Source: Mollicutes bacterium
Lineage (GTDB): Bacteria > Bacillota_I > Bacilli_A > RF39 > UBA660
Assembly: GCA_012837765.1 (NCBI GenBank)
Contig: DUQO01000035.1
Location: 1 to 52,844 of the forward strand
Direction of reading: 5' to 3'
Length of the DNA: 52,844 nucleotides
Shown here: piece after piece, positions 1-52,844 of the stretch
How the letters are laid out: each line of letters opens with the position of its first letter
How positions within the stretch are numbered: position 1 is the first letter of the stretch
The notes under the pieces: generated by a model
Seen by the model: the letters and a program-made list of their open reading frames with translations, nothing else
Told to the model about the DNA's origin: nothing
Database searches by the model: none
Position numbers and translations under genes: made by a program

Positions 1-10
1 AGTAGTATAA

Positions 11-50
11 TAAAACAAAGCCTTTTATGTAATGCTTTGTTTTAATTTGG
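11..50 (+). terminator. Rho-independent terminator of a gene left of the window
   Basis: Perfect 11-bp inverted repeat (arms 11-21 and 34-44) with a 12-base loop. The right arm runs into a T-rich stretch. It would end a plus-strand unit that begins before the window and separates it from the mobilization genes. Confidence 0.7.
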
Positions 51-105
51 TTTTCTATGTGTGTTTATAATAGCCATTCCTAATTTCTGGTGTAGAATTT
101 ATCAG

Positions 106-145
106 ACTACCTAGACCTCTTCCTGCTGTTAATTTTCTAGATAGT
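106..145. other. Candidate oriT / relaxase-accessory binding site
   Basis: An imperfect inverted repeat, ACTACCTAGA (106-115) and TCTAGATAGT (136-145), matches at 9 of 10 positions around a 20-base spacer. It lies in the short gap between the upstream terminator and the first mobilization gene. In mobilizable elements the origin of transfer usually lies just upstream of the accessory protein and relaxase genes. The functional call is inference from position and symmetry; no nic site was recognised. Confidence 0.3.
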
Positions 146-185
146 ATGAAAAACAATTTAAATATCAGAATGAAGGAGGTTGATA

Positions 186-515
186 ATGTTGATCAAGAAG
201 GTAACATTTAGAATTGAAGAGTCATTATATAATCAGTTAAAGGACAAGTTATCTAGTCAAAAAGAAAAAATATCAATTAACAATTACATTTCTAATTTAG
301 TAAAAAATGATGTGCTTGGTTTAAGTGAGGATACTAATAATCTACTTGAAAAGACAATTAAAGAACTTAATAAGTTAAGTAATTTTAGTAATGTTCAATA
401 TAAGATATTAAGACAGTTATTCGCTAATATGGGATTTGCTGGTAACATGAATCCGTATAATGATGTTTGCTTACAAGAACTTATGAGGAATAAAAATAAT
501 GATTTCCACGACTAG
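186..515 (+). CDS. Small mobilization accessory protein (ribbon-helix-helix / MobC-like)
   Basis: A protein of about 109 residues. The N-terminus (KKVTFRIEESLYNQL) reads like a beta strand followed by a helix, as in ribbon-helix-helix DNA-binding proteins. The rest is helical and polar, as in MobC-type relaxosome accessory factors. The ATG at 186 is chosen because a strong AAGGAGGT (173-180) precedes it; a TTG at 180 would lie inside that site. The last 17 bases overlap the start of the relaxase gene, so the two are probably translationally coupled. The likely role is to bind oriT and help the relaxase nick DNA. Function is inferred mainly from position. Confidence 0.6.
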   Translation: MLIKKVTFRIEESLYNQLKDKLSSQKEKISINNYISNLVKNDVLGLSEDTNNLLEKTIKELNKLSNFSNVQYKILRQLFANMGFAGNMNPYNDVCLQELMRNKNNDFHD

Positions 516-1827
516 TCCTAAAGTTGTTTTAAAAACACAATTCCATTTAGCTTTAAATAACAAAAAAATATCAGACAAGATGATAACCAACATTAATGGT
601 ATGTTCGATTATTATGCTAATCCGATAAAACAAGCTGAAAATATGTTTGACTATTATGATGGAACACTTAAGAATAAGAAGTTTAATTTAGTGTTAGAAG
701 ATGGCAGTTATGCTACAAAAAAAGAAATAGATAAAAGAAATACTGATTATCAAAAGTATCTTAAGAAATCTAACTTATGGAAAGGTATAGTAAGTTTTAA
801 CAATGATTATATTGATGCTAATATTTCATTAGAAGATTTAGAAAAGAAAATGATAAATGAAATACTACCTAGATTTTTTAAAGAATGTGGTTTTAAAAAT
901 ACAAGTAATATGTCATATCAAGTGGCATTACATACTGATACAGATAACTATCACTTTCACTTCTCTTTTATTGAAAAGAAGCCTAATTATGTTACTAAAC
1001 AAAATAAATTATCATATAGAACTAAAGGACAATTATCACAAAGAGAAATGAATTATTTAAAAGATCAAGTCATTTTATCAGTTGAAAGAGGAAACTACTA
1101 CACTAATATATTAACTAAAACAAATAAAGATATTGATTATTTAAAATCGTATTTTAATCCTAAAGATAAGAATTTTACATTGAAAAATAAGAAAGACATC
1201 TTTTTAGAAGAAAAAATAATTAGACTTGGCGATTTAGTTAGTAAATATCAGGGTTCTGACAATTACAATAAAGTTAAATATAATTCAATTAGAAATAATG
1301 AAATTAAGAAACTGACTAATGAAATAAAGGAATACTTGTTTAATGATAAGAGTTCAGATTTAAGAGTATATAAAGGTATTATTGATAAAGACCTAAAGAA
1401 GCTAAACAAATACTATGTAGAATTAAACAAATCTAATAACATTGAGAATTACCATAATAAAGACTTGCTATTTAGTAAAGAAAGATATTTAGACAATTAT
1501 GTTTTAAATGCAATTATAAATTATGCTAAAGATAAAAAGCTGGATTCTTCAAAACAAAGAGATAAGATTGATGTAAATGATCTTATAAAGTCCTCTGCCT
1601 GCCTTGCATGGCGAAAACACAGTTATTCTAATAGAAAGGTAATGAGAAAAGGAATATTGAATAACTATTTTACTGGTAGCACTAATAGAGCAAAATTTCC
1701 TGCTAAGTATGAAATGGAAAATTCACTCAAAAAGATAAGCCGTGAAATGGATAAGGCAAGTGAACAATTCCACAAGTTATTTGAACAGGAAAAGGAAAAA
1801 AGAAAAAATGATGATTATAGTCTTTAA
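499..1827 (+). CDS. MobL/MobP-type relaxase (mobilization protein)
   Basis: A 442-residue protein that would nick one strand at oriT and pilot it into a recipient. The key feature is a three-histidine metal-binding motif, H145-x6-H152-F-H154, in the segment LHTDTDNYHFHFSF; this is the hallmark of HUH-type relaxases. A FDYYANP segment near residues 36-42 offers Y38 and Y39 as candidate nicking tyrosines. The remainder is lysine-rich and helical. The arrangement (small accessory protein, then relaxase, with 17 bp overlap) is typical of mobilizable elements. No coupling protein, type IV secretion gene or integrase is present here, so the element would need a helper or continues to the left. The closest family I recognise is MobL; family assignment is moderately sure, relaxase function more so. 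Confidence 0.75.
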   Translation: MISTTSPKVVLKTQFHLALNNKKISDKMITNINGMFDYYANPIKQAENMFDYYDGTLKNKKFNLVLEDGSYATKKEIDKRNTDYQKYLKKSNLWKGIVSFNNDYIDANISLEDLEKKMINEILPRFFKECGFKNTSNMSYQVALHTDTDNYHFHFSFIEKKPNYVTKQNKLSYRTKGQLSQREMNYLKDQVILSVERGNYYTNILTKTNKDIDYLKSYFNPKDKNFTLKNKKDIFLEEKIIRLGDLVSKYQGSDNYNKVKYNSIRNNEIKKLTNEIKEYLFNDKSSDLRVYKGIIDKDLKKLNKYYVELNKSNNIENYHNKDLLFSKERYLDNYVLNAIINYAKDKKLDSSKQRDKIDVNDLIKSSACLAWRKHSYSNRKVMRKGILNNYFTGSTNRAKFPAKYEMENSLKKISREMDKASEQFHKLFEQEKEKRKNDDYSL

Positions 1828-1863
1828 ATTTTAATGTTATAATTATTTTAAGTGAGGTTATAT

Positions 1864-2832
1864 ATGAAATACAATTTTTTTATTCGTTATAATAAGGTAA
1901 TCATCGCAAAAAGTGTTATTTCTATAGATGATGCATTAAAAGAAAATTTATTGAAATGTAATTATAACATGATTAAAGTAACAGTTGAAAATGATTGGGA
2001 AACAATTTATCTTGATATAGAATCATTATTCATGGTTAAATATGTTTGTGAGCAAGTAAATGAATTAAACCTAAATGACATTAAAGAAAGTAATGAATAT
2101 CTGTATTTTGAAATGTTGGAATCATTATCTGAAAATAATCAATGTTTTATAGATATACCTAGCAAAAAATATTTTTTAGTAAATTTCACTGAAATTATTA
2201 GTGGAAGAAATTTAGCAGATTATAAAGTTTTCTTGATGAACTATGAAACGGATCCTATTGTATGTTTCTTTGTTTTAAGGGATATGATAGAAAATTTGAA
2301 AGTATATTTATATTTGTTAAGAGCTGAGAAAACGGAAACTATTATAAAAACTGATAAATATACAGCAGTTCAAGAGAAAGATGATGAGGATATTCTAAAA
2401 AAGAAAATCGATCAGGTAGAGGGTAAAATCAAGATGAATTTCGATTTTTCTAAAATAATAAAAAACACCCCTACAATTGAATTTTTGTCAGATGAATTTA
2501 TTGAATTAGATAAAATAAATACAATGTGTAATGATTGGATTCATAAAAACGGTTATGAAAAAATAAATATTAAGTATTTTCGTAGGCTTAATAAAGAAGA
2601 TCTAAAAAACAAAATGTATTATATTTTGAAAGTTTTCTTTACTGTAGTCTGTTGCTATGATGAAAAGAGCATTTCAGGTAGCGATTATTTGGATGCTCTA
2701 GAAAATAATGAAGTGCCGCCTGCTGGTTCTGAAGCTTGGATTGCACCAATTTTTCAGGAATTTATAGATAAAGCTTTCACAACTGATGAAAAAAAGAAAA
2801 TTGAACAAAATTGTTGTATGGAGATCAACTAA
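1864..2832 (+). CDS. Unknown protein, accessory-region cargo
   Basis: A 322-residue soluble protein that I do not recognise. The start is ATG 1864, preceded by GAGG; an upstream GTG at 1852 lies in the ribosome-binding region. The N-terminal half is mixed, followed by a charged linker near residues 170-195. The C-terminal half contains NTMCNDWIHKNG and a conserved-looking segment around SEAWIAPIFQEFID. No transmembrane segment or signal peptide. It sits 36 bp after the relaxase and 49 bp before a HEPN-like gene, on the same strand, so it may be cargo of the mobilizable element, possibly in a stress, toxin or phage-response pair. That role is only positional inference. Confidence 0.55.
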   Translation: MKYNFFIRYNKVIIAKSVISIDDALKENLLKCNYNMIKVTVENDWETIYLDIESLFMVKYVCEQVNELNLNDIKESNEYLYFEMLESLSENNQCFIDIPSKKYFLVNFTEIISGRNLADYKVFLMNYETDPIVCFFVLRDMIENLKVYLYLLRAEKTETIIKTDKYTAVQEKDDEDILKKKIDQVEGKIKMNFDFSKIIKNTPTIEFLSDEFIELDKINTMCNDWIHKNGYEKINIKYFRRLNKEDLKNKMYYILKVFFTVVCCYDEKSISGSDYLDALENNEVPPAGSEAWIAPIFQEFIDKAFTTDEKKKIEQNCCMEIN

Positions 2833-2881
2833 AAATTTTAAAATCTATTGTTTGAATTAATATGAGAGGTGAAATGTTATT

Positions 2882-3358
2882 ATGGACTTTGAAACAATAT
2901 TTAATAATTTAGATAATATAGATAAAAAGAGTATTAATGCATATAGGAGTGCTAGACAATTCAAGAATATAGCTACTTATCCACTTGTTAGTATAGGTGA
3001 TAAGGTGGCACCAGTTTTAGTTGCGTGTATTGTCAATAAATTGCTGTCATGCGAGTTGTTTTTGAAAAGTCTAATAATAATGAATACAAAGGAAATCCCA
3101 GAAGGACATCATTTAATAAAATTGCTGGAAGAGTCTAACATTTCAAGTATAGTAATAAACAGAATGCCTGATTTTGAGTTTGAAAAGGAATTAGAAAAAA
3201 TAAATAATGCTTTTGTTAATTGGAGATACATTTATGAAAGTGATGAATCAACAATATATAATGGTTTTGTGAATACTTTGTGCGAAGTTTTAGAAGAAAT
3301 TACAAGAGAGAAGATATTAGAAATTTATAAACTGAATATGCTTCAATCTTTTATATAA
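2882..3358 (+). CDS. HEPN-like helical protein
   Basis: A 158-residue, mostly helical protein. The segment LLSCELFLKSLI...GHHLIKLLEES followed by NAFVNWRYIYES resembles HEPN-fold proteins, where a helix that would contact a partner is followed by a GH-L segment and an F-x2-WRY-x-E motif. The canonical RNase motif R-x4-6-H was not clearly seen, so it may be a non-catalytic HEPN or an antitoxin-like partner. It follows the 322-residue unknown gene on the same strand with GAGAGGTG about 10 bases before the start. The fold call is pattern-based and tentative. Confidence 0.5.
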   Translation: MDFETIFNNLDNIDKKSINAYRSARQFKNIATYPLVSIGDKVAPVLVACIVNKLLSCELFLKSLIIMNTKEIPEGHHLIKLLEESNISSIVINRMPDFEFEKELEKINNAFVNWRYIYESDESTIYNGFVNTLCEVLEEITREKILEIYKLNMLQSFI

Positions 3359-3505
3359 TCCGATTAATGAATTATGAACAAGTTATTAATACATGGTTTT
3401 ATTGTTTGAGATTATAACCTTTATATAAAATAAAAAGATAGTAAGTGAATTCAAATTCTTAAAGAATTAATTAAAAATTAAAGATTGCAGAATCATTGAC
3501 AAAGC

Positions 3506-3534
3506 TCGACAACAATGATATCACATTTTATAAT
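3506..3534 (+). promoter_or_regulatory. Sigma-A-type promoter upstream of the ABC operon
   Basis: TCGACA (3506-3511) and TATAAT (3529-3534) are separated by exactly 17 bases. The 406-bp gap 3359-3764 holds no convincing gene; it contains this promoter, a weak hairpin with a T-run, and a second promoter closer to the operon. Confidence 0.5.
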
Positions 3535-3617
3535 AGTCTTATGTTACCATATTGATTTTAAAAATTAACAGTTCTGAAATAATAAGTATAGGTAATGATG
3601 TTGTTCTGATTATATTA

Positions 3618-3657
3618 AAAACCAAATTATAGATAGGTTTTCAATTAGTCGTTTTTT
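3618..3657 (+). terminator. Weak hairpin with distal T-run, possible attenuator
   Basis: AAAACC (3618-3623) pairs with GGTTTT (3636-3641); a T6 run follows at 3652-3657. It lies about 80 bases after the promoter at 3506, so it could end a short leader RNA. The stem is short and the T-run is offset by ten bases, so the call is weak. Confidence 0.25.
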
Positions 3658-3728
3658 CATCATTATTTTTTTTGTATATTCTTAATTATAAGCATATAAA
3701 GTTAAGGTCTGCATTTAAAAATCATACA

Positions 3729-3737
3729 TGGTATAAT
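3729..3737 (+). promoter_or_regulatory. Extended -10 promoter for the ABC operon
   Basis: TGGTATAAT at 3729-3737 is an extended -10 element, 28 bases before the first start codon. No good -35 box is present. The same TGnTATAAT form precedes three other plus-strand genes and the rimP operon in this window. Confidence 0.55.
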
Positions 3738-3764
3738 TAAATTATAAAGTAAGGAGATGTTTAT

Positions 3765-4481
3765 ATGAGTGAACAAATAATAGACAGATTAGAAAAAACT
3801 GAGCACATTATGAAGCTTGATCATGTTAGTAAAAGTTATAAATCAAAAAACAGAATTGTAAAAGTTTTATCAGATATTAGTGTTGACTTTCATAGTCATA
3901 AATTTTATGCAATTATGGGTCATAGTGGTAGTGGTAAATCAACGCTTGTTAATATACTTGGTTTAATTGATTCGTTTGATATTGGTAAGTATGAATTGTA
4001 CGGAACGAACGTCTCTAATTTTAAGGATATAGAGTTATCTAATTTAAGAATGAAAAATATTGGTTTTATATTTCAGGGATTTCATCTAAATCCAACCTTA
4101 AAAGCATATGAAAATGTTATTGTTCCCATGTTAATCAACAAAGACATTAATCCTAAAGAACGAAAAAAAAGAGCTATAGAATTATTAACTAGTGTCGGAT
4201 TAAAAGAAAGAGTTGATCATTTCCCAAATGAATTATCAGGTGGCGAACAACAAAGAGTAGCAATTGCAAGAGCTCTTGCGAATAATCCAAAAATTATATT
4301 AGCTGATGAGCCTACTGGAAATTTAGATGAGAAACACGAACAAGAAATTTTTCATCAATTGAAAGAACTGTCAAATATTGGAAAATGTGTTATTGTTGTT
4401 AGTCATAGTAATGAGGTAAAAAAATATGCTGACAGAGTCTTTAAAATAGTAGATGGAACTCTTGTTGGTGATGATAGATGA
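3765..4481 (+). CDS. ABC transporter ATP-binding protein (MacB/LolD type)
   Basis: A 238-residue ATPase. Walker A is GHSGSGKST at residues 52-60, the signature is LSGGEQQR, and Walker B is IILADEP followed by TGNLD. This pattern belongs to the MacB/LolD/BceA group, which works with FtsX-like permeases rather than classic six-helix permeases. It resembles ATPases encoded beside lactococcin-972-type bacteriocins. The start has a strong AAGGAGATG. The gene overlaps the next permease by four bases (ATGA), so the products are surely made together. An A8 run at 4163-4170 is in frame. The substrate is unknown; candidates are export of, or immunity to, the small exported protein encoded 200 bp downstream. 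Confidence 0.85.
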
Positions 4482-5710
4482 ATATAAAAAGTTATTTTAA
4501 GATAGCAGTTTTAAATATTTTTAGAGATAAAAAGAAAGTTTATTTTATTCTTGTTATGCTAATATGCACAATACTAGCATTAGGTGTTTTAACTTTCAAG
4601 AGCATTTTTTCTAAACATATTAGTGATAGTATAAATAAAAATATTGGTTTTAGAGTTATAGATGTTGTTCCAAAATTAGATGTTGAAGATTATGGAAAAT
4701 CAGAAATAACAAAAATTAAACACATTGATGATATTTATAGTTCACAATATGGCTCTGTTTATGCAAAAAGTAGTTTTGCGAATGAAAAATTTGATGGAAG
4801 TATAGAATTAATTTATGGAGAAAAATCAGCTCTGCCAAATAATATTATTGGTGCAACATTTAAAAAAGGACAGAAAAATGTTGCCATCTGCCCTATAGAT
4901 TTTTATCCTGATATTTCAATTTATGATACAAAAATAAATGAAAAAAATATTATTGATGGAAATACATTATTAGGTAAAGATTTCGCGATCAAATATTATT
5001 CCTATAGTTTTAATGGTACTAAAAAAACAATAGAAGCAGAATTTACTAAAACATTTAAAATTGTTGGTTTATACGACAGCAAAAATGTTATGAATATGGG
5101 TAATCAATGTTATGTTCCGTTTGAAGATATTAAGGAAATAACGGATAAAGGAATAATTAGTGAAATGAACACAGCTATATATGCTTTTAGTATAATCGTT
5201 GATAGTAGTCAAAATGTGAACTATGTAGTGGATAAATTAGATGAATTAGGTTTTACTGGAATAAGACTTAAGAATCAAATTGATCAAAAATTAGTTAATA
5301 CAATTATAATATCGTGTGATGTCACTGTTGCTCTAGTATTATTTGCTGTTATACTTTTAGTGTCTTCATACACAAAAAAGAAGATTTTAGGTGAAGCAAA
5401 AACTATTGGTGTATTAAGAACTAGTGGTTATAAAAAATCTGCTGTTATAAATTTATATTTATTAGAGATTATAATTAGTAATATTCTCTCTTATATCATA
5501 GGTATGATAATATTTACAATTATATATTTAATATTGAAGAACTTGGTATTCAACTATCTTACTTATTTTGGAATGATGATGCCACTAAATATATTTGATT
5601 ATATATATGCTTTCATAATAATTGTAGTTATTACTTCAATTATTGCAGATTATTATATAATTAAAAAAATAAATTTAAATATTGTCGATTTAATAGGAAG
5701 TGAGGAGTAA
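4478..5710 (+). CDS. FtsX-like ABC permease, first subunit
   Basis: A 410-residue membrane protein with the FtsX/MacB layout: one N-terminal transmembrane helix (about residues 21-41), a large extracytoplasmic domain (about 45-270), then three C-terminal helices (about 275-300, 325-355, 370-395). The segment KTIGVLRTSGYKKSAV after the second helix is the usual cytoplasmic coupling region of this family. It starts inside the ATPase stop codon and is followed three bases later by a second permease, so the transporter is likely one ATPase dimer with two different permeases. Confidence 0.8.
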   Translation: MNIKSYFKIAVLNIFRDKKKVYFILVMLICTILALGVLTFKSIFSKHISDSINKNIGFRVIDVVPKLDVEDYGKSEITKIKHIDDIYSSQYGSVYAKSSFANEKFDGSIELIYGEKSALPNNIIGATFKKGQKNVAICPIDFYPDISIYDTKINEKNIIDGNTLLGKDFAIKYYSYSFNGTKKTIEAEFTKTFKIVGLYDSKNVMNMGNQCYVPFEDIKEITDKGIISEMNTAIYAFSIIVDSSQNVNYVVDKLDELGFTGIRLKNQIDQKLVNTIIISCDVTVALVLFAVILLVSSYTKKKILGEAKTIGVLRTSGYKKSAVINLYLLEIIISNILSYIIGMIIFTIIYLILKNLVFNYLTYFGMMMPLNIFDYIYAFIIIVVITSIIADYYIIKKINLNIVDLIGSEE

Positions 5711-5713
5711 TTT

Positions 5714-6844
5714 ATGATTTTAGTAAAAGGATTTTTTCGAAAACTATCTACAAAAGTTTATCTATTAATTTTCGGCATACTATTAACTATTATTATAACC
5801 ATAATGTCGTTTGCAAATTACTACACTGAAATATTAGATCAAATGTATAGAGAAAATTCTTTTATGGTTGTAATAAGTAAAACAGATTATTATAATAAAT
5901 TAAGTTCTTATAAAAGTATTATAAGTATAGAGGAAGCTATATTATTCAGACCAAATAAAAATTACAAAGCAATAGTTAGTGAAGATTATGTGGTAATAAA
6001 AAATGGTACTGTAGTTGATTCAAAAGAAAATGGTGGAGCAACTAGAATGAATTGGGAAGATTTTATGATTGGCGAAGGTGCCGGAGATGATTTCCTTATA
6101 GTTTTTCCTTCCAATCGTAACAGTATTGAACTAAAAGATGATGAGGTGGCTTTATCATTAGATCCATTCACTTACTATAAAAAAGACATAGCACAAGGTA
6201 TAGTTGGTGAAAAGATTGGTTTCTATTATAAAAGCAAACAATACGAATATACAATTAAAGAGTTTTATCAAACAGAAATACCAGGCATGTTGGTATCTAA
6301 TCATATTTTTCAGATTATGAATGAGAATAAAGATTTATATGCCTATTTAGTTAAATTTGATAGTAAAAAATCTTCAACTTTAGTAGCGCAAAAACTTAAA
6401 CAATCAAACAAAGATATTGAAGTATTAAATCGCCAAAGATATTTTGTTGAAAATGAAGGTATGAGTTCAGCAAGATTAATAGATCTGATTTATACATTAG
6501 AATTCATAAGTAAAACTATTATTTTAATTTTTGGGATTATATTTATAGTTGTAATTAAAAATGTTATAAAAGATAGTAAGAAAAATATGAATTTGGAAAA
6601 AATGCTTGGGTATAATAACAGACAAATAAAATATTATTTATCTTCAAAACTTGTTATACTGAGTGGTATTTCTTTAATTATTTCTACTCTACTTTCTGTA
6701 ATAATAAATATAACGATTAATTATTATTACCAACTTCAATTAATGGTATTCAATATTATGTTGTTGAGTACCTTGTATATAAGTATTCTAATTATTACCA
6801 TATTTATTTGTTTTATAACTAAAATAAAAAAATATGAAATATAA
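5714..6844 (+). CDS. FtsX-like ABC permease, second subunit
   Basis: A 376-residue protein with the same topology as its upstream partner: a first helix near residues 12-32, an outer domain up to about 255, and three C-terminal helices. The segment NLEKMLGYNNRQIKYYL is the equivalent of the coupling region. GAGGAG at 5702-5707 precedes the ATG. It is the last gene of the operon. The two permeases are only distantly alike, so they are likely to form an asymmetric heterodimer. Confidence 0.78.
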   Translation: MILVKGFFRKLSTKVYLLIFGILLTIIITIMSFANYYTEILDQMYRENSFMVVISKTDYYNKLSSYKSIISIEEAILFRPNKNYKAIVSEDYVVIKNGTVVDSKENGGATRMNWEDFMIGEGAGDDFLIVFPSNRNSIELKDDEVALSLDPFTYYKKDIAQGIVGEKIGFYYKSKQYEYTIKEFYQTEIPGMLVSNHIFQIMNENKDLYAYLVKFDSKKSSTLVAQKLKQSNKDIEVLNRQRYFVENEGMSSARLIDLIYTLEFISKTIILIFGIIFIVVIKNVIKDSKKNMNLEKMLGYNNRQIKYYLSSKLVILSGISLIISTLLSVIINITINYYYQLQLMVFNIMLLSTLYISILIITIFICFITKIKKYEI

Positions 6845-6903
6845 TTCTAATTACTACAAATTTTTAAGATCAACATTATAATATAGATGAAATATTTATT
6901 TTT

Positions 6904-6968
6904 AAAGCAGTAAAACTAATGATTATTGAATTATTTAATTCAGATCATTTGTATTTACTGCTTTTAAT
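6904..6968 (+). terminator. Long hairpin between the ABC operon and the exported-protein gene
   Basis: AAAGCAGTAAA (6904-6914) is the exact inverted complement of TTTACTGCTTT (6954-6964). Further pairing is possible inside (AATGAT/ATCATT and TTGAATT/AATTCA), giving an almost continuous stem, and T-rich sequence follows. It would end the ABC transcript or, if transcription starts near TATAAT at 6877, attenuate the next gene. Confidence 0.6.
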
Positions 6969-7039
6969 TTTCCAAAATGGTTAAGAATCGCTAGTATGGG
7001 ATTTTTAATAAATATACTGTTAGAAAGGAGGTGATTATA

Positions 7040-7414
7040 TTGAAAAAAGTATTTTCAGCTTTATTGATGCTAACAGCATGTTTTCTTTTCGTGGTAACTG
7101 TTTCAGCTGCTACTGGAAACGGAACTATTACTTATGGTGGTACGCCTTTTGAACTTATTGAAGATACAGGAACAGATGTTTACGCAACTGTTAGAGCATC
7201 TTCTTTGCCTAATGGAAGCGTAAATGTTAATGCAATAATGCAAAAAAAGTTTCTTCTTTGGTGGACAAATCAGGCAAATGCTATAGTACCAGTTCAAACT
7301 ACTAATGTAACTTACTATGCACAATTTGCAGCAAATGCTCCAGGACAAGTTAGAGCATTGTTTGACAATCTTTCATCTGGAAGATCTCTTACTGGTCGTT
7401 TCCAACTTTACTAA
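7040..7414 (+). CDS. Small exported cysteine-free protein, bacteriocin-like candidate
   Basis: A 124-residue precursor. The start is taken as TTG 7040, because AAAGGAGGTGAT lies just before it and a GTG at 7031 falls inside that site. The N-terminus (KK, a hydrophobic core, then VSA) is a classic Sec signal peptide with predicted cleavage after residue 23 (VSA|ATG), leaving about 101 residues. The mature part has no cysteine, is rich in N, T, A and G, contains a WW pair in KKFLLWWTNQ and ends in an aromatic residue (GRFQLY). Sec export, small size and an adjacent ABC/FtsX operon recall lactococcin-972-type bacteriocins, but I could not establish sequence homology. Alternatives are a surface or matrix protein. 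Function remains inference. Confidence 0.6.
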   Translation: MKKVFSALLMLTACFLFVVTVSAATGNGTITYGGTPFELIEDTGTDVYATVRASSLPNGSVNVNAIMQKKFLLWWTNQANAIVPVQTTNVTYYAQFAANAPGQVRALFDNLSSGRSLTGRFQLY

Positions 7415-7519
7415 TATAAAATTACTTTTACAAGTATAGTATTATTCTAAAATACAAAAATATAAGTAAAATTTATATTTTTGCAATTGATAGAAGCAAT
7501 ACTTTGTAAAATAGTTTGA

Positions 7520-7550
7520 AATAATGTTGATTTTTGTCAACATTATTTTT
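7520..7550 (+). terminator. Terminator of the exported-protein gene
   Basis: AATAATGTTGA (7520-7530) pairs with TCAACATTATT (7537-7547), then T-rich sequence. It lies 106 bases after the stop codon. Confidence 0.75.
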
Positions 7551-8040
7551 ATTATTAAGAATTTCAGTAAAAGTAACTATAATTGAAACAATGAGACTAA
7601 ATAAAGGAAAAACGATTAAAATAAGTTTTTATTACTAAAACTGAATTAAGATTTTAAAAACTATAATTATTTTTTTTATTAAAAACAGCATTAATCAAAG
7701 TTTGTAATTTACTGCTTTTTATGTTAAAATATATTTGTAATTGATATCTATAACTTATTGTACTTTCTTATTGTATTAAATTTCCTAATACACTACTGGT
7801 AGGTGCCAATTTAAAAACCACCCCAAAAACGGCACGAAAATACAAGAGTCATTTATTTATGGGGTTTAACTTATCTGAGAGTTAGATGCTCTCTTTTTTA
7901 TTATTATATAAAAAAACTTCAATTATGAAGTTTCTTTTTTCTCTGACTTTTTGGTTAATTACTTAAAAATTAATAATACAGATCTAATTAAATTTAATAA
8001 TTTTTTATTTTTTATATACTAATTGAACTTCTGGTTCGTT
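7551..8040. other. Gene-poor gap between accessory region and chromosomal genes
   Basis: No convincing gene was seen. Besides the hairpin at 7914-7940, there is a small stem GAGAG/CTCTC (7877-7893) before a T6 run and a separated GTGCC...GGCAC pair near 7802-7836 in an unusually G/C-rich patch. This is where a right boundary of the mobilizable element could lie, but no direct repeat, tRNA 3' end or recombinase gene was seen to prove it. Confidence 0.4.
7914..7940. terminator. Bidirectional terminator
   Basis: AAACTTC (7914-7920) pairs with GAAGTTT (7927-7933); T-runs follow on both strands. It would serve the broken minus-strand gene that ends at 8041. Confidence 0.55.
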
Positions 8041-8368
8041 TTATTCTCTATTAAGATCCATTTGATATAAATCTCTATAAGAACAATATCGTTCAAAACA
8101 TACGTAGTCTGGAATAAAAGACGCACATTGAAAGCCCATCCATACAGCATATTGATCTTGGAAGCTACGATTACAGATGTAAATGTCTTTCATATCTATA
8201 TTGCCTCGTAAAAATTGCAATAGAGCATATTCCTCAAAAGTCCATTTTCCACACCATTCAGCTTCTTTTTGTTTTTGATAAACTAAATATCTTTTTAAAT
8301 AGATCCATATTATAACTATAATCTGCAGCAAATTTTAAGACCATTTCATCACTAATAATAGAACTCAT
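8041..8368 (-). pseudogene. Frameshifted small gene of unknown function
   Basis: An ATG at 8368 with GGGGAAA before it opens a frame (MSSIISDEMVLKFAADYSYN...) that stops at TGA 8258-8260. The downstream frame continues without a stop to 8041 (EAEWCGKWTFEEYALLQFLRGN...). Removing one base from the T5 run at 8266-8270 (A5 on the coding strand) joins them into one protein of about 108 residues (...SLSKTKEAEWCGKW...). I do not recognise the product. It is W-, Y- and C-containing with no membrane segment. Either the gene is decayed, the frame is restored by slippage, or the base count is a sequencing error. Confidence 0.6.
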
Positions 8369-8492
8369 AACAATTTCCCCTTTTGGTTAATTATTATAAC
8401 ACATCTTTTTTAACAAAAAAATATTAAATGAAATTACCTCAAACTAACGATCCATACCAATTATGCATTTACAAAAAATCATACAACATTAA

Positions 8493-9851
8493 TTAGTAAC
8501 TTTCAAAAAATACTTCAAATGCTTTATATGCCATGTAGATATCATATTTGCTTACTACTTCATAAGGTGAATGCATTGATAAGATGGGGATACCACAATC
8601 GATTGCCTCAACTCCTTTATTAGCAAAAACAAAAGAATTGGTTGCTCCACCACCTGCATCTATCTTTCCTCCTTCACCTATTTGATATCTAATATTATTT
8701 TCTTCTAATATTTTTCTAATAAAAGCAATATATTCCGGATTAGCATCCGAACAATTATCCTTGCCATTATAACCTGAATACTTATTAATAGTTATACCCT
8801 TACCTAGAAAAAAGGCATTGTTTTTTTCAAACAAAAACTCATAAATAGGATCCATAGCTATATCAACATCTGCATTTATTAAGCGTGAATTACAAAAAAA
8901 ATTATTTAATAAAAGCCCTTGATCTCCTTTTAATTTATGATAAACATCACTAATAAACAAATCAAAAATTTTAGAATTAATACTTGTATTACCTAAACTA
9001 CCTATTTCCTCTTTATCTGTAATGATATAAACTGCTGTTCTTTTTACCTCTTTAATTTTCATTATAGCTTCAGCAGCAACAAAAACTAAAGATCTATCAT
9101 CTTGTCCATATCCTCCAATCATACTTTTATCAAGACCAACTTCGCGACATTTGAGCGCAGGAACAACTTCTATTTCTGAACTTGTAAAGTCTATTTCTGA
9201 AATATTATATTTTTCTTTTAGAATATTTAAAACATTTGATTTTATCCCGTCTTTTTTTTGTCCTTTTAATGGTATATTTCCAACTAATAAATTTAATGCT
9301 TCACCTGTAATTCCATCCTTCATTTTACCTTCCATTTGTTCATCAGCTAGATGTGGTAATAAATCTGTTATTACCATCACAGGATCCCCTTCTTGATCAC
9401 CAACAACTATATTTATCTTTTCACCTGTTGTCTTAGCAATAACACCGTGAATAGCTAAAGGTATAGTTGTCCATTGATACTTTTTAATGCTACCATAATA
9501 ATGTGTTTTAAAATAAGCAAGGCCATCATGTTCATATAAAGGATTAGGTTTTAAATCTAAACGTGGCGAATCCGAATGAGTAACTATAATATTAAGACCA
9601 TCATTAAGATCTTGATCACCAATAACAGCTAAAAATATATTTTTTTCTTTATTAACATAATAAACTTTATCACCTGCTTTTAATTGTTGAAAAGTACTTA
9701 ATTCTTTAAAGCCATTTTTTTCTGCCATATCTTTAACATTAGTAATTATTTCTCTTTCTGTTTTAGAATTATTTAAGAATTTAATATACTTTTGTGACAA
9801 CTCATTTATTTTATCATTTAAAACTGGGATGTCCATATCATTAAAATTCAT
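8493..9851 (-). CDS. M18-family metalloaminopeptidase
   Basis: A 452-residue cytosolic zinc peptidase of the M18 family, which removes N-terminal residues, often acidic ones, from peptides. Metal-binding and catalytic segments are all present: THSDSPRLDLK (H92, D94), GGYGQDDRS, TDKEEIGSLGNT (EE pair), DVDIAMDP, and a C-terminal HSPYEVVSKYD. Length fits the family (about 430-480). GGAGG lies just before the ATG at 9851. The gene stands alone between its own promoter region and the terminator of the broken gene. Function is housekeeping peptide turnover. Confidence 0.92.
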   Translation of the reverse strand: MNFNDMDIPVLNDKINELSQKYIKFLNNSKTEREIITNVKDMAEKNGFKELSTFQQLKAGDKVYYVNKEKNIFLAVIGDQDLNDGLNIIVTHSDSPRLDLKPNPLYEHDGLAYFKTHYYGSIKKYQWTTIPLAIHGVIAKTTGEKINIVVGDQEGDPVMVITDLLPHLADEQMEGKMKDGITGEALNLLVGNIPLKGQKKDGIKSNVLNILKEKYNISEIDFTSSEIEVVPALKCREVGLDKSMIGGYGQDDRSLVFVAAEAIMKIKEVKRTAVYIITDKEEIGSLGNTSINSKIFDLFISDVYHKLKGDQGLLLNNFFCNSRLINADVDIAMDPIYEFLFEKNNAFFLGKGITINKYSGYNGKDNCSDANPEYIAFIRKILEENNIRYQIGEGGKIDAGGGATNSFVFANKGVEAIDCGIPILSMHSPYEVVSKYDIYMAYKAFEVFFESY

Positions 9852-10008
9852 TTTACCTCCTTTGTCTAATGTTATTATGCGAAACTTTTTATGTTATACT
9901 CGATAATATTAGTAAGAAATAAAGAATATTGAAAGATCATGTAAAAACTTTAAAATGTATATTTAAATATCTAAAAAGGATGATTGGTTTTATAATCTTG
10001 CTACAAAT

Positions 10009-10040
10009 AAAAAGGTTTAATATGACATTAAACCTTTTTT
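10009..10040 (-). terminator. Terminator of the probable coat gene
   Basis: AAAAAGGTTTAA (10009-10020) pairs with TTAAACCTTTTT (10028-10039). On the minus strand it follows the gene that ends at 10150. T-runs are present on both strands. The rest of the 298-bp gap holds no gene that I can see. Confidence 0.7.
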
Positions 10041-10149
10041 ATTTTCAACCATGTATCAACAAAATGAGAGAGAAAAATAAGGATTCCAACAACTAGTCAC
10101 AGTACTTGTCTTTTTTATCCGGGTGGTGAATTTAAAGACTTTCGTTTTA

Positions 10150-10860
10150 TCATCTTATAATTTTGTTTGGGAATTGTCTAGCTAAACCATCTAGGAACAT
10201 ATCTGACATCATAAGAGCTTGCGCTTCTATTTTATCAAATAATCTTATTGCTTCCTCATACTTATTAGTGAGTATAGCTACTGCTTCATCTTTAGTAAGT
10301 GCTAGATGGTTATAAAACATATTTCTTATTTCCGTTTCATTAAAGTAAGGATTGATGCTACTCATAAATCTTGCTATATCATCAGCATTTCTATGCCACT
10401 TATCATCAATCATCTTAACAGCATTATTATCTCCTTTTTTTGCAGCCACAACTAGATCAGCAGCTATTGTTAAGTGATCCCTCATTAGGTTTGCAAATTG
10501 TTTTGCAACACTTTGATCATAAAAATGAGCAAACAGATTACCAAAGTCATCAGCATTTCTAAGTAAACGATTAGTAACAAGTGCAGTATCAGGAGCATTA
10601 CTAGCCAAAGCCATAATTGTTAGTTTTGTCCAAACTATATGTTCTTCCCAAAGCCTACGAAATTCATTGTTTAAATTTATAAAAGTAATATTTTTCATTG
10701 GTTTTCCATGTCTTAAATAACTGTCAATTTGATATTGACGGAACAAGTTAGGATAGTCAGAGTAATAAAAATTATCGTCTGTTATAACTTGATTACCATA
10801 TAATTGCTCGAAACAACAAGGTACACCATGACGATAGCAACAACAACCATCATTGTTCAT
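10150..10860 (-). CDS. Probable spore-coat-associated helical protein (often misnamed acetylglutamate kinase)
   Basis: A 236-residue protein. The first 16 residues hold a cysteine cluster (GCCCYRHGVPCC), as in coat proteins. From about residue 65 on it is helical: LWEEHIVWTKLTIMALASNAPD, then NRLLRNADDFGN, then DKWHRNADDIARFMSSINP. This matches a family common in Bacilli and Clostridia that is frequently and wrongly labelled acetylglutamate kinase; it has no kinase motif. GGAGGA precedes the ATG. A sigma-K-like promoter lies directly upstream, which suggests expression in the mother cell late in sporulation. The family recall is from memory, and the coat role is inferred. Confidence 0.7.
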   Translation of the reverse strand: MNNDGCCCYRHGVPCCFEQLYGNQVITDDNFYYSDYPNLFRQYQIDSYLRHGKPMKNITFINLNNEFRRLWEEHIVWTKLTIMALASNAPDTALVTNRLLRNADDFGNLFAHFYDQSVAKQFANLMRDHLTIAADLVVAAKKGDNNAVKMIDDKWHRNADDIARFMSSINPYFNETEIRNMFYNHLALTKDEAVAILTNKYEEAIRLFDKIEAQALMMSDMFLDGLARQFPNKIIR

Positions 10861-10888
10861 AAAAATCCTCCTATTATTTTTTCAATTA

Positions 10889-10915
10889 TATGATATGCAA
10901 CTAAATAGGTTATGT
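10889..10915 (-). promoter_or_regulatory. Sigma-K-like promoter
   Basis: Reading the minus strand, AC (10915-10914) is followed after 16 bases by CATATCATA (10897-10889), matching the sigma-K pattern AC-N16/17-CATANNNTA. It sits about 30 bases before the start codon at 10860. Confidence 0.55.
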
Positions 10916-11070
10916 TAATTAATTAATTATAGGATTATTTTATGAAAAACAATTTGCGATGTTATCCAAAACAGTCAGTCTAACTTGAATCCTACTACCT
11001 CTACCATAATGAGATAAAAATTTCCAACTTTTATTCTCTTTTTATGTTATACTTTAACCGAGGTGATCTT

Positions 11071-11412
11071 ATGTTGGAAGAAAGTAAAAAGTATTTAGGA
11101 AAAGTTGTAAAAGTAATTATTGATAGACCTTTAGCTACCACTCATCCAAAACATGGGTTTGTATATATGTTAAATTACGGATATATTCCTAATACTATTA
11201 GTGGAGATGGCGAAGAATTAGATGCATATGTAATTGGAGTTTTTGAACCGAAAGAAGAATTTGAAGGTGAAGTGATTGCCGTAATTCATAGGACTAATGA
11301 TAATGACGATAAATTAGTTGTTGTTCCTAAAAATAAAAACTATACAGATGATCAAATAAGAGCTTTAACAGAATTTCAAGAACAATTTTTTGAATCAGTA
11401 ATAATAAGATAA
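11071..11412 (+). CDS. Short inorganic-pyrophosphatase-like protein
   Basis: A 114-residue protein with the central part of a family I (soluble) inorganic pyrophosphatase: KVVKVIIDRP, HPKHGFVYMLNYGYIPNTI (equivalent of the Y-x-NYG-x-IP signature) and GDGEELDAYVIG (equivalent of the DxDPxD metal-binding segment). It is much shorter than the classic enzyme (about 165-175). The metal-ligand segment has E in place of one D, so activity on pyrophosphate is uncertain; short members of this family are common in Bacillota. The start is ATG 11071 after GAGGTGAT; an ATG at 11044 has no ribosome-binding site. Single-gene unit with its own terminator. Confidence 0.78.
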   Translation: MLEESKKYLGKVVKVIIDRPLATTHPKHGFVYMLNYGYIPNTISGDGEELDAYVIGVFEPKEEFEGEVIAVIHRTNDNDDKLVVVPKNKNYTDDQIRALTEFQEQFFESVIIR

Positions 11413-11431
11413 ACATCCTTATTCAAAGTTT

Positions 11432-11460
11432 AAACTTGGTATAAAAGTACCAGGTTTTTA
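11432..11460 (+). terminator. Terminator of the pyrophosphatase-like gene
   Basis: AAACTTGGTA (11432-11441) pairs with TACCAGGTTT (11448-11457) with one G-T pair, then a T-run. Confidence 0.75.
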
Positions 11461-11548
11461 TATTATAAAAGGTAATCAAATCTTTAATGTCAAACTATTT
11501 AAGTATTTATCCTTAATATTTTGTTTATACTAATTTTAGGTGATAATA

Positions 11549-13030
11549 ATGAATTCAATATGGATGAGGGATTATGTAGATAAAGGATTGCCTAGTATAG
11601 ACAAAAACATTGATACTCCTGTTTTAATAATTGGTGGCGGTATAGCTGGTCTAATGTGTGCTTATAATTTTATGAAGAATAATATAAAATTTGTTTTAGT
11701 AGATGGTAAAAAGTTAGCGTGTGGAGTAAGCGCTAACACTACAGCTCAAATTAGTGTTGCACACGATTCTATATATGATGAAATAAATAAAAAACATGGT
11801 AAAGAAAAAGCTATAGCATATTTAAAGTCACAAGCAGAAGGATTAAATTTGATAAAAGAAATTATTAAAACAGAAAATATAAATTGTGATTATAAAGAAG
11901 AAAGTACTATATTATGTGCTGATGAAGAGAAAAACATTAAAACTTTAGAAAAGCAATATCAATTGCTTAAAGATTTTTATAATGTTGAATTAATCTCTTC
12001 TAAAAAGGATTTTATAACTTTCAAACAAGGACTTGAATTCAAAAATCAGTTTATATTTAATCCTATGAAATATATGATGAATATTATAGACATTTTAATA
12101 AAAAATAATATTCCGTTATATGAGAATTCAAAAGTAACTAATATAAACAAAAAGGAAAACGGTTATGAGGTAGTAATAAATAACAAACATATAATAAATA
12201 CTGATAAAATTGTTATGACTTGCCATTATCCCTTTCTAAATCCTGATAATTTATATTTTGCTAAAATATATCAAAGCAAATCATATGCTATAGCATTTAA
12301 AACAAACTTAAAATTGAAGGCTAACTACATATCATTTGATGCTCCTTATTACTATATTAGAACTTATGATGATTCTACTTTAATATTAGGTGGGAGTGAT
12401 CACTTTACTGGAATAGACATCGATATAAATGAACGCTATGAAATGCTTAAAAATAAAATATATGATATAGATAAAAATGCTAAAATTGAATATCAATGGT
12501 TCACCGAAGATTGTATGCCCATTGATTCACTCCCCTTTGTTGGTAGATATTCCAAAAAAAATCCTGACATAATTTTAGTCACTGGTTTCCAAAAATGGGG
12601 TTTTACTAATAGTCATGCTGCTGCTAAAAATGTAACTAATATGCTTCTTAATAACGAGTATAATGATTTGTATAGAACTGATAGAAATACATTACTTAAA
12701 GATTTAAAATCTACATTTAGAATGATAGGTCACAGTATAGATGGCTTAGTAATTAGTAAATTGTTAGTGAAAAAATATGATTTAGATAAAATAGCGATTG
12801 ATAGTGGAAAAGTTATTAAATATAAAAATAAGAATGTATTAGTATATAGGGAAAGCAAGGACAAATATATATTTTTAGAAAACAAATGTACCCATATGGG
12901 CTGTTCCTTAATTTGGAATGATGCAGATAAAGTATGGGAATCAAAATGCCATGGTTCGATCTTTGATAAATATGGTCATGTTATTTATGGACCAGCAATA
13001 AAAGATTTAAGAAGAATTAACTTAGAATAG
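11549..13030 (+). CDS. FAD-dependent oxidoreductase fused to a C-terminal Rieske [2Fe-2S] domain
   Basis: A 493-residue protein. The N-terminal dinucleotide-binding motif GGGIAGL lies in VLIIGGGIAGLMCAYN, as in the DAO/glycine-oxidase fold; the segment FTNSHAAAKNVTNML closes that domain. The last 65 residues are a Rieske domain with C-T-H (in CTHMGCSLIWN) and C-H-G (in CHGSIFDKYG), the four ligands of a [2Fe-2S] cluster. The same two-domain design occurs in Bacillus YhfW-type proteins. The ATG at 11549 follows TTTAGGTGATA; a GTG at 11540 would lie in that site. The substrate is unknown. The Rieske part likely passes electrons to or from the flavin. Confidence 0.88.
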   Translation: MNSIWMRDYVDKGLPSIDKNIDTPVLIIGGGIAGLMCAYNFMKNNIKFVLVDGKKLACGVSANTTAQISVAHDSIYDEINKKHGKEKAIAYLKSQAEGLNLIKEIIKTENINCDYKEESTILCADEEKNIKTLEKQYQLLKDFYNVELISSKKDFITFKQGLEFKNQFIFNPMKYMMNIIDILIKNNIPLYENSKVTNINKKENGYEVVINNKHIINTDKIVMTCHYPFLNPDNLYFAKIYQSKSYAIAFKTNLKLKANYISFDAPYYYIRTYDDSTLILGGSDHFTGIDIDINERYEMLKNKIYDIDKNAKIEYQWFTEDCMPIDSLPFVGRYSKKNPDIILVTGFQKWGFTNSHAAAKNVTNMLLNNEYNDLYRTDRNTLLKDLKSTFRMIGHSIDGLVISKLLVKKYDLDKIAIDSGKVIKYKNKNVLVYRESKDKYIFLENKCTHMGCSLIWNDADKVWESKCHGSIFDKYGHVIYGPAIKDLRRINLE

Positions 13031-13094
13031 TCAAATATGTATTTTTAACGTTTTTAAAAAATAAGAACTAAACATTTTATATAGATACCAATAA

Positions 13095-13125
13095 AAAAAC
13101 AACAATTACATGAATTGTTGTTTTT
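13095..13125. terminator. Bidirectional terminator
   Basis: AAAAACAACAATT (13095-13107) pairs with AATTGTTGTTTTT (13113-13125). It ends the Rieske oxidoreductase gene on the plus strand and the tandem-repeat gene on the minus strand. Confidence 0.8.
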
Positions 13126-13135
13126 ATTACCTACA

Positions 13136-13663
13136 TTATCTTGTTTTTTCTTTTTCTTCAACACCAATATTTAAAGCTTCTAAACGTTGTTGATACATTT
13201 CAGCTGCTTCTGGACCTTTAGTAATCATAATAACTTTCTTAATATCTTTTGTTATGTAATTCATAATAGTTAAAATATCAGGATCTTGTGTTTCTAATTC
13301 TGATACCCTAAGTAATAAACCATCTACTTCTGGAACATTATCAAAAATATAATAAGGATTAGTCGCTTTCGTTTCCCAAATATAAGAGTTTATCCCTACA
13401 ATGTGTCTATAAAATTGTTGTTCTTCTGGAGTACGAATAGGGTTTTCAATTAAGTCTTTTGCCTTTACAATTTCTGATTGTAACATTGACATAATTTTTA
13501 TTATTTCTGGGTTTTCCGTATTTAAATTATTCATTTGTTGTAATAATTGGTTAAATTCTGCAAAGTTGTCATAGAACCATCCTGGTTCCCTTGCTTTAAG
13601 TCCTAGAACATAACCTTCAATTCCTATTAAATGGTTTAAAAACTTTCTTTCTTCAACAGTCAT
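13136..13663 (-). CDS. Protein of two tandem ~70-residue repeats, DUF2935-like
   Basis: A 175-residue soluble, helical protein. Residues about 4-72 and 79-147 are homologous copies: EERKFLNHLIGIEGYVLGLKA aligns with EEQQFYRHIVGINSYIWETKA, and TENPEIIKIMSMLQSEI aligns with TQDPDILTIMNYITKDI. Each copy begins E-E-x-x-F-x-x-H. The H/E-rich helices recall DUF2935-type, possibly metal-binding, bundle proteins of spore formers, but I cannot confirm this. GGAGGGAAATT precedes the ATG. It stands alone between a terminator and a divergent membrane-protein gene. Confidence 0.7.
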   Translation of the reverse strand: MTVEERKFLNHLIGIEGYVLGLKAREPGWFYDNFAEFNQLLQQMNNLNTENPEIIKIMSMLQSEIVKAKDLIENPIRTPEEQQFYRHIVGINSYIWETKATNPYYIFDNVPEVDGLLLRVSELETQDPDILTIMNYITKDIKKVIMITKGPEAAEMYQQRLEALNIGVEEKEKTR

Positions 13664-13831
13664 AATTTCCCTCCTTTTAACCTTTCAATTGTGTTATATC
13701 ATAGTTTTTTCAAAATTAATTATGAGTTAAAATCCAATTTACATATTATTGTCAACATAAAGAAAAAGGTTACAATTTGTTAATTATTTCTCTGTTTTAT
13801 GATATCCTTATGGTAGAAAGAAGGTTATAGT

Positions 13832-14476
13832 TTGAAAAAAATATTATCAAATATTATATTTACCGTAGTGATGTGTGTGTTTGGTTATTTGGTTATTGCT
13901 AACATACAACATGTTTTATATCTTAATAAATATGATACTTTTGATTTTAACAGTAAGAGTATGACTGACATAAAAACTAATATAAAAACATTAGAGGAAA
14001 ATATTGATAAAATATCAAAATTAGATACTACCGTTTTTGATGAAGAAGAATTAAATAAAATTAAGGATTCTTTTGATACATCATTAAAAAATATAAAATC
14101 AAACAAATTATTAACTTATGAAGGAGTGCAAAAATTTTATTTAAGAGACTTGCTAATAATCGATTTAAGCAATCAATTTTCACCTGCTGGAAAAATCCCA
14201 GTGTTAGAAACGCTTGCAAAATATGACCCGTCTATAAATGATTTTTTGGAAGTTTACAAATATGAATTTTTAAGTAATGCCTACAACAGCGAAGCAAATT
14301 ATATAGAAGTAAGGTATGCTTACAAATATAATACACTGGATTTCTTTAATGCTATTATGATGGAACCAACGAATACCAGAATACGCTCAAGAGTATACAA
14401 ATTAAGTTATTTTGTAATTAGAGAAAACTATCTGGCTAATCTTGTATTAAAGATAGGTGGTGGTAACAATGAATAA
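13832..14476 (+). CDS. Membrane-anchored extracytoplasmic protein of unknown function
   Basis: A 214-residue protein starting at TTG 13832 after AGAAGG. One N-terminal hydrophobic segment (residues about 5-28) without a clear cleavage site is followed by a helical, K/E/D-rich domain (TDIKTNIKTLEENIDKISKL...), as in a signal-anchored protein with a short coiled coil. It overlaps the next gene by 8 bases, so the two probably work together. I do not recognise the family. Confidence 0.65.
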   Translation: MKKILSNIIFTVVMCVFGYLVIANIQHVLYLNKYDTFDFNSKSMTDIKTNIKTLEENIDKISKLDTTVFDEEELNKIKDSFDTSLKNIKSNKLLTYEGVQKFYLRDLLIIDLSNQFSPAGKIPVLETLAKYDPSINDFLEVYKYEFLSNAYNSEANYIEVRYAYKYNTLDFFNAIMMEPTNTRIRSRVYKLSYFVIRENYLANLVLKIGGGNNE

Positions 14477-14879
14477 AATATTTAGAATAATAAGTAATAC
14501 CCTTTTCTTTATAAACACAATTATATTATTCAGCTCATATACTCATATATTCAATTTTAGTTTTGTCAAAATAACAACTTGTTCCATTATAGTTCTAATT
14601 CTTTTAATTATAAATATTGTTCAAATAAAACAAAAAAATAAGATTATTTTTGATAAAAAATATAACACTTTGTTTTTGTTAGTTAATATAATTGTATTAG
14701 TAATCTTTTTAAGAGAAAAATTTGATCAAAGTATTCCTCTTGGATCTGCCAATAATGTCATTATATTCGATTACAATACTAGTGGACTTTTTATCGATTA
14801 TAATGCTATATATATTACTATAATGTATGCAGGGTTGTTACTTTATAATTTGTTAAACAAAGAAAAGAAGCATAAATAA
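14469..14879 (+). CDS. Small integral membrane protein
   Basis: A 136-residue protein with four likely membrane helices (about residues 8-25, 29-50, 65-82 and 110-130). The ATG at 14469 is preferred because GGTGG precedes it; an in-frame GTG at 14457 would lie too far inside the upstream gene. It overlaps the anchored protein encoded upstream. Unknown family. The pair shares a terminator and lies before the CapA-like gene, which has its own promoter. Confidence 0.65.
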   Translation: MNKIFRIISNTLFFINTIILFSSYTHIFNFSFVKITTCSIIVLILLIINIVQIKQKNKIIFDKKYNTLFLLVNIIVLVIFLREKFDQSIPLGSANNVIIFDYNTSGLFIDYNAIYITIMYAGLLLYNLLNKEKKHK

Positions 14880-14907
14880 GCACTAACTACTAGTGCTTAT
14901 TTTATCT
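14874..14907 (+). terminator. Terminator of the two membrane-protein genes
   Basis: AAATAAGCAC (14874-14883) pairs with GTGCTTATTT (14893-14902), then T-rich sequence. The left arm includes the stop codon. Confidence 0.75.
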
Positions 14908-14925
14908 CTTGCGCTTTCCTTTTTA

Positions 14926-14934
14926 TGGTATAAT
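14926..14934 (+). promoter_or_regulatory. Extended -10 promoter of the CapA-like gene
   Basis: TGGTATAAT at 14926-14934, identical to the element before the ABC operon; 22 bases before the chosen start codon. No good -35 box. Confidence 0.5.
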
Positions 14935-14956
14935 ATAGTCATTTATGGGAGCCATT

Positions 14957-16171
14957 ATGAAAGAGAAAAAAATATTATTTTTAAAGAAAAGTAGACTTGC
15001 CCTTTATTTTGTATTATTATTTTTGTCCTTATCACCTAGTAATCAAATTGATGCTAAAGTATCTATACAAAACATTAAAAATATGACTGATGAAGAAGAT
15101 GAAATCAAAAAACTTAAATTGATTGCTGTAGGAGATAATTTAATACATAGTAGTGTTTATAAAAATGGCAAAAAAAATGGTATTTATAACTTCGATTCGT
15201 TCTTTGAAAACGTCAAAGATGAATTAGAATGGGCAGATATAAAAGTAATTAATCAAGAAACAATTTTAGTTAAAAATGAAAATGACTATAGTGGTTATCC
15301 TAGATTTGGAAGTCCATATGAGATAGGAGATGCTATTGCAAAAGCAGGATTTAATGTAGTATTACATGCCACTAATCATTCATATGATAAAGGTTTAAAG
15401 GGCTTGAAAGAAACATTTTCTTTTTGGGATCAATACAAAGATCAAGTTACTGTTTTAGGTATTCATAAAGATAATGAAGATTATAACAAGATTAAGATAA
15501 TTGAAGTAAATGGTATAAAAGTTGCTTTATTAAATTATACATACGGTTTAAATGGTCTTTCTCTTCCTAAAGACAAACAATATCTAGTCGATACATTATA
15601 TGATAAAGATAAAGTAATTAAAGATATAACTAAAGCTGAAAAATTAGGAGATATAACAATAGTCTTTCCTCATTGGGGACAAGAATATGTATACGATGAG
15701 AATAAATATCAAAAGGATTATGCCTATGCTATGGCTGAAGCGGGAGCTGATTTGATAATTGGAACTCATCCACATGTCTTACAACCTTTAAAATATATTG
15801 AAACAAAAGATCAAAGAACAGTTCCTGTATACTATAGTTTAGGTAACTTTATTTCAGCTCAAAATAAAGATCCAAGAATGTTAGGTGGCATGGCTAAAGT
15901 AATAATAACTGATAATAATGGCCAAATCACATTAGACTGTAAAATAGAACCTATTGTTACACATTTTGAACCTAAAAAACCTTATACTGCATATATGTTA
16001 AAAGATTATACTGACGATTTAGGTACAAAACATAAACAGGGCTTAACATTAGATTATTTGTATAATTTATACAATGACATCGTGGAAGATAAAGATAAAT
16101 TAGAACAAAACGTTTATAAAAAACGTGTGAATAAACCAAAATTTAGAAAACCTTATAAGTGGACAGTTTAA
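14957..16171 (+). CDS. CapA/PgsA-type metallophosphatase-fold protein
   Basis: A 404-residue protein anchored by an N-terminal hydrophobic segment (about residues 12-32). The outer domain has the CapA calcineurin-like metal motifs: AVGDNLIHS, NQETILV, ATNHSYDKG, FPHWGQEY and GTHPHVLQP. CapA/PgsA proteins take part in poly-gamma-glutamate or capsule synthesis, but many stand-alone copies have no assigned substrate. No pgsB or pgsC is nearby, so a general envelope phosphoesterase role is as likely. ATG 14957 is chosen over ATG 14945 because GGGAG lies before it. Confidence 0.85.
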   Translation: MKEKKILFLKKSRLALYFVLLFLSLSPSNQIDAKVSIQNIKNMTDEEDEIKKLKLIAVGDNLIHSSVYKNGKKNGIYNFDSFFENVKDELEWADIKVINQETILVKNENDYSGYPRFGSPYEIGDAIAKAGFNVVLHATNHSYDKGLKGLKETFSFWDQYKDQVTVLGIHKDNEDYNKIKIIEVNGIKVALLNYTYGLNGLSLPKDKQYLVDTLYDKDKVIKDITKAEKLGDITIVFPHWGQEYVYDENKYQKDYAYAMAEAGADLIIGTHPHVLQPLKYIETKDQRTVPVYYSLGNFISAQNKDPRMLGGMAKVIITDNNGQITLDCKIEPIVTHFEPKKPYTAYMLKDYTDDLGTKHKQGLTLDYLYNLYNDIVEDKDKLEQNVYKKRVNKPKFRKPYKWTV

Positions 16172-16185
16172 TGTCCACTTTTTTA
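16157..16185 (+). terminator. Terminator overlapping the CapA-like stop codon
   Basis: AAGTGGACA (16157-16165) pairs with TGTCCACTT (16172-16180) before a T-run. The TAA stop codon lies in the loop. Confidence 0.8.
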
Positions 16186-16242
16186 TGACATTAGTTCTTA
16201 CTCTTCTCTTCTTTTTTCGCTCCCCTTCTCTTCAATAATAAA

Positions 16243-16259
16243 AAGAGGGGAGCCCTCTT
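16243..16259 (-). terminator. Terminator of the 31-residue coat microprotein gene
   Basis: AAGAGGG (16243-16249) pairs with CCCTCTT (16253-16259); on the minus strand a T-run follows, immediately after the stop at 16262. Confidence 0.7.
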
Positions 16260-16261
16260 CA

Positions 16262-16357
16262 TTAACATACACCAAATCCACAAACTATAATTACAAGGAG
16301 AATAAATAGAACTAACACTACAGCACTAGATGAATGAAAACCACCATAACCAAACAT
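16262..16357 (-). CDS. YjcZ-like sporulation microprotein (31 residues)
   Basis: ATG at 16357 after a perfect AGGAGGTGAT encodes MFGYGGFHSSS followed by the hydrophobic stretch AVVLVLFILLVIIV and a GFGVC end. A short Gly/Tyr head plus one membrane helix rich in V/L/I is the YjcZ/sporulation-microprotein pattern. The core LVLFILLVI is identical in the 27-residue protein encoded at 25345-25428. The upstream sequence has a sigma-K-like -10 (CATAAGATA, 16394-16386); an AC lies 18 bases before it, slightly longer than usual. Confidence 0.75.
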   Translation of the reverse strand: MFGYGGFHSSSAVVLVLFILLVIIVCGFGVC

Positions 16358-16463
16358 ATTATCACCTCCTACCATTGCTACACTATATCTTATGAAAGAT
16401 TAATTTTTTTGAGTGTGATGATGACTAACTTTATTATAAAATATGTTATATGCATATATTTTG

Positions 16464-16472
16464 TGATATAAT
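16464..16472 (+). promoter_or_regulatory. Extended -10 promoter of helD
   Basis: TGATATAAT (TG at 16464, TATAAT at 16467-16472), 29 bases before the start codon. No good -35 box. Confidence 0.5.
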
Positions 16473-16501
16473 GGCAATAGTTTGCTAATGAGGAGGTAAT
16501 T

Positions 16502-18544
16502 ATGGCAGTATCTAAAGAAGATTTAGATTTTGAGAAAAAGTATTTAAAAAACTGCTTAGATGACATCAAACAACAAATAAATGAATTAGGTAAAAATTTA
16601 GAAATTGAAAGTAAAGATCTTAAAGAAACAAGAAAATTTATATGGGAAAACAAAGGATCTATGGATCCAGTTGAAATAAGAAGTAATTTACTATCATCAG
16701 AACTTGAGTATTATGCATTTGAAAGACATGCTAATTATTTAAAAAAATTGTATCGTGTTAAAGAAAGTCCTTATTTCGGAAGAATTGATTTTGTTGAAGA
16801 TGAAAACAATATAAATCATACAATCTATATCGGCATAACTCATCTAGCAAAAGACAATAATAACCTCATATATGATTGGCGCGCTCCTATTTCTAGTTTG
16901 TTTTATGATTACGAAGGAGGAAAGGCATCATACATTGCACCAGAAGGAAAAATAAGTGGTTTGCTAACTAAAAAAAGACAATACAAAATTAAAAATGAAA
17001 AATTGGTACATATCTTTGATAACAACATTAATGTTACAGATGAATTTCTACAAGAAATTCTTTCAAACACTTCAAATGATAAGATGAAAAACATTGTTAA
17101 TACCATTCAAAAAGAGCAGAATGAAGTAATTAGAAACACAGATAGTAAAAACTTAATTGTTCAAGGTATAGCTGGATCTGGTAAAACTTCTGTCGCTCTT
17201 CACCGTATAGCTTTCCTTTTATACAAATTAGAAAATATAAATTCAAACAATATCTTAATTTTTTCACCTAACAATATATTTTCAGAATACATATCAAATG
17301 TCTTACCTGAGTTAGGAGAGACTAATGCACTTGATACAACATTTAGTGATTTCGCTAAAAAGTACATTACTAAATATAATAAGATTGAAAGTTTCTCTTC
17401 TTTTATTGAAAGATATTATACAAATTCAAATGTTAACAAAAATTTAACAACATTCAAAATGTCGGACGAAATGATTGATATTATTGATCAATATGTAGAA
17501 GACCTATTAAATAATGTCACATTCACAAATGATATAGAAATTGAAATTAGCACTTATGAAAAGGAATATTTAAATCAATTGTTTCATGATCGATATGCAA
17601 AAGTAACTTTGTTTGAGAGAATAGAACTTATCGCTGAGCATATTTGTAATAGAGAAAACAAAAGAATCAGTAAGGTTGGTAAAACTATTCAAAATATTCT
17701 TTGGAAGAACTTAAACGTTTCAAAAGACATCAAAGTTTTATTTAAAAACTTATTTAAATCAGATGCCTTTATTAAAAAATATAATGAAACATTAAGTGAT
17801 AATGAAATAAATAAATTTATCAATCAAAAAACCCTGTTTTATGAAGACTCACTCTTATTAATATATTTACAAGGTAAATTACAAAGTTTTCCATATAGCT
17901 CTGTTATCAAGCAAGTAGTAATTGATGAAGCGCAGGACTACAGTAAATTACAGTACATTATTTTGAAAAAAATATTTCCATATGCTTCATATACTGTTTT
18001 AGGTGATATCAATCAAAATATTAATCCATATTATAAATATAATTCACTATATGATTTAAAAGATATCTTAGGAGATACCAAATACGTAGAATTAAACAAA
18101 ACATATCGTTCTTCTCCTGAAATCATTGAATATACTAATAAAATCATGGGACTCAAACATGCTGTAAGCATAAGACATAGTAATAACTTTCCTGTCATAT
18201 GTGAAAACCCTGTTGATTTATATGCTCAATTGAAAGATGATATTAAAGAAGGTCAAAAGCATCATAAAAAGATTGCCATAGTAACTAAAAATAATGAAGA
18301 AGCTAAAATGTTGTATGATATGCTTAAAAATGATTTTGAAGACATTAATTATTTATCAGAATATAGTGAAAACTTTAATCATAATTTAGTTATCATACCT
18401 TCATATTTATCAAAAGGATTAGAATTTGATTTAGTTATTGTTTATACTGATAAGGACAACAAATATAAAAACAATGAAAAAAATTTATATTATGTTGTAA
18501 CAACTAGAGCTCAACACCAGTTAAAAATTTATAATCAAATATAA
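16502..18544 (+). CDS. helD: HelD-type superfamily I helicase (RNA polymerase recycling factor)
   Basis: A 680-residue ATPase. The N-terminus is a long coiled coil (about residues 8-90), followed by YFGRIDF (91-97) and DWRAPISS (125-132), which are diagnostic of HelD rather than UvrD or PcrA. Walker A is GIAGSGKTS (222-230); VIDEAQDYS is the Walker B, and the C-terminal motifs KTYRSSPEI and YVVTTRAQHQL are present. HelD binds RNA polymerase and uses ATP to strip it from DNA and RNA. It is shorter than Bacillus subtilis HelD (about 774). AGGAGGTAAT precedes the ATG. Single-gene unit. An A7 run at 16741-16747 is in frame. Confidence 0.92.
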   Translation: MAVSKEDLDFEKKYLKNCLDDIKQQINELGKNLEIESKDLKETRKFIWENKGSMDPVEIRSNLLSSELEYYAFERHANYLKKLYRVKESPYFGRIDFVEDENNINHTIYIGITHLAKDNNNLIYDWRAPISSLFYDYEGGKASYIAPEGKISGLLTKKRQYKIKNEKLVHIFDNNINVTDEFLQEILSNTSNDKMKNIVNTIQKEQNEVIRNTDSKNLIVQGIAGSGKTSVALHRIAFLLYKLENINSNNILIFSPNNIFSEYISNVLPELGETNALDTTFSDFAKKYITKYNKIESFSSFIERYYTNSNVNKNLTTFKMSDEMIDIIDQYVEDLLNNVTFTNDIEIEISTYEKEYLNQLFHDRYAKVTLFERIELIAEHICNRENKRISKVGKTIQNILWKNLNVSKDIKVLFKNLFKSDAFIKKYNETLSDNEINKFINQKTLFYEDSLLLIYLQGKLQSFPYSSVIKQVVIDEAQDYSKLQYIILKKIFPYASYTVLGDINQNINPYYKYNSLYDLKDILGDTKYVELNKTYRSSPEIIEYTNKIMGLKHAVSIRHSNNFPVICENPVDLYAQLKDDIKEGQKHHKKIAIVTKNNEEAKMLYDMLKNDFEDINYLSEYSENFNHNLVIIPSYLSKGLEFDLVIVYTDKDNKYKNNEKNLYYVVTTRAQHQLKIYNQI

Positions 18545-18572
18545 AACCAAAGCATATGCTTTGGTTTTTATT
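18543..18572. terminator. Bidirectional terminator between helD and asnB
   Basis: A near-perfect palindrome with arms of 11 bp (AAACCAAAGC / GCTTTGGTTT) around 18543-18568 with T-runs on both strands. Confidence 0.8.
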
Positions 18573-20382
18573 TAAAATACTCATTATACCATGTTAAAAA
18601 GGTATATATTGTCCATATCTTTCGACTATTGTCTTTCTTATTGTTTATGTGGTCATCTAATAATTTTAAAGTTTCTCGTGTGTTGAAAAATTTGTTTCCT
18701 CTTAAAAAAGACTTCTTTATTAGATTATATGTATCTTCTTCTTTAATCCATTCTCTAATAGGTACTGGAAAACCAAGCTTCTTTTTATTCGCTACCTCAT
18801 CATTTATTAGTTCATTAGCAACTAAACGATATGCATATTTAGTAGTTTTATTAGTAACCTTATATTTAGTGGGCATTCTTCTTCCTAAATTTATTACATT
18901 TTTATCTAAAAATGGCAATCTAACTTCTAGCGAATTGGCCATACTCATTTTATCAGCTTTAAGTAAAATATCATCTACTAACCAAAAATTAAAGTCAATA
19001 TATTGCATTTTGGTTACATCATCTAAATTTTTCGCTTTATCATAATATGGTTTAGTTATTTCTTTATAATCTTTTGCTCTTGTCTTAAAATTCAATAGTT
19101 TTTTTCGTTCTTTAGTATCAAAAATGAAAGCGTTACCCACATATCTTTCTTCTAATTTTCTTCCTCTTCTTACAATAAAATTTATCCCCCTTACTTTTGG
19201 TAAGCAAGATGCAACTTTACTAATAAAACGTCTTATGAAGAAAGGTATCTTATTATACCAAGATATAGAAAGAGGTTCTTGATAAATGTTATAGCCACCA
19301 AATATTTCATCTGCCCCTTCACCTGAAAAACAAACTTTAACATGTTTTGATGCAATGTTAGCAGCAAAATATAAGGCAATAGCAGCTGGATCAGCTAATG
19401 GTTCATCCATATAATATTGAATTGTAGGAAACTTTTTAAAATACTCTTCTTTCGAGATTATTTTGTTTACGTTCTCTATTTTGTTTTCTGAAGAAAAATC
19501 CTTGGCATAATCAATTTCACTATATTTTTTGTTTTCAAAACCAACGGTAAAGCTTTTTTTAACTTTACTTGCTTTTATTAAGTATGAAGAATCAACGCCA
19601 CTAGATAAAAAACCACCTGTTTTAACCTTACTTGTTTTATGCGCTTTAATCGAATTTGCTAACACTTTATTAATTTCATTTTTCCAATAATCAAGTGTTT
19701 GATTATCATCAATATCAAATGAAAATTCATAGTATTTTTTTATTTCTATTTCTTTTCCTTTATAAATCAAATAATGTCCTGGTGGTAATTTAAAGACATT
19801 TTTAAAAAATGTTTCTGGTCCTTTTGAATATTGAAAAGTTAAATAATTTTCTAATGCCCTTTTATTTAACTCCTTTCTGAATTCAGGATGTGGTAAAAAG
19901 GCTTTAATTTCTGAAGCAAACATGAATGTTTTATTCATCAAAGTATAGTATAAAGGCTTTATCCCATAAAAATCTCTTGCTCCAAACACTTCCTTTTTGT
20001 TTGAATCATAGATTACAAAAGCAAACATTCCTCTCAATTTATTAAGTATATCAACACCATATTCTTCATAACCATGTAATACAACTTCAACATCAGAATC
20101 GGTGTTAAAAGTATGACCTTTCTTTATCAATTGCTTTCTTAAATCTTTGTAATTATATATTCTTCCATCGAATGTAATGATAAGTGTTTTATCTTCGTTA
20201 TACATTGGCTGATTATCATTAGATAGATCATTGATTTTAAGCAAACGAAAACCTAAGGCAATATCATCATCAACATGATACCCTTCTGAATCTGGTCCTC
20301 GATGTTTTATTTTATTACTCATCTTTTTAATAATTGTTTTTTTGTTTTTCTTATTTGAAATAAATCCTACAAATCCACACAT
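18568..20382 (-). CDS. asnB: Glutamine-dependent asparagine synthetase-like amidotransferase
   Basis: A 604-residue protein with an N-terminal class II glutaminase domain (Cys2 in MCGFVGF is the nucleophile; RHGPDSEGYH and ARDFYGIKPL follow) and a C-terminal ATP-pyrophosphatase synthetase domain (FLSSGVDSSYL, GFENKKYSEIDYA, FSGEGADEIFGGY). It either makes asparagine from aspartate or amidates a carboxylate elsewhere. It starts 2 bp after the murE stop codon, so the two are co-transcribed. In several Bacillota an AsnB-like enzyme amidates the diaminopimelate of peptidoglycan, which is a serious alternative here. The domain call is sure; the substrate is not. Confidence 0.93.
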   Translation of the reverse strand: MCGFVGFISNKKNKKTIIKKMSNKIKHRGPDSEGYHVDDDIALGFRLLKINDLSNDNQPMYNEDKTLIITFDGRIYNYKDLRKQLIKKGHTFNTDSDVEVVLHGYEEYGVDILNKLRGMFAFVIYDSNKKEVFGARDFYGIKPLYYTLMNKTFMFASEIKAFLPHPEFRKELNKRALENYLTFQYSKGPETFFKNVFKLPPGHYLIYKGKEIEIKKYYEFSFDIDDNQTLDYWKNEINKVLANSIKAHKTSKVKTGGFLSSGVDSSYLIKASKVKKSFTVGFENKKYSEIDYAKDFSSENKIENVNKIISKEEYFKKFPTIQYYMDEPLADPAAIALYFAANIASKHVKVCFSGEGADEIFGGYNIYQEPLSISWYNKIPFFIRRFISKVASCLPKVRGINFIVRRGRKLEERYVGNAFIFDTKERKKLLNFKTRAKDYKEITKPYYDKAKNLDDVTKMQYIDFNFWLVDDILLKADKMSMANSLEVRLPFLDKNVINLGRRMPTKYKVTNKTTKYAYRLVANELINDEVANKKKLGFPVPIREWIKEEDTYNLIKKSFLRGNKFFNTRETLKLLDDHINNKKDNSRKIWTIYTFLTWYNEYFK

Positions 20383-20384
20383 TT

Positions 20385-21758
20385 TTAAACCTCTTGTTTC
20401 TTTTCAATATATTTTTTTACATGTTCTCTATCATCATGAAACATTTTTTCTTTACCAATGATTTGATAATTTTCATGTCCTTTTCCTAATATTAATAAGA
20501 TGTCTTCTCCATCTAACATATCGACACCTTTTTCAATAGCTCTTTTTCTATCATGAATTATCTCATAATTATCAGTTTTTAAACCACTAACAATATCATT
20601 CATAATTTGTTTTTCATCTTCTGTTCTAGGATTATCATTAGTAAAAATAACATAATCACTTAATTCTGTAGCGATAGCTCCCATTATCGGTCTTTTCATT
20701 CTATCACGGTCACCGCCACACCCAACAATGGTAATAATACGATCCTTTTTGTAACTATTGACACCATTTAAAACATTAGATACAGCATCTGGTGTATGAG
20801 CATAATCGACAAAGATCATTGAATTTTTATATTTTATACCATCCATTCTTCCAGGAGGAGAAGTTATAAAATCATTCTTTTTTGTAATCTCTTCAATACT
20901 ATAACCCATTTTATTAGCAATTATTAAACAGACTAAATAATTGTATATGTTATATTTACCTACTAACTTAGTCGTTATATGAAACGTTTGATCATTTACT
21001 TTTAAATCAAATGTCGTTTTATTTATTTCTAGTTTATAATCTAATATTTTATAATCCGATTCATTACTAAATCCATATATGACATTCTCATTATCTAAAA
21101 GAAAATGTTTATAATTATCATCATCACCATTAACTAAAACAAGTCCATTCTTCTTAACTTTTTTAAACAGTTTTTGTTTTGCTTTCATATAGTTATTAAG
21201 CGTCTTATGATAATCTAAATGATCTTGTGTTAAATTAGTAAAAACAGCATAATCATATGTTATTCCTTCTACTCTTCCATAAGAAAGAGCATGACTACTA
21301 ACTTCCATTACTATTACTTCAACGTTTTTTTCTTTACATCTTAAAAACATCTCATACAAATCTAGTATTTCAGGCGTTGTATTTTGAAGCGTTTCTATCT
21401 CATCTTCAATGTAAAAGCCTATCGTTCCTATGTACGCTGTTTTTTTACCTAATAAATTTAATAATTTATATATAAGATAACAACTTGTGGTTTTCCCATT
21501 AGTTCCTGTAATTCCTATAAAAGTGATGTCTTTTAAAACATCACTATACTTTTCTTTCAAATACTTTGTTAAATATTCTCTTGTGTCCTTAACTATAAGG
21601 GTCGGAACTTCATATTGACCTGTCTCAGCAACAATCATACTTGCTCCATTTTCAATAGCTTGTTTGATATAAGAATGTCCATCACTATTAACACCACGCA
21701 TGGCGACAAAGGTATCACCTTTAACAACTTTTCTCGAGTCTACTTTTATATTCATCAT
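20385..21758 (-). CDS. murE: UDP-MurNAc-L-Ala-D-Glu: meso-diaminopimelate ligase
   Basis: A 457-residue Mur ligase that adds the third residue of the peptidoglycan stem peptide in the cytosol. The P-loop is TGTNGKTT (84-91); EVSSHAL, TNLTQDHLDYH, HTPDAV and GKGHE are present. DNPR at residues 375-378 is the motif of meso-diaminopimelate-specific MurE; lysine enzymes carry a different one. The N-terminus starts almost directly at DSRKVVKGDTFVA, missing about 20 residues that usually come before. GAGGAGAGT precedes the ATG, so the short start seems real. First gene of a pair with asnB. Confidence 0.93.
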   Translation of the reverse strand: MMNIKVDSRKVVKGDTFVAMRGVNSDGHSYIKQAIENGASMIVAETGQYEVPTLIVKDTREYLTKYLKEKYSDVLKDITFIGITGTNGKTTSCYLIYKLLNLLGKKTAYIGTIGFYIEDEIETLQNTTPEILDLYEMFLRCKEKNVEVIVMEVSSHALSYGRVEGITYDYAVFTNLTQDHLDYHKTLNNYMKAKQKLFKKVKKNGLVLVNGDDDNYKHFLLDNENVIYGFSNESDYKILDYKLEINKTTFDLKVNDQTFHITTKLVGKYNIYNYLVCLIIANKMGYSIEEITKKNDFITSPPGRMDGIKYKNSMIFVDYAHTPDAVSNVLNGVNSYKKDRIITIVGCGGDRDRMKRPIMGAIATELSDYVIFTNDNPRTEDEKQIMNDIVSGLKTDNYEIIHDRKRAIEKGVDMLDGEDILLILGKGHENYQIIGKEKMFHDDREHVKKYIEKKQEV

Positions 21759-21983
21759 ATCGACTCTCCTCTCATAACAAAACTGCCTAATACTAATATT
21801 AATTATAACATTGAGACTACTTGTTGTAAATAAAGCTTTTTAAAAATAAAAAAACACCTGAAGGTGCAATCTTTTTGGGATGCTAGTTAGATAGGGGGGT
21901 TACAAAAATTGTAATGAGATTAATTTGATTTCAAATTAGGGATAACTAGAATTTCCTTGGTTATAGAATTTCGATTAGTTGGT
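21759..21983. other. Non-coding gap upstream of murE
   Basis: This 225-bp stretch holds the murE ribosome-binding site and probably its promoter. A small ACCT/AGGT hairpin lies near 21857. No gene was seen. Confidence 0.4.
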
Positions 21984-22347
21984 TTAAATATAGTAAAATC
22001 TCCCAAATAAATAAAAATCATTTTCTTTTAATAATACAATATATTCTTGCCCTAATTCTAAATTTTGATGATTATCAAATTCATAATAAATATATAATTC
22101 ATCAAGTTCTTCTTCGGATATTTTATTAAGTCCCATTTTTTGTATTCTCTCTTCTGTTGTACTTCCACAACTGCTTTATTGTAACATATCCTCCACTTTG
22201 ACTTATATCGATTATTTCAGGAACAAAATTGCCTTTTAACACTTCAAGAACTTGAACCTTTATCAAAGATATTGGAAAAGGATTATCATTCTCAAATATT
22301 CTAACTCTTAATATATAGTCAGATTCATTAACAACATAATCAACCAT
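21984..22347 (-). pseudogene. Frameshifted remnant of a small beta-rich protein
   Basis: The frame starting at 22347 (MVDYVVNESDYILRVRI...SLIKVQVLEVLKGNF...) stops at 22126. The next frame continues to 21984 (MGLNKISEEELDELYIYYEF...LGQEYIVLL...FGRFYYI). Deleting one base of the T6 run at 22136-22141 joins them. The pattern V-x-V-L-E-V-L-K-G, then GG, then G-x-E-Y-I-V-L-L is typical of the C-terminal part of secreted beta-rich proteins of Bacillota. A stop codon lies just upstream of 22347 and there is no signal peptide or ribosome-binding site, so the 5' end is also lost. Confidence 0.6.
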
Positions 22348-22471
22348 GTAAATATTATAATACTACAAAGATTATTGATGTACAATCATAACAATTGGCA
22401 TGTCATATGTAGTGATTGTTTTTTCAAAAGGAGAATAATCTAATAGTAGATAAGATAAAGGAGGAATTGTT

Positions 22472-22654
22472 ATGTTTCCTTGTTCATATCCTTTTCCTGG
22501 AGCTTGTTGGCCTGGCTTTGGTGGCTGGGGAGGTTTCGGCGGCTGGGGCGGATTTGGTGGCTGCGGCAGTGGTTGGGGATGGGCTATCGCAATTATAATT
22601 GTATTGTTTTTAATTTTTGCAATAGCACGTCCACATTATAGAAAAGGGTTTTAA
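22472..22654 (+). CDS. YjcZ-like glycine-rich sporulation microprotein
   Basis: A 60-residue protein: a Cys/Pro head, four GFGGWGG-type repeats (about residues 14-36), one C-terminal membrane helix (AIAIIIVLFLIFAIA) and a basic tail (RPHYRKGF). This is the composition of YjcZ-family spore coat microproteins. AAAGGAGG lies seven bases before the ATG. A shifted reading of the same repeats, starting at 22416, also stays open but has no ribosome-binding site. Confidence 0.78.
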   Translation: MFPCSYPFPGACWPGFGGWGGFGGWGGFGGCGSGWGWAIAIIIVLFLIFAIARPHYRKGF

Positions 22655-22657
22655 CAG

Positions 22658-22679
22658 AAAATCACAATAGTGATTTTTT
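22658..22679 (+). terminator. Terminator of the YjcZ-like gene
   Basis: AAAATCAC (22658-22665) pairs with GTGATTTT (22670-22677), then T's. Confidence 0.75.
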
Positions 22680-22725
22680 GTTTTATAAATAAAATCTTCT
22701 AGCTAATACTATTAGGGGTGATAAA

Positions 22726-23504
22726 ATGAAAATATTGATTACAGGAGCTAGAAGTGGTATTGGATATGCTGCTGCATTAGAACTATTAAAAAGAAGACAT
22801 TTTGTTTATCTATCAGTTGAAAGTAATGAGCATTTACATGCGTTAGAAAAAAAGAAGAGTTAAAAGGTGAAAATGTTGAACTCTTAAAACTTGATATAAC
22901 AAATCAAGAGGATAGAGAAAAAGTAAGTAATTTAGATATAGATGTGTTAATCAACAATGCTGCTATTGGTATAGGTGGATCTATAGTAGAAGCTAAAATG
23001 GAAAGAATTAGAGAAAATTTTGAAGTAAACTTCTTTGGAACTATTGCATTGACACAAATATTTTTACGAAAAATGATACAAAAAAATAGCGGGCGAATAA
23101 TAATGATTTCATCTATGGCTGGTGATTTAGCTTTTCCTTGGCTTGGTATATATTCATCTACTAAAGCAGCTTTGAACTGTCTTACAACATCATTATATAA
23201 AGAGTTAAAAAGTGTTGATTCAAATGTAAAAGTAATAATTATTGAGCCTGGATTATATAGAACTGGTTTTAACGAAGTTATGATGGACAATAAATATGAT
23301 GATGAAGATTCTATGTTTAAAGAATATCGAAAAAAGATATATGATAATAAACAATTAAAAATCAATTTTCTTAGTAGTAATAATTTAAAAAGTATTGTAG
23401 ACCAAATTGTAAAAGCGGTCGAAGATGAAAATCCTCGTTTTAAATACAAAGCTCCTTTTATTCATCAAGTGCTAAAAAAAAGCTATGTTATAGTTAAGAA
23501 TTAA
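22726..23504 (+). pseudogene. Short-chain dehydrogenase/reductase broken by a one-base frameshift
   Basis: An ATG at 22726 after GGGGTGAT opens the SDR N-terminus with TGARSGIG (cofactor-binding TGxxxGxG), then stops at 22861-22863. The rest continues in another frame to 23504 with NNAAIG, ISSMAG and the catalytic YSSTK (YxxxK). Adding one A to the A7 run at 22847-22853 restores a single protein of about 259 residues, the usual SDR length. An internal ATG at 22944 would give a 186-residue protein without the cofactor-binding end, so an active enzyme is unlikely unless the frame is repaired. Confidence 0.8.
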
Positions 23505-23526
23505 AGACACCTCTGGTGTCTTCTTT
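23504..23526. terminator. Terminator after the SDR and the YmaF-like gene
   Basis: AAGACACC (23504-23511) pairs with GGTGTCTT (23515-23522). The opposite-strand YmaF-like gene ends at 23525, so it serves both. Confidence 0.7.
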
Positions 23527-23845
23527 ATTCTAATAAACTAGCAATTTGAAAATTATGTCTATGACCATCACTAACTGTTGTTGTACCTGCCACTAAATGT
23601 ATATGTCTATTGTTTGCAATTGGTATTTGAAGACCACTCCTTACACTAATTTGATGAATGTGTCCATCATCATAACTTGTATTACTAACTACCTCATGTA
23701 TATGTCCTCCTGGTACAGCTATCGCTTTACTATCTATTGCTGCAATACGATGATTATGATTATCATTGATAAAAGTACTTCCTAACAATTCATGAGTATG
23801 ATTAGGTGCAAATTGATTAGGTCCAACATAATGATTATTGTTCAT
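23525..23845 (-). CDS. YmaF-like His-rich repeat protein
   Basis: A 106-residue protein with at least six histidine pairs in the pattern H-x-H (HTH, HNHR, HIHEV, HIHQI, HIHLV, HRHNF) spaced about 15-20 residues apart, each after a G/D-D-G or N-N turn. This is the YmaF family, found in spore formers and annotated in Bacillus without a clear function; the repeated H-x-H pairs suggest metal binding. Upstream on the minus strand an AC-N17-AATACTATG is a poor match to sigma-K. No signal peptide. Confidence 0.75.
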   Translation of the reverse strand: MNNNHYVGPNQFAPNHTHELLGSTFINDNHNHRIAAIDSKAIAVPGGHIHEVVSNTSYDDGHIHQISVRSGLQIPIANNRHIHLVAGTTTVSDGHRHNFQIASLLE

Positions 23846-23905
23846 TTTATCCCCTTCTCGCTATTACATAGTATTCTATAATGAACAATAATGTTTATTA
23901 AATTT

Positions 23906-24610
23906 TTATATTAAATAAGGAGTATTACTAACAACTTCATTTTTTGTTCTATCAAAACGAAGAGGTGTCACTATCATTCCTAATGTGTCTGCATTATAAT
24001 AACCTATTATTCTTTGAATGGCTTGTAAATTATAAGTTCCATTACTAAATATTGGACGAAGTTCAATTATAGGAGACACCATCCCTTTCATTGAATTTAT
24101 TAATTTACCATCAGAATTATATAAATTTTTTAAATAATCCCCTCTATTACTTATATTTATATTTTGTTTAAAGTCAGAAAACAACCCTTTCACTTCCACA
24201 ATATAATTATCTTTATAATTAACATCATATTGATGTTCACTGTTAAATTGTTCAAAATCAAACACTCTATTTGCTTCATTATCAACAAATGAATATATGT
24301 AAAAATAACTTTCTCTTCCAGTATTACCAGATTCTATAGATATAAATATGTCATCAATACCATCTTTTGTAAAATCACCTACAAAAAGTTTTGGGTTATA
24401 TCCTTTATTAACTTTTAAATTGATATGATATGTTTTTCCATTCTCAACATCAACCCTTATGTTACTAGCTACAATTCCTGTTGTTTCCCTTCTGCCTGTT
24501 AAATAAATATTTTCAGCAACTCCATCTCCATTTACATCAGCTCTTTTAGTATCAAAGATAATAATATTATTTGATACATCATTCTGTCTATAATTTAGTA
24601 TGTGTTCCAT
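23906..24610 (-). CDS. VCBS/FG-GAP-like repeat protein with Ca-binding-type loops
   Basis: A 234-residue protein with two D-x-[DN]-x-D-G-like loops: ADVNGDGVAENIYLTG (about residues 24-39) and GDFTKDGIDDIFISI (about 78-92). These are the calcium-binding turns of FG-GAP/VCBS beta-propeller repeats. No signal peptide is visible, so it may be a cytosolic or mother-cell (coat) protein, as in Bacillus spore proteins with similar repeats. A CATATAATA lies upstream near 24640, but no sigma-K -35 is present. The role is unknown. Confidence 0.65.
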   Translation of the reverse strand: MEHILNYRQNDVSNNIIIFDTKRADVNGDGVAENIYLTGRRETTGIVASNIRVDVENGKTYHINLKVNKGYNPKLFVGDFTKDGIDDIFISIESGNTGRESYFYIYSFVDNEANRVFDFEQFNSEHQYDVNYKDNYIVEVKGLFSDFKQNINISNRGDYLKNLYNSDGKLINSMKGMVSPIIELRPIFSNGTYNLQAIQRIIGYYNADTLGMIVTPLRFDRTKNEVVSNTPYLI

Positions 24611-24626
24611 TTTAACACTTCCTAAC

Positions 24627-24645
24627 TTATCATATTATATGATAA
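24627..24645. repeat. 19-bp perfect palindrome
   Basis: TTATCATAT (24627-24635), one centre base, ATATGATAA (24637-24645). It lies between the membrane-protein gene that ends at 24647 and the start at 24610. It could be an operator or part of a promoter. Confidence 0.5.
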
Positions 24646-24646
24646 A

Positions 24647-25249
24647 TCAGCCTTTAGAAATGACTCTTTTATTAACACCACTTATAATATAATTTTTAAT
24701 GTATGGAATAGATATAAAGAAGCCACCAATAATAGCTGTTATTATATCTAGCATTGTGTCTGTATTACCTTTCTGGGCATTTTTGTTAAAAATTAAATCA
24801 AAGAAAAACTCAACTATTTCCCAGGTTGTTGCTACAGCAATATTGATAACTGTTATCAATAAGAAAAATTCCCTCTTATTAATCTTTGTTTTATACAATC
24901 TCTCAAGTAAAATAATGGAAATAACAGTTACAAACATACCAGACGTAAAATGAATTAATTTATCATAAAACATAACCTTACTATAAAAATCACCTATAGC
25001 ACCAAAAATACCACTTCCTAAAATAAATAATAAATAGCTTAATTTTAATGTTTCATCTATTCTTGTTTTAATTATTTTTTCTAAAACAAACACAAACAAC
25101 GGCAATAATATCATTAACATACTACTTATCATCATAAAAACATCGTTTTTTGTTAAATATAATATTGCATAACTAATACAAATTACAATTGATAATATAG
25201 TAATAGCAATATTTAATTTTAATAGAGGTGTTGCTTTGCTTTTTTTCAT
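24647..25249 (-). CDS. YjdF/DUF2238-like membrane protein
   Basis: A 200-residue protein with about six membrane helices. The segments FYDKLIHFTSG, ATTWEIVEFFFD and DTMLDIITAIIGG are the conserved core of the DUF2238/YjdF family of inner-membrane proteins, whose function is unknown; the conserved D/H/E/D residues inside the membrane are intriguing. It lies upstream of the VCBS-like gene on the same strand, separated by 36 bp and the palindrome. Confidence 0.72.
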   Translation of the reverse strand: MKKSKATPLLKLNIAITILSIVICISYAILYLTKNDVFMMISSMLMILLPLFVFVLEKIIKTRIDETLKLSYLLFILGSGIFGAIGDFYSKVMFYDKLIHFTSGMFVTVISIILLERLYKTKINKREFFLLITVINIAVATTWEIVEFFFDLIFNKNAQKGNTDTMLDIITAIIGGFFISIPYIKNYIISGVNKRVISKG

Positions 25250-25316
25250 TTTGATACTCCTTATTTACAATGTATTTATATTATATAATATTTTATTTTT
25301 ATTATTAAAATTATTG

Positions 25317-25343
25317 AAAAAAGGGAGTTAAACTCCCTTTTTT
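25317..25343 (-). terminator. Terminator of the 27-residue microprotein gene
   Basis: AAAAAAGGGAG (25317-25327) pairs with CTCCCTTTTTT (25333-25343), directly after the stop at 25345 on the minus strand. Confidence 0.78.
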
Positions 25344-25344
25344 A

Positions 25345-25428
25345 TTAGCACCAACCTATTACAATTACTAAAAGGATGAATAAAACTAATACAAAAGCAC
25401 TTCCATAACCGCCTACACCAGTAGTCAT
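25345..25428 (-). CDS. YjcZ-like sporulation microprotein (27 residues)
   Basis: ATG at 25428 after AGGAGGGG encodes MTTGVGGYGSA followed by a single membrane helix (FVLVLFILLVIVIG) and WC. It shares LVLFILLVI and the Gly/Tyr head with the protein encoded at 16262-16357. This size and composition are typical of YjcZ-family spore proteins. The gene is too short for routine gene calling but has a ribosome-binding site, a promoter-like element and a terminator. Confidence 0.75.
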   Translation of the reverse strand: MTTGVGGYGSAFVLVLFILLVIVIGWC

Positions 25429-25458
25429 AATTACCCCTCCTTTATTATTGGTACACTA

Positions 25459-25486
25459 TAGTGTATTAATAAAAGTAAAAAATTGT
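25459..25486 (-). promoter_or_regulatory. Sigma-K-like promoter of the microprotein gene
   Basis: On the minus strand AC (25486-25485) is followed after 17 bases by AATACACTA (25467-25459), one mismatch from CATANNNTA. The bases that follow, TAGTGTAxCAAT, also follow the -10 of the gene at 16357. A 14-bp palindrome, TACACTATAGTGTA (25452-25465), overlaps it. Confidence 0.45.
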
Positions 25487-25534
25487 TATAATACTAATCT
25501 TAATTTAATAACATTATTTAAAAAAGAATGTCTT

Positions 25535-25563
25535 GTATATCATAAAAGTAATTACACAAACTA
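25535..25563 (+). promoter_or_regulatory. Sigma-G-like promoter of the SASP gene
   Basis: GTATA (25535-25539) fits the sigma-G -35 pattern GNATR; after 17 bases CAAACTA (25557-25563) fits the -10 CATNNTA with one mismatch. SASP genes are transcribed by sigma-G in the forespore. Confidence 0.45.
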
Positions 25564-25568
25564 ATAAT

Positions 25569-25786
25569 GTATGCTTGCAGTACGGAGGTGTTCGTCATAT
25601 GAGCAGTAGAAAAAGAAGTATAATGAGCGAAAATCTTAAACAAGAAATTGCAAACGAATTAGGTGTTTATAACATCGTAAAAAATGAAGGCTGGGGAACT
25701 GTCCCGTCAAGAACTTGTGGTAACATGGTTACCAAAGCTATTGAAATAGCTAACAGAAAATTTCAATAAGGTAGATGCAAGCATAC
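25569..25786. repeat. 11-bp inverted repeat flanking the SASP gene
   Basis: GTATGCTTGCA (25569-25579) and TGCAAGCATAC (25776-25786) are exact inverted complements. The left copy lies at the predicted mRNA 5' end, the right copy just after the stop codon and before the terminator, so the two mRNA ends could pair. Confidence 0.6.
25599..25769 (+). CDS. Alpha/beta-type small acid-soluble spore protein
   Basis: A 56-residue DNA-binding protein that coats spore DNA in the forespore. The segment LKQEIANELGVYN is the first conserved SASP motif, including the site cut by the germination protease GPR; GWGTVPSRTCGNMVTKAIE is the second. Slightly shorter than the usual 60-70. The ATG at 25599 is chosen because GGAGGTG lies eight bases before it; an upstream start would add residues unlike the family. 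Single-gene unit. Confidence 0.9.
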   Translation: MSSRKRSIMSENLKQEIANELGVYNIVKNEGWGTVPSRTCGNMVTKAIEIANRKFQ

Positions 25787-25790
25787 AAAA

Positions 25791-25815
25791 AAAACAGGGA
25801 TTAAATCCCTGTTTA
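25791..25815. terminator. Bidirectional terminator
   Basis: AAACAGGGAT (25792-25801) pairs with ATCCCTGTTT (25805-25814), with T-runs on both strands. It ends the SASP gene and the patatin-like gene. Confidence 0.8.
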
Positions 25816-25833
25816 TTTTTCTTATCATAATAT

Positions 25834-27075
25834 TTATTTATTTATCACAAATAAATAAATAGCTGCTAAAAATTCTTTTGGAAACAACAGTGTTATATTC
25901 GATAATTCTTTACTTGACTTAACTTTATTATAAGTTTCTATTTCATCATATATATATTTTATCATGTTTCTTTCTTTTATTAGTCCTTTGATATTTCCTG
26001 ATTTAATTTTTTGTTTAATCGTTTTTTTATCAACAGGTTCCATCTTAGATATTTTGTCGCTAAGTATTTTATTAAATTTATCAATATCGTATATTAAAGA
26101 ATCATTAAGTTCAAAAGATTTACCTAAAAAATCAATGATCTTAGTTAAATTATCGATACTTATTTCCTTTTTATAAGTTGCCTTTAAAACTTTTCCTATT
26201 GCAGAACTTTTTTTGTTATCCATCAACCTATTTAATTCTTTTTCCAATTTAGTTTTATACCTTTTGTAATTTTTAGTTAGGTTGCCATGCTTAAAAGTAA
26301 ACTTATCACCATCTAATTTATTAAATGTTTTCATTGTATCATTATATCCTAATCGTATTCCTCTTCTAGCAGCATGTTTATGAAACACTAAAAAGAAAAC
26401 TAATTTATTTCTTGGTTTAATATATGTTACCTTAATGTTTTTTTCTTTCAATTTTCTTTTAAATCCAAGTGATTTTAAATCAACAGCAATTATCTCGTCA
26501 GCTCCCATTTCAACTGCTAAATTCATTGGCAGATTGTCATAGTAAGCTCCATCTATATAATGTTCCCCATCTATATTTTTCTTTTTAAAAGCAGGAAAGC
26601 AAGTAGCAGAAGCCATTAAGTAATCTCTTAATTTTCCTTTAGGGACATCTTTCTTAGTAAGTTTTATTGGCTTTAAAGTAGTCAAATTAAAGGTAGTGAG
26701 TCCGAAATCTATTTTTGAATTTCTAAGTTTATCCTCATCTAATATTTTATCAATAGTTTCTTCTAGACATGAGCATTCTAACCCACGATCCTCAACAATT
26801 GCCTTAAAACACTTTTTACATATTTCCTTATTACTTTCTTTTGAACTAATTTTATGTATATTTTTTCCTCTAAAAACACTATCAGATTTAATGTTATACC
26901 AAAACCATAGACCTTTAAAATAAGTGTTTTGAGTCATTAAGGCTCCATTTAATGCACCAACTGATGAGCCAGTAACAATATGGTATTTAATATTTAATTT
27001 TCGTAGCGCTTTCCAAACCCCCATTTGATAAGCACCTCGTGCGCCACCACCTGATAAAACTATTGCTCTTTTCAT
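25834..27075 (-). CDS. Patatin-like phospholipase
   Basis: A 413-residue serine lipid hydrolase. The oxyanion GGGARGAY (residues 9-16), the nucleophile elbow GSSVG (Ser38) and the catalytic DGAYYDNLP (Asp of the Ser-Asp dyad) are all present, so an active enzyme is likely. A C-terminal helical, lysine-rich region (about 270-413) extends beyond the usual core. It sits in the cytosol or at the inner membrane face; the substrate would be membrane lipid. The ABC permease gene upstream is 20 bp away and on the same strand, so they may be co-transcribed. Confidence 0.88.
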   Translation of the reverse strand: MKRAIVLSGGGARGAYQMGVWKALRKLNIKYHIVTGSSVGALNGALMTQNTYFKGLWFWYNIKSDSVFRGKNIHKISSKESNKEICKKCFKAIVEDRGLECSCLEETIDKILDEDKLRNSKIDFGLTTFNLTTLKPIKLTKKDVPKGKLRDYLMASATCFPAFKKKNIDGEHYIDGAYYDNLPMNLAVEMGADEIIAVDLKSLGFKRKLKEKNIKVTYIKPRNKLVFFLVFHKHAARRGIRLGYNDTMKTFNKLDGDKFTFKHGNLTKNYKRYKTKLEKELNRLMDNKKSSAIGKVLKATYKKEISIDNLTKIIDFLGKSFELNDSLIYDIDKFNKILSDKISKMEPVDKKTIKQKIKSGNIKGLIKERNMIKYIYDEIETYNKVKSSKELSNITLLFPKEFLAAIYLFVINK

Positions 27076-27095
27076 CCTACCATTCCTTTATAATA

Positions 27096-28685
27096 TTAAA
27101 CTATTTTATTAAATTGCTTAATCCCCCATGTATTCAGTAGATAGTGTTCCACAAAATTTATCAACGATAACAAAATAATGATAAAAATAAGTAAAATGTT
27201 AAAACTTATAAGTTTATCAACTAACGGATAAAATAAAACACTTATCATTATAAAAGCAATTGGAAATAGTACACTGATTATTGCACTTGCACTTCTTTTT
27301 ACTATTACTACATCACTAACAGCATCCATCTTAGGAAATTTTAAATTAACTAATAAACCGAATTGGGCTGATGCAAAAGAAGATAAGGTTGCTATTAAAC
27401 TTAAGATTAGTAATTCAACTAAAGTTAATCCAATGGTAAAGTATAATACTATTAAAGAAATATATATATAAGGTAATAACAAACTTATATTAAGTAATAA
27501 TTTACCTTTAAATATTTGCTCTACTCTAACAGGAATAGTTTTTAAAATCCAAAGATTTTTTCCCTCAATCGAAATAGATGATGATGTAGTATTAGAAACA
27601 AAAGCAATAAATATTATAGCTACTACTAATAGGTTAAATATTTGGCCATTAGTACTTAATTCAAATACAACTAAAATTTGTTCCTTATCATAGAAAACAC
27701 TAGCTATAGAAGCAATCAATATTAAAATTAAACCAAAAGAAGTATTAAGAACATAAATAGGAGAAGAAAAATATCTTTTGACTTCTTTAAAATAAAGATT
27801 TTTTAAAATGGAAGAAGATTTTAATTCCTTCATAACATAATTAGATCTTGTTTTTTCTTCTTGTAGTTTAACAATAATTTTTTTATAATTTATACTCAAG
27901 ATATAAGTAAATATTGAAAACAAACCAATGTTTAAAATAACAAAGATAATTAGCGACACAATATCATACGAAGCGATTATTTGATAAACAAGATATAATG
28001 GGTAGAAAAACAATTTCAAAGTTTGCTCTAAATTGTTTGAGTTTCTTACAATATAATTTATAATAACATCGCTTTTTCCAATCACATAATATATCAAAGC
28101 AATAAATAGAAAATAAAGAATTAATTCAACCCAATTTTTTCTACTTGTCTTAGATGTAAGATAAGCAATTATCATACCAATAACAGATGCTAAAATAGTT
28201 GGTATAATGGGTAATAAAATAAAAATTATAAAAGCATAAATATAGTATATAAAAGGAACATCAACTTTTATTGCATATACTATAAAAGTAGGCGCTATAA
28301 AGAAAAGAGAGGTCATTAAATTCCAAAGATAAACATATATTAGTCTACTTCCCAAAATGTCAGAATGTTTGATAGGCATTGAAAATAGCAAATCATTATC
28401 TTTTGAATTGAACATACTCCCTTTTGCATTATATGTTGTAAACATAAAAACCATAAAGGTACTTAATAAATAGAAAAGTACAGGCATGTATGTTATTAGA
28501 TGATATTCGTTTAAGGCATTAGCCACATTTGATACCATTTCATATACCGAAATAAAAAGAGTTGTAATCACGTATATTACAATTGCAATATATATAACCA
28601 TTCTCTTTTTACTAACATTAAGTAATTTCTTAATGTTGTATGTATTTAGCAAGCGAGTTTTTAAAAGTAAATATAAGTTTTTCAT
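27096..28685 (-). CDS. ABC exporter membrane subunit
   Basis: A 529-residue integral membrane protein with about 12 helices in two halves. The residues near 270-310 form a cytoplasmic loop (KKIIVKLQEEKTRSN). This size fits the putative ABC exporter permeases of Bacillota that pair with an ABC-2-type ATPase. It overlaps the ATPase stop codon by four bases, so the two genes make one transporter. The substrate is unknown. Confidence 0.78.
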   Translation of the reverse strand: MKNLYLLLKTRLLNTYNIKKLLNVSKKRMVIYIAIVIYVITTLFISVYEMVSNVANALNEYHLITYMPVLFYLLSTFMVFMFTTYNAKGSMFNSKDNDLLFSMPIKHSDILGSRLIYVYLWNLMTSLFFIAPTFIVYAIKVDVPFIYYIYAFIIFILLPIIPTILASVIGMIIAYLTSKTSRKNWVELILYFLFIALIYYVIGKSDVIINYIVRNSNNLEQTLKLFFYPLYLVYQIIASYDIVSLIIFVILNIGLFSIFTYILSINYKKIIVKLQEEKTRSNYVMKELKSSSILKNLYFKEVKRYFSSPIYVLNTSFGLILILIASIASVFYDKEQILVVFELSTNGQIFNLLVVAIIFIAFVSNTTSSSISIEGKNLWILKTIPVRVEQIFKGKLLLNISLLLPYIYISLIVLYFTIGLTLVELLILSLIATLSSFASAQFGLLVNLKFPKMDAVSDVVIVKRSASAIISVLFPIAFIMISVLFYPLVDKLISFNILLIFIIILLSLINFVEHYLLNTWGIKQFNKIV

Positions 28686-29395
28686 TCTTGATCAAGCTCC
28701 ATAAATATAGATTCCAAATCTTTTTCGCCTTTTATATCTTTAACAGTTCCACACTTAACCAATTTGCCACTTTTAATAATTCCTACCCTATTGCATAATT
28801 TTTCAACAACTTCTAGCACATGTGAAGATAAGAAAATAGACGCACCTTCTGCACACAATTCTTTCATTACTTGTTTTAAAGCAAAAGAAGCTTTTGGATC
28901 CAAACCTACAAAAGGTTCATCCATCACTAATAATTGCGGCTTATGTATTAGTGCTGAAATAATAACTAATTTTTGTTTCATACCATGTGAATAAGTTGAA
29001 ATTAAATCTCCTAAATTAGGTAGCATCTCAAACATAGTTGCATATTTGTTGATAAGTTCTTCTTTTTCTTTATTATCAACTTGGTATATATCAGCTATAA
29101 AATTTAAATAACCAATTCCTGTAAGCGAATCATAAATGTCTGGATTATCAGGAATATAAGCTATTTTTTTCTTACATTCTATATCGTTGGTTTTAATTGA
29201 TAAGCCATCAATTAAAATGTCTCCTTCTTCAAAATCATTTATCCCAACAATAGCTTTTATAGTTGTAGTTTTACCGCTACCATTTGGACCGATGAAACCA
29301 AAAATATCTCCTTTTTTAATTTCTAAATTAAGATTATCTACAGCTTTCTTCTTATTATTTCCATAAGTTTTTGAAAAATTAATTATTTTTAGCAT
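28682..29395 (-). CDS. ABC transporter ATP-binding protein (ABC-2 type)
   Basis: A 237-residue ATPase. Walker A is GPNGSGKTT, the signature is YSHGMKQKL, and Walker B is LLVMDEPFVGLD, typical of the drug/lantibiotic or bacitracin exporter (CcmA/BcrA-like) group. GAGGTGG precedes the ATG. First gene of the unit that continues through the permease and perhaps the patatin-like gene. The short gap to the divergent tocopherol-cyclase-like gene must hold promoters for both. Confidence 0.87.
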   Translation of the reverse strand: MLKIINFSKTYGNNKKKAVDNLNLEIKKGDIFGFIGPNGSGKTTTIKAIVGINDFEEGDILIDGLSIKTNDIECKKKIAYIPDNPDIYDSLTGIGYLNFIADIYQVDNKEKEELINKYATMFEMLPNLGDLISTYSHGMKQKLVIISALIHKPQLLVMDEPFVGLDPKASFALKQVMKELCAEGASIFLSSHVLEVVEKLCNRVGIIKSGKLVKCGTVKDIKGEKDLESIFMELDQE

Positions 29396-29491
29396 ATTCC
29401 ACCTCAGTTAAATTATATCATATTTGCTATTCTTTTTTGAATAAATTTTTATAATTAATAAAGTTAGGTACATAATAAAAGTGGTGATATA

Positions 29492-30412
29492 ATGCATAAT
29501 TTTAAATATGAAAAAAGAAACAAGTGTAAGAATTTCTATGAAGGGTGGTATCTAAAAATAGTTGATGAAAACAATCATACTTTTATCTTTATTTTTGGTG
29601 TCTCTCTATATTTTAAAGATCCACATGCCTTTATCCAAATAATTGATTCAAGTGAAAATAAGTCATACTATTTTAGATTTGATAAAAGTAATTTTTATTA
29701 CAATAATGAAGCAATTAGAATTAAAGATAACATTTTAGGTATTAACAAATTAAAACTTAAAGTTGAACCATTCGACATAGATCTTAATATTAAACCAACT
29801 ATTCTCTTAAATGGTGGTTTATTTAAAAAATCAATAATGAGTATTTTTAAAAATTTGCCACTTCCAACGCAACATGAAATAATATTTATGAATGCTAAAG
29901 TAGAAGGAAAAATAAAGAATAAAGACAACTCTTATGTAATCAATGGAAATGGTTACATGGAAAAAAATTATGGGACAAAATTTCCTAATAAATGGTTATG
30001 GGTTCAAACTAATAATTTTAAGAATTTTAACACTTCACTAGTTTTAGCAAAAGCTGATTTATTATGTAATTTTAGCGGATTCTTTTGTGTATTGAATGTT
30101 GACGGAGATGAGTTTCGTTATGCAACATATACTGGCCACAAAATGACTCATAAAACAGTAGGAGATGATATTAAAATTACAATTGAAAAAGGTGATGAAA
30201 ACCTTTTAATAAATATAAAATATGTTAAAGGGGCATTGCTTGTAGCACCTACGTGTAAAGCTAAAATGGAAAAAGAGATTGAAGAAAGTTTCAATTCAAC
30301 ATTAACTTTATCCCTATATAAAGGTAATGAATTAATTTATCATGATGAAGCGACAAATGTAGGATGTGAAAATTTATATTTAATATCTGATGAATGCAAA
30401 AAAGCAAGTTAA
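29492..30412 (+). CDS. Tocopherol-cyclase-like protein
   Basis: A 306-residue soluble protein. FYEGWYLKIVD near the start and GYMEKNYGTKFPNKWLWVQTN (about residues 152-172) are the conserved segments of the tocopherol-cyclase-like family. In plants and cyanobacteria this fold closes the chromanol ring. A bacterium of this type does not make tocopherol, so a different role in small hydrophobic-molecule handling is likely. GTGGTGATA precedes the ATG at 29492. The neighbours give no clue. Confidence 0.8.
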   Translation: MHNFKYEKRNKCKNFYEGWYLKIVDENNHTFIFIFGVSLYFKDPHAFIQIIDSSENKSYYFRFDKSNFYYNNEAIRIKDNILGINKLKLKVEPFDIDLNIKPTILLNGGLFKKSIMSIFKNLPLPTQHEIIFMNAKVEGKIKNKDNSYVINGNGYMEKNYGTKFPNKWLWVQTNNFKNFNTSLVLAKADLLCNFSGFFCVLNVDGDEFRYATYTGHKMTHKTVGDDIKITIEKGDENLLINIKYVKGALLVAPTCKAKMEKEIEESFNSTLTLSLYKGNELIYHDEATNVGCENLYLISDECKKAS

Positions 30413-30423
30413 CTTGCTTTTTT
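30398..30423. terminator. Bidirectional terminator
   Basis: A palindrome with arms AAAAAAGCAAG and CTTGCTTTTTT (30398-30408 and 30413-30423). It overlaps the ends of the tocopherol-cyclase-like gene and trpS. Confidence 0.8.
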
Positions 30424-31408
30424 ATCTTCCTAATCCAACTTTTTCTTGTACTTCCCTACATTTTGCTTCAGCTATTTTTATAACCTTTTCAACACCTTTA
30501 TCTAAAACATCTTCTACTAATTGAGAATTAATAATTTCTTTATACTTTTCTTGAATTGGTCTTAAAGTGTTTATAACAGCATCAGCAACTTCAGATTTAA
30601 AAGATCCGTAATTATAACCAGCAAACTTTTCTTCTACTTCTTCTACTTTTAAATTGTTTAAAGCTGCATAAATCATAATTAAATTAGAAATCCCTGGTTT
30701 ATTTTTCTCGTCAAAAATAATTTTATTATCACTGTCAGTTACAGCGGACATTATTTTTTTACGAATTACTTCTTCACTATCTAACAATAGAATACAACCA
30801 CGAGAATCATCATCTGATTTACTCATCTTCTTTGTTGGATCTTGCAAATCCTTAATACGTGCTCCTGCTTTAGGAATAATAGGTTCTGGTACTTTAAAAG
30901 TATTACCATACCTATTGTTAAATCTTTCTGCAATATTTCTTGTAAGTTCTACATGTTGTTTTTGATCATCACCAACAGGCACGACATCAGCATCATATAA
31001 AAGGATATCACTTGCCATTAAAACTGGATATGTATATAGGCCACATGACAAATTCTTGTCACCTTGTTTTTGATTTTTATCTTTAAATTGAGTCATTCTA
31101 TTTAGTTCACCTAAATATGTATGACACTCCAAAATCCAAGACAATTGAGCGTGATATGGATTTTCTGATTGAATATAAAGAGTCGCTTTTTCAGGGTCAA
31201 GACCACAAGCTAAATAGACTGCAACAATGTCTTTCATATTTTGACGTAACTTTTCTTTTTCCTGAGGTGTAGTAATAGCATGCATATCTGCAACAAAAAC
31301 AAAAGTTTCATAATTTTTGTGTAATTCAACAAATTGCTTAATAGCACCTATATAACTACCTAAGGTAAGTCCACCAGTTGGTTTAATACCTGATACTAAT
31401 CTTTCCAT
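30422..31408 (-). CDS. trpS: Tryptophanyl-tRNA synthetase
   Basis: A 328-residue class I synthetase that charges tRNA-Trp. The first signature is GLTLGSYIGA (residues 13-22, HIGH equivalent) and the second is KKMSKSDDDS (KMSKS at 194-198). Length matches the bacterial enzyme (about 330). A ribosome-binding GAGGAGAA lies before the ATG at 31408. The 120-bp leader holds no T-box. Confidence 0.96.
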   Translation of the reverse strand: MERLVSGIKPTGGLTLGSYIGAIKQFVELHKNYETFVFVADMHAITTPQEKEKLRQNMKDIVAVYLACGLDPEKATLYIQSENPYHAQLSWILECHTYLGELNRMTQFKDKNQKQGDKNLSCGLYTYPVLMASDILLYDADVVPVGDDQKQHVELTRNIAERFNNRYGNTFKVPEPIIPKAGARIKDLQDPTKKMSKSDDDSRGCILLLDSEEVIRKKIMSAVTDSDNKIIFDEKNKPGISNLIMIYAALNNLKVEEVEEKFAGYNYGSFKSEVADAVINTLRPIQEKYKEIINSQLVEDVLDKGVEKVIKIAEAKCREVQEKVGLGR

Positions 31409-31528
31409 ATATCATTCTCCTCGTATAATTAATTCTAACATAATTATACGTGTTTTTAAAGGAAAAAGAAAAATATCAAGTGAGTTTATAATTCTTTATT
31501 AAAAAATACTAATAATAGCAGTTAAATA

Positions 31529-32101
31529 TTAATATAGTATCTTATCAATCAAACCATAATCAAGTGCTTCTTCAGCAGTCATGTAATAATCTCTTTCAAC
31601 ATCCTTATCTATTTGCTCTACCTTTTTGCCTGTATTTTTAGACAGTATATTGTTAAGTCTTTCTCTTGTTCTAATGATATGTTCAGCCGCAATTTTCATA
31701 TCTGTAGCTTGCCCTTGCGCACCTCCTGATGGTTGATGGATCAAGATGTCAGAGTTAGGAAGCGAAAATCGTTTCCCTTTTGTTCCACTTGATAAAAGAA
31801 AGGCTCCCATTGATGCTGCAAGACCTATACAAATTGTAGAAACATCACTTTTAATATAATTCATAGTATCATAAATAGCTAAACCTGCTGTTACAGATCC
31901 TCCATTAGAGTTAATATATAGATTTATATTTTCATGGTTTATACTATCTAAATATAACAATTGAGCTACTACAATATTAGCTACATTATCATCAATCTCA
32001 CCACATAATAAAATAATACGATCTTCTAATAATCTTGAGTATAAATCATATGCTTTTTCACCATTACTTGTTTTTTCAATAACTGTTGGTATTAAATGCA
32101 A
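31529..32101 (-). CDS. clpP: ATP-dependent Clp protease proteolytic subunit
   Basis: A 190-residue serine protease subunit that forms the two-ring ClpP chamber and works with ClpX or ClpC. The catalytic triad is visible: Ser97 (GLAASMGA), His122 (LIHQP) and Asp171 (ERDYYM). AGGGAGGTGG precedes the ATG. No CtsR or other heat-shock operator was recognised upstream. Confidence 0.96.
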
Positions 32102-32181
32102 AAAATCACCACCTCCCTTATATATTTAGTAACATAATTTTATTTTATACTTTAAAGGAAATGACAAATTCCGCATCATCC

Positions 32182-32832
32182 TCATTTTTTGCTATAAGAA
32201 AGTCTTATTAAATCATATAAATTATTATGATTATAAGTCCATTCTCCATTCAAAAACTTTTTAAGATCTTGATATATCTTATCAACATTTTCCTCTATTC
32301 GATTAAAACATTCATAATACATATATTTTAATTTATCAATTTTTTTGTTTGTATATAAATTATCAATTTCTCTTGTTAAAAAAAACAACTTATACAACTC
32401 AATTCTTGTTAAAAAAGATTCGTCCTTATAATTTTGATTTTTTATATATACATCCAACTTTATTTCTTCAAGGGTTATACTTGTTTCGACAACTTCCTCT
32501 TCTTCATCAAGAAGTAATTTGCTAAGCATCAATATCTGACCATATTTATTTAACAATGCTCCAATTGCGCTATATCCGTTTGTAAAAACACATGCATAAT
32601 CCACTTGTACGATTTTTTTCTGCTCATATATTTCAGTCTCACGATAAATATTGTCTAATAAATCATCACTTCTAATGATGTTTCCTATCTTTATTTTTTT
32701 ATATGACTCATTATCTATTTTAAATATTGGTATCCTTTTAAAAAACTCAATTGAATCTTTTTCACTCCATTCATAAAAATCATATACTCTTGTTTCATTT
32801 AGATTCAACAGTATATCATAAACGAATTTCAT
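32182..32832 (-). CDS. DUF3603-like protein
   Basis: A 216-residue soluble, acidic protein. The start MKFVYDILLNLNETRVYDFYEW...IEFFKRIPIFKI resembles the Bacillus DUF3603 family, whose role is unknown. The rest is helical and rich in E, D, Y and N. It overlaps the small membrane protein gene upstream by 17 bases, so the two are coupled. The family call is from memory and moderately sure. Confidence 0.6.
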   Translation of the reverse strand: MKFVYDILLNLNETRVYDFYEWSEKDSIEFFKRIPIFKIDNESYKKIKIGNIIRSDDLLDNIYRETEIYEQKKIVQVDYACVFTNGYSAIGALLNKYGQILMLSKLLLDEEEEVVETSITLEEIKLDVYIKNQNYKDESFLTRIELYKLFFLTREIDNLYTNKKIDKLKYMYYECFNRIEENVDKIYQDLKKFLNGEWTYNHNNLYDLIRLSYSKK

Positions 32833-33040
32833 TATATTGACCTCCTTTAAAAAAAATGCACAAATTGATTATAATAAATCCAACTATAACATATATAAAT
32901 TCACTACTTCTAATAATAAAATTAACATATTCTTTAAAACTATACCCCACTGTCATAAAATTCATATAAATAATAATGTTAACAAAACCGATTACTAACA
33001 AACCGAATCCGATAAGAAAAAAGAAAATGCGCATCAACAT
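32816..33040 (-). CDS. Small two-helix membrane protein
   Basis: A 74-residue protein with two membrane helices (about residues 4-26 and 48-66) and a short basic/acidic loop between them. AGGTGAT six bases before the ATG at 33040 supports the start. It overlaps the DUF3603-like gene by 17 bases. I do not recognise the family; the pair may be a membrane anchor and its cytosolic partner. Confidence 0.6.
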   Translation of the reverse strand: MLMRIFFFLIGFGLLVIGFVNIIIYMNFMTVGYSFKEYVNFIIRSSEFIYVIVGFIIINLCIFFKGGQYNEIRL

Positions 33041-33114
33041 ATTATCACCTATTTAATTGTATTAATTTTTACCGTTTTTATGTTTTCAACAAAAAAAGAC
33101 TTAACAATAAGCCT

Positions 33115-33700
33115 TTATATTTTATTTATCAAATAGTAATGTTTAATATGAAGGAGCCTTTTTAGTATATACTGCACTTTTTCATTATATTTTTCAACAT
33201 CCATGTATGACTCAATGATTTTTTTACTATAACGAACTAAATTATTTCGTTCTTCAATTATATTATCTTCCACTCTAATAACATCTATAAGTTGACTTTT
33301 GATGTTTTCAACTATTTTTGGATCTAACGAATTAATTCTTTATGCAAACTTATTAAGATCGAATGCAATTATTAATTCATCTCGTTCTTCATCCACTTCA
33401 ATTTCTCTTTGTTGCCTCACTGACGTAAAACAATTACTAGCAAGAAAATGAATTAGCAAATCAAATTCGAAATTTAATTGCCTAAATCTAGATATAAGAT
33501 TGTTTTCAATTTTTTAATTTCCTCACGTGTTTGCTGTTTTTCCATATTTGTCATAGGACTATTATTTAAATAACTATCCATTATTGGTAACATATAATCT
33601 AAAAAATCAGGCGTAGCTTTTAATTGGTTATATTTTCCAATAGCAGTTTTAAGTACCTCCTTAGTTTGATCTACAGTTTCAATATTTTCATTTTTTTCAT
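33115..33700 (-). pseudogene. Decayed helical protein gene (two A-run losses and a stop)
   Basis: An ATG at 33700 after GAGGAGAGG would start MKK, but the frame closes after ten codons. Adding one A to the A7 run (33691-33697) gives MKKNENIETVDQTKEV... Adding one A to the A6 run (33510-33515) then continues it (...EEIKKIENNLISRFRQ). An in-frame TAA remains at 33340-33342; beyond it the frame runs to TAA 33115. The repaired protein would be about 195 residues, helical and charged. The function is unknown. The sequence is clearly derived from one gene. Confidence 0.7.
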
Positions 33701-33826
33701 TTTTAACCTCTCCTCATAATTTATTTAATCAAAACTACAATAAGAAAAACTTTCTTTGGAAATGACCCCTTTTCTCCTTTTCGCTCATTACTTAATAACA
33801 TCGACTAGTTTATTTTTTTGCTATAC

Positions 33827-34918
33827 TTATTCATTTTCACCTACTTCTTCTTCATTTATTGTTATAAACTTATCAACATCAACTTTATTTATAGATGCAA
33901 ACCTTTTGGATATTTTTTCTGTCGTAATATGAACATTTCTAACATCATTACTTACTGTTTCAATACTTCTTGATAGCTTATCCCATCTATTGCGATAAAG
34001 ATTGAAATCAACGCTAAGTTTCTCTAATTCTTGTTGAATTATAGAAGCATATTTGTCCCTTTCCATATTTTTAAGAACAACTTGAATTACAGTAAGAGTA
34101 CTAATTAAAGTTGTAGGAGATGTGATCCATACTCTTTTTTTATTAGCATAATCTATAATGTCTTGATGGTATGCAGTAAGTTCTGCAAATATAGCTTCGG
34201 CTGGCAAAAACATTATAGCCTGATCACTTGTTACAGAAGGAATAATATATTTTGATGCAATGGCATCAATATGTCTTTTCACATCATTTTTAAATTCTTT
34301 TTCATGCTTTTCTCTTTCACTTAAAGGTAATGACTTATCAACCATAAGTTGATAATGTTCAAGAGGAAATTTTGAATCGATAGCAATGGTACCAAGAGGA
34401 GAAGGTGCAAATAAAACTGAATCCGCTATCGTTCCATTTTCAAATGTATATTGCATTCTGTATATAGCATCATTTTTCTCACCAAAAACATTACTTAATA
34501 TATGTTTTAAATTTACTTCACCAAATATACCTCGACTCTTTTTATCTGTTAAGACACTTTGGAGTGACACGATGTCACCTGATAAAGATTCAATTTTCTT
34601 TTGAGCTTCGTCTATCTTAGATAAACGTTCTAAAACAGAAACAAAAGTTTTATTTGTTTTTTCAAAATTTTCATCTATTCTCATATTAACTTTTTCATTT
34701 AAAGTATTTAATTTTACTTCAATTTTGTCATTAAGTTTATTAAAATCATCTGTTAGTGTACGAGCAAAATCAGATTTAAAATCTCCGATTTCTTTTGTCA
34801 CACTAGTCTCTAATCTTCCTAAGCGCTCTGTGATATTACTTTCATTAATATTTTTTGATAGAGATATTACACATACAATAAGAATTGATACTAATAAAAT
34901 TATAATTATGTACTCCAT
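33827..34918 (-). CDS. rmuC: RmuC-family DNA recombination protein
   Basis: A 363-residue protein: an N-terminal membrane helix (about residues 3-20), a long coiled coil (about 25-125), then the RmuC core with SRGIFGEVNLKHIL, YRMQYTFENGTIADS, IDSKFPLEHYQ and FLPAEAIFAEL. RmuC limits inversion and recombination at repeats; the core is a nuclease-like fold. The ATG shares one base with the stop codon of the VTT-protein gene upstream, so they are coupled. Confidence 0.9.
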   Translation of the reverse strand: MEYIIIILLVSILIVCVISLSKNINESNITERLGRLETSVTKEIGDFKSDFARTLTDDFNKLNDKIEVKLNTLNEKVNMRIDENFEKTNKTFVSVLERLSKIDEAQKKIESLSGDIVSLQSVLTDKKSRGIFGEVNLKHILSNVFGEKNDAIYRMQYTFENGTIADSVLFAPSPLGTIAIDSKFPLEHYQLMVDKSLPLSEREKHEKEFKNDVKRHIDAIASKYIIPSVTSDQAIMFLPAEAIFAELTAYHQDIIDYANKKRVWITSPTTLISTLTVIQVVLKNMERDKYASIIQQELEKLSVDFNLYRNRWDKLSRSIETVSNDVRNVHITTEKISKRFASINKVDVDKFITINEEEVGENE

Positions 34919-35502
34919 TATTTAACTCCTTTCATTTCCAAATACTTTTGGACAAATAATGATAGTGAATAAGTTATACCAACCATTATCACTATTCTAA
35001 TTAAGATTATAGGATCCTTAATACTTTCAATTAAACTTGAACCTATATAACCCCAAAAATATACAATTGATAACTTACCTATTAAAATGCTAACAAAATA
35101 TTTTTTAAAGGATATTTTTGATAAACCAGATGCTATGTTTATAGCAAAAGCGGGTGTAAATGGAACAGCTATCAGTAATGTCAATCTTGCTATTGGAACT
35201 TTACTTATATAATTCATTATTTTACGAACTTTTCCATCTGTTTTAACACGAGCATAAAGTTTTTTACTAAAACCCAGTCTAAATGCATAAAACGACAAAA
35301 GACAACCAATAATAGTTCCAATCCACGATATAATAAATCCGAAAAAAGGACCAAAAACAATATTGTTCAAGGCAATAAAAGCTGCTAGAGGTAAAATAGG
35401 TATAATTGATTCTAATATAATTATAATGAACCCTGCTAAAGGACCAATATTCCTGATAACATCTGTTATTGTTTCTATAATGTTTTCTAATGTTTCAACC
35501 AT
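34918..35502 (-). CDS. VTT/DedA-family membrane protein (TVP38/TMEM64-like)
   Basis: A 194-residue integral membrane protein with about five helices. SWIGTIIGCLLSFYAFRLGFSKK and VAVPFTPAFAINIASGLSKISFKKYF (F/G-x-x-R-x-P-like segment) are the VTT-domain core, the family of lipid scramblases and undecaprenyl-phosphate transporters. The ATG at 35502 is chosen, since GGAGG lies six bases before it and the in-frame GTG at 35514 falls within that site. Followed directly by rmuC. Confidence 0.85.
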   Translation of the reverse strand: MVETLENIIETITDVIRNIGPLAGFIIIILESIIPILPLAAFIALNNIVFGPFFGFIISWIGTIIGCLLSFYAFRLGFSKKLYARVKTDGKVRKIMNYISKVPIARLTLLIAVPFTPAFAINIASGLSKISFKKYFVSILIGKLSIVYFWGYIGSSLIESIKDPIILIRIVIMVGITYSLSLFVQKYLEMKGVK

Positions 35503-35687
35503 ATTAACCTCCACTAATTATTATTATAATACATTTATTACATATAATGTTTTCAAAACTTAAATTTTAAAATTATTATACGTAAAATTACCGGAGGTTA
35601 ACTTACTCTTATTCATTATATCATTAATTTTTTGTTTCTATCATAATTAATTTTCTGTTGCAAATAATAATATTAAGAGTATTGCAG
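35503..35687. other. Divergent promoter region without a gene
   Basis: The stretch between the VTT-protein gene and rnjA carries regulatory sequence only; no gene was seen. Confidence 0.4.
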
Positions 35688-35716
35688 TAGACAAATATAA
35701 AAATAAAATGTATAAT
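35688..35716 (+). promoter_or_regulatory. Sigma-A promoter of rnjA
   Basis: TAGACA (35688-35693), a 17-base spacer and TATAAT (35711-35716), 44 bases before the start codon. Confidence 0.65.
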
Positions 35717-35760
35717 TATATGAGTTAATCTTTCAAATATTAACTATAGAAAGGAGATTT

Positions 35761-37434
35761 ATGAAATTTTTTGATAATAGCAATACATTAGTCTTTGCCT
35801 TAGGCGGCTTAGGAGAAGTGGGCAAGAATATGTATTGCGTAATGCATAACGATGAAATTATCATTATTGATAGTGGCGTTATGTTTCCTCAAGATGAATT
35901 AATGGGAATTGACTATGTAATTCCTGATTTTTCATTCCTTAAAAAGAACCAAGATAAAATTAAAGCATTGTTTATTACTCACGGTCATGAAGATCACATT
36001 GGAGGAATTCCTTTTCTTCTTCAACTCGTTGATATTCCGATTATATATGCGCCTAGACAAGCAACTGAACTTATAAAAAGGAAGATTGAAGAGCGTGGTA
36101 TTAAATATAAAAAGATTCAAGTTTATACCGAAAAAACAAAAGTAAAATTTAAACACTTTACAATTGAATTTTTCGCTACAACTCATTCTATACCTGATTC
36201 ACATGGTATTTCTATTACAACACCAAATGGTACTGTCGTTATGACTGGTGACTTTAAATTCGATTGGACACCTATAGGACCTATGTCTAACATTCATAAA
36301 ATGGCTGAAATAGGTAAAAAAGGTGTTAAACTATTACTTAGTGATAGTACTAATGCTATGGTAGAAGGATTTTCACTTAGTGAATCAAGGGTTGATGAAA
36401 CTTTAGGTGATGTTTTTGAAAGATGTACTGGCCGTATTATTATTGCCACTTTTGCATCTAACATTTACCGTTTAAAACATATTGTTGAAACATGTAAGAA
36501 AAACAATCGTAAGGTTGCACTCTTTGGAAGAAGTATGGAAACTTCTATAGAAATAGCTATTGCATGTGGTTATATTGAAAATACTGATATTTTTGTTACA
36601 CCTGAAGAAGCTAATAAAATGAAGAGTGATGAAATAGCGTTGTTATGTACTGGTTCTCAAGGGGAACCGCTAGCTGCTCTATCAAGAATAGCTAATGGGT
36701 CTCATAGACAAATCAAATTAATTCCAGGTGATGTAGTAGTATTTTCATCATCTGCTATACCTGGTAATGCTTCAAGTATCTCAAATACAATTAATAAATT
36801 ATACTTGAAGGGTGTAAAGGTATATACAAATACTCTTTTAAGTGAAATCCATACATCAGGACATGGTAATAAAGAAGAATTAAAACTACTATTTAGATTG
36901 TTTCAACCAGAATACTTTATGCCATACCATGGTGAATACAGAATGCTAAAAGCTCATGCTGATTTGGCAATAGAGTGTGGAATTAAAAAGGAAAACACCT
37001 TCATTTTAGATAATGGGGATGTACTGGCATTAACTAAAGATGGTGTTAAAAGAAATGGTACTGTACCTGCATCAGATGTATATGTTGATGGTAACAGAAT
37101 CGGAGATGTTGGTAGCGCTGTAATAAAAGACCGTAATATTATGTCTAACGATGGTATTCTAGTTATTATTGCAAACATTGACATCAATAAAGGTGAATTG
37201 ATTGGTAATACAAACATTACTACAAGAGGATTTGTTCTAGTTAATGAAAACGGGGAATTACTAAGTAGAATTGAATATATGGCAAATCAAATAATTAAAA
37301 ATAATCTTAAAAACAAGAAAATTAATTATGCAGAATTAAAACAGCAAATAATTGCTGAGGTATACCCTTTCATTCTAGAAGAAACAGGAAGAAAACCAAT
37401 CATATTACCAGTATTTATGGAAATTAAGAGATAA
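35761..37434 (+). CDS. rnjA: Ribonuclease J
   Basis: A 557-residue metallo-beta-lactamase-fold RNase with 5' exo- and endonuclease activity, central to mRNA turnover and rRNA maturation. The metal site is H74-x-H76-x-D78-H79 in FITHGHEDHIGG; TGDFKFDWTP, the beta-CASP segment GSQGEPLAALSRIANG and HTSGHGNKEELK are present. Length matches RNase J1. AAAGGAG precedes the ATG. It faces pnp, another RNA-decay enzyme, tail to tail. Confidence 0.95.
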   Translation: MKFFDNSNTLVFALGGLGEVGKNMYCVMHNDEIIIIDSGVMFPQDELMGIDYVIPDFSFLKKNQDKIKALFITHGHEDHIGGIPFLLQLVDIPIIYAPRQATELIKRKIEERGIKYKKIQVYTEKTKVKFKHFTIEFFATTHSIPDSHGISITTPNGTVVMTGDFKFDWTPIGPMSNIHKMAEIGKKGVKLLLSDSTNAMVEGFSLSESRVDETLGDVFERCTGRIIIATFASNIYRLKHIVETCKKNNRKVALFGRSMETSIEIAIACGYIENTDIFVTPEEANKMKSDEIALLCTGSQGEPLAALSRIANGSHRQIKLIPGDVVVFSSSAIPGNASSISNTINKLYLKGVKVYTNTLLSEIHTSGHGNKEELKLLFRLFQPEYFMPYHGEYRMLKAHADLAIECGIKKENTFILDNGDVLALTKDGVKRNGTVPASDVYVDGNRIGDVGSAVIKDRNIMSNDGILVIIANIDINKGELIGNTNITTRGFVLVNENGELLSRIEYMANQIIKNNLKNKKINYAELKQQIIAEVYPFILEETGRKPIILPVFMEIKR

Positions 37435-37451
37435 TTTAAATTATCTCTTTT
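37427..37451 (+). terminator. Terminator of rnjA
   Basis: AGAGATAATTT and AAATTATCTCT form a stem spanning 37427-37449; T's follow. The left arm includes the stop codon. Confidence 0.75.
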
Positions 37452-37466
37452 TTAACAAAATAAAGA

Positions 37467-37495
37467 GGAAAGTATATTTCATAATACTTTCCTTT
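37467..37495 (-). terminator. Terminator of pnp
   Basis: GGAAAGTAT (37467-37475) pairs with ATACTTTCC (37484-37492); it lies just past the pnp stop at 37501 on the minus strand. Confidence 0.6.
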
Positions 37496-37500
37496 TTGGT

Positions 37501-39648
37501 TTAATCTTTTTTATCAATTGTCATAGCTTCTTTTCTAGAAAGATTTAATCTTCCTTTTTTATCATAACCTAAAGCTTTTACAACAATATCGTCTCCGACT
37601 TTAACTACATCTTCTGTTTTTTCAACTCTTTCTTTAGCAAGTTGAGAAATGTGTACTAAGCCTTCACAGCCAGGCCATAGTTCAACAAAGCAGCCAAAAT
37701 CTTCAACCTTAACAACTTTACCAGTATAAATTTTACCTTCTTCAACTTCTTTTACAATATTTTTAATCATTGTCATTGTCTTTTCAATAATATCTTTATT
37801 TGTATGATAAATGATTACTCTTCCATCATCTTCAAGATCTACTTTAACAGCATTGATATCTGATACTGATTGAACATTACTAGCTTCAAGAATAATCTTT
37901 GTAATCATTTCGCCGCCTTTACCAATAACTTCTTTTATACGGTTAGGATTGATCATAAATGTTACCATTTTAGGAGCATATTCACTTACTTCTTTACGAG
38001 GTTCTGCAATTTTGCTTTCCATAACATCTAATATCTCCATACGAGCTACTTTAGCTTGTTCTAAAGCTTCTTCCAAGATTTGTTTAGTAATTCCTTTTAT
38101 CTTAATATCCATTTGAAGAGCACATATACCTTCTCTTGTACCAGCAACTTTAAAGTCCATATCACCTAAGTGATCTTCAAGACCTTGAATATCGGTTAAA
38201 ATAGTGTAGTCATCACCTGCTGTAATTAAACCCATTGCAATACCTGCTACAGGTGCTTTAATAGGAACACCAGCAGCCATTAAACTCATGCACCCTGCAC
38301 ATATTGTAGCTTGGCTAGATGAACCATTACTTTCTAGTATTTCTGATACTACCCTAATAGTATACGGAAATTCTTCTTCACTTGGTATAACTTGTGCTAA
38401 AGCTCTTTCACCTAAAGCACCATGACCAATTTCACGTCTTCCTGGGCTACCATATCTTCCTGTTTCACCCACTGAAAAAGATGGAAAATTATAATGCAAC
38501 ATAAACCTTTTTACATCTTCAATACCTAAGCCATCCAATATTTGATGTTCACCTAAAGCACCAAGTGTTGTAACAGCTAAAGCTTGTGTTTGGCCTCTTG
38601 TAAATAATGCTGAACCATGTGTTCTTGGAAGAATATCAATATCAGCTGATAATTCTCTAATTTCAGTCATTGCTCTTCCATCTGCACGCGTACGTTCCTT
38701 AACAACAATTCGTCTAAATATTTCGTATTCAACATTCGATAATATTATTTTCACACAAGTAAGTAATTTGTTTAACTCTTCTGGTTTTAAATCTTCATTT
38801 AAAGTAGCATACTTATTTATTGTCTCTTCTTTTATAGCATCTATTGCTGCATATTTCTCTTGTTTATCTTTAATGCGCATAGCTTGATCTAGTTTATCAG
38901 CAACAGCCTCTTTTATTTCTTCACTTAACTCTTCTGGTATTTCAAGAGTTTCGTAGTCCATCTTCTCTACACCAATTTCATCGATAATTGATTGTTGAAA
39001 ATCGCACAGTTCTTTTATCGCTTCATGTCCAAACATCAACGCATCTAACATTACTGATTCACTTACTTCTTTTGCATCAGCCTCAACCATATTGATAGCA
39101 TCTTTTGTTCCAGCAACGGTTAAATTAACATCACTTACTTCTGCTTGAGCAGTTGTCGGATTGATTACAAATTTACCATCAACCCTACCTACCTTTACAC
39201 ATCCAACAGGTCCATCAAAAGGAACCTTACTAATACATGTAGCTAATGAAGAGCCTAAAAAAGCTGCAATCTCTGGTAAATTATCTTGTTCAACAGATAA
39301 TACTGTATTTACTACTTGTACTTCGTTTCTAAAATTCTCTGGAAACATTGGTCTCAAAGATCTATCAATCATACGAGCCGCTAAAGTCGCATTTTCACTA
39401 GGACGGCCTTCCCTTTTAATAAAACCTCCTGGTATTTTTCCTACTGAATATAACTTTTCATTATACAATACCATTAGTGGAAAAAAATCAGATAATATAT
39501 TTGCATTATTTGATACAACAGTTGTTGATAAAACAACTGTATCACCATACCTAACTAATACTGCCCCATGAGCTTGTTTTGCAAGTTCTCCATGTTCAAC
39601 AACAAGTTTTCGTCCCCTAAAATCTAATTCAAAAATTTTCTTATCCAT
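37501..39648 (-). CDS. pnp: Polyribonucleotide nucleotidyltransferase (PNPase)
   Basis: A 715-residue 3'-5' phosphorolytic exoribonuclease, usual length. Two RNase PH domains ([15 protein letters not shown] at the start; SRGR-type catalytic region around [13 protein letters not shown]), a KH domain ([15 protein letters not shown]) and an S1 domain ([24 protein letters not shown]) are in the expected order. Last gene of the translation operon, 42 bp after rpsO; a small hairpin with T's (39674-39692) lies in that gap and may cause partial termination or processing. Confidence 0.96.
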
Positions 39649-39690
39649 TTGTTCCTACCTTTCAAAAGAAAAGACACTTAAAAACAGTGC

Positions 39691-39960
39691 CTACTTTCTT
39701 AAATTTAATTCTTTAATTAACTTTCGATATCTCATAACATCGTGTTTTAATAAATAGTTTAATAAATTACGACGTTTACCAACCTTAATTAACAAACCTC
39801 TTTTAGAATGGAAATCATGTATATGTTCATTTAAATGTTTTGTCAATTGTTCAATTTCTTTTGTTAAAATTGCAACTTGAACTTCTACTGAACCTGTATC
39901 TCCTTCTTTTATAGCAAATTTCTTAATTAAAGCTTGCTTTTCATCTTTCTTCAAAGCCAT
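39691..39960 (-). CDS. rpsO: Ribosomal protein uS15
   Basis: An 89-residue primary binding protein of 16S rRNA, full length. [42 protein letters not shown] and YRKLIKEL are the family's conserved blocks. AAGGAGGAAA precedes the ATG and lies inside a leader structure that may control it. Upstream of pnp, as in most bacteria. Confidence 0.97.
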
Positions 39961-39970
39961 TTCTTTTCCT

Positions 39971-40032
39971 CCTTAATCTTATATTCACCAAAATCCGAGT
40001 AATGGACGGAGAGACCAATTACCAAGATTAGG
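39971..40032 (-). promoter_or_regulatory. Structured rpsO leader, possible uS15 autoregulatory element
   Basis: On the minus strand CCTAATCTT (40032-40024) can pair with AAGATTAAGG (39980-39971), which contains the start of the ribosome-binding site. Inside, GTAATTGG (40022-40015) pairs with CCATTAC (40005-39999). The outer stem would hide the Shine-Dalgarno sequence. Such leaders bind uS15 and shut off translation in several bacteria. Confidence 0.55.
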
Positions 40033-40081
40033 TATGCACTAATAATATACTCTATATCTTATGATAAATCAAGTTTTTTGG

Positions 40082-40966
40082 TTAATTATCTTTAGTTATC
40101 AACATTTTATATGGTTTTGCCTTAAATATATCCTTATTATATGTTTTATATATAGCTAGTAAAACACCATCTTGATTGAATACTTTAACCATATCACTAT
40201 CAAATGACTTTTCAATTATAGCACCATTTCTAATTTTTTTTTCTTCATCTTTAGTTACACTTATTGATTCAATATTAGACAATACTTCATCTATTGTTAA
40301 TACCTTATAATTATTATTAGCTATATCTTCAATTGTATGACAATTTTCTATCAAAAAGTTTCCTTGCTTTATTCTTCTAAGTGAAGACATGCATGCTGGA
40401 TAACCTAATTTTAAACCGATATCTCTAATTAAACTTCTTATATATGTTCCCTTTGAAACATGACATTTTATTTTAAATTTTAATTTTCCATTACCACTTT
40501 TTATATCGTCTAATAGTTCAATACTATATATTTCAATTTTTCTTTTTGGTGGTTCAATTTTTATATTTGATCTTGCATATTGATACATTTTTTTACCTTT
40601 TACTTTAACTGCACTATATAATGGAACTTGTTGTTCACTAATACCAATAAAACTGTTCAAAATATCTATAACTTTTTCTTTGGAAGTATTTACATTGCAA
40701 ACTTCATTTATTATATTACCTTCAGTATCGAGAGTATCTGTTTCAATACCAAGTGTGATTTCAGCAATATATTCCTTACTATAGTTAGTTAGTAATTCGC
40801 TTATTTTAGTAGCTTTTCCTACACATAAAGCTAATACACCTGTTGCCATCGGATCTAAAGTTCCAGTGTGACCTATATTTTTAGTGTGAAGAAGCTTCCC
40901 TACTTTATCTACAACATCCCTACTGGTCATACCTGCTTGTTTATCTATCAATATAATTCCATTCAT
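40082..40966 (-). CDS. truB: tRNA pseudouridine-55 synthase
   Basis: A 294-residue enzyme that makes pseudouridine 55 in the T-loop of tRNAs. The catalytic Asp is D38 in GHTGTLDPMATGVL; KGTYIRSLIRDIG is the second conserved block. Length matches TruB. GGTGATTATATG forms the start. The operon usually has ribF between truB and rpsO; here rpsO follows instead, with its own leader. Confidence 0.95.
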   Translation of the reverse strand: MNGIILIDKQAGMTSRDVVDKVGKLLHTKNIGHTGTLDPMATGVLALCVGKATKISELLTNYSKEYIAEITLGIETDTLDTEGNIINEVCNVNTSKEKVIDILNSFIGISEQQVPLYSAVKVKGKKMYQYARSNIKIEPPKRKIEIYSIELLDDIKSGNGKLKFKIKCHVSKGTYIRSLIRDIGLKLGYPACMSSLRRIKQGNFLIENCHTIEDIANNNYKVLTIDEVLSNIESISVTKDEEKKIRNGAIIEKSFDSDMVKVFNQDGVLLAIYKTYNKDIFKAKPYKMLITKDN

Positions 40967-41068
40967 ATAATCACCACCGTTAATATATAAAGATGTTTAG
41001 TATAAATTGCGACTTCAATATAACATTGATTTAATCTCATGTCAATAAATTAACATATGTCCAAATAA

Positions 41069-41097
41069 AAAAAGTGTCTGCTTTTTAGACACTTTTA
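41069..41097 (-). terminator. Terminator after rbfA
   Basis: AAAAGTGTC (41070-41078) pairs with GACACTTTT (41088-41096), overlapping the rbfA stop codon, with a T-run on the minus strand. truB may therefore have its own promoter or depend on read-through. Confidence 0.7.
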
Positions 41098-41450
41098 TCA
41101 ACATCTTGTTTTTTGTTTAAATCTTTTATAATCTTTTCAATATTTTGTGCATACTCTAAAGATTCGTCATAAACAAATTCAAATTCTGGCATCGTTCTTA
41201 TTTCAAACTTTCTTCTACCTAATTCGCCTTTGATAAAACCTGCTGCTCTATTTAAGTCTTTTATCATTTTATCTTTTTTATCATCAAAAAGAGTTGTCAC
41301 ATATACTATAGCATGACTTAAATCATTAGCTAGTTTGACATGAGTAACTGTTACCATTTTTAAATCTTCGTCTCTTAATTCATTTGCAATAATATCGCTT
41401 ATTTCGTTTTGAAGACTACTTGCAATTCTTTTTACTCTAATTGTATTCAT
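41085..41450 (-). CDS. rbfA: 30S ribosome-binding factor A
   Basis: A 121-residue assembly factor with a KH-like fold that aids 16S rRNA 5' end maturation. RVKRIASSLQNEISDIIANELRD and GFIKGELGRRKFEIRTMPEFEFVYDESLEYAQNIEKII are the family blocks. It starts one base after the infB stop codon, so translation is coupled. Confidence 0.94.
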   Translation of the reverse strand: MNTIRVKRIASSLQNEISDIIANELRDEDLKMVTVTHVKLANDLSHAIVYVTTLFDDKKDKMIKDLNRAAGFIKGELGRRKFEIRTMPEFEFVYDESLEYAQNIEKIIKDLNKKQDVDKSV

Positions 41451-41451
41451 A

Positions 41452-43548
41452 TTATTTTTTCACTTCCACTATTTCATAAGCTTCAATAATATCTTGCTCT
41501 TTTATATCATTATAATTCTCAATTGTTATACCACATTCATAACCAGCTTTTACCTCTTTGACTGAATCCTTTTCTCTTTGAATACTATTGATGTTTCCGT
41601 CATATACAACAATACCATCTCTTATAATACGAGCTTTAGCATTGTTTTTTATTAAACCACTTGTGACATAACAACCAGCAATTGTTCCTGTTTTTGAAAA
41701 CTTAAATAATTTTCTTACTTCTGCTTGACCAAGCGTTTTTTCCTCGTATTCTGGATCTAACATACCTTTCATGGCAGCTTCGATCTCTTCAACAACTTTA
41801 TATATTATGTTATAAAGTCTCATTTCGACTCCATATTCCTTAGCAACTTCAACAGTTGTGTTATTAGGTCGTACATTAAAACCAATTATGATAGCATTAG
41901 AAGCATTAGCTAGAACAATATCGCTTTCTGTTATTGTTCCTGTTCCACTTCTTACAATGTTAATCTTAACACCTTCAACCTCAATCTTCTCAAGTGAATT
42001 TCTAACTGCTTCTTCGCTTCCTTTTACATCTGCTTTTAAAATTATGTTTATTTCTTTAATGCCTTCTTGTATCTTAGAGAACAAATCATCTAATGTTAAA
42101 ACTTCATTGTCCTTGTTTGCTTTTTGTTTAGCTTTTTCTTTTCTTATTTCAGCTATTGAACGAGCCTTTTTTTCATTTTCAAAAGCCATAAATCTATCGC
42201 CTGCTAAAGGCAATTCATTTAAACCTGTTATAGATACTGGAGTAGATGGTAGGGCTTCAACTATTTCTTCATTGACATCATTTTTCAAAGTCCTTACCTT
42301 ACCAAAAGTTGTACCGGCAACGATTGGATCACCAATACGAAGAGTACCATTTTGAATAAGTAAAGTTACAATAGGACCAACTGCCTTATCAAGTTTAGCT
42401 TCAATAACAGACCCTATTGCATATCTGTTAGGATTAGCCTTTAATTCTTGCATTTCAGCAATTAAAAGAATATTTTCAAGTAACTCATCTATTCCTGTAC
42501 CTGTAGCAGCAGAAATCTTAACGAATAAAGTATCGCCACCCCATTCTTCTGGCGTAAGTCCACTAGCAGCCATATCTGTCATTACTCTTTCAGGATTTGC
42601 TGTTGGTTTATCCATTTTATTTATAGCCACAATTATAGGTACTTTTGCCGCTTTTGCATGATCAATAGCTTCTATTGTTTGAGGCATAACACCATCATCT
42701 GCAGCAACAATTATAATAACAATATCAGTAACACTTGCTCCTCTTGCACGCATTTCAGTAAATGCAGCATGCCCTGGAGTATCTATAAATGTAATCTTTT
42801 TTTCATTATAAGTAACTTGATAAGCACCTATATGTTGTGTAATCCCACCTGCTTCACCACTTGCAACACTTGCTTTTCTAATTGTATCTAAAAGAGTTGT
42901 TTTACCATGGTCTACATGTCCCATTATTGTTACTACTGGTGGACGTAATGATAAATCACTTTCATCATCAATAATTTCTAGATTTTCAAAATTAGCTTCA
43001 TCTTGTGTTTCAAGTTTTTTCAATTCCTTATTGTAATCCAAAACCAAAATTGAAGCATCATCAAACGAAATAGAATCATTAAGTCCTATCATTATACCTG
43101 AGCTTACTAACTTTTTAACAAGTTCAACTCCATCAACTGAAAGAGCTTCTGCTAAATCATTTACAGTCATGTTCTTCTTATAAATTACAATATTATCATC
43201 CTGTTCTACTTTGTTAGAAATAAGTTTTTTCTTATGTTTGTACATTTGCTTTTTACGATTTGCAATATCAGAATTTGATATTTCACTTTTCTTTTTTAAT
43301 TTTTGTTTCTTAATCGTGTCGTCAACTTTTATATTGACCTTAGAAATAATTTCCTCTATCTCCTCATCGTCAAGCAATTCTTCTTCAACTTCTTCTGTAC
43401 TCGAAAAAAAGTTGTCTAAACTTATAATCTGCTCTTCATCTAACATGTCCTCTTTATTAGATACAGGAATACCTAATTCTTCACACTTTTTGATTACTAA
43501 ATCAACATCTTTTCCAATGTCATTAGCATACTCTAAAACACTCATCAT
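41452..43548 (-). CDS. infB: Translation initiation factor IF-2
   Basis: A GTPase of 698 residues that brings initiator tRNA to the ribosome. It starts with a short IF2-N domain ([27 protein letters not shown]) and a second one around [12 protein letters not shown]; then G1 [10 protein letters not shown]3 DTPGH, G4 NKMD. The N-terminus is short compared with many bacteria. ATG 43548 is chosen over the GTG at 43557 because GAGGTGAT ends just before it. It lies 22 bp after ylxR, with no ylxQ between. Confidence 0.96.
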
Positions 43549-43570
43549 GCTTATCACCTCTTTCGTTATT

Positions 43571-43834
43571 TTACTTACTTATAACATTTTCTATTTCATC
43601 ATATATTTCTTCTGGTATTGTAACTTCTAAATGATTATCCAATTGTTTGCTTTTTCTTGCTTTTTTTATAACTTCTAAATCCTTTTTAATATATGCTCCT
43701 CTTCCATTAGCTTTACCAGTAAGATCAACAAAAATGTCGCCTTGGTTATTTTTTACTATTCTTAAGAGTTCTTTCTTAGGATGTTTTTCTTTAGTTACAA
43801 CACATGTTCTAAGCGGTATTTTTTTCGCTTTCAA
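43571..43834 (-). CDS. rnpM: YlxR/RnpM family RNA-binding protein
   Basis: An 87-residue basic protein. PLRTCVVTKEKHPKKELLRIVK and GRGAYIKKDLEVI are the signature segments of the YlxR (DUF448) family; in Bacillus the protein binds the RNase P RNA and was renamed RnpM. It is always found between nusA and infB. The start is 2 bp from the nusA stop. Confidence 0.88.
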   Translation of the reverse strand: MKAKKIPLRTCVVTKEKHPKKELLRIVKNNQGDIFVDLTGKANGRGAYIKKDLEVIKKARKSKQLDNHLEVTIPEEIYDEIENVISK

Positions 43835-43836
43835 GC

Positions 43837-44985
43837 TTACTCATCCCCTTTAACTTTTATACTAACACCAGCACTTTCCATTTCCTCTGGTGTCTTAATA
43901 TTTATATTATAGTGAGTTAACTTTGTAGCTAGGCGAACGTTTTGTCCTTTACGGCCTATTGCTAAAGATAAATTTTCTCCTTCTGCAACAACAATTGCTT
44001 CTTTATGCTTTTCATCTGTTATATATACTGAAATATCACGAGCTGGACTTAAAGCATTTTTAATGAAAGTAGCTGGATCTTTATCATACTCAATCAAATC
44101 TATTTTTTCACCATTTAATTCTTTTAAAATACGTTCTATTCTTTCACCACGTTCACCTATACATGAACCAACTGCGTCTATCTTTTTATTCTCAGAATAA
44201 ACAGCAACTTTACTTCTGTTACCTGCTTCTCTTGCTATACCATATAGTACAACATGACCATCATGTAACTCGGGAATTTCAAGTTCTAACAAACGTTTTA
44301 CAAATCCATAATGTGTTCTTGATAAAAGAACTTTTGGACCTTTAGTAGTATTTTCAACTTTTGATATATAAACTTTTAAAGAATTACCCATAACAATTGT
44401 TTCACCAGGAATAATTTCTTTCTTTGGTAATATACCATGAGTACGACCTAAATCAATATAATAATTTAACGCATCTTCTCTTGAAGCTATACCAACAACA
44501 AGTTCATCTTGCTTGCCTTCAAATTCTTCCATAATGCTAGCACGTTCTGCTTCTCTAATTTTTTGCATAATAACTTGTTTAGCTGTAGCTGCAGCTACAC
44601 GGCCAAAATCCTTTGGTGTAACTTCTTCCTCAATAGTTTCACCCACTTTGATATTAGGCACTTTTTTTCTAGCTTCTTCTAATGTTATTTTAACAATACT
44701 CTTAGGGTCTACTTTTTCTACTTCTTCACCATCTTTAACATCTTCTGTAAGTTCTTCTGTAACAATTTCCTCGTCTTCTAAATTCTCTACTACAGTAAGA
44801 ACTGAAAAAACTTTTATTTCTCCAGTTGTACGATTCAAATCAACTCTTACATTAGTAAGTGCATTAAAATTCTTTTTGTATGCTGTTGCTAATGCTAATT
44901 CCATGGCTTCAAAAACAGTTTCACGAGAAATATTTTTTTCTGCCACAATATGATCAACAGCTTTAATAAATTCTGCTGAATCCAT
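43837..44985 (-). CDS. nusA: Transcription termination/antitermination factor NusA
   Basis: A 382-residue protein that binds RNA polymerase and the emerging RNA, affecting pausing and termination. An N-terminal polymerase-binding domain (to about residue 130), an S1 domain (about 135-200) and two KH domains (GSCIGERGERIERILKELNGEKIDLIEYD; SLAIGRKGQNVRLATKLT) are in order. This is the short Gram-positive form. Its ATG overlaps the rimP stop (TAATG). Confidence 0.95.
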   Translation of the reverse strand: MDSAEFIKAVDHIVAEKNISRETVFEAMELALATAYKKNFNALTNVRVDLNRTTGEIKVFSVLTVVENLEDEEIVTEELTEDVKDGEEVEKVDPKSIVKITLEEARKKVPNIKVGETIEEEVTPKDFGRVAAATAKQVIMQKIREAERASIMEEFEGKQDELVVGIASREDALNYYIDLGRTHGILPKKEIIPGETIVMGNSLKVYISKVENTTKGPKVLLSRTHYGFVKRLLELEIPELHDGHVVLYGIAREAGNRSKVAVYSENKKIDAVGSCIGERGERIERILKELNGEKIDLIEYDKDPATFIKNALSPARDISVYITDEKHKEAIVVAEGENLSLAIGRKGQNVRLATKLTHYNINIKTPEEMESAGVSIKVKGDE

Positions 44986-45242
44986 TAGTTATCTCCTCCT
45001 CTTTCCTTTGAACATACATCTAAAATATAAGAATCTTTTATAATATCCTCTTTATCAATAATAGGATCTATTATCTTAGTAGCAGCTACACAATCATCGA
45101 CACCTACATATGGTTCTTTGTCAATTGTGACCCTCAAAAAATTAATACCATTTTCTTTTACATAAACAACATCGTCAACGATAATATTTATCTTAGATAA
45201 TGGTTCTTCAATTAGCTTTTTAATAATACCTTCCTTTTTCAT
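44985..45242 (-). CDS. rimP: Short RimP-like ribosome maturation factor (N-terminal domain only)
   Basis: An 85-residue protein at the rimP position. VYVKENGINFLRVTIDKEPYVGVDDCVAATKIIDPIID matches the N-terminal domain of RimP, and YILDVCSKERGGDN corresponds to the end of that domain. The C-terminal SH3-like domain is missing; full RimP has about 150 residues. The stop codon overlaps the nusA start in a normal TAATG junction, so this is a genuine short form, not a sequencing break. First gene of the operon. Confidence 0.75.
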   Translation of the reverse strand: MKKEGIIKKLIEEPLSKINIIVDDVVYVKENGINFLRVTIDKEPYVGVDDCVAATKIIDPIIDKEDIIKDSYILDVCSKERGGDN

Positions 45243-45263
45243 AAATGTCTCCTTAATTTTAAA

Positions 45264-45284
45264 GAGTGAGATAACCTCACTCTT
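45264..45284 (-). promoter_or_regulatory. Hairpin in the 5' leader of the rimP-nusA operon
   Basis: GAGTGAG (45265-45271) and CTCACTC (45277-45283) with a five-base loop, between the promoter and the rimP ribosome-binding site. No T-run on the minus strand, so it is a leader structure rather than a terminator. It could be a target of autoregulation. Confidence 0.45.
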
Positions 45285-45296
45285 GTTGTCTAATAC

Positions 45297-45305
45297 ATTA
45301 TACCA
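45297..45305 (-). promoter_or_regulatory. Extended -10 promoter of the rimP-nusA operon
   Basis: On the minus strand TGGTATAAT ends at 45297, 55 bases before the rimP start codon. It is identical to the elements at 3729 and 14926. Confidence 0.5.
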
Positions 45306-45351
45306 TATATTTTACAGTTTTGTATATTTTTAAACAACTTATAATAAATTT

Positions 45352-45360
45352 TGTTATAAT
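45352..45360 (+). promoter_or_regulatory. Extended -10 promoter of the CPBP protease gene
   Basis: TGTTATAAT at 45352-45360, 23 bases before the start codon. Divergent from the rimP promoter. Confidence 0.45.
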
Positions 45361-45382
45361 ATAAATATAAATGGAGGAAAAT

Positions 45383-46042
45383 ATGAAAAACATAAAAAAA
45401 ACAATATTTGTTATAATCTATTATTTTTTATATAACACTTTAATATATGCACCTTTTGCTTTATTAAATTTTGAATTTGAAGACATTCCAATTATTTATA
45501 ACATAATCATGCAAGTTGTTTTTATTTTGTCTCTTATTTATATATATAAAAATGATTTGAAATCACATTTAGATGATTTTAAGAAAAATGCATATGATCA
45601 TTTAAAAATCGGTTTTAATTGCTGGCTTGTAGGTTCATTTGCGATGATAGTTTCAAATATTATTATAAATGCCTTTTCACCTTTAAAATTGCCAGAAAAC
45701 GAACAAGTTGTAAGACAATTATTAGACACCAATACTATTTATATGATTTTTTCAGCAGTAATAGTTGCACCAATTATTGAAGAAACATTATTTCGTAAAG
45801 TCATTTTCGATTTAACCAAAAATAAAAATTGGTTTGTTATTATAAGCGGAGTTTTATTTGGTGCTTCTCATATCATTGGTAGTGCAGAATCTTTCTATAG
45901 TTGGTTGTACATTATTCCTTATACATCATTAGGGATAGCATTTGCATACATTTTGAAAAAAACTAATAATCCCCTTCCATCTATTATTATGCATTCCATT
46001 CACAACTTAATAACAATTTTACAAATATTGCTAATACTGTAG
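45383..46042 (+). CDS. CPBP-family intramembrane metalloprotease (CAAX protease-like)
   Basis: A 219-residue membrane protein with six to eight helices. EETLFRKVIFD is the EExxxR active-site motif; GASHIIG and HSIHNLI supply the later conserved histidines. Such proteases process peptides or give immunity to self-made bacteriocins in some bacteria. ATG 45383 is chosen because GGAGG lies five bases before it. Followed by a phosphoesterase gene after 9 bp. Confidence 0.88.
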   Translation: MKNIKKTIFVIIYYFLYNTLIYAPFALLNFEFEDIPIIYNIIMQVVFILSLIYIYKNDLKSHLDDFKKNAYDHLKIGFNCWLVGSFAMIVSNIIINAFSPLKLPENEQVVRQLLDTNTIYMIFSAVIVAPIIEETLFRKVIFDLTKNKNWFVIISGVLFGASHIIGSAESFYSWLYIIPYTSLGIAFAYILKKTNNPLPSIIMHSIHNLITILQILLIL

Positions 46043-46051
46043 GAGGTTATA

Positions 46052-46915
46052 ATGAAAAAAAAGCGTCGTTTAAAAACAAAATGTAAAGTATTCTTATTAT
46101 CTATATTAGGTATTACTGCCACACTGTTATGGTCAAGATATATAAGCACTTCAGGATTAATTATAAGAGAATATAAAGTTATAAATGATAAATTACCAGC
46201 ATCATTTAACGGTTTAAAAGTAGTTCACTTTACTGATACACATTATGGAAGAACAATAAATAATAAGGAGTTCAAACATCTTGTTGATGAAATCAATGCT
46301 TTAAAACCTGATTTAATTTTTTTTACAGGTGACTTAATCGACAGAAACACTGTTATCAGTGAAAAAATTAAAAATGAATTAATAAAGCATTTAAGCAAAC
46401 TAAAAGCAAGTATGGGAAAATACGCTGTAAATGGAAATCACGATTTAGAATTTGATGAATATAATGAGATTTTAAATAAAAGTGACTTTATCAACTTATC
46501 AAATACATATGATGTTGTTTATAGCAAAAAGTATGAACCAATATATATTGCGGGTTTAGAATCTGAAATAAAAGGTAATGCTGATATAAAAGCTGTAACA
46601 GAGCCATTAAAAACAAAAGAAGGCAAAAACAATGCTAAATATAGAATACTTCTTCTTCATACCCCTGATACCCTTAAAAAAATAAATAACAATACCTTTA
46701 ATTTAGTACTAGCAGGTCACTCTCATAATGGTCAAGTAAGACTTCCTTTTATTGGATCTATCATCACACCTAATGGTGCAAAAAAATATTATAACGAATA
46801 TTATAAAATAGATAAAACTGATTTATACATATCTGGTGGCGTTGGAACCTCAACTATTAATTTTAGGTTTTTTAACAAACCTTCATTTAACTTCTATCGC
46901 ATCGTTAATAAATAG
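46052..46915 (+). CDS. Membrane-anchored metallophosphoesterase (YkuE/YaeI-like)
   Basis: A 287-residue calcineurin-fold enzyme. A single N-terminal membrane helix (about residues 11-28) is followed by the metal-binding motifs FTDTHYG, FTGDLIDR, GNHDLE, LLHTP and AGHSHNGQ. This arrangement matches YkuE-type enzymes, which act on phosphodiesters at the outer face, perhaps in lipid or UDP-sugar metabolism. AGGAGG precedes the ATG. Co-transcribed with the CPBP protease gene. Confidence 0.9.
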   Translation: MKKKRRLKTKCKVFLLSILGITATLLWSRYISTSGLIIREYKVINDKLPASFNGLKVVHFTDTHYGRTINNKEFKHLVDEINALKPDLIFFTGDLIDRNTVISEKIKNELIKHLSKLKASMGKYAVNGNHDLEFDEYNEILNKSDFINLSNTYDVVYSKKYEPIYIAGLESEIKGNADIKAVTEPLKTKEGKNNAKYRILLLHTPDTLKKINNNTFNLVLAGHSHNGQVRLPFIGSIITPNGAKKYYNEYYKIDKTDLYISGGVGTSTINFRFFNKPSFNFYRIVNK

Positions 46916-46929
46916 GTATTACAACAATC

Positions 46930-46956
46930 ACTTTTATGCACCTTTTTCATACAATA
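46930..46956 (+). promoter_or_regulatory. Sigma-K-like promoter
   Basis: AC (46930-46931), 16 bases, CATACAATA (46948-46956), a full match to AC-N16-CATANNNTA, 21 bases before the 57-residue ORF. Confidence 0.6.
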
Positions 46957-46977
46957 AAATGAAAGGGGAGATACACG

Positions 46978-47151
46978 ATGTACGGAAGAGGACGTCCTTT
47001 TTTTAGACCTAGTAGAAGATTTGGATTTGGATTTGGGCGCCAAAACTTTTTTGTTCCATTCACACTTGGTGCTTTGACAGGAGCTGCCCTAACACCACCA
47101 TTTAGACCTTTTTACCCATATGCTTATTATCCATATCCTTATTTCTATTAA
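46978..47151 (+). CDS. Small Tyr/Pro/Arg/Phe-rich coat-like protein (57 residues)
   Basis: An ORF missed by length filters: an Arg/Phe/Gly-rich head (MYGRGRPFFRPSRRFGFGFG), a middle hydrophobic part and a tail rich in Tyr-Pro (FRPFYPYAYYPYPYFY). It has GAAAGGGGAG before the ATG, a sigma-K-like promoter and a terminator directly after the stop. Tyr/Pro-rich small proteins of this type are common in spore coats and crosslink there. No family name was recognised. Confidence 0.7.
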   Translation: MYGRGRPFFRPSRRFGFGFGRQNFFVPFTLGALTGAALTPPFRPFYPYAYYPYPYFY

Positions 47152-47154
47152 AAT

Positions 47155-47181
47155 AAAAATCCTTATTACAAGGATTTTTTT
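47155..47181. terminator. Bidirectional terminator
   Basis: AAAAATCCTT (47155-47164) pairs with AAGGATTTTT (47170-47179), T's on both strands. It ends the coat-like gene and the histidine kinase gene. Confidence 0.78.
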
Positions 47182-48404
47182 AATGGCAAAGTAACAATTG
47201 CTTTAGTTCCTGCTTTTGGCTTTGATTTATATTCTAACAGGCCTTTGTGTTCTTCAATTATTTCATTTGAAAGTTTGATTCCTAAACCAGTTCCATTTTT
47301 CTTAGTAGTAAAAAAAGGTTCCCCCATTTTATCTTTAACTTCTTTATTCATGCCTACTCCATTATCTTCAATGATAATTGTTATATTACCACGAGTTAAT
47401 TTTGCGTTCACCTTAATTAAGCCTTTTTTATTAAGAGGTATAGCTTCCATAGCATTTTTGATAACATTTATAAACACTTGCTTTAATCTATCATAATCAC
47501 CATAAATATAAACCTCATCATCACTTAAATTATGTTCAAACTCTATTTTTTTCTCACTAGCTAGTACACTAGCAATTTCAACAACATCATTTAATAATAC
47601 CATTATATCCATCTTTCTTTTATCAACTGTAAGTTTTGTGAGATTTGTAAAGTCAGTCATAATCGTTAAGGTTCTTTCTATTTCCTGCCTTATAATGGGA
47701 ATATACCGTTTAAGATGATCCTCATTTTTTGGATCAAACATTTCTAAATAACCTTTACAGACCGCAATAGGGTTTTTTATCTCGTGTGTAATTTTAAATA
47801 AAGAATTTCTTACTTGCTTTTCTCTTTCTAATTCTTTTATAGTCAAATGCAAACTCATTATTTGTTCGCTTTTGGTCATTAAATAATGTATTAAATGAGT
47901 CATAAGGTAAAAAGCAAAAGGTAAAATCATTATTTTTTTGACAAAATTTAAATTGTTGATTTCAAAAAGATTCAAACCTAATGTGGTAAAAATAACTTTT
48001 ATAACTACAAACACACTTGTTGTATTAAAGTCGTTTACTGATTTTTTTTTTAGGATTGGAAACAATACAAAATATATGGATAATTCTAATATTATTAAAA
48101 TAATATTTATATCAAATTTATAAAAATAATACAGACCAATCAGTAAGGAGAAAATAATAGATAATATTTTCTTTTCCTTTAAGTATGCGATTAATAGTGG
48201 AATTGTTATAAACATAACTTTAACACTAATATATTCTGTTTCAACTTTTAATATTAAGTACAATGATGAGTAAAGAGCTACATCAAAAAGAACATTACTT
48301 GTCTTTCTACCAAGATTCTGCTCGTTAATAACAAAAATAAAATAACAAAATAACGGAAACAAAATAAATATACAACTTAAAGATAAGGTTTCTAAAATAT
48401 TCAT
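47166..48404 (-). CDS. Orphan membrane sensor histidine kinase (sporulation-kinase type)
   Basis: A 412-residue kinase. The first 180 residues hold about five or six membrane helices with little outside. The H-box is FKITHEIKNPIAVCKGYLEMFD with the phosphorylated His207; the N-box IKNAMEA is at about 315-321, the G1 box DNGVGM at 347-352, and G2 GTGLGI at 371-376. The HEIKNPLxxxxGxxE form is that of the phosphorelay kinases KinA-KinE. No response regulator gene is adjacent, as expected for a kinase feeding Spo0F. The signal is unknown. Confidence 0.88.
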   Translation of the reverse strand: MNILETLSLSCIFILFPLFCYFIFVINEQNLGRKTSNVLFDVALYSSLYLILKVETEYISVKVMFITIPLLIAYLKEKKILSIIFSLLIGLYYFYKFDINIILIILELSIYFVLFPILKKKSVNDFNTTSVFVVIKVIFTTLGLNLFEINNLNFVKKIMILPFAFYLMTHLIHYLMTKSEQIMSLHLTIKELEREKQVRNSLFKITHEIKNPIAVCKGYLEMFDPKNEDHLKRYIPIIRQEIERTLTIMTDFTNLTKLTVDKRKMDIMVLLNDVVEIASVLASEKKIEFEHNLSDDEVYIYGDYDRLKQVFINVIKNAMEAIPLNKKGLIKVNAKLTRGNITIIIEDNGVGMNKEVKDKMGEPFFTTKKNGTGLGIKLSNEIIEEHKGLLEYKSKPKAGTKAIVTLPLKKSL

Positions 48405-48522
48405 TTAATCACATCCTCATGTCACCATTATAAAAACATACATCGTAGAATAATGTCGAAAAATAAATAAATTAAAAGAATATTGAAAATTTATATAAAT
48501 AATTAACTATTTATGTCAAAAT

Positions 48523-48548
48523 AAAAAGTAGTTTTGGTACTACTTTTT
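48523..48548 (-). terminator. Terminator of the EIIB-like gene
   Basis: AAAAAGTAGT (48523-48532) pairs with ACTACTTTTT (48539-48548); overlaps the stop codon at 48540. Confidence 0.7.
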
Positions 48549-48866
48549 CAAATCATCAATATATTTTTTTAATCTTTGACCATCAGGCCCCAAAATAATT
48601 TTGAGCTGATTATCTATTTCTACAATTCCCTTGGCTCCAAGTTTCTGAATTGCATCCTTATTAGCTAGCGTAACATCTTTAAGTGTTACTTTAAATCGTG
48701 ACATATTGACTTCTATGTTAATAATATTGTCCTTGCCACCTAAAAACTCAACTAATTTATTAGCTTCAATATAAAAATCTTTCTTGCTTGCTTTTAAGAC
48801 AACTAATGCAATTAAAAAGAGAACAATAGCAATAATTAAATATTGTATATATTGCATTTTCATCAC
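48540..48866 (-). CDS. Membrane-anchored PTS EIIB-like protein lacking the phosphoacceptor Cys
   Basis: A 108-residue protein with one N-terminal membrane helix (residues 7-25) and an EIIB (glucose-type) domain: ANKLVEFLGGKDNI, then NMSRFKVTLKD, then IQKLGAKGIVEIDNQLKIILGP. In active EIIB the motif is C-[IVA]-T-R-L-R; here it is N54-M-S-R-F-K, so the phosphorylated cysteine is missing. It cannot take part in phosphotransfer and is likely a structural or regulatory relative. I recall similar stand-alone proteins in Bacilli, annotated only as PTS subunit. No other PTS gene is nearby. Confidence 0.75.
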   Translation of the reverse strand: MMKMQYIQYLIIAIVLFLIALVVLKASKKDFYIEANKLVEFLGGKDNIINIEVNMSRFKVTLKDVTLANKDAIQKLGAKGIVEIDNQLKIILGPDGQRLKKYIDDLKK

Positions 48867-48930
48867 CTACTTGTATTATACTATAAAACTCTTTAAAATA
48901 AAACAAGAAAAATTTAGGTGTTAATTACAC

Positions 48931-48957
48931 ACTCTTTTATTTTACGAGAATATGTTA
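48931..48957 (+). promoter_or_regulatory. Sigma-K-like promoter of the CotZ-type gene
   Basis: AC (48931-48932), 16 bases, AATATGTTA (48949-48957), one mismatch from CATANNNTA. 31 bases before the start codon. Confidence 0.45.
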
Positions 48958-48988
48958 TATTGAAAATAAGTAAAGGGGTGGATTTTAT

Positions 48989-49447
48989 ATGTGTAAAGAA
49001 AACACAGATTGCAAATGCATAAGTGATATTTTAAAAGTAATAAACATCCTTCAAAAGAAAGCTGAACGTTTTGACGATTGCGACAACAGGTGTGATAGAC
49101 CAAAACTTGAATGCGACAAAAAATGTGAATGTAATACACGTCCTATACAATTGATCTTATGCGGCCAAAATGGTGATAATCCTTTAGTTATGCCTACTAC
49201 AACAGGTACAACTCCAATAGGTGATGCATCATGTCCAACACCAGCATTCTCAAGCGTATTTAGAGTAGAAAAAATTGATGATTGTTGCGCAACTTTCAGA
49301 GTACTAGTTCCTGAAAAAGAGCATCACAAGGTAACAGACTTCGGTTGCCACAAAGAATATAAAGCTACTAATTCGTTCTTCACTGTAGATTTAAAATGTG
49401 TTTGTGTAATTAGATGCCTTGAAGATACTTTCGTTGATTGCGTATAG
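48989..49447 (+). CDS. cotZ: CotZ/CotY/ExsY-type spore coat or exosporium protein
   Basis: A 152-residue protein with 17 cysteines. The order CISDILKVINILQKKAE, NTRPIQLIL, FSSVFRVEKIDDCCATFRVL and FFTVDLKCVCVIRCLED follows the CotZ/CotY/ExsY family, whose members self-assemble into disulfide-linked sheets in the outer spore coat or exosporium. AAAGGGGTGG precedes the ATG. Single-gene unit with a strong terminator. Most secure marker that the organism makes spores, with the SASP. Confidence 0.9.
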   Translation: MCKENTDCKCISDILKVINILQKKAERFDDCDNRCDRPKLECDKKCECNTRPIQLILCGQNGDNPLVMPTTTGTTPIGDASCPTPAFSSVFRVEKIDDCCATFRVLVPEKEHHKVTDFGCHKEYKATNSFFTVDLKCVCVIRCLEDTFVDCV

Positions 49448-49449
49448 GC

Positions 49450-49480
49450 AAAAAGGTCACTTAAATATAGTGACCTTTTT
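49450..49480. terminator. Bidirectional terminator
   Basis: AAAAAGGTCAC (49450-49460) pairs with GTGACCTTTTT (49470-49480). It ends cotZ and the gene on the opposite strand. Confidence 0.82.
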
Positions 49481-49482
49481 CT

Positions 49483-49803
49483 TTAGAAATTTATGTCTTT
49501 TATTTCTTTAATGTCTATAGTTTCTTCATCCATTGTAATCAGTTTGTCCTTTGTTTGCCCGATTATTTCTTTGCTAACTATTGTGTTATCATGTAACGTA
49601 ATAGTTGCTTTCATTTTGTAAACATAATTTGGTGAATTGAACAATTCTTTTATTTTAGTTGTTACATCCTTTTTTTCTGTTTGTTTTAAAACCGGTTCAT
49701 TTACTAGTGTTTTATTAGTATTAAAAGAATAATATACTTTGGAATTAGCATTTAATTTCTTATCGATTTTATTAACATAAATACTAGGTAATTTTTTATT
49801 CAT
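49483..49803 (-). CDS. Probable spore coat-associated protein of unknown family
   Basis: A 106-residue basic, lysine-rich protein. The N-terminal half is polar (KLPSIYVNKIDKKLNANSKVYYS); the C-terminal half reads as a small beta domain (YKMKATITLHDNTIVSKEIIGQTKDKLITMDEETIDIKEIKDI). No cysteine, no membrane segment. It has a full sigma-K-like promoter and faces the CotZ-type gene, so a late mother-cell role is likely. The family was not recognised. Confidence 0.65.
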   Translation of the reverse strand: MNKKLPSIYVNKIDKKLNANSKVYYSFNTNKTLVNEPVLKQTEKKDVTTKIKELFNSPNYVYKMKATITLHDNTIVSKEIIGQTKDKLITMDEETIDIKEIKDINF

Positions 49804-49826
49804 ATATCAACACCCTTATCTATCAT

Positions 49827-49853
49827 TAGTTTATGCATAATTATTTCAAAAGT
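49827..49853 (-). promoter_or_regulatory. Sigma-K-like promoter
   Basis: On the minus strand AC (49853-49852), 16 bases, CATAAACTA (49835-49827), a full match to AC-N16-CATANNNTA, 24 bases before the start codon. Confidence 0.6.
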
Positions 49854-49905
49854 TGCAACATGAAACGACCAAGTAGGTGTATAATAAGTATATGGTGGTG
49901 GTAAG

Positions 49906-51045
49906 ATGAAAAATATATCAAGGTATAAAATAGAATATGGCATAATAATTCCTCTTATCCTTCTTGCGATAATAAGTGTAATAACAATCTATGGTGCTAC
50001 TGATATAATTCAAAGCAATGTATCTAATGCTTTTATAAAACAAACACTTTGGTATGTTTTAGGGTTTGGAGTTGCCTTTATTATTATGTTCATTGGAACT
50101 GATTATTTATTAAAGTATGCTTGGATATTTTATGTTATTGGAGTTGTTAGCTTGCTGTTATTGCTATTTATAGGAGTACCTATAAATAATGCAAGATGTT
50201 GGTTTACAATAGGAGATATTGCAACTATTCAGCCAAGTGAATTTATGAAAATAATTTTAATACTAATTCTAGCTAGAGTAATAAACGATTTTAATGAGCG
50301 TAATTCTAATCCTACAATAAAGGATGAATTACAATTGTTGGTAAAAGTTTTTATAATTGTTTTCATTCCATCAATTTTAACTTTCCTTCAACCTGACACA
50401 GGTGCTGTTATCATTTATCTTGCCATAACATTTTCAATGTTATTTGTATCTGGAATAAGATTTAGATGGTTTGCTATTATAATAGGTTTGATTCTCGTTT
50501 TAGGTTTAATTGGTTTAGGATTATATTTATTTAAAAGTGATTTATTTGTTAAGATTTTTGGCACTAATTTTTTCTACCGTATAGATCGTCTTTTAGATTG
50601 GCAAGCTAAAGATGGGATGCAACTTAGTAATGCCCTAACTGCTATAGGAAGCGCTGGCTTGTTTGGATTTGGACTTGGCAACACACCAATTTACTTTCCA
50701 GAAGCACATACTGATTTCATCTTTTCTGTTTTTGCAAGTAATTTTGGCTTGATCGGTTCAATAGTATTAGTTGCATTATTAATATTCTTTGATTTAAAAA
50801 TTATAAACATTGCCGTTAAAACAAAGAAAAACGTATATAAATATGTCATAGCAGGTATTATAGGTATGATTTTATACCAACAAATACAAAGTATTGGTAT
50901 GAATATAGGTTTATTACCTATCGTAGGTATTACACTTCCATTCATAAGTTATGGTGGATCTAGTTTGATAAGTTATATGATTATTGCTGGTATTATCTTT
51001 AATTTATCAAACCAAACAATAAGATATTGGAATGCTAAAAGATAA
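49906..51045 (+). CDS. rodA: SEDS-family peptidoglycan polymerase, RodA type
   Basis: A 379-residue membrane protein with ten helices that joins lipid II into glycan strands. QPSEFMKI (about residues 104-111), QPDTGAVIIY (about 165-174; conserved Asp), GFGLGNTPIYFPEAHTDFIFSV and PFISYGGSSLISYM are the SEDS signatures. The start YGIIIPLILLAIISVITIYGAT favours RodA over FtsW or SpoVE. No penicillin-binding protein gene is adjacent. GGTGGTAAG precedes the ATG. Confidence 0.88.
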   Translation: MKNISRYKIEYGIIIPLILLAIISVITIYGATDIIQSNVSNAFIKQTLWYVLGFGVAFIIMFIGTDYLLKYAWIFYVIGVVSLLLLLFIGVPINNARCWFTIGDIATIQPSEFMKIILILILARVINDFNERNSNPTIKDELQLLVKVFIIVFIPSILTFLQPDTGAVIIYLAITFSMLFVSGIRFRWFAIIIGLILVLGLIGLGLYLFKSDLFVKIFGTNFFYRIDRLLDWQAKDGMQLSNALTAIGSAGLFGFGLGNTPIYFPEAHTDFIFSVFASNFGLIGSIVLVALLIFFDLKIINIAVKTKKNVYKYVIAGIIGMILYQQIQSIGMNIGLLPIVGITLPFISYGGSSLISYMIIAGIIFNLSNQTIRYWNAKR

Positions 51046-51080
51046 AAAACAAGACCTTATTAACAAGGTCTTGTTTTTGA
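51046..51080. terminator. Terminator of rodA
   Basis: AAAACAAGACCTT (51046-51058) pairs with AAGGTCTTGTTTT (51065-51077). T-runs on both strands; the opposite-strand ABC operon ends at 51117. Confidence 0.8.
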
Positions 51081-51116
51081 TAAAATTAAGTATTTTGCAA
51101 ATATCTTCGATCCAAA

Positions 51117-51755
51117 TTAACTGGTTATTATTTCACCTAAATCTAATTCGTATATAACATCACATAATAAATCTATATCTTCTTTTATGTGAGTTGCAAT
51201 CAAAATAGTTTTTCCCTTTTGTTTTTCGGTTAGAAGTATACTTCTAATTTTTTCAACACTCTTATTATCAACTCCATTAAATGGTTCATCAAATATCATA
51301 ATATCTGGGTCCTCCATCAAAACACTAGCAATTGCTAATTTTTGCTTCATCCCAAGTGAATATTTTCCATACTTCTTATTCATTTGACCCTCTAAATCAC
51401 ATTTTTTTAGTGCCATTTTAATTTCTTCATCAGTAATTTTGTTTTGGATATCAGCTAATAATTTTAGATTTTCAAAACCTGTTAAATTTCCTATAAATGA
51501 AGGCTTATCAATAAATGCTCTCGTGTTACTTGGAAATATGTCCTTTTTATAGATATCTTCACTGTCGACAATAACGTTTCCTGTAGTCGGTTTAAGCAAT
51601 CCACATATACTTTTAAGAAGCATACTTTTACCACTTCCGTTTCTCCCTATGAAACCATATATTTTTCCAGCCTCAATCTTTAAATTTATATTTCTTAATA
51701 TAACATTGGATTTTATAGTTAAGTTTAAATCTTTAACCTCTATTTTATAATCCAT
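51117..51755 (-). CDS. ABC transporter ATP-binding protein
   Basis: A 212-residue ATPase. Walker A GRNGSGKSM has Met where Thr is common; the signature is YSLGMKQKL and Walker B IMIFDEPFNGVD. This is the ABC-2 group of lantibiotic/bacitracin exporters. AGGAGAAG precedes the ATG. It overlaps the permease gene by 11 bases. The substrate is unknown. Confidence 0.85.
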   Translation of the reverse strand: MDYKIEVKDLNLTIKSNVILRNINLKIEAGKIYGFIGRNGSGKSMLLKSICGLLKPTTGNVIVDSEDIYKKDIFPSNTRAFIDKPSFIGNLTGFENLKLLADIQNKITDEEIKMALKKCDLEGQMNKKYGKYSLGMKQKLAIASVLMEDPDIMIFDEPFNGVDNKSVEKIRSILLTEKQKGKTILIATHIKEDIDLLCDVIYELDLGEIITS

Positions 51756-52506
51756 ACATCTTCTCCTTTCTAAAAAGATTCACTATTTTTTTGTGACATA
51801 TCCTATATGTTAGTGGTAAAACCAACATTAAAATTATGACTATATAAATATTAAAATTATTCCAGCTAGGAAATAAAAAGTATAAATGCTTAATTTTAAA
51901 TGTCACAATAGATAAGTATAATCCTAGAATAACAAAATATGAAAATATGTTCATGTAACCAAACAAAGCAATTACTATAAACTGCAGTATTATTTTATAT
52001 ATTATATTAATAAACAATAATTCAAAATTAAAATAATTTACATTCAACACATAAAGAGTTATAAATAAAGTAACATACAGTATGAAAGTCATTAAAATGC
52101 TAATTATTGTAATAGATATAAGTTTTTGAAGTATATACTTCTTTTTGCTCATTCTCAAAAACAATTGTTCAGGTGCGGACGTTATATCTGAAAAATAAAT
52201 TGAAACAGCAGTATATATGTATAACGATATCATTAAGCACATGTATATAATTTCAATAATATCATTTATATTATAAGTTAATCCTAAAGATCTTTCGAAA
52301 AATAATTGTTCAGTATAAACAAACGAGGTTATATGAATTATATTGTCTTGTTTTAAAACATTTGAGTCATTGATGTTGTTCGTTGCATTAGTAAAATTAT
52401 TGTAATTAAATATTGTTTTTAATACTAATAATAGAATTATAAAAATTATAATTTTATAATTTTTCTTAACAAACAATAATAAATCCCTATATATCATTGA
52501 TTTCAT
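51745..52506 (-). CDS. ABC-2-type permease
   Basis: A 253-residue membrane protein with six helices, an outer loop (about residues 40-85) and a basic C-terminus (FRKEKMYGL). Sequence is strongly biased to I, L, Y and N. It overlaps its ATPase downstream and starts directly after the stop codon of the upstream membrane gene, so three genes form one operon. Confidence 0.75.
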   Translation of the reverse strand: MKSMIYRDLLLFVKKNYKIIIFIILLLVLKTIFNYNNFTNATNNINDSNVLKQDNIIHITSFVYTEQLFFERSLGLTYNINDIIEIIYMCLMISLYIYTAVSIYFSDITSAPEQLFLRMSKKKYILQKLISITIISILMTFILYVTLFITLYVLNVNYFNFELLFINIIYKIILQFIVIALFGYMNIFSYFVILGLYLSIVTFKIKHLYFLFPSWNNFNIYIVIILMLVLPLTYRICHKKIVNLFRKEKMYGL

Positions 52507-52844
52507 TTATCGGATTCTCCAATTCTGTTTAGTATATACAATAATCGATAATTTATATAATATAAATATGACAATTGGAGTTAAAAACAATATCCATAAA
52601 TTATTATAAGTATTCATATATGGAAATATTATATTAATATTAAATATCGTTGGGCTTACATATTGATATAATGCTATGAGAACAACAATAATGATACCTA
52701 TTTTATCATTAATGAGCTTTAATATAATGTAACTCATTAAAAACCATATTGTTATATTTATCAAAGTTAAATATAAATTTATAAATATGAATATAATATT
52801 TTCATTTATATTTCCGTCAATGATAAATACTAAATTGAAATTAG
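52507..52844 (-). CDS. Partial membrane protein gene, cut by the window edge
   Basis: The frame ending at 52507 stays open through the last base of the window; a TTG at 52764 is only an internal codon. The visible 112 residues hold three membrane helices and end in KQNWRIR. The 5' part lies beyond the window. Probably a second membrane subunit of the adjacent ABC transporter. Confidence 0.65.
   Translation of the reverse strand, partial: NFNLVFIIDGNINENIIFIFINLYLTLINITIWFLMSYIILKLINDKIGIIIVVLIALYQYVSPTIFNINIIFPYMNTYNNLWILFLTPIVIFILYKLSIIVYTKQNWRIR

Follow-up and report, generated by a model that had tools for sequence, protein, structure and literature searches.

A predicted wall amidotransferase without its glutamine pocket, encoded beside murE in an uncultured Mollicutes bacterium

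Amidation of meso-diaminopimelate (mDAP) alters the charge of the bacterial cell wall, its sensitivity to lysozyme and its recognition by the host sensor NOD1 (PMC8554201), and telling wall amidases among so-called asparagine synthetases therefore matters for the reading of gut genomes. The AsnB of Listeria monocytogenes is a proven mDAP amidase (PMC8554201). For AsnB1, the mDAP amidotransferase of Lactobacillus plantarum, a gene location beside murE has been reported (Bernard et al., 2011, cited in PMC4155827), and in Lactococcus lactis, AsnH acts with AslA and RacD in amidation of the D-aspartate bridge, a system for which an aslA-racD gene arrangement has been published (PMC4155827). The locus described here lies in a stretch of 52,844 nucleotides, the window. 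Like L. plantarum, as far as PMC4155827 relates its case, it has an AsnB-type enzyme beside a murE predicted to add mDAP, and the same product is predicted; going by that account, the pairing is not new in kind. The likeness to AsnB1 is one of gene pairing, and there are differences: the window genome lacks the DAP genes that were tested for, and the window AsnB lacks a glutamine pocket. Enzyme type and gene pairing are thus both familiar; what sets the locus apart is that the glutamine site has been lost, which is unusual, and that one residue is a candidate determinant of specificity.

Both genes are on the minus strand. The first, murE (21758-20385, 457 aa), is annotated as an mDAP-type UDP-MurNAc-Ala-Glu:2,6-diaminopimelate ligase on the strength of its match to NF001126, the NCBIfam model for 2,6-diaminopimelate ligase (525 bits, cut-off 373), of PDB matches to MurE structures and of its motifs, which are DNPR (residues 375-378, at 20636-20625) and GKGHENY. 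Only 2 bases separate its stop codon from the ATG of asnB (20382-18568, 604 aa), which matches the NCBIfam asparagine synthase model TIGR01536 (470 bits, cut-off 267), and AGAGGT, a ribosome-binding-like sequence ahead of asnB, overlaps the 3' end of murE. Because a promoter-like site is found ahead of murE (21830-21802, minus strand; TTTACA-17-TATAAT with TG before the -10, by consensus match only, 11/12) and a stem resembling an intrinsic terminator past asnB (18568-18543, minus strand; 11 pairs, likewise a consensus match only), the two genes likely form a two-gene operon. An earlier note on this DNA had described a murE with DNPR that is followed 2 bp later by asnB in one operon; coordinates, NCBIfam matches and motif confirm the first part, and the operon is made likely by the 2-base gap, the promoter-like site, the terminator-like stem and a gene order that is kept in a second genome of the genus. 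Elsewhere in the window, 23525-23845 encodes a histidine-rich protein of 106 aa with repeated H-x-H motifs (e.g. GHIH, HNHR).

An AsnB-like gene of some kind occurs in 43 of 117 relatives. The genome with the retained order, G001, belongs to the window genus and has murE then asnB, as in the window. In G069, G014, G043 and G026 the two genes are found in the opposite order or up to 2.7 kb apart, and in other family members as well as in more distant bacteria AsnB adjoins a DNxR MurE in reverse order. Judging by the order kept in G001 and by this recurrent, if reversed, adjacency, the murE-asnB arrangement is more than chance. In many relatives the gene immediately upstream of asnB encodes an LtaS-like protein of the sulfatase family (L040 6604-8547 and some ten comparable loci) and often follows a Tex gene; this adjacency hints that wall amidation is connected with teichoic-acid-like polymers.

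Is the window AsnB a wall enzyme at all? In a 55-row tree it falls inside a 45-row wall group together with Listeria AsnB and an LtsA-like protein of Tsukamurella (support 94/83), far from E. coli AsnB, the asparagine synthetase B; C. glutamicum LtsA, L. plantarum AsnB1 and L. lactis AsnH are absent from the trees, and the AsnH group is represented by L. crispatus and L. curvatus. A B. subtilis AsnB sequence, one row of the first tree only, had 64% identity to Listeria AsnB against a published 68%, and no conclusion here depends on it. When the acceptor-loop columns were left out, a tree of 124 rows likewise placed the window AsnB in a MurE/LtaS-linked group. The nearest named relatives are labelled 'uncultured Bacilli', and no solved wall AsnB was among the matches of a PDB search.

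The residues around the active site agree with this placement. In human asparagine synthetase, Arg-403 contacts beta-aspartyl-AMP (PMC11615228), and R387 is the E. coli equivalent by alignment. This position is never Arg in 123 wall-type rows and is Lys in 108 of them, including the window AsnB, where K475 (codon 18958..18960, minus strand) replaces the contacting Arg, the equivalence again being one by alignment. Listeria AsnB, which shares 44% identity with the window AsnB over the full length as well as the wall group, also lacks the Asp-binding Arg, and the acceptor loops of the two, DDPLADPAAI and DEPLADPAAI, are one residue apart; the Listeria gene, however, adjoins a metK-like gene instead of murE. 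E. coli AsnB belongs to the same two-domain family (30% identity), but is distant in the tree, has R387 in place of Lys and differs in its acceptor loop. Compared with it, the window AsnB also has a long insert between SGEGADE and KADKM, as do other long AsnBs of unknown function.

A true asparagine synthetase, located next to murE by happenstance and supplying asparagine for protein synthesis, would account for the above-cut-off TIGR01536 match, and it would suit a genome with an asparaginyl-tRNA synthetase in which asnB is the only PF00733 gene found (1.0 Mb, 94%-complete). GatB is also present. Most members of the family have asparaginyl-tRNA synthetase, but no more than about 27 of the 70 encode a wall-type AsnB; the others obtain asparagine without it, and AsnB is therefore not the asparagine route of the family as a whole. 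As the clade with Listeria wall AsnB, the missing Asp-binding Arg and the recurrence of the murE linkage also speak against asparagine supply, we regard this explanation as improbable. A wall amidotransferase is largely supported over it by the phylogeny, the missing Arg, the Listeria-like DEPxxDP loop, the recurrent linkage to DNxR MurE and the fact that most relatives with an asparaginyl-tRNA synthetase lack AsnB. This speaks for the proposal of the earlier note that this copy amidates the wall; the phylogeny and the search for a further asn gene, which it had named as checks, turned out as described above.

Which wall residue would be amidated is a separate question. The wall group of the 55-row tree contains two sister subclades, that of the window with 22 rows and another with 16 rows, whose genes mostly adjoin a racemase gene, either alanine-racemase-like or for Asp racemase, together with one for an ATP-grasp ligase. 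In the acceptor loop before SGEGADE, 21 of the 22 window-subclade rows have Asp at the sixth position (DEPxxD, hereafter D-type), as does the Listeria group, and all 16 rows of the sister subclade have Asn there (DEPxxN, N-type). The window AsnB is of the D-type (D331, codon 19390..19392, minus strand), also by its group in the 124-row tree, and stands beside a DNPR MurE. The ATP-grasp ligase of the N-type loci has no Pfam or PDB match and is related to the 'carboxylate-amine ligase' that L. curvatus encodes beside an amino acid racemase, a layout that agrees with the published aslA-racD arrangement (PMC4155827); from its relatives in lactobacilli and from the gene neighbourhood it is probably a D-Asp ligase.

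The residue co-varies with the genes around it, and so separates MurE-linked from D-Asp-ligase-linked relatives. Among 22 adjacent same-strand AsnB-MurE pairs, 12/12 D-type copies stand beside a D-N-x-R MurE and 10/10 N-type copies beside a MurE without the motif. At 79 further loci, the D-Asp ligase lies within 5 kb of 15/27 N-type copies versus 1/52 D-type copies. In the 70-genome family it is present in 11/11 genomes with an N-type copy versus 6/59 without one, and in none of the 16 that have only the window's subclade; five genomes carry one AsnB copy of each subclade. A D-N-x-R MurE is found in all 17 window-subclade genomes with a readable MurE versus 24 of 44 others. Of 80 named loci in a public genome collection, six D-type AsnBs, with Roseburia, Eubacterium and uncultured Bacilli among them, have MurE nearby. 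These counts reflect few independent events, and their p-values overstate the evidence, as the 124-row tree without loop columns implies only some three changes between D and N; an independent-pairs test was underpowered at 2-3 pairs. In known MurE structures the Asn and Arg of DNPR contact the second carboxylate of mDAP, but Arg put into S. aureus MurE gave no mDAP activity, so DNPR alone does not fix specificity (PMC3829189). With these qualifications, this single site is a candidate predictor of the wall residue that is amidated.

For the window AsnB the predictor points to the MurE-linked residue. An AsnH-like role, with the D-aspartate cross-bridge instead of mDAP as acceptor, deserves consideration because genes for D-Asp ligase and racemase accompany the sister subclade, giving it a gene neighbourhood like that of L. 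lactis AsnH, a related wall amidotransferase, and because G002, a genome of the same genus, has the D-Asp ligase/racemase arrangement. In contrast to that system, the window AsnB is D-type by its acceptor loop and adjoins a MurE with DNPR, and the D-Asp ligase, present in 17 of 117 relatives, has no match at 1e-20 in the window genome. A cross-bridge role is thus quite unlikely here, about as much so as asparagine supply. In G002 itself, one row of genes (L060) comprises an Alr-like racemase, a D-Asp-ligase-like ATP-grasp protein, an N-type AsnB, S21 and an EDPR MurE, and the window genus seems to have two wall chemotypes.

The second peculiarity of the window AsnB concerns its N-terminal glutaminase domain (GATase_7, 19894..20382, minus strand). 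Glutamine is recognized in human asparagine synthetase by Arg-48, Asn-74, Gly-75, Glu-76 and Asp-96 (PMC6748925). In E. coli AsnB numbering, R49 and N74 are invariant in the 120 wall-type rows from outside the genus, and G75, E76 and D98 are nearly so. At these five positions the window AsnB has L, D, G, R and D, i.e. R49L, N74D and E76R (window residues 47, 72 and 74) with G75 and D98 retained; the corresponding residues are H, D, G, E and C in G001, and G, D, A, T and N in G002. Cys1 is kept in all three. The window AsnB accordingly does not have the full set of Cys1 and R49/N74/G75/E76/D98 of a glutamine-dependent Ntn amidotransferase, and it differs from Listeria AsnB, which keeps R49 and N74. 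Changes at R49 and N74 are confined to the genus, where they affect 3/3 genomes and, since the G002 copy belongs to the sister subclade, both subclades. While the wall amidase of the earlier note is supported, this loss is a feature that was missing from it, as are the absent DAP genes and the second MurE described below.

Pocket loss could be a sign that AsnB is decaying in the genus and has no remaining function, the more so as conserved columns are also fewer in the N-terminal half of the G001 and G002 proteins. Yet the 604-aa frame is open, the C-terminal synthetase domain (PF00733, 18586..19674, minus strand) has an intact SGEGADE loop, and this half keeps 89-95% of conserved columns, the same degree as in relatives. 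The gene is present in 3/3 genus genomes examined, with operon order retained in G001, and a comparison of the window AsnB with that of G001 gives a dN/dS of about 0.1 for each half, a value obtained with saturated dS. Decay is therefore very improbable, the least probable of the explanations that we considered. Because pocket residues are lost while the synthetase half stays conserved, we infer that the window AsnB runs on ammonia; this is an argument from residues, and the continued presence of Cys1 is a counterpoint to it. If conserved despite a dead glutaminase, such a copy would offer a natural way to ask whether wall amidotransferases need glutamine at all.

Glutamine synthetase has no match in the window genome, and the same holds for 69 of the 70 genomes of the family; glutamine may be costly as a result. 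It does not suffice as a cause of pocket loss, as relatives without the enzyme keep the pocket. MurT was likewise considered, as a complement of AsnB, and rejected: G000 and G001 lack it, G002 has it, and its occurrence varies among relatives.

Operon layout, motifs, clade, co-variation and pocket loss can be read directly from the DNA, and from them we infer the substrate, the amide donor and the order of steps of a model that we hold to be probable. According to this model, the operon serves wall-precursor synthesis. MurE would add mDAP that the cell has imported, or a closely similar residue that shares its second carboxylate, to UDP-MurNAc-L-Ala-D-Glu. AsnB would then activate the free carboxylate of mDAP with ATP and amidate it, leaving the wall less negatively charged. 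Because the glutamine pocket of AsnB is broken, the nitrogen would most likely come from free ammonia or from the glutaminase of another protein, and would reach an intact synthetase site.

Import enters the model because the window genome (94%-complete) yielded no DapB, DapF or Ddh, and neither did the family except for DapF in G014 and DapB in G046, so that mDAP would have to be scavenged from outside the cell. A published survey of uncultured Bacilli predicts walls of mDAP type with missing precursor steps, and hence scavenging, in the orders RF39 and ML615J-28 and in some of RFN20 (PMC10868615); with 'uncultured Bacilli' as the nearest named relatives, the window genome may belong among them. 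Retention of a DNPR MurE despite the missing enzymes might instead mean that the third residue amidated by AsnB is an mDAP analogue made without the DAP pathway, e.g. lanthionine. The DNPR-type MurE of Fusobacterium reportedly takes meso-lanthionine. As dapF of G014 is encoded some 2.6 kb downstream of the asnB-murE pair, and G046, the genome with dapB, is a DNPR genome of the family, both point to DAP, and we consider an analogue unlikely, though slightly less so than asparagine supply or a D-aspartate bridge.

Taken beyond the window, and tentatively, with a little less than even confidence on our part, the findings would describe a lineage of wall amidotransferases that lost the glutaminase site within one genus, in mDAP-type and D-Asp-type copies alike. 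Scavenged mDAP would be amidated with ammonia, free or from a partner, where no glutamine synthetase is detected, and the D/N residue would predict amidation of stem peptide versus cross-bridge. A search of open-access literature, a scope outside which most subscription papers lie, turned up neither the D/N residue nor a wall AsnB with a dead glutaminase; this is weak evidence of novelty.

The window genome encodes a second MurE (contig C52:24537-25976; locus L118 4538-5977), which has DDPR and GRGNDTF motifs and adjoins a YqeY-like gene. Its closest solved structure is the Lys ligase of T. maritima, and from the resemblance to T. maritima MurE it is predicted to be Lys-type, which gives this small genome two MurEs that differ in predicted specificity; a mixed or Lys-type wall, made through this DDPR-type enzyme, is therefore conceivable. 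In G001 and G002 an S21-like gene is also found beside the DDPR-type second MurE. Relatives (e.g. L094 65-2856, L096 84-2859 and L105 1498-4277) have tandem MurE paralogues ahead of mraY, one of the DNPR type and the other with DDPH or DDLH, often together with GKGHEEF.
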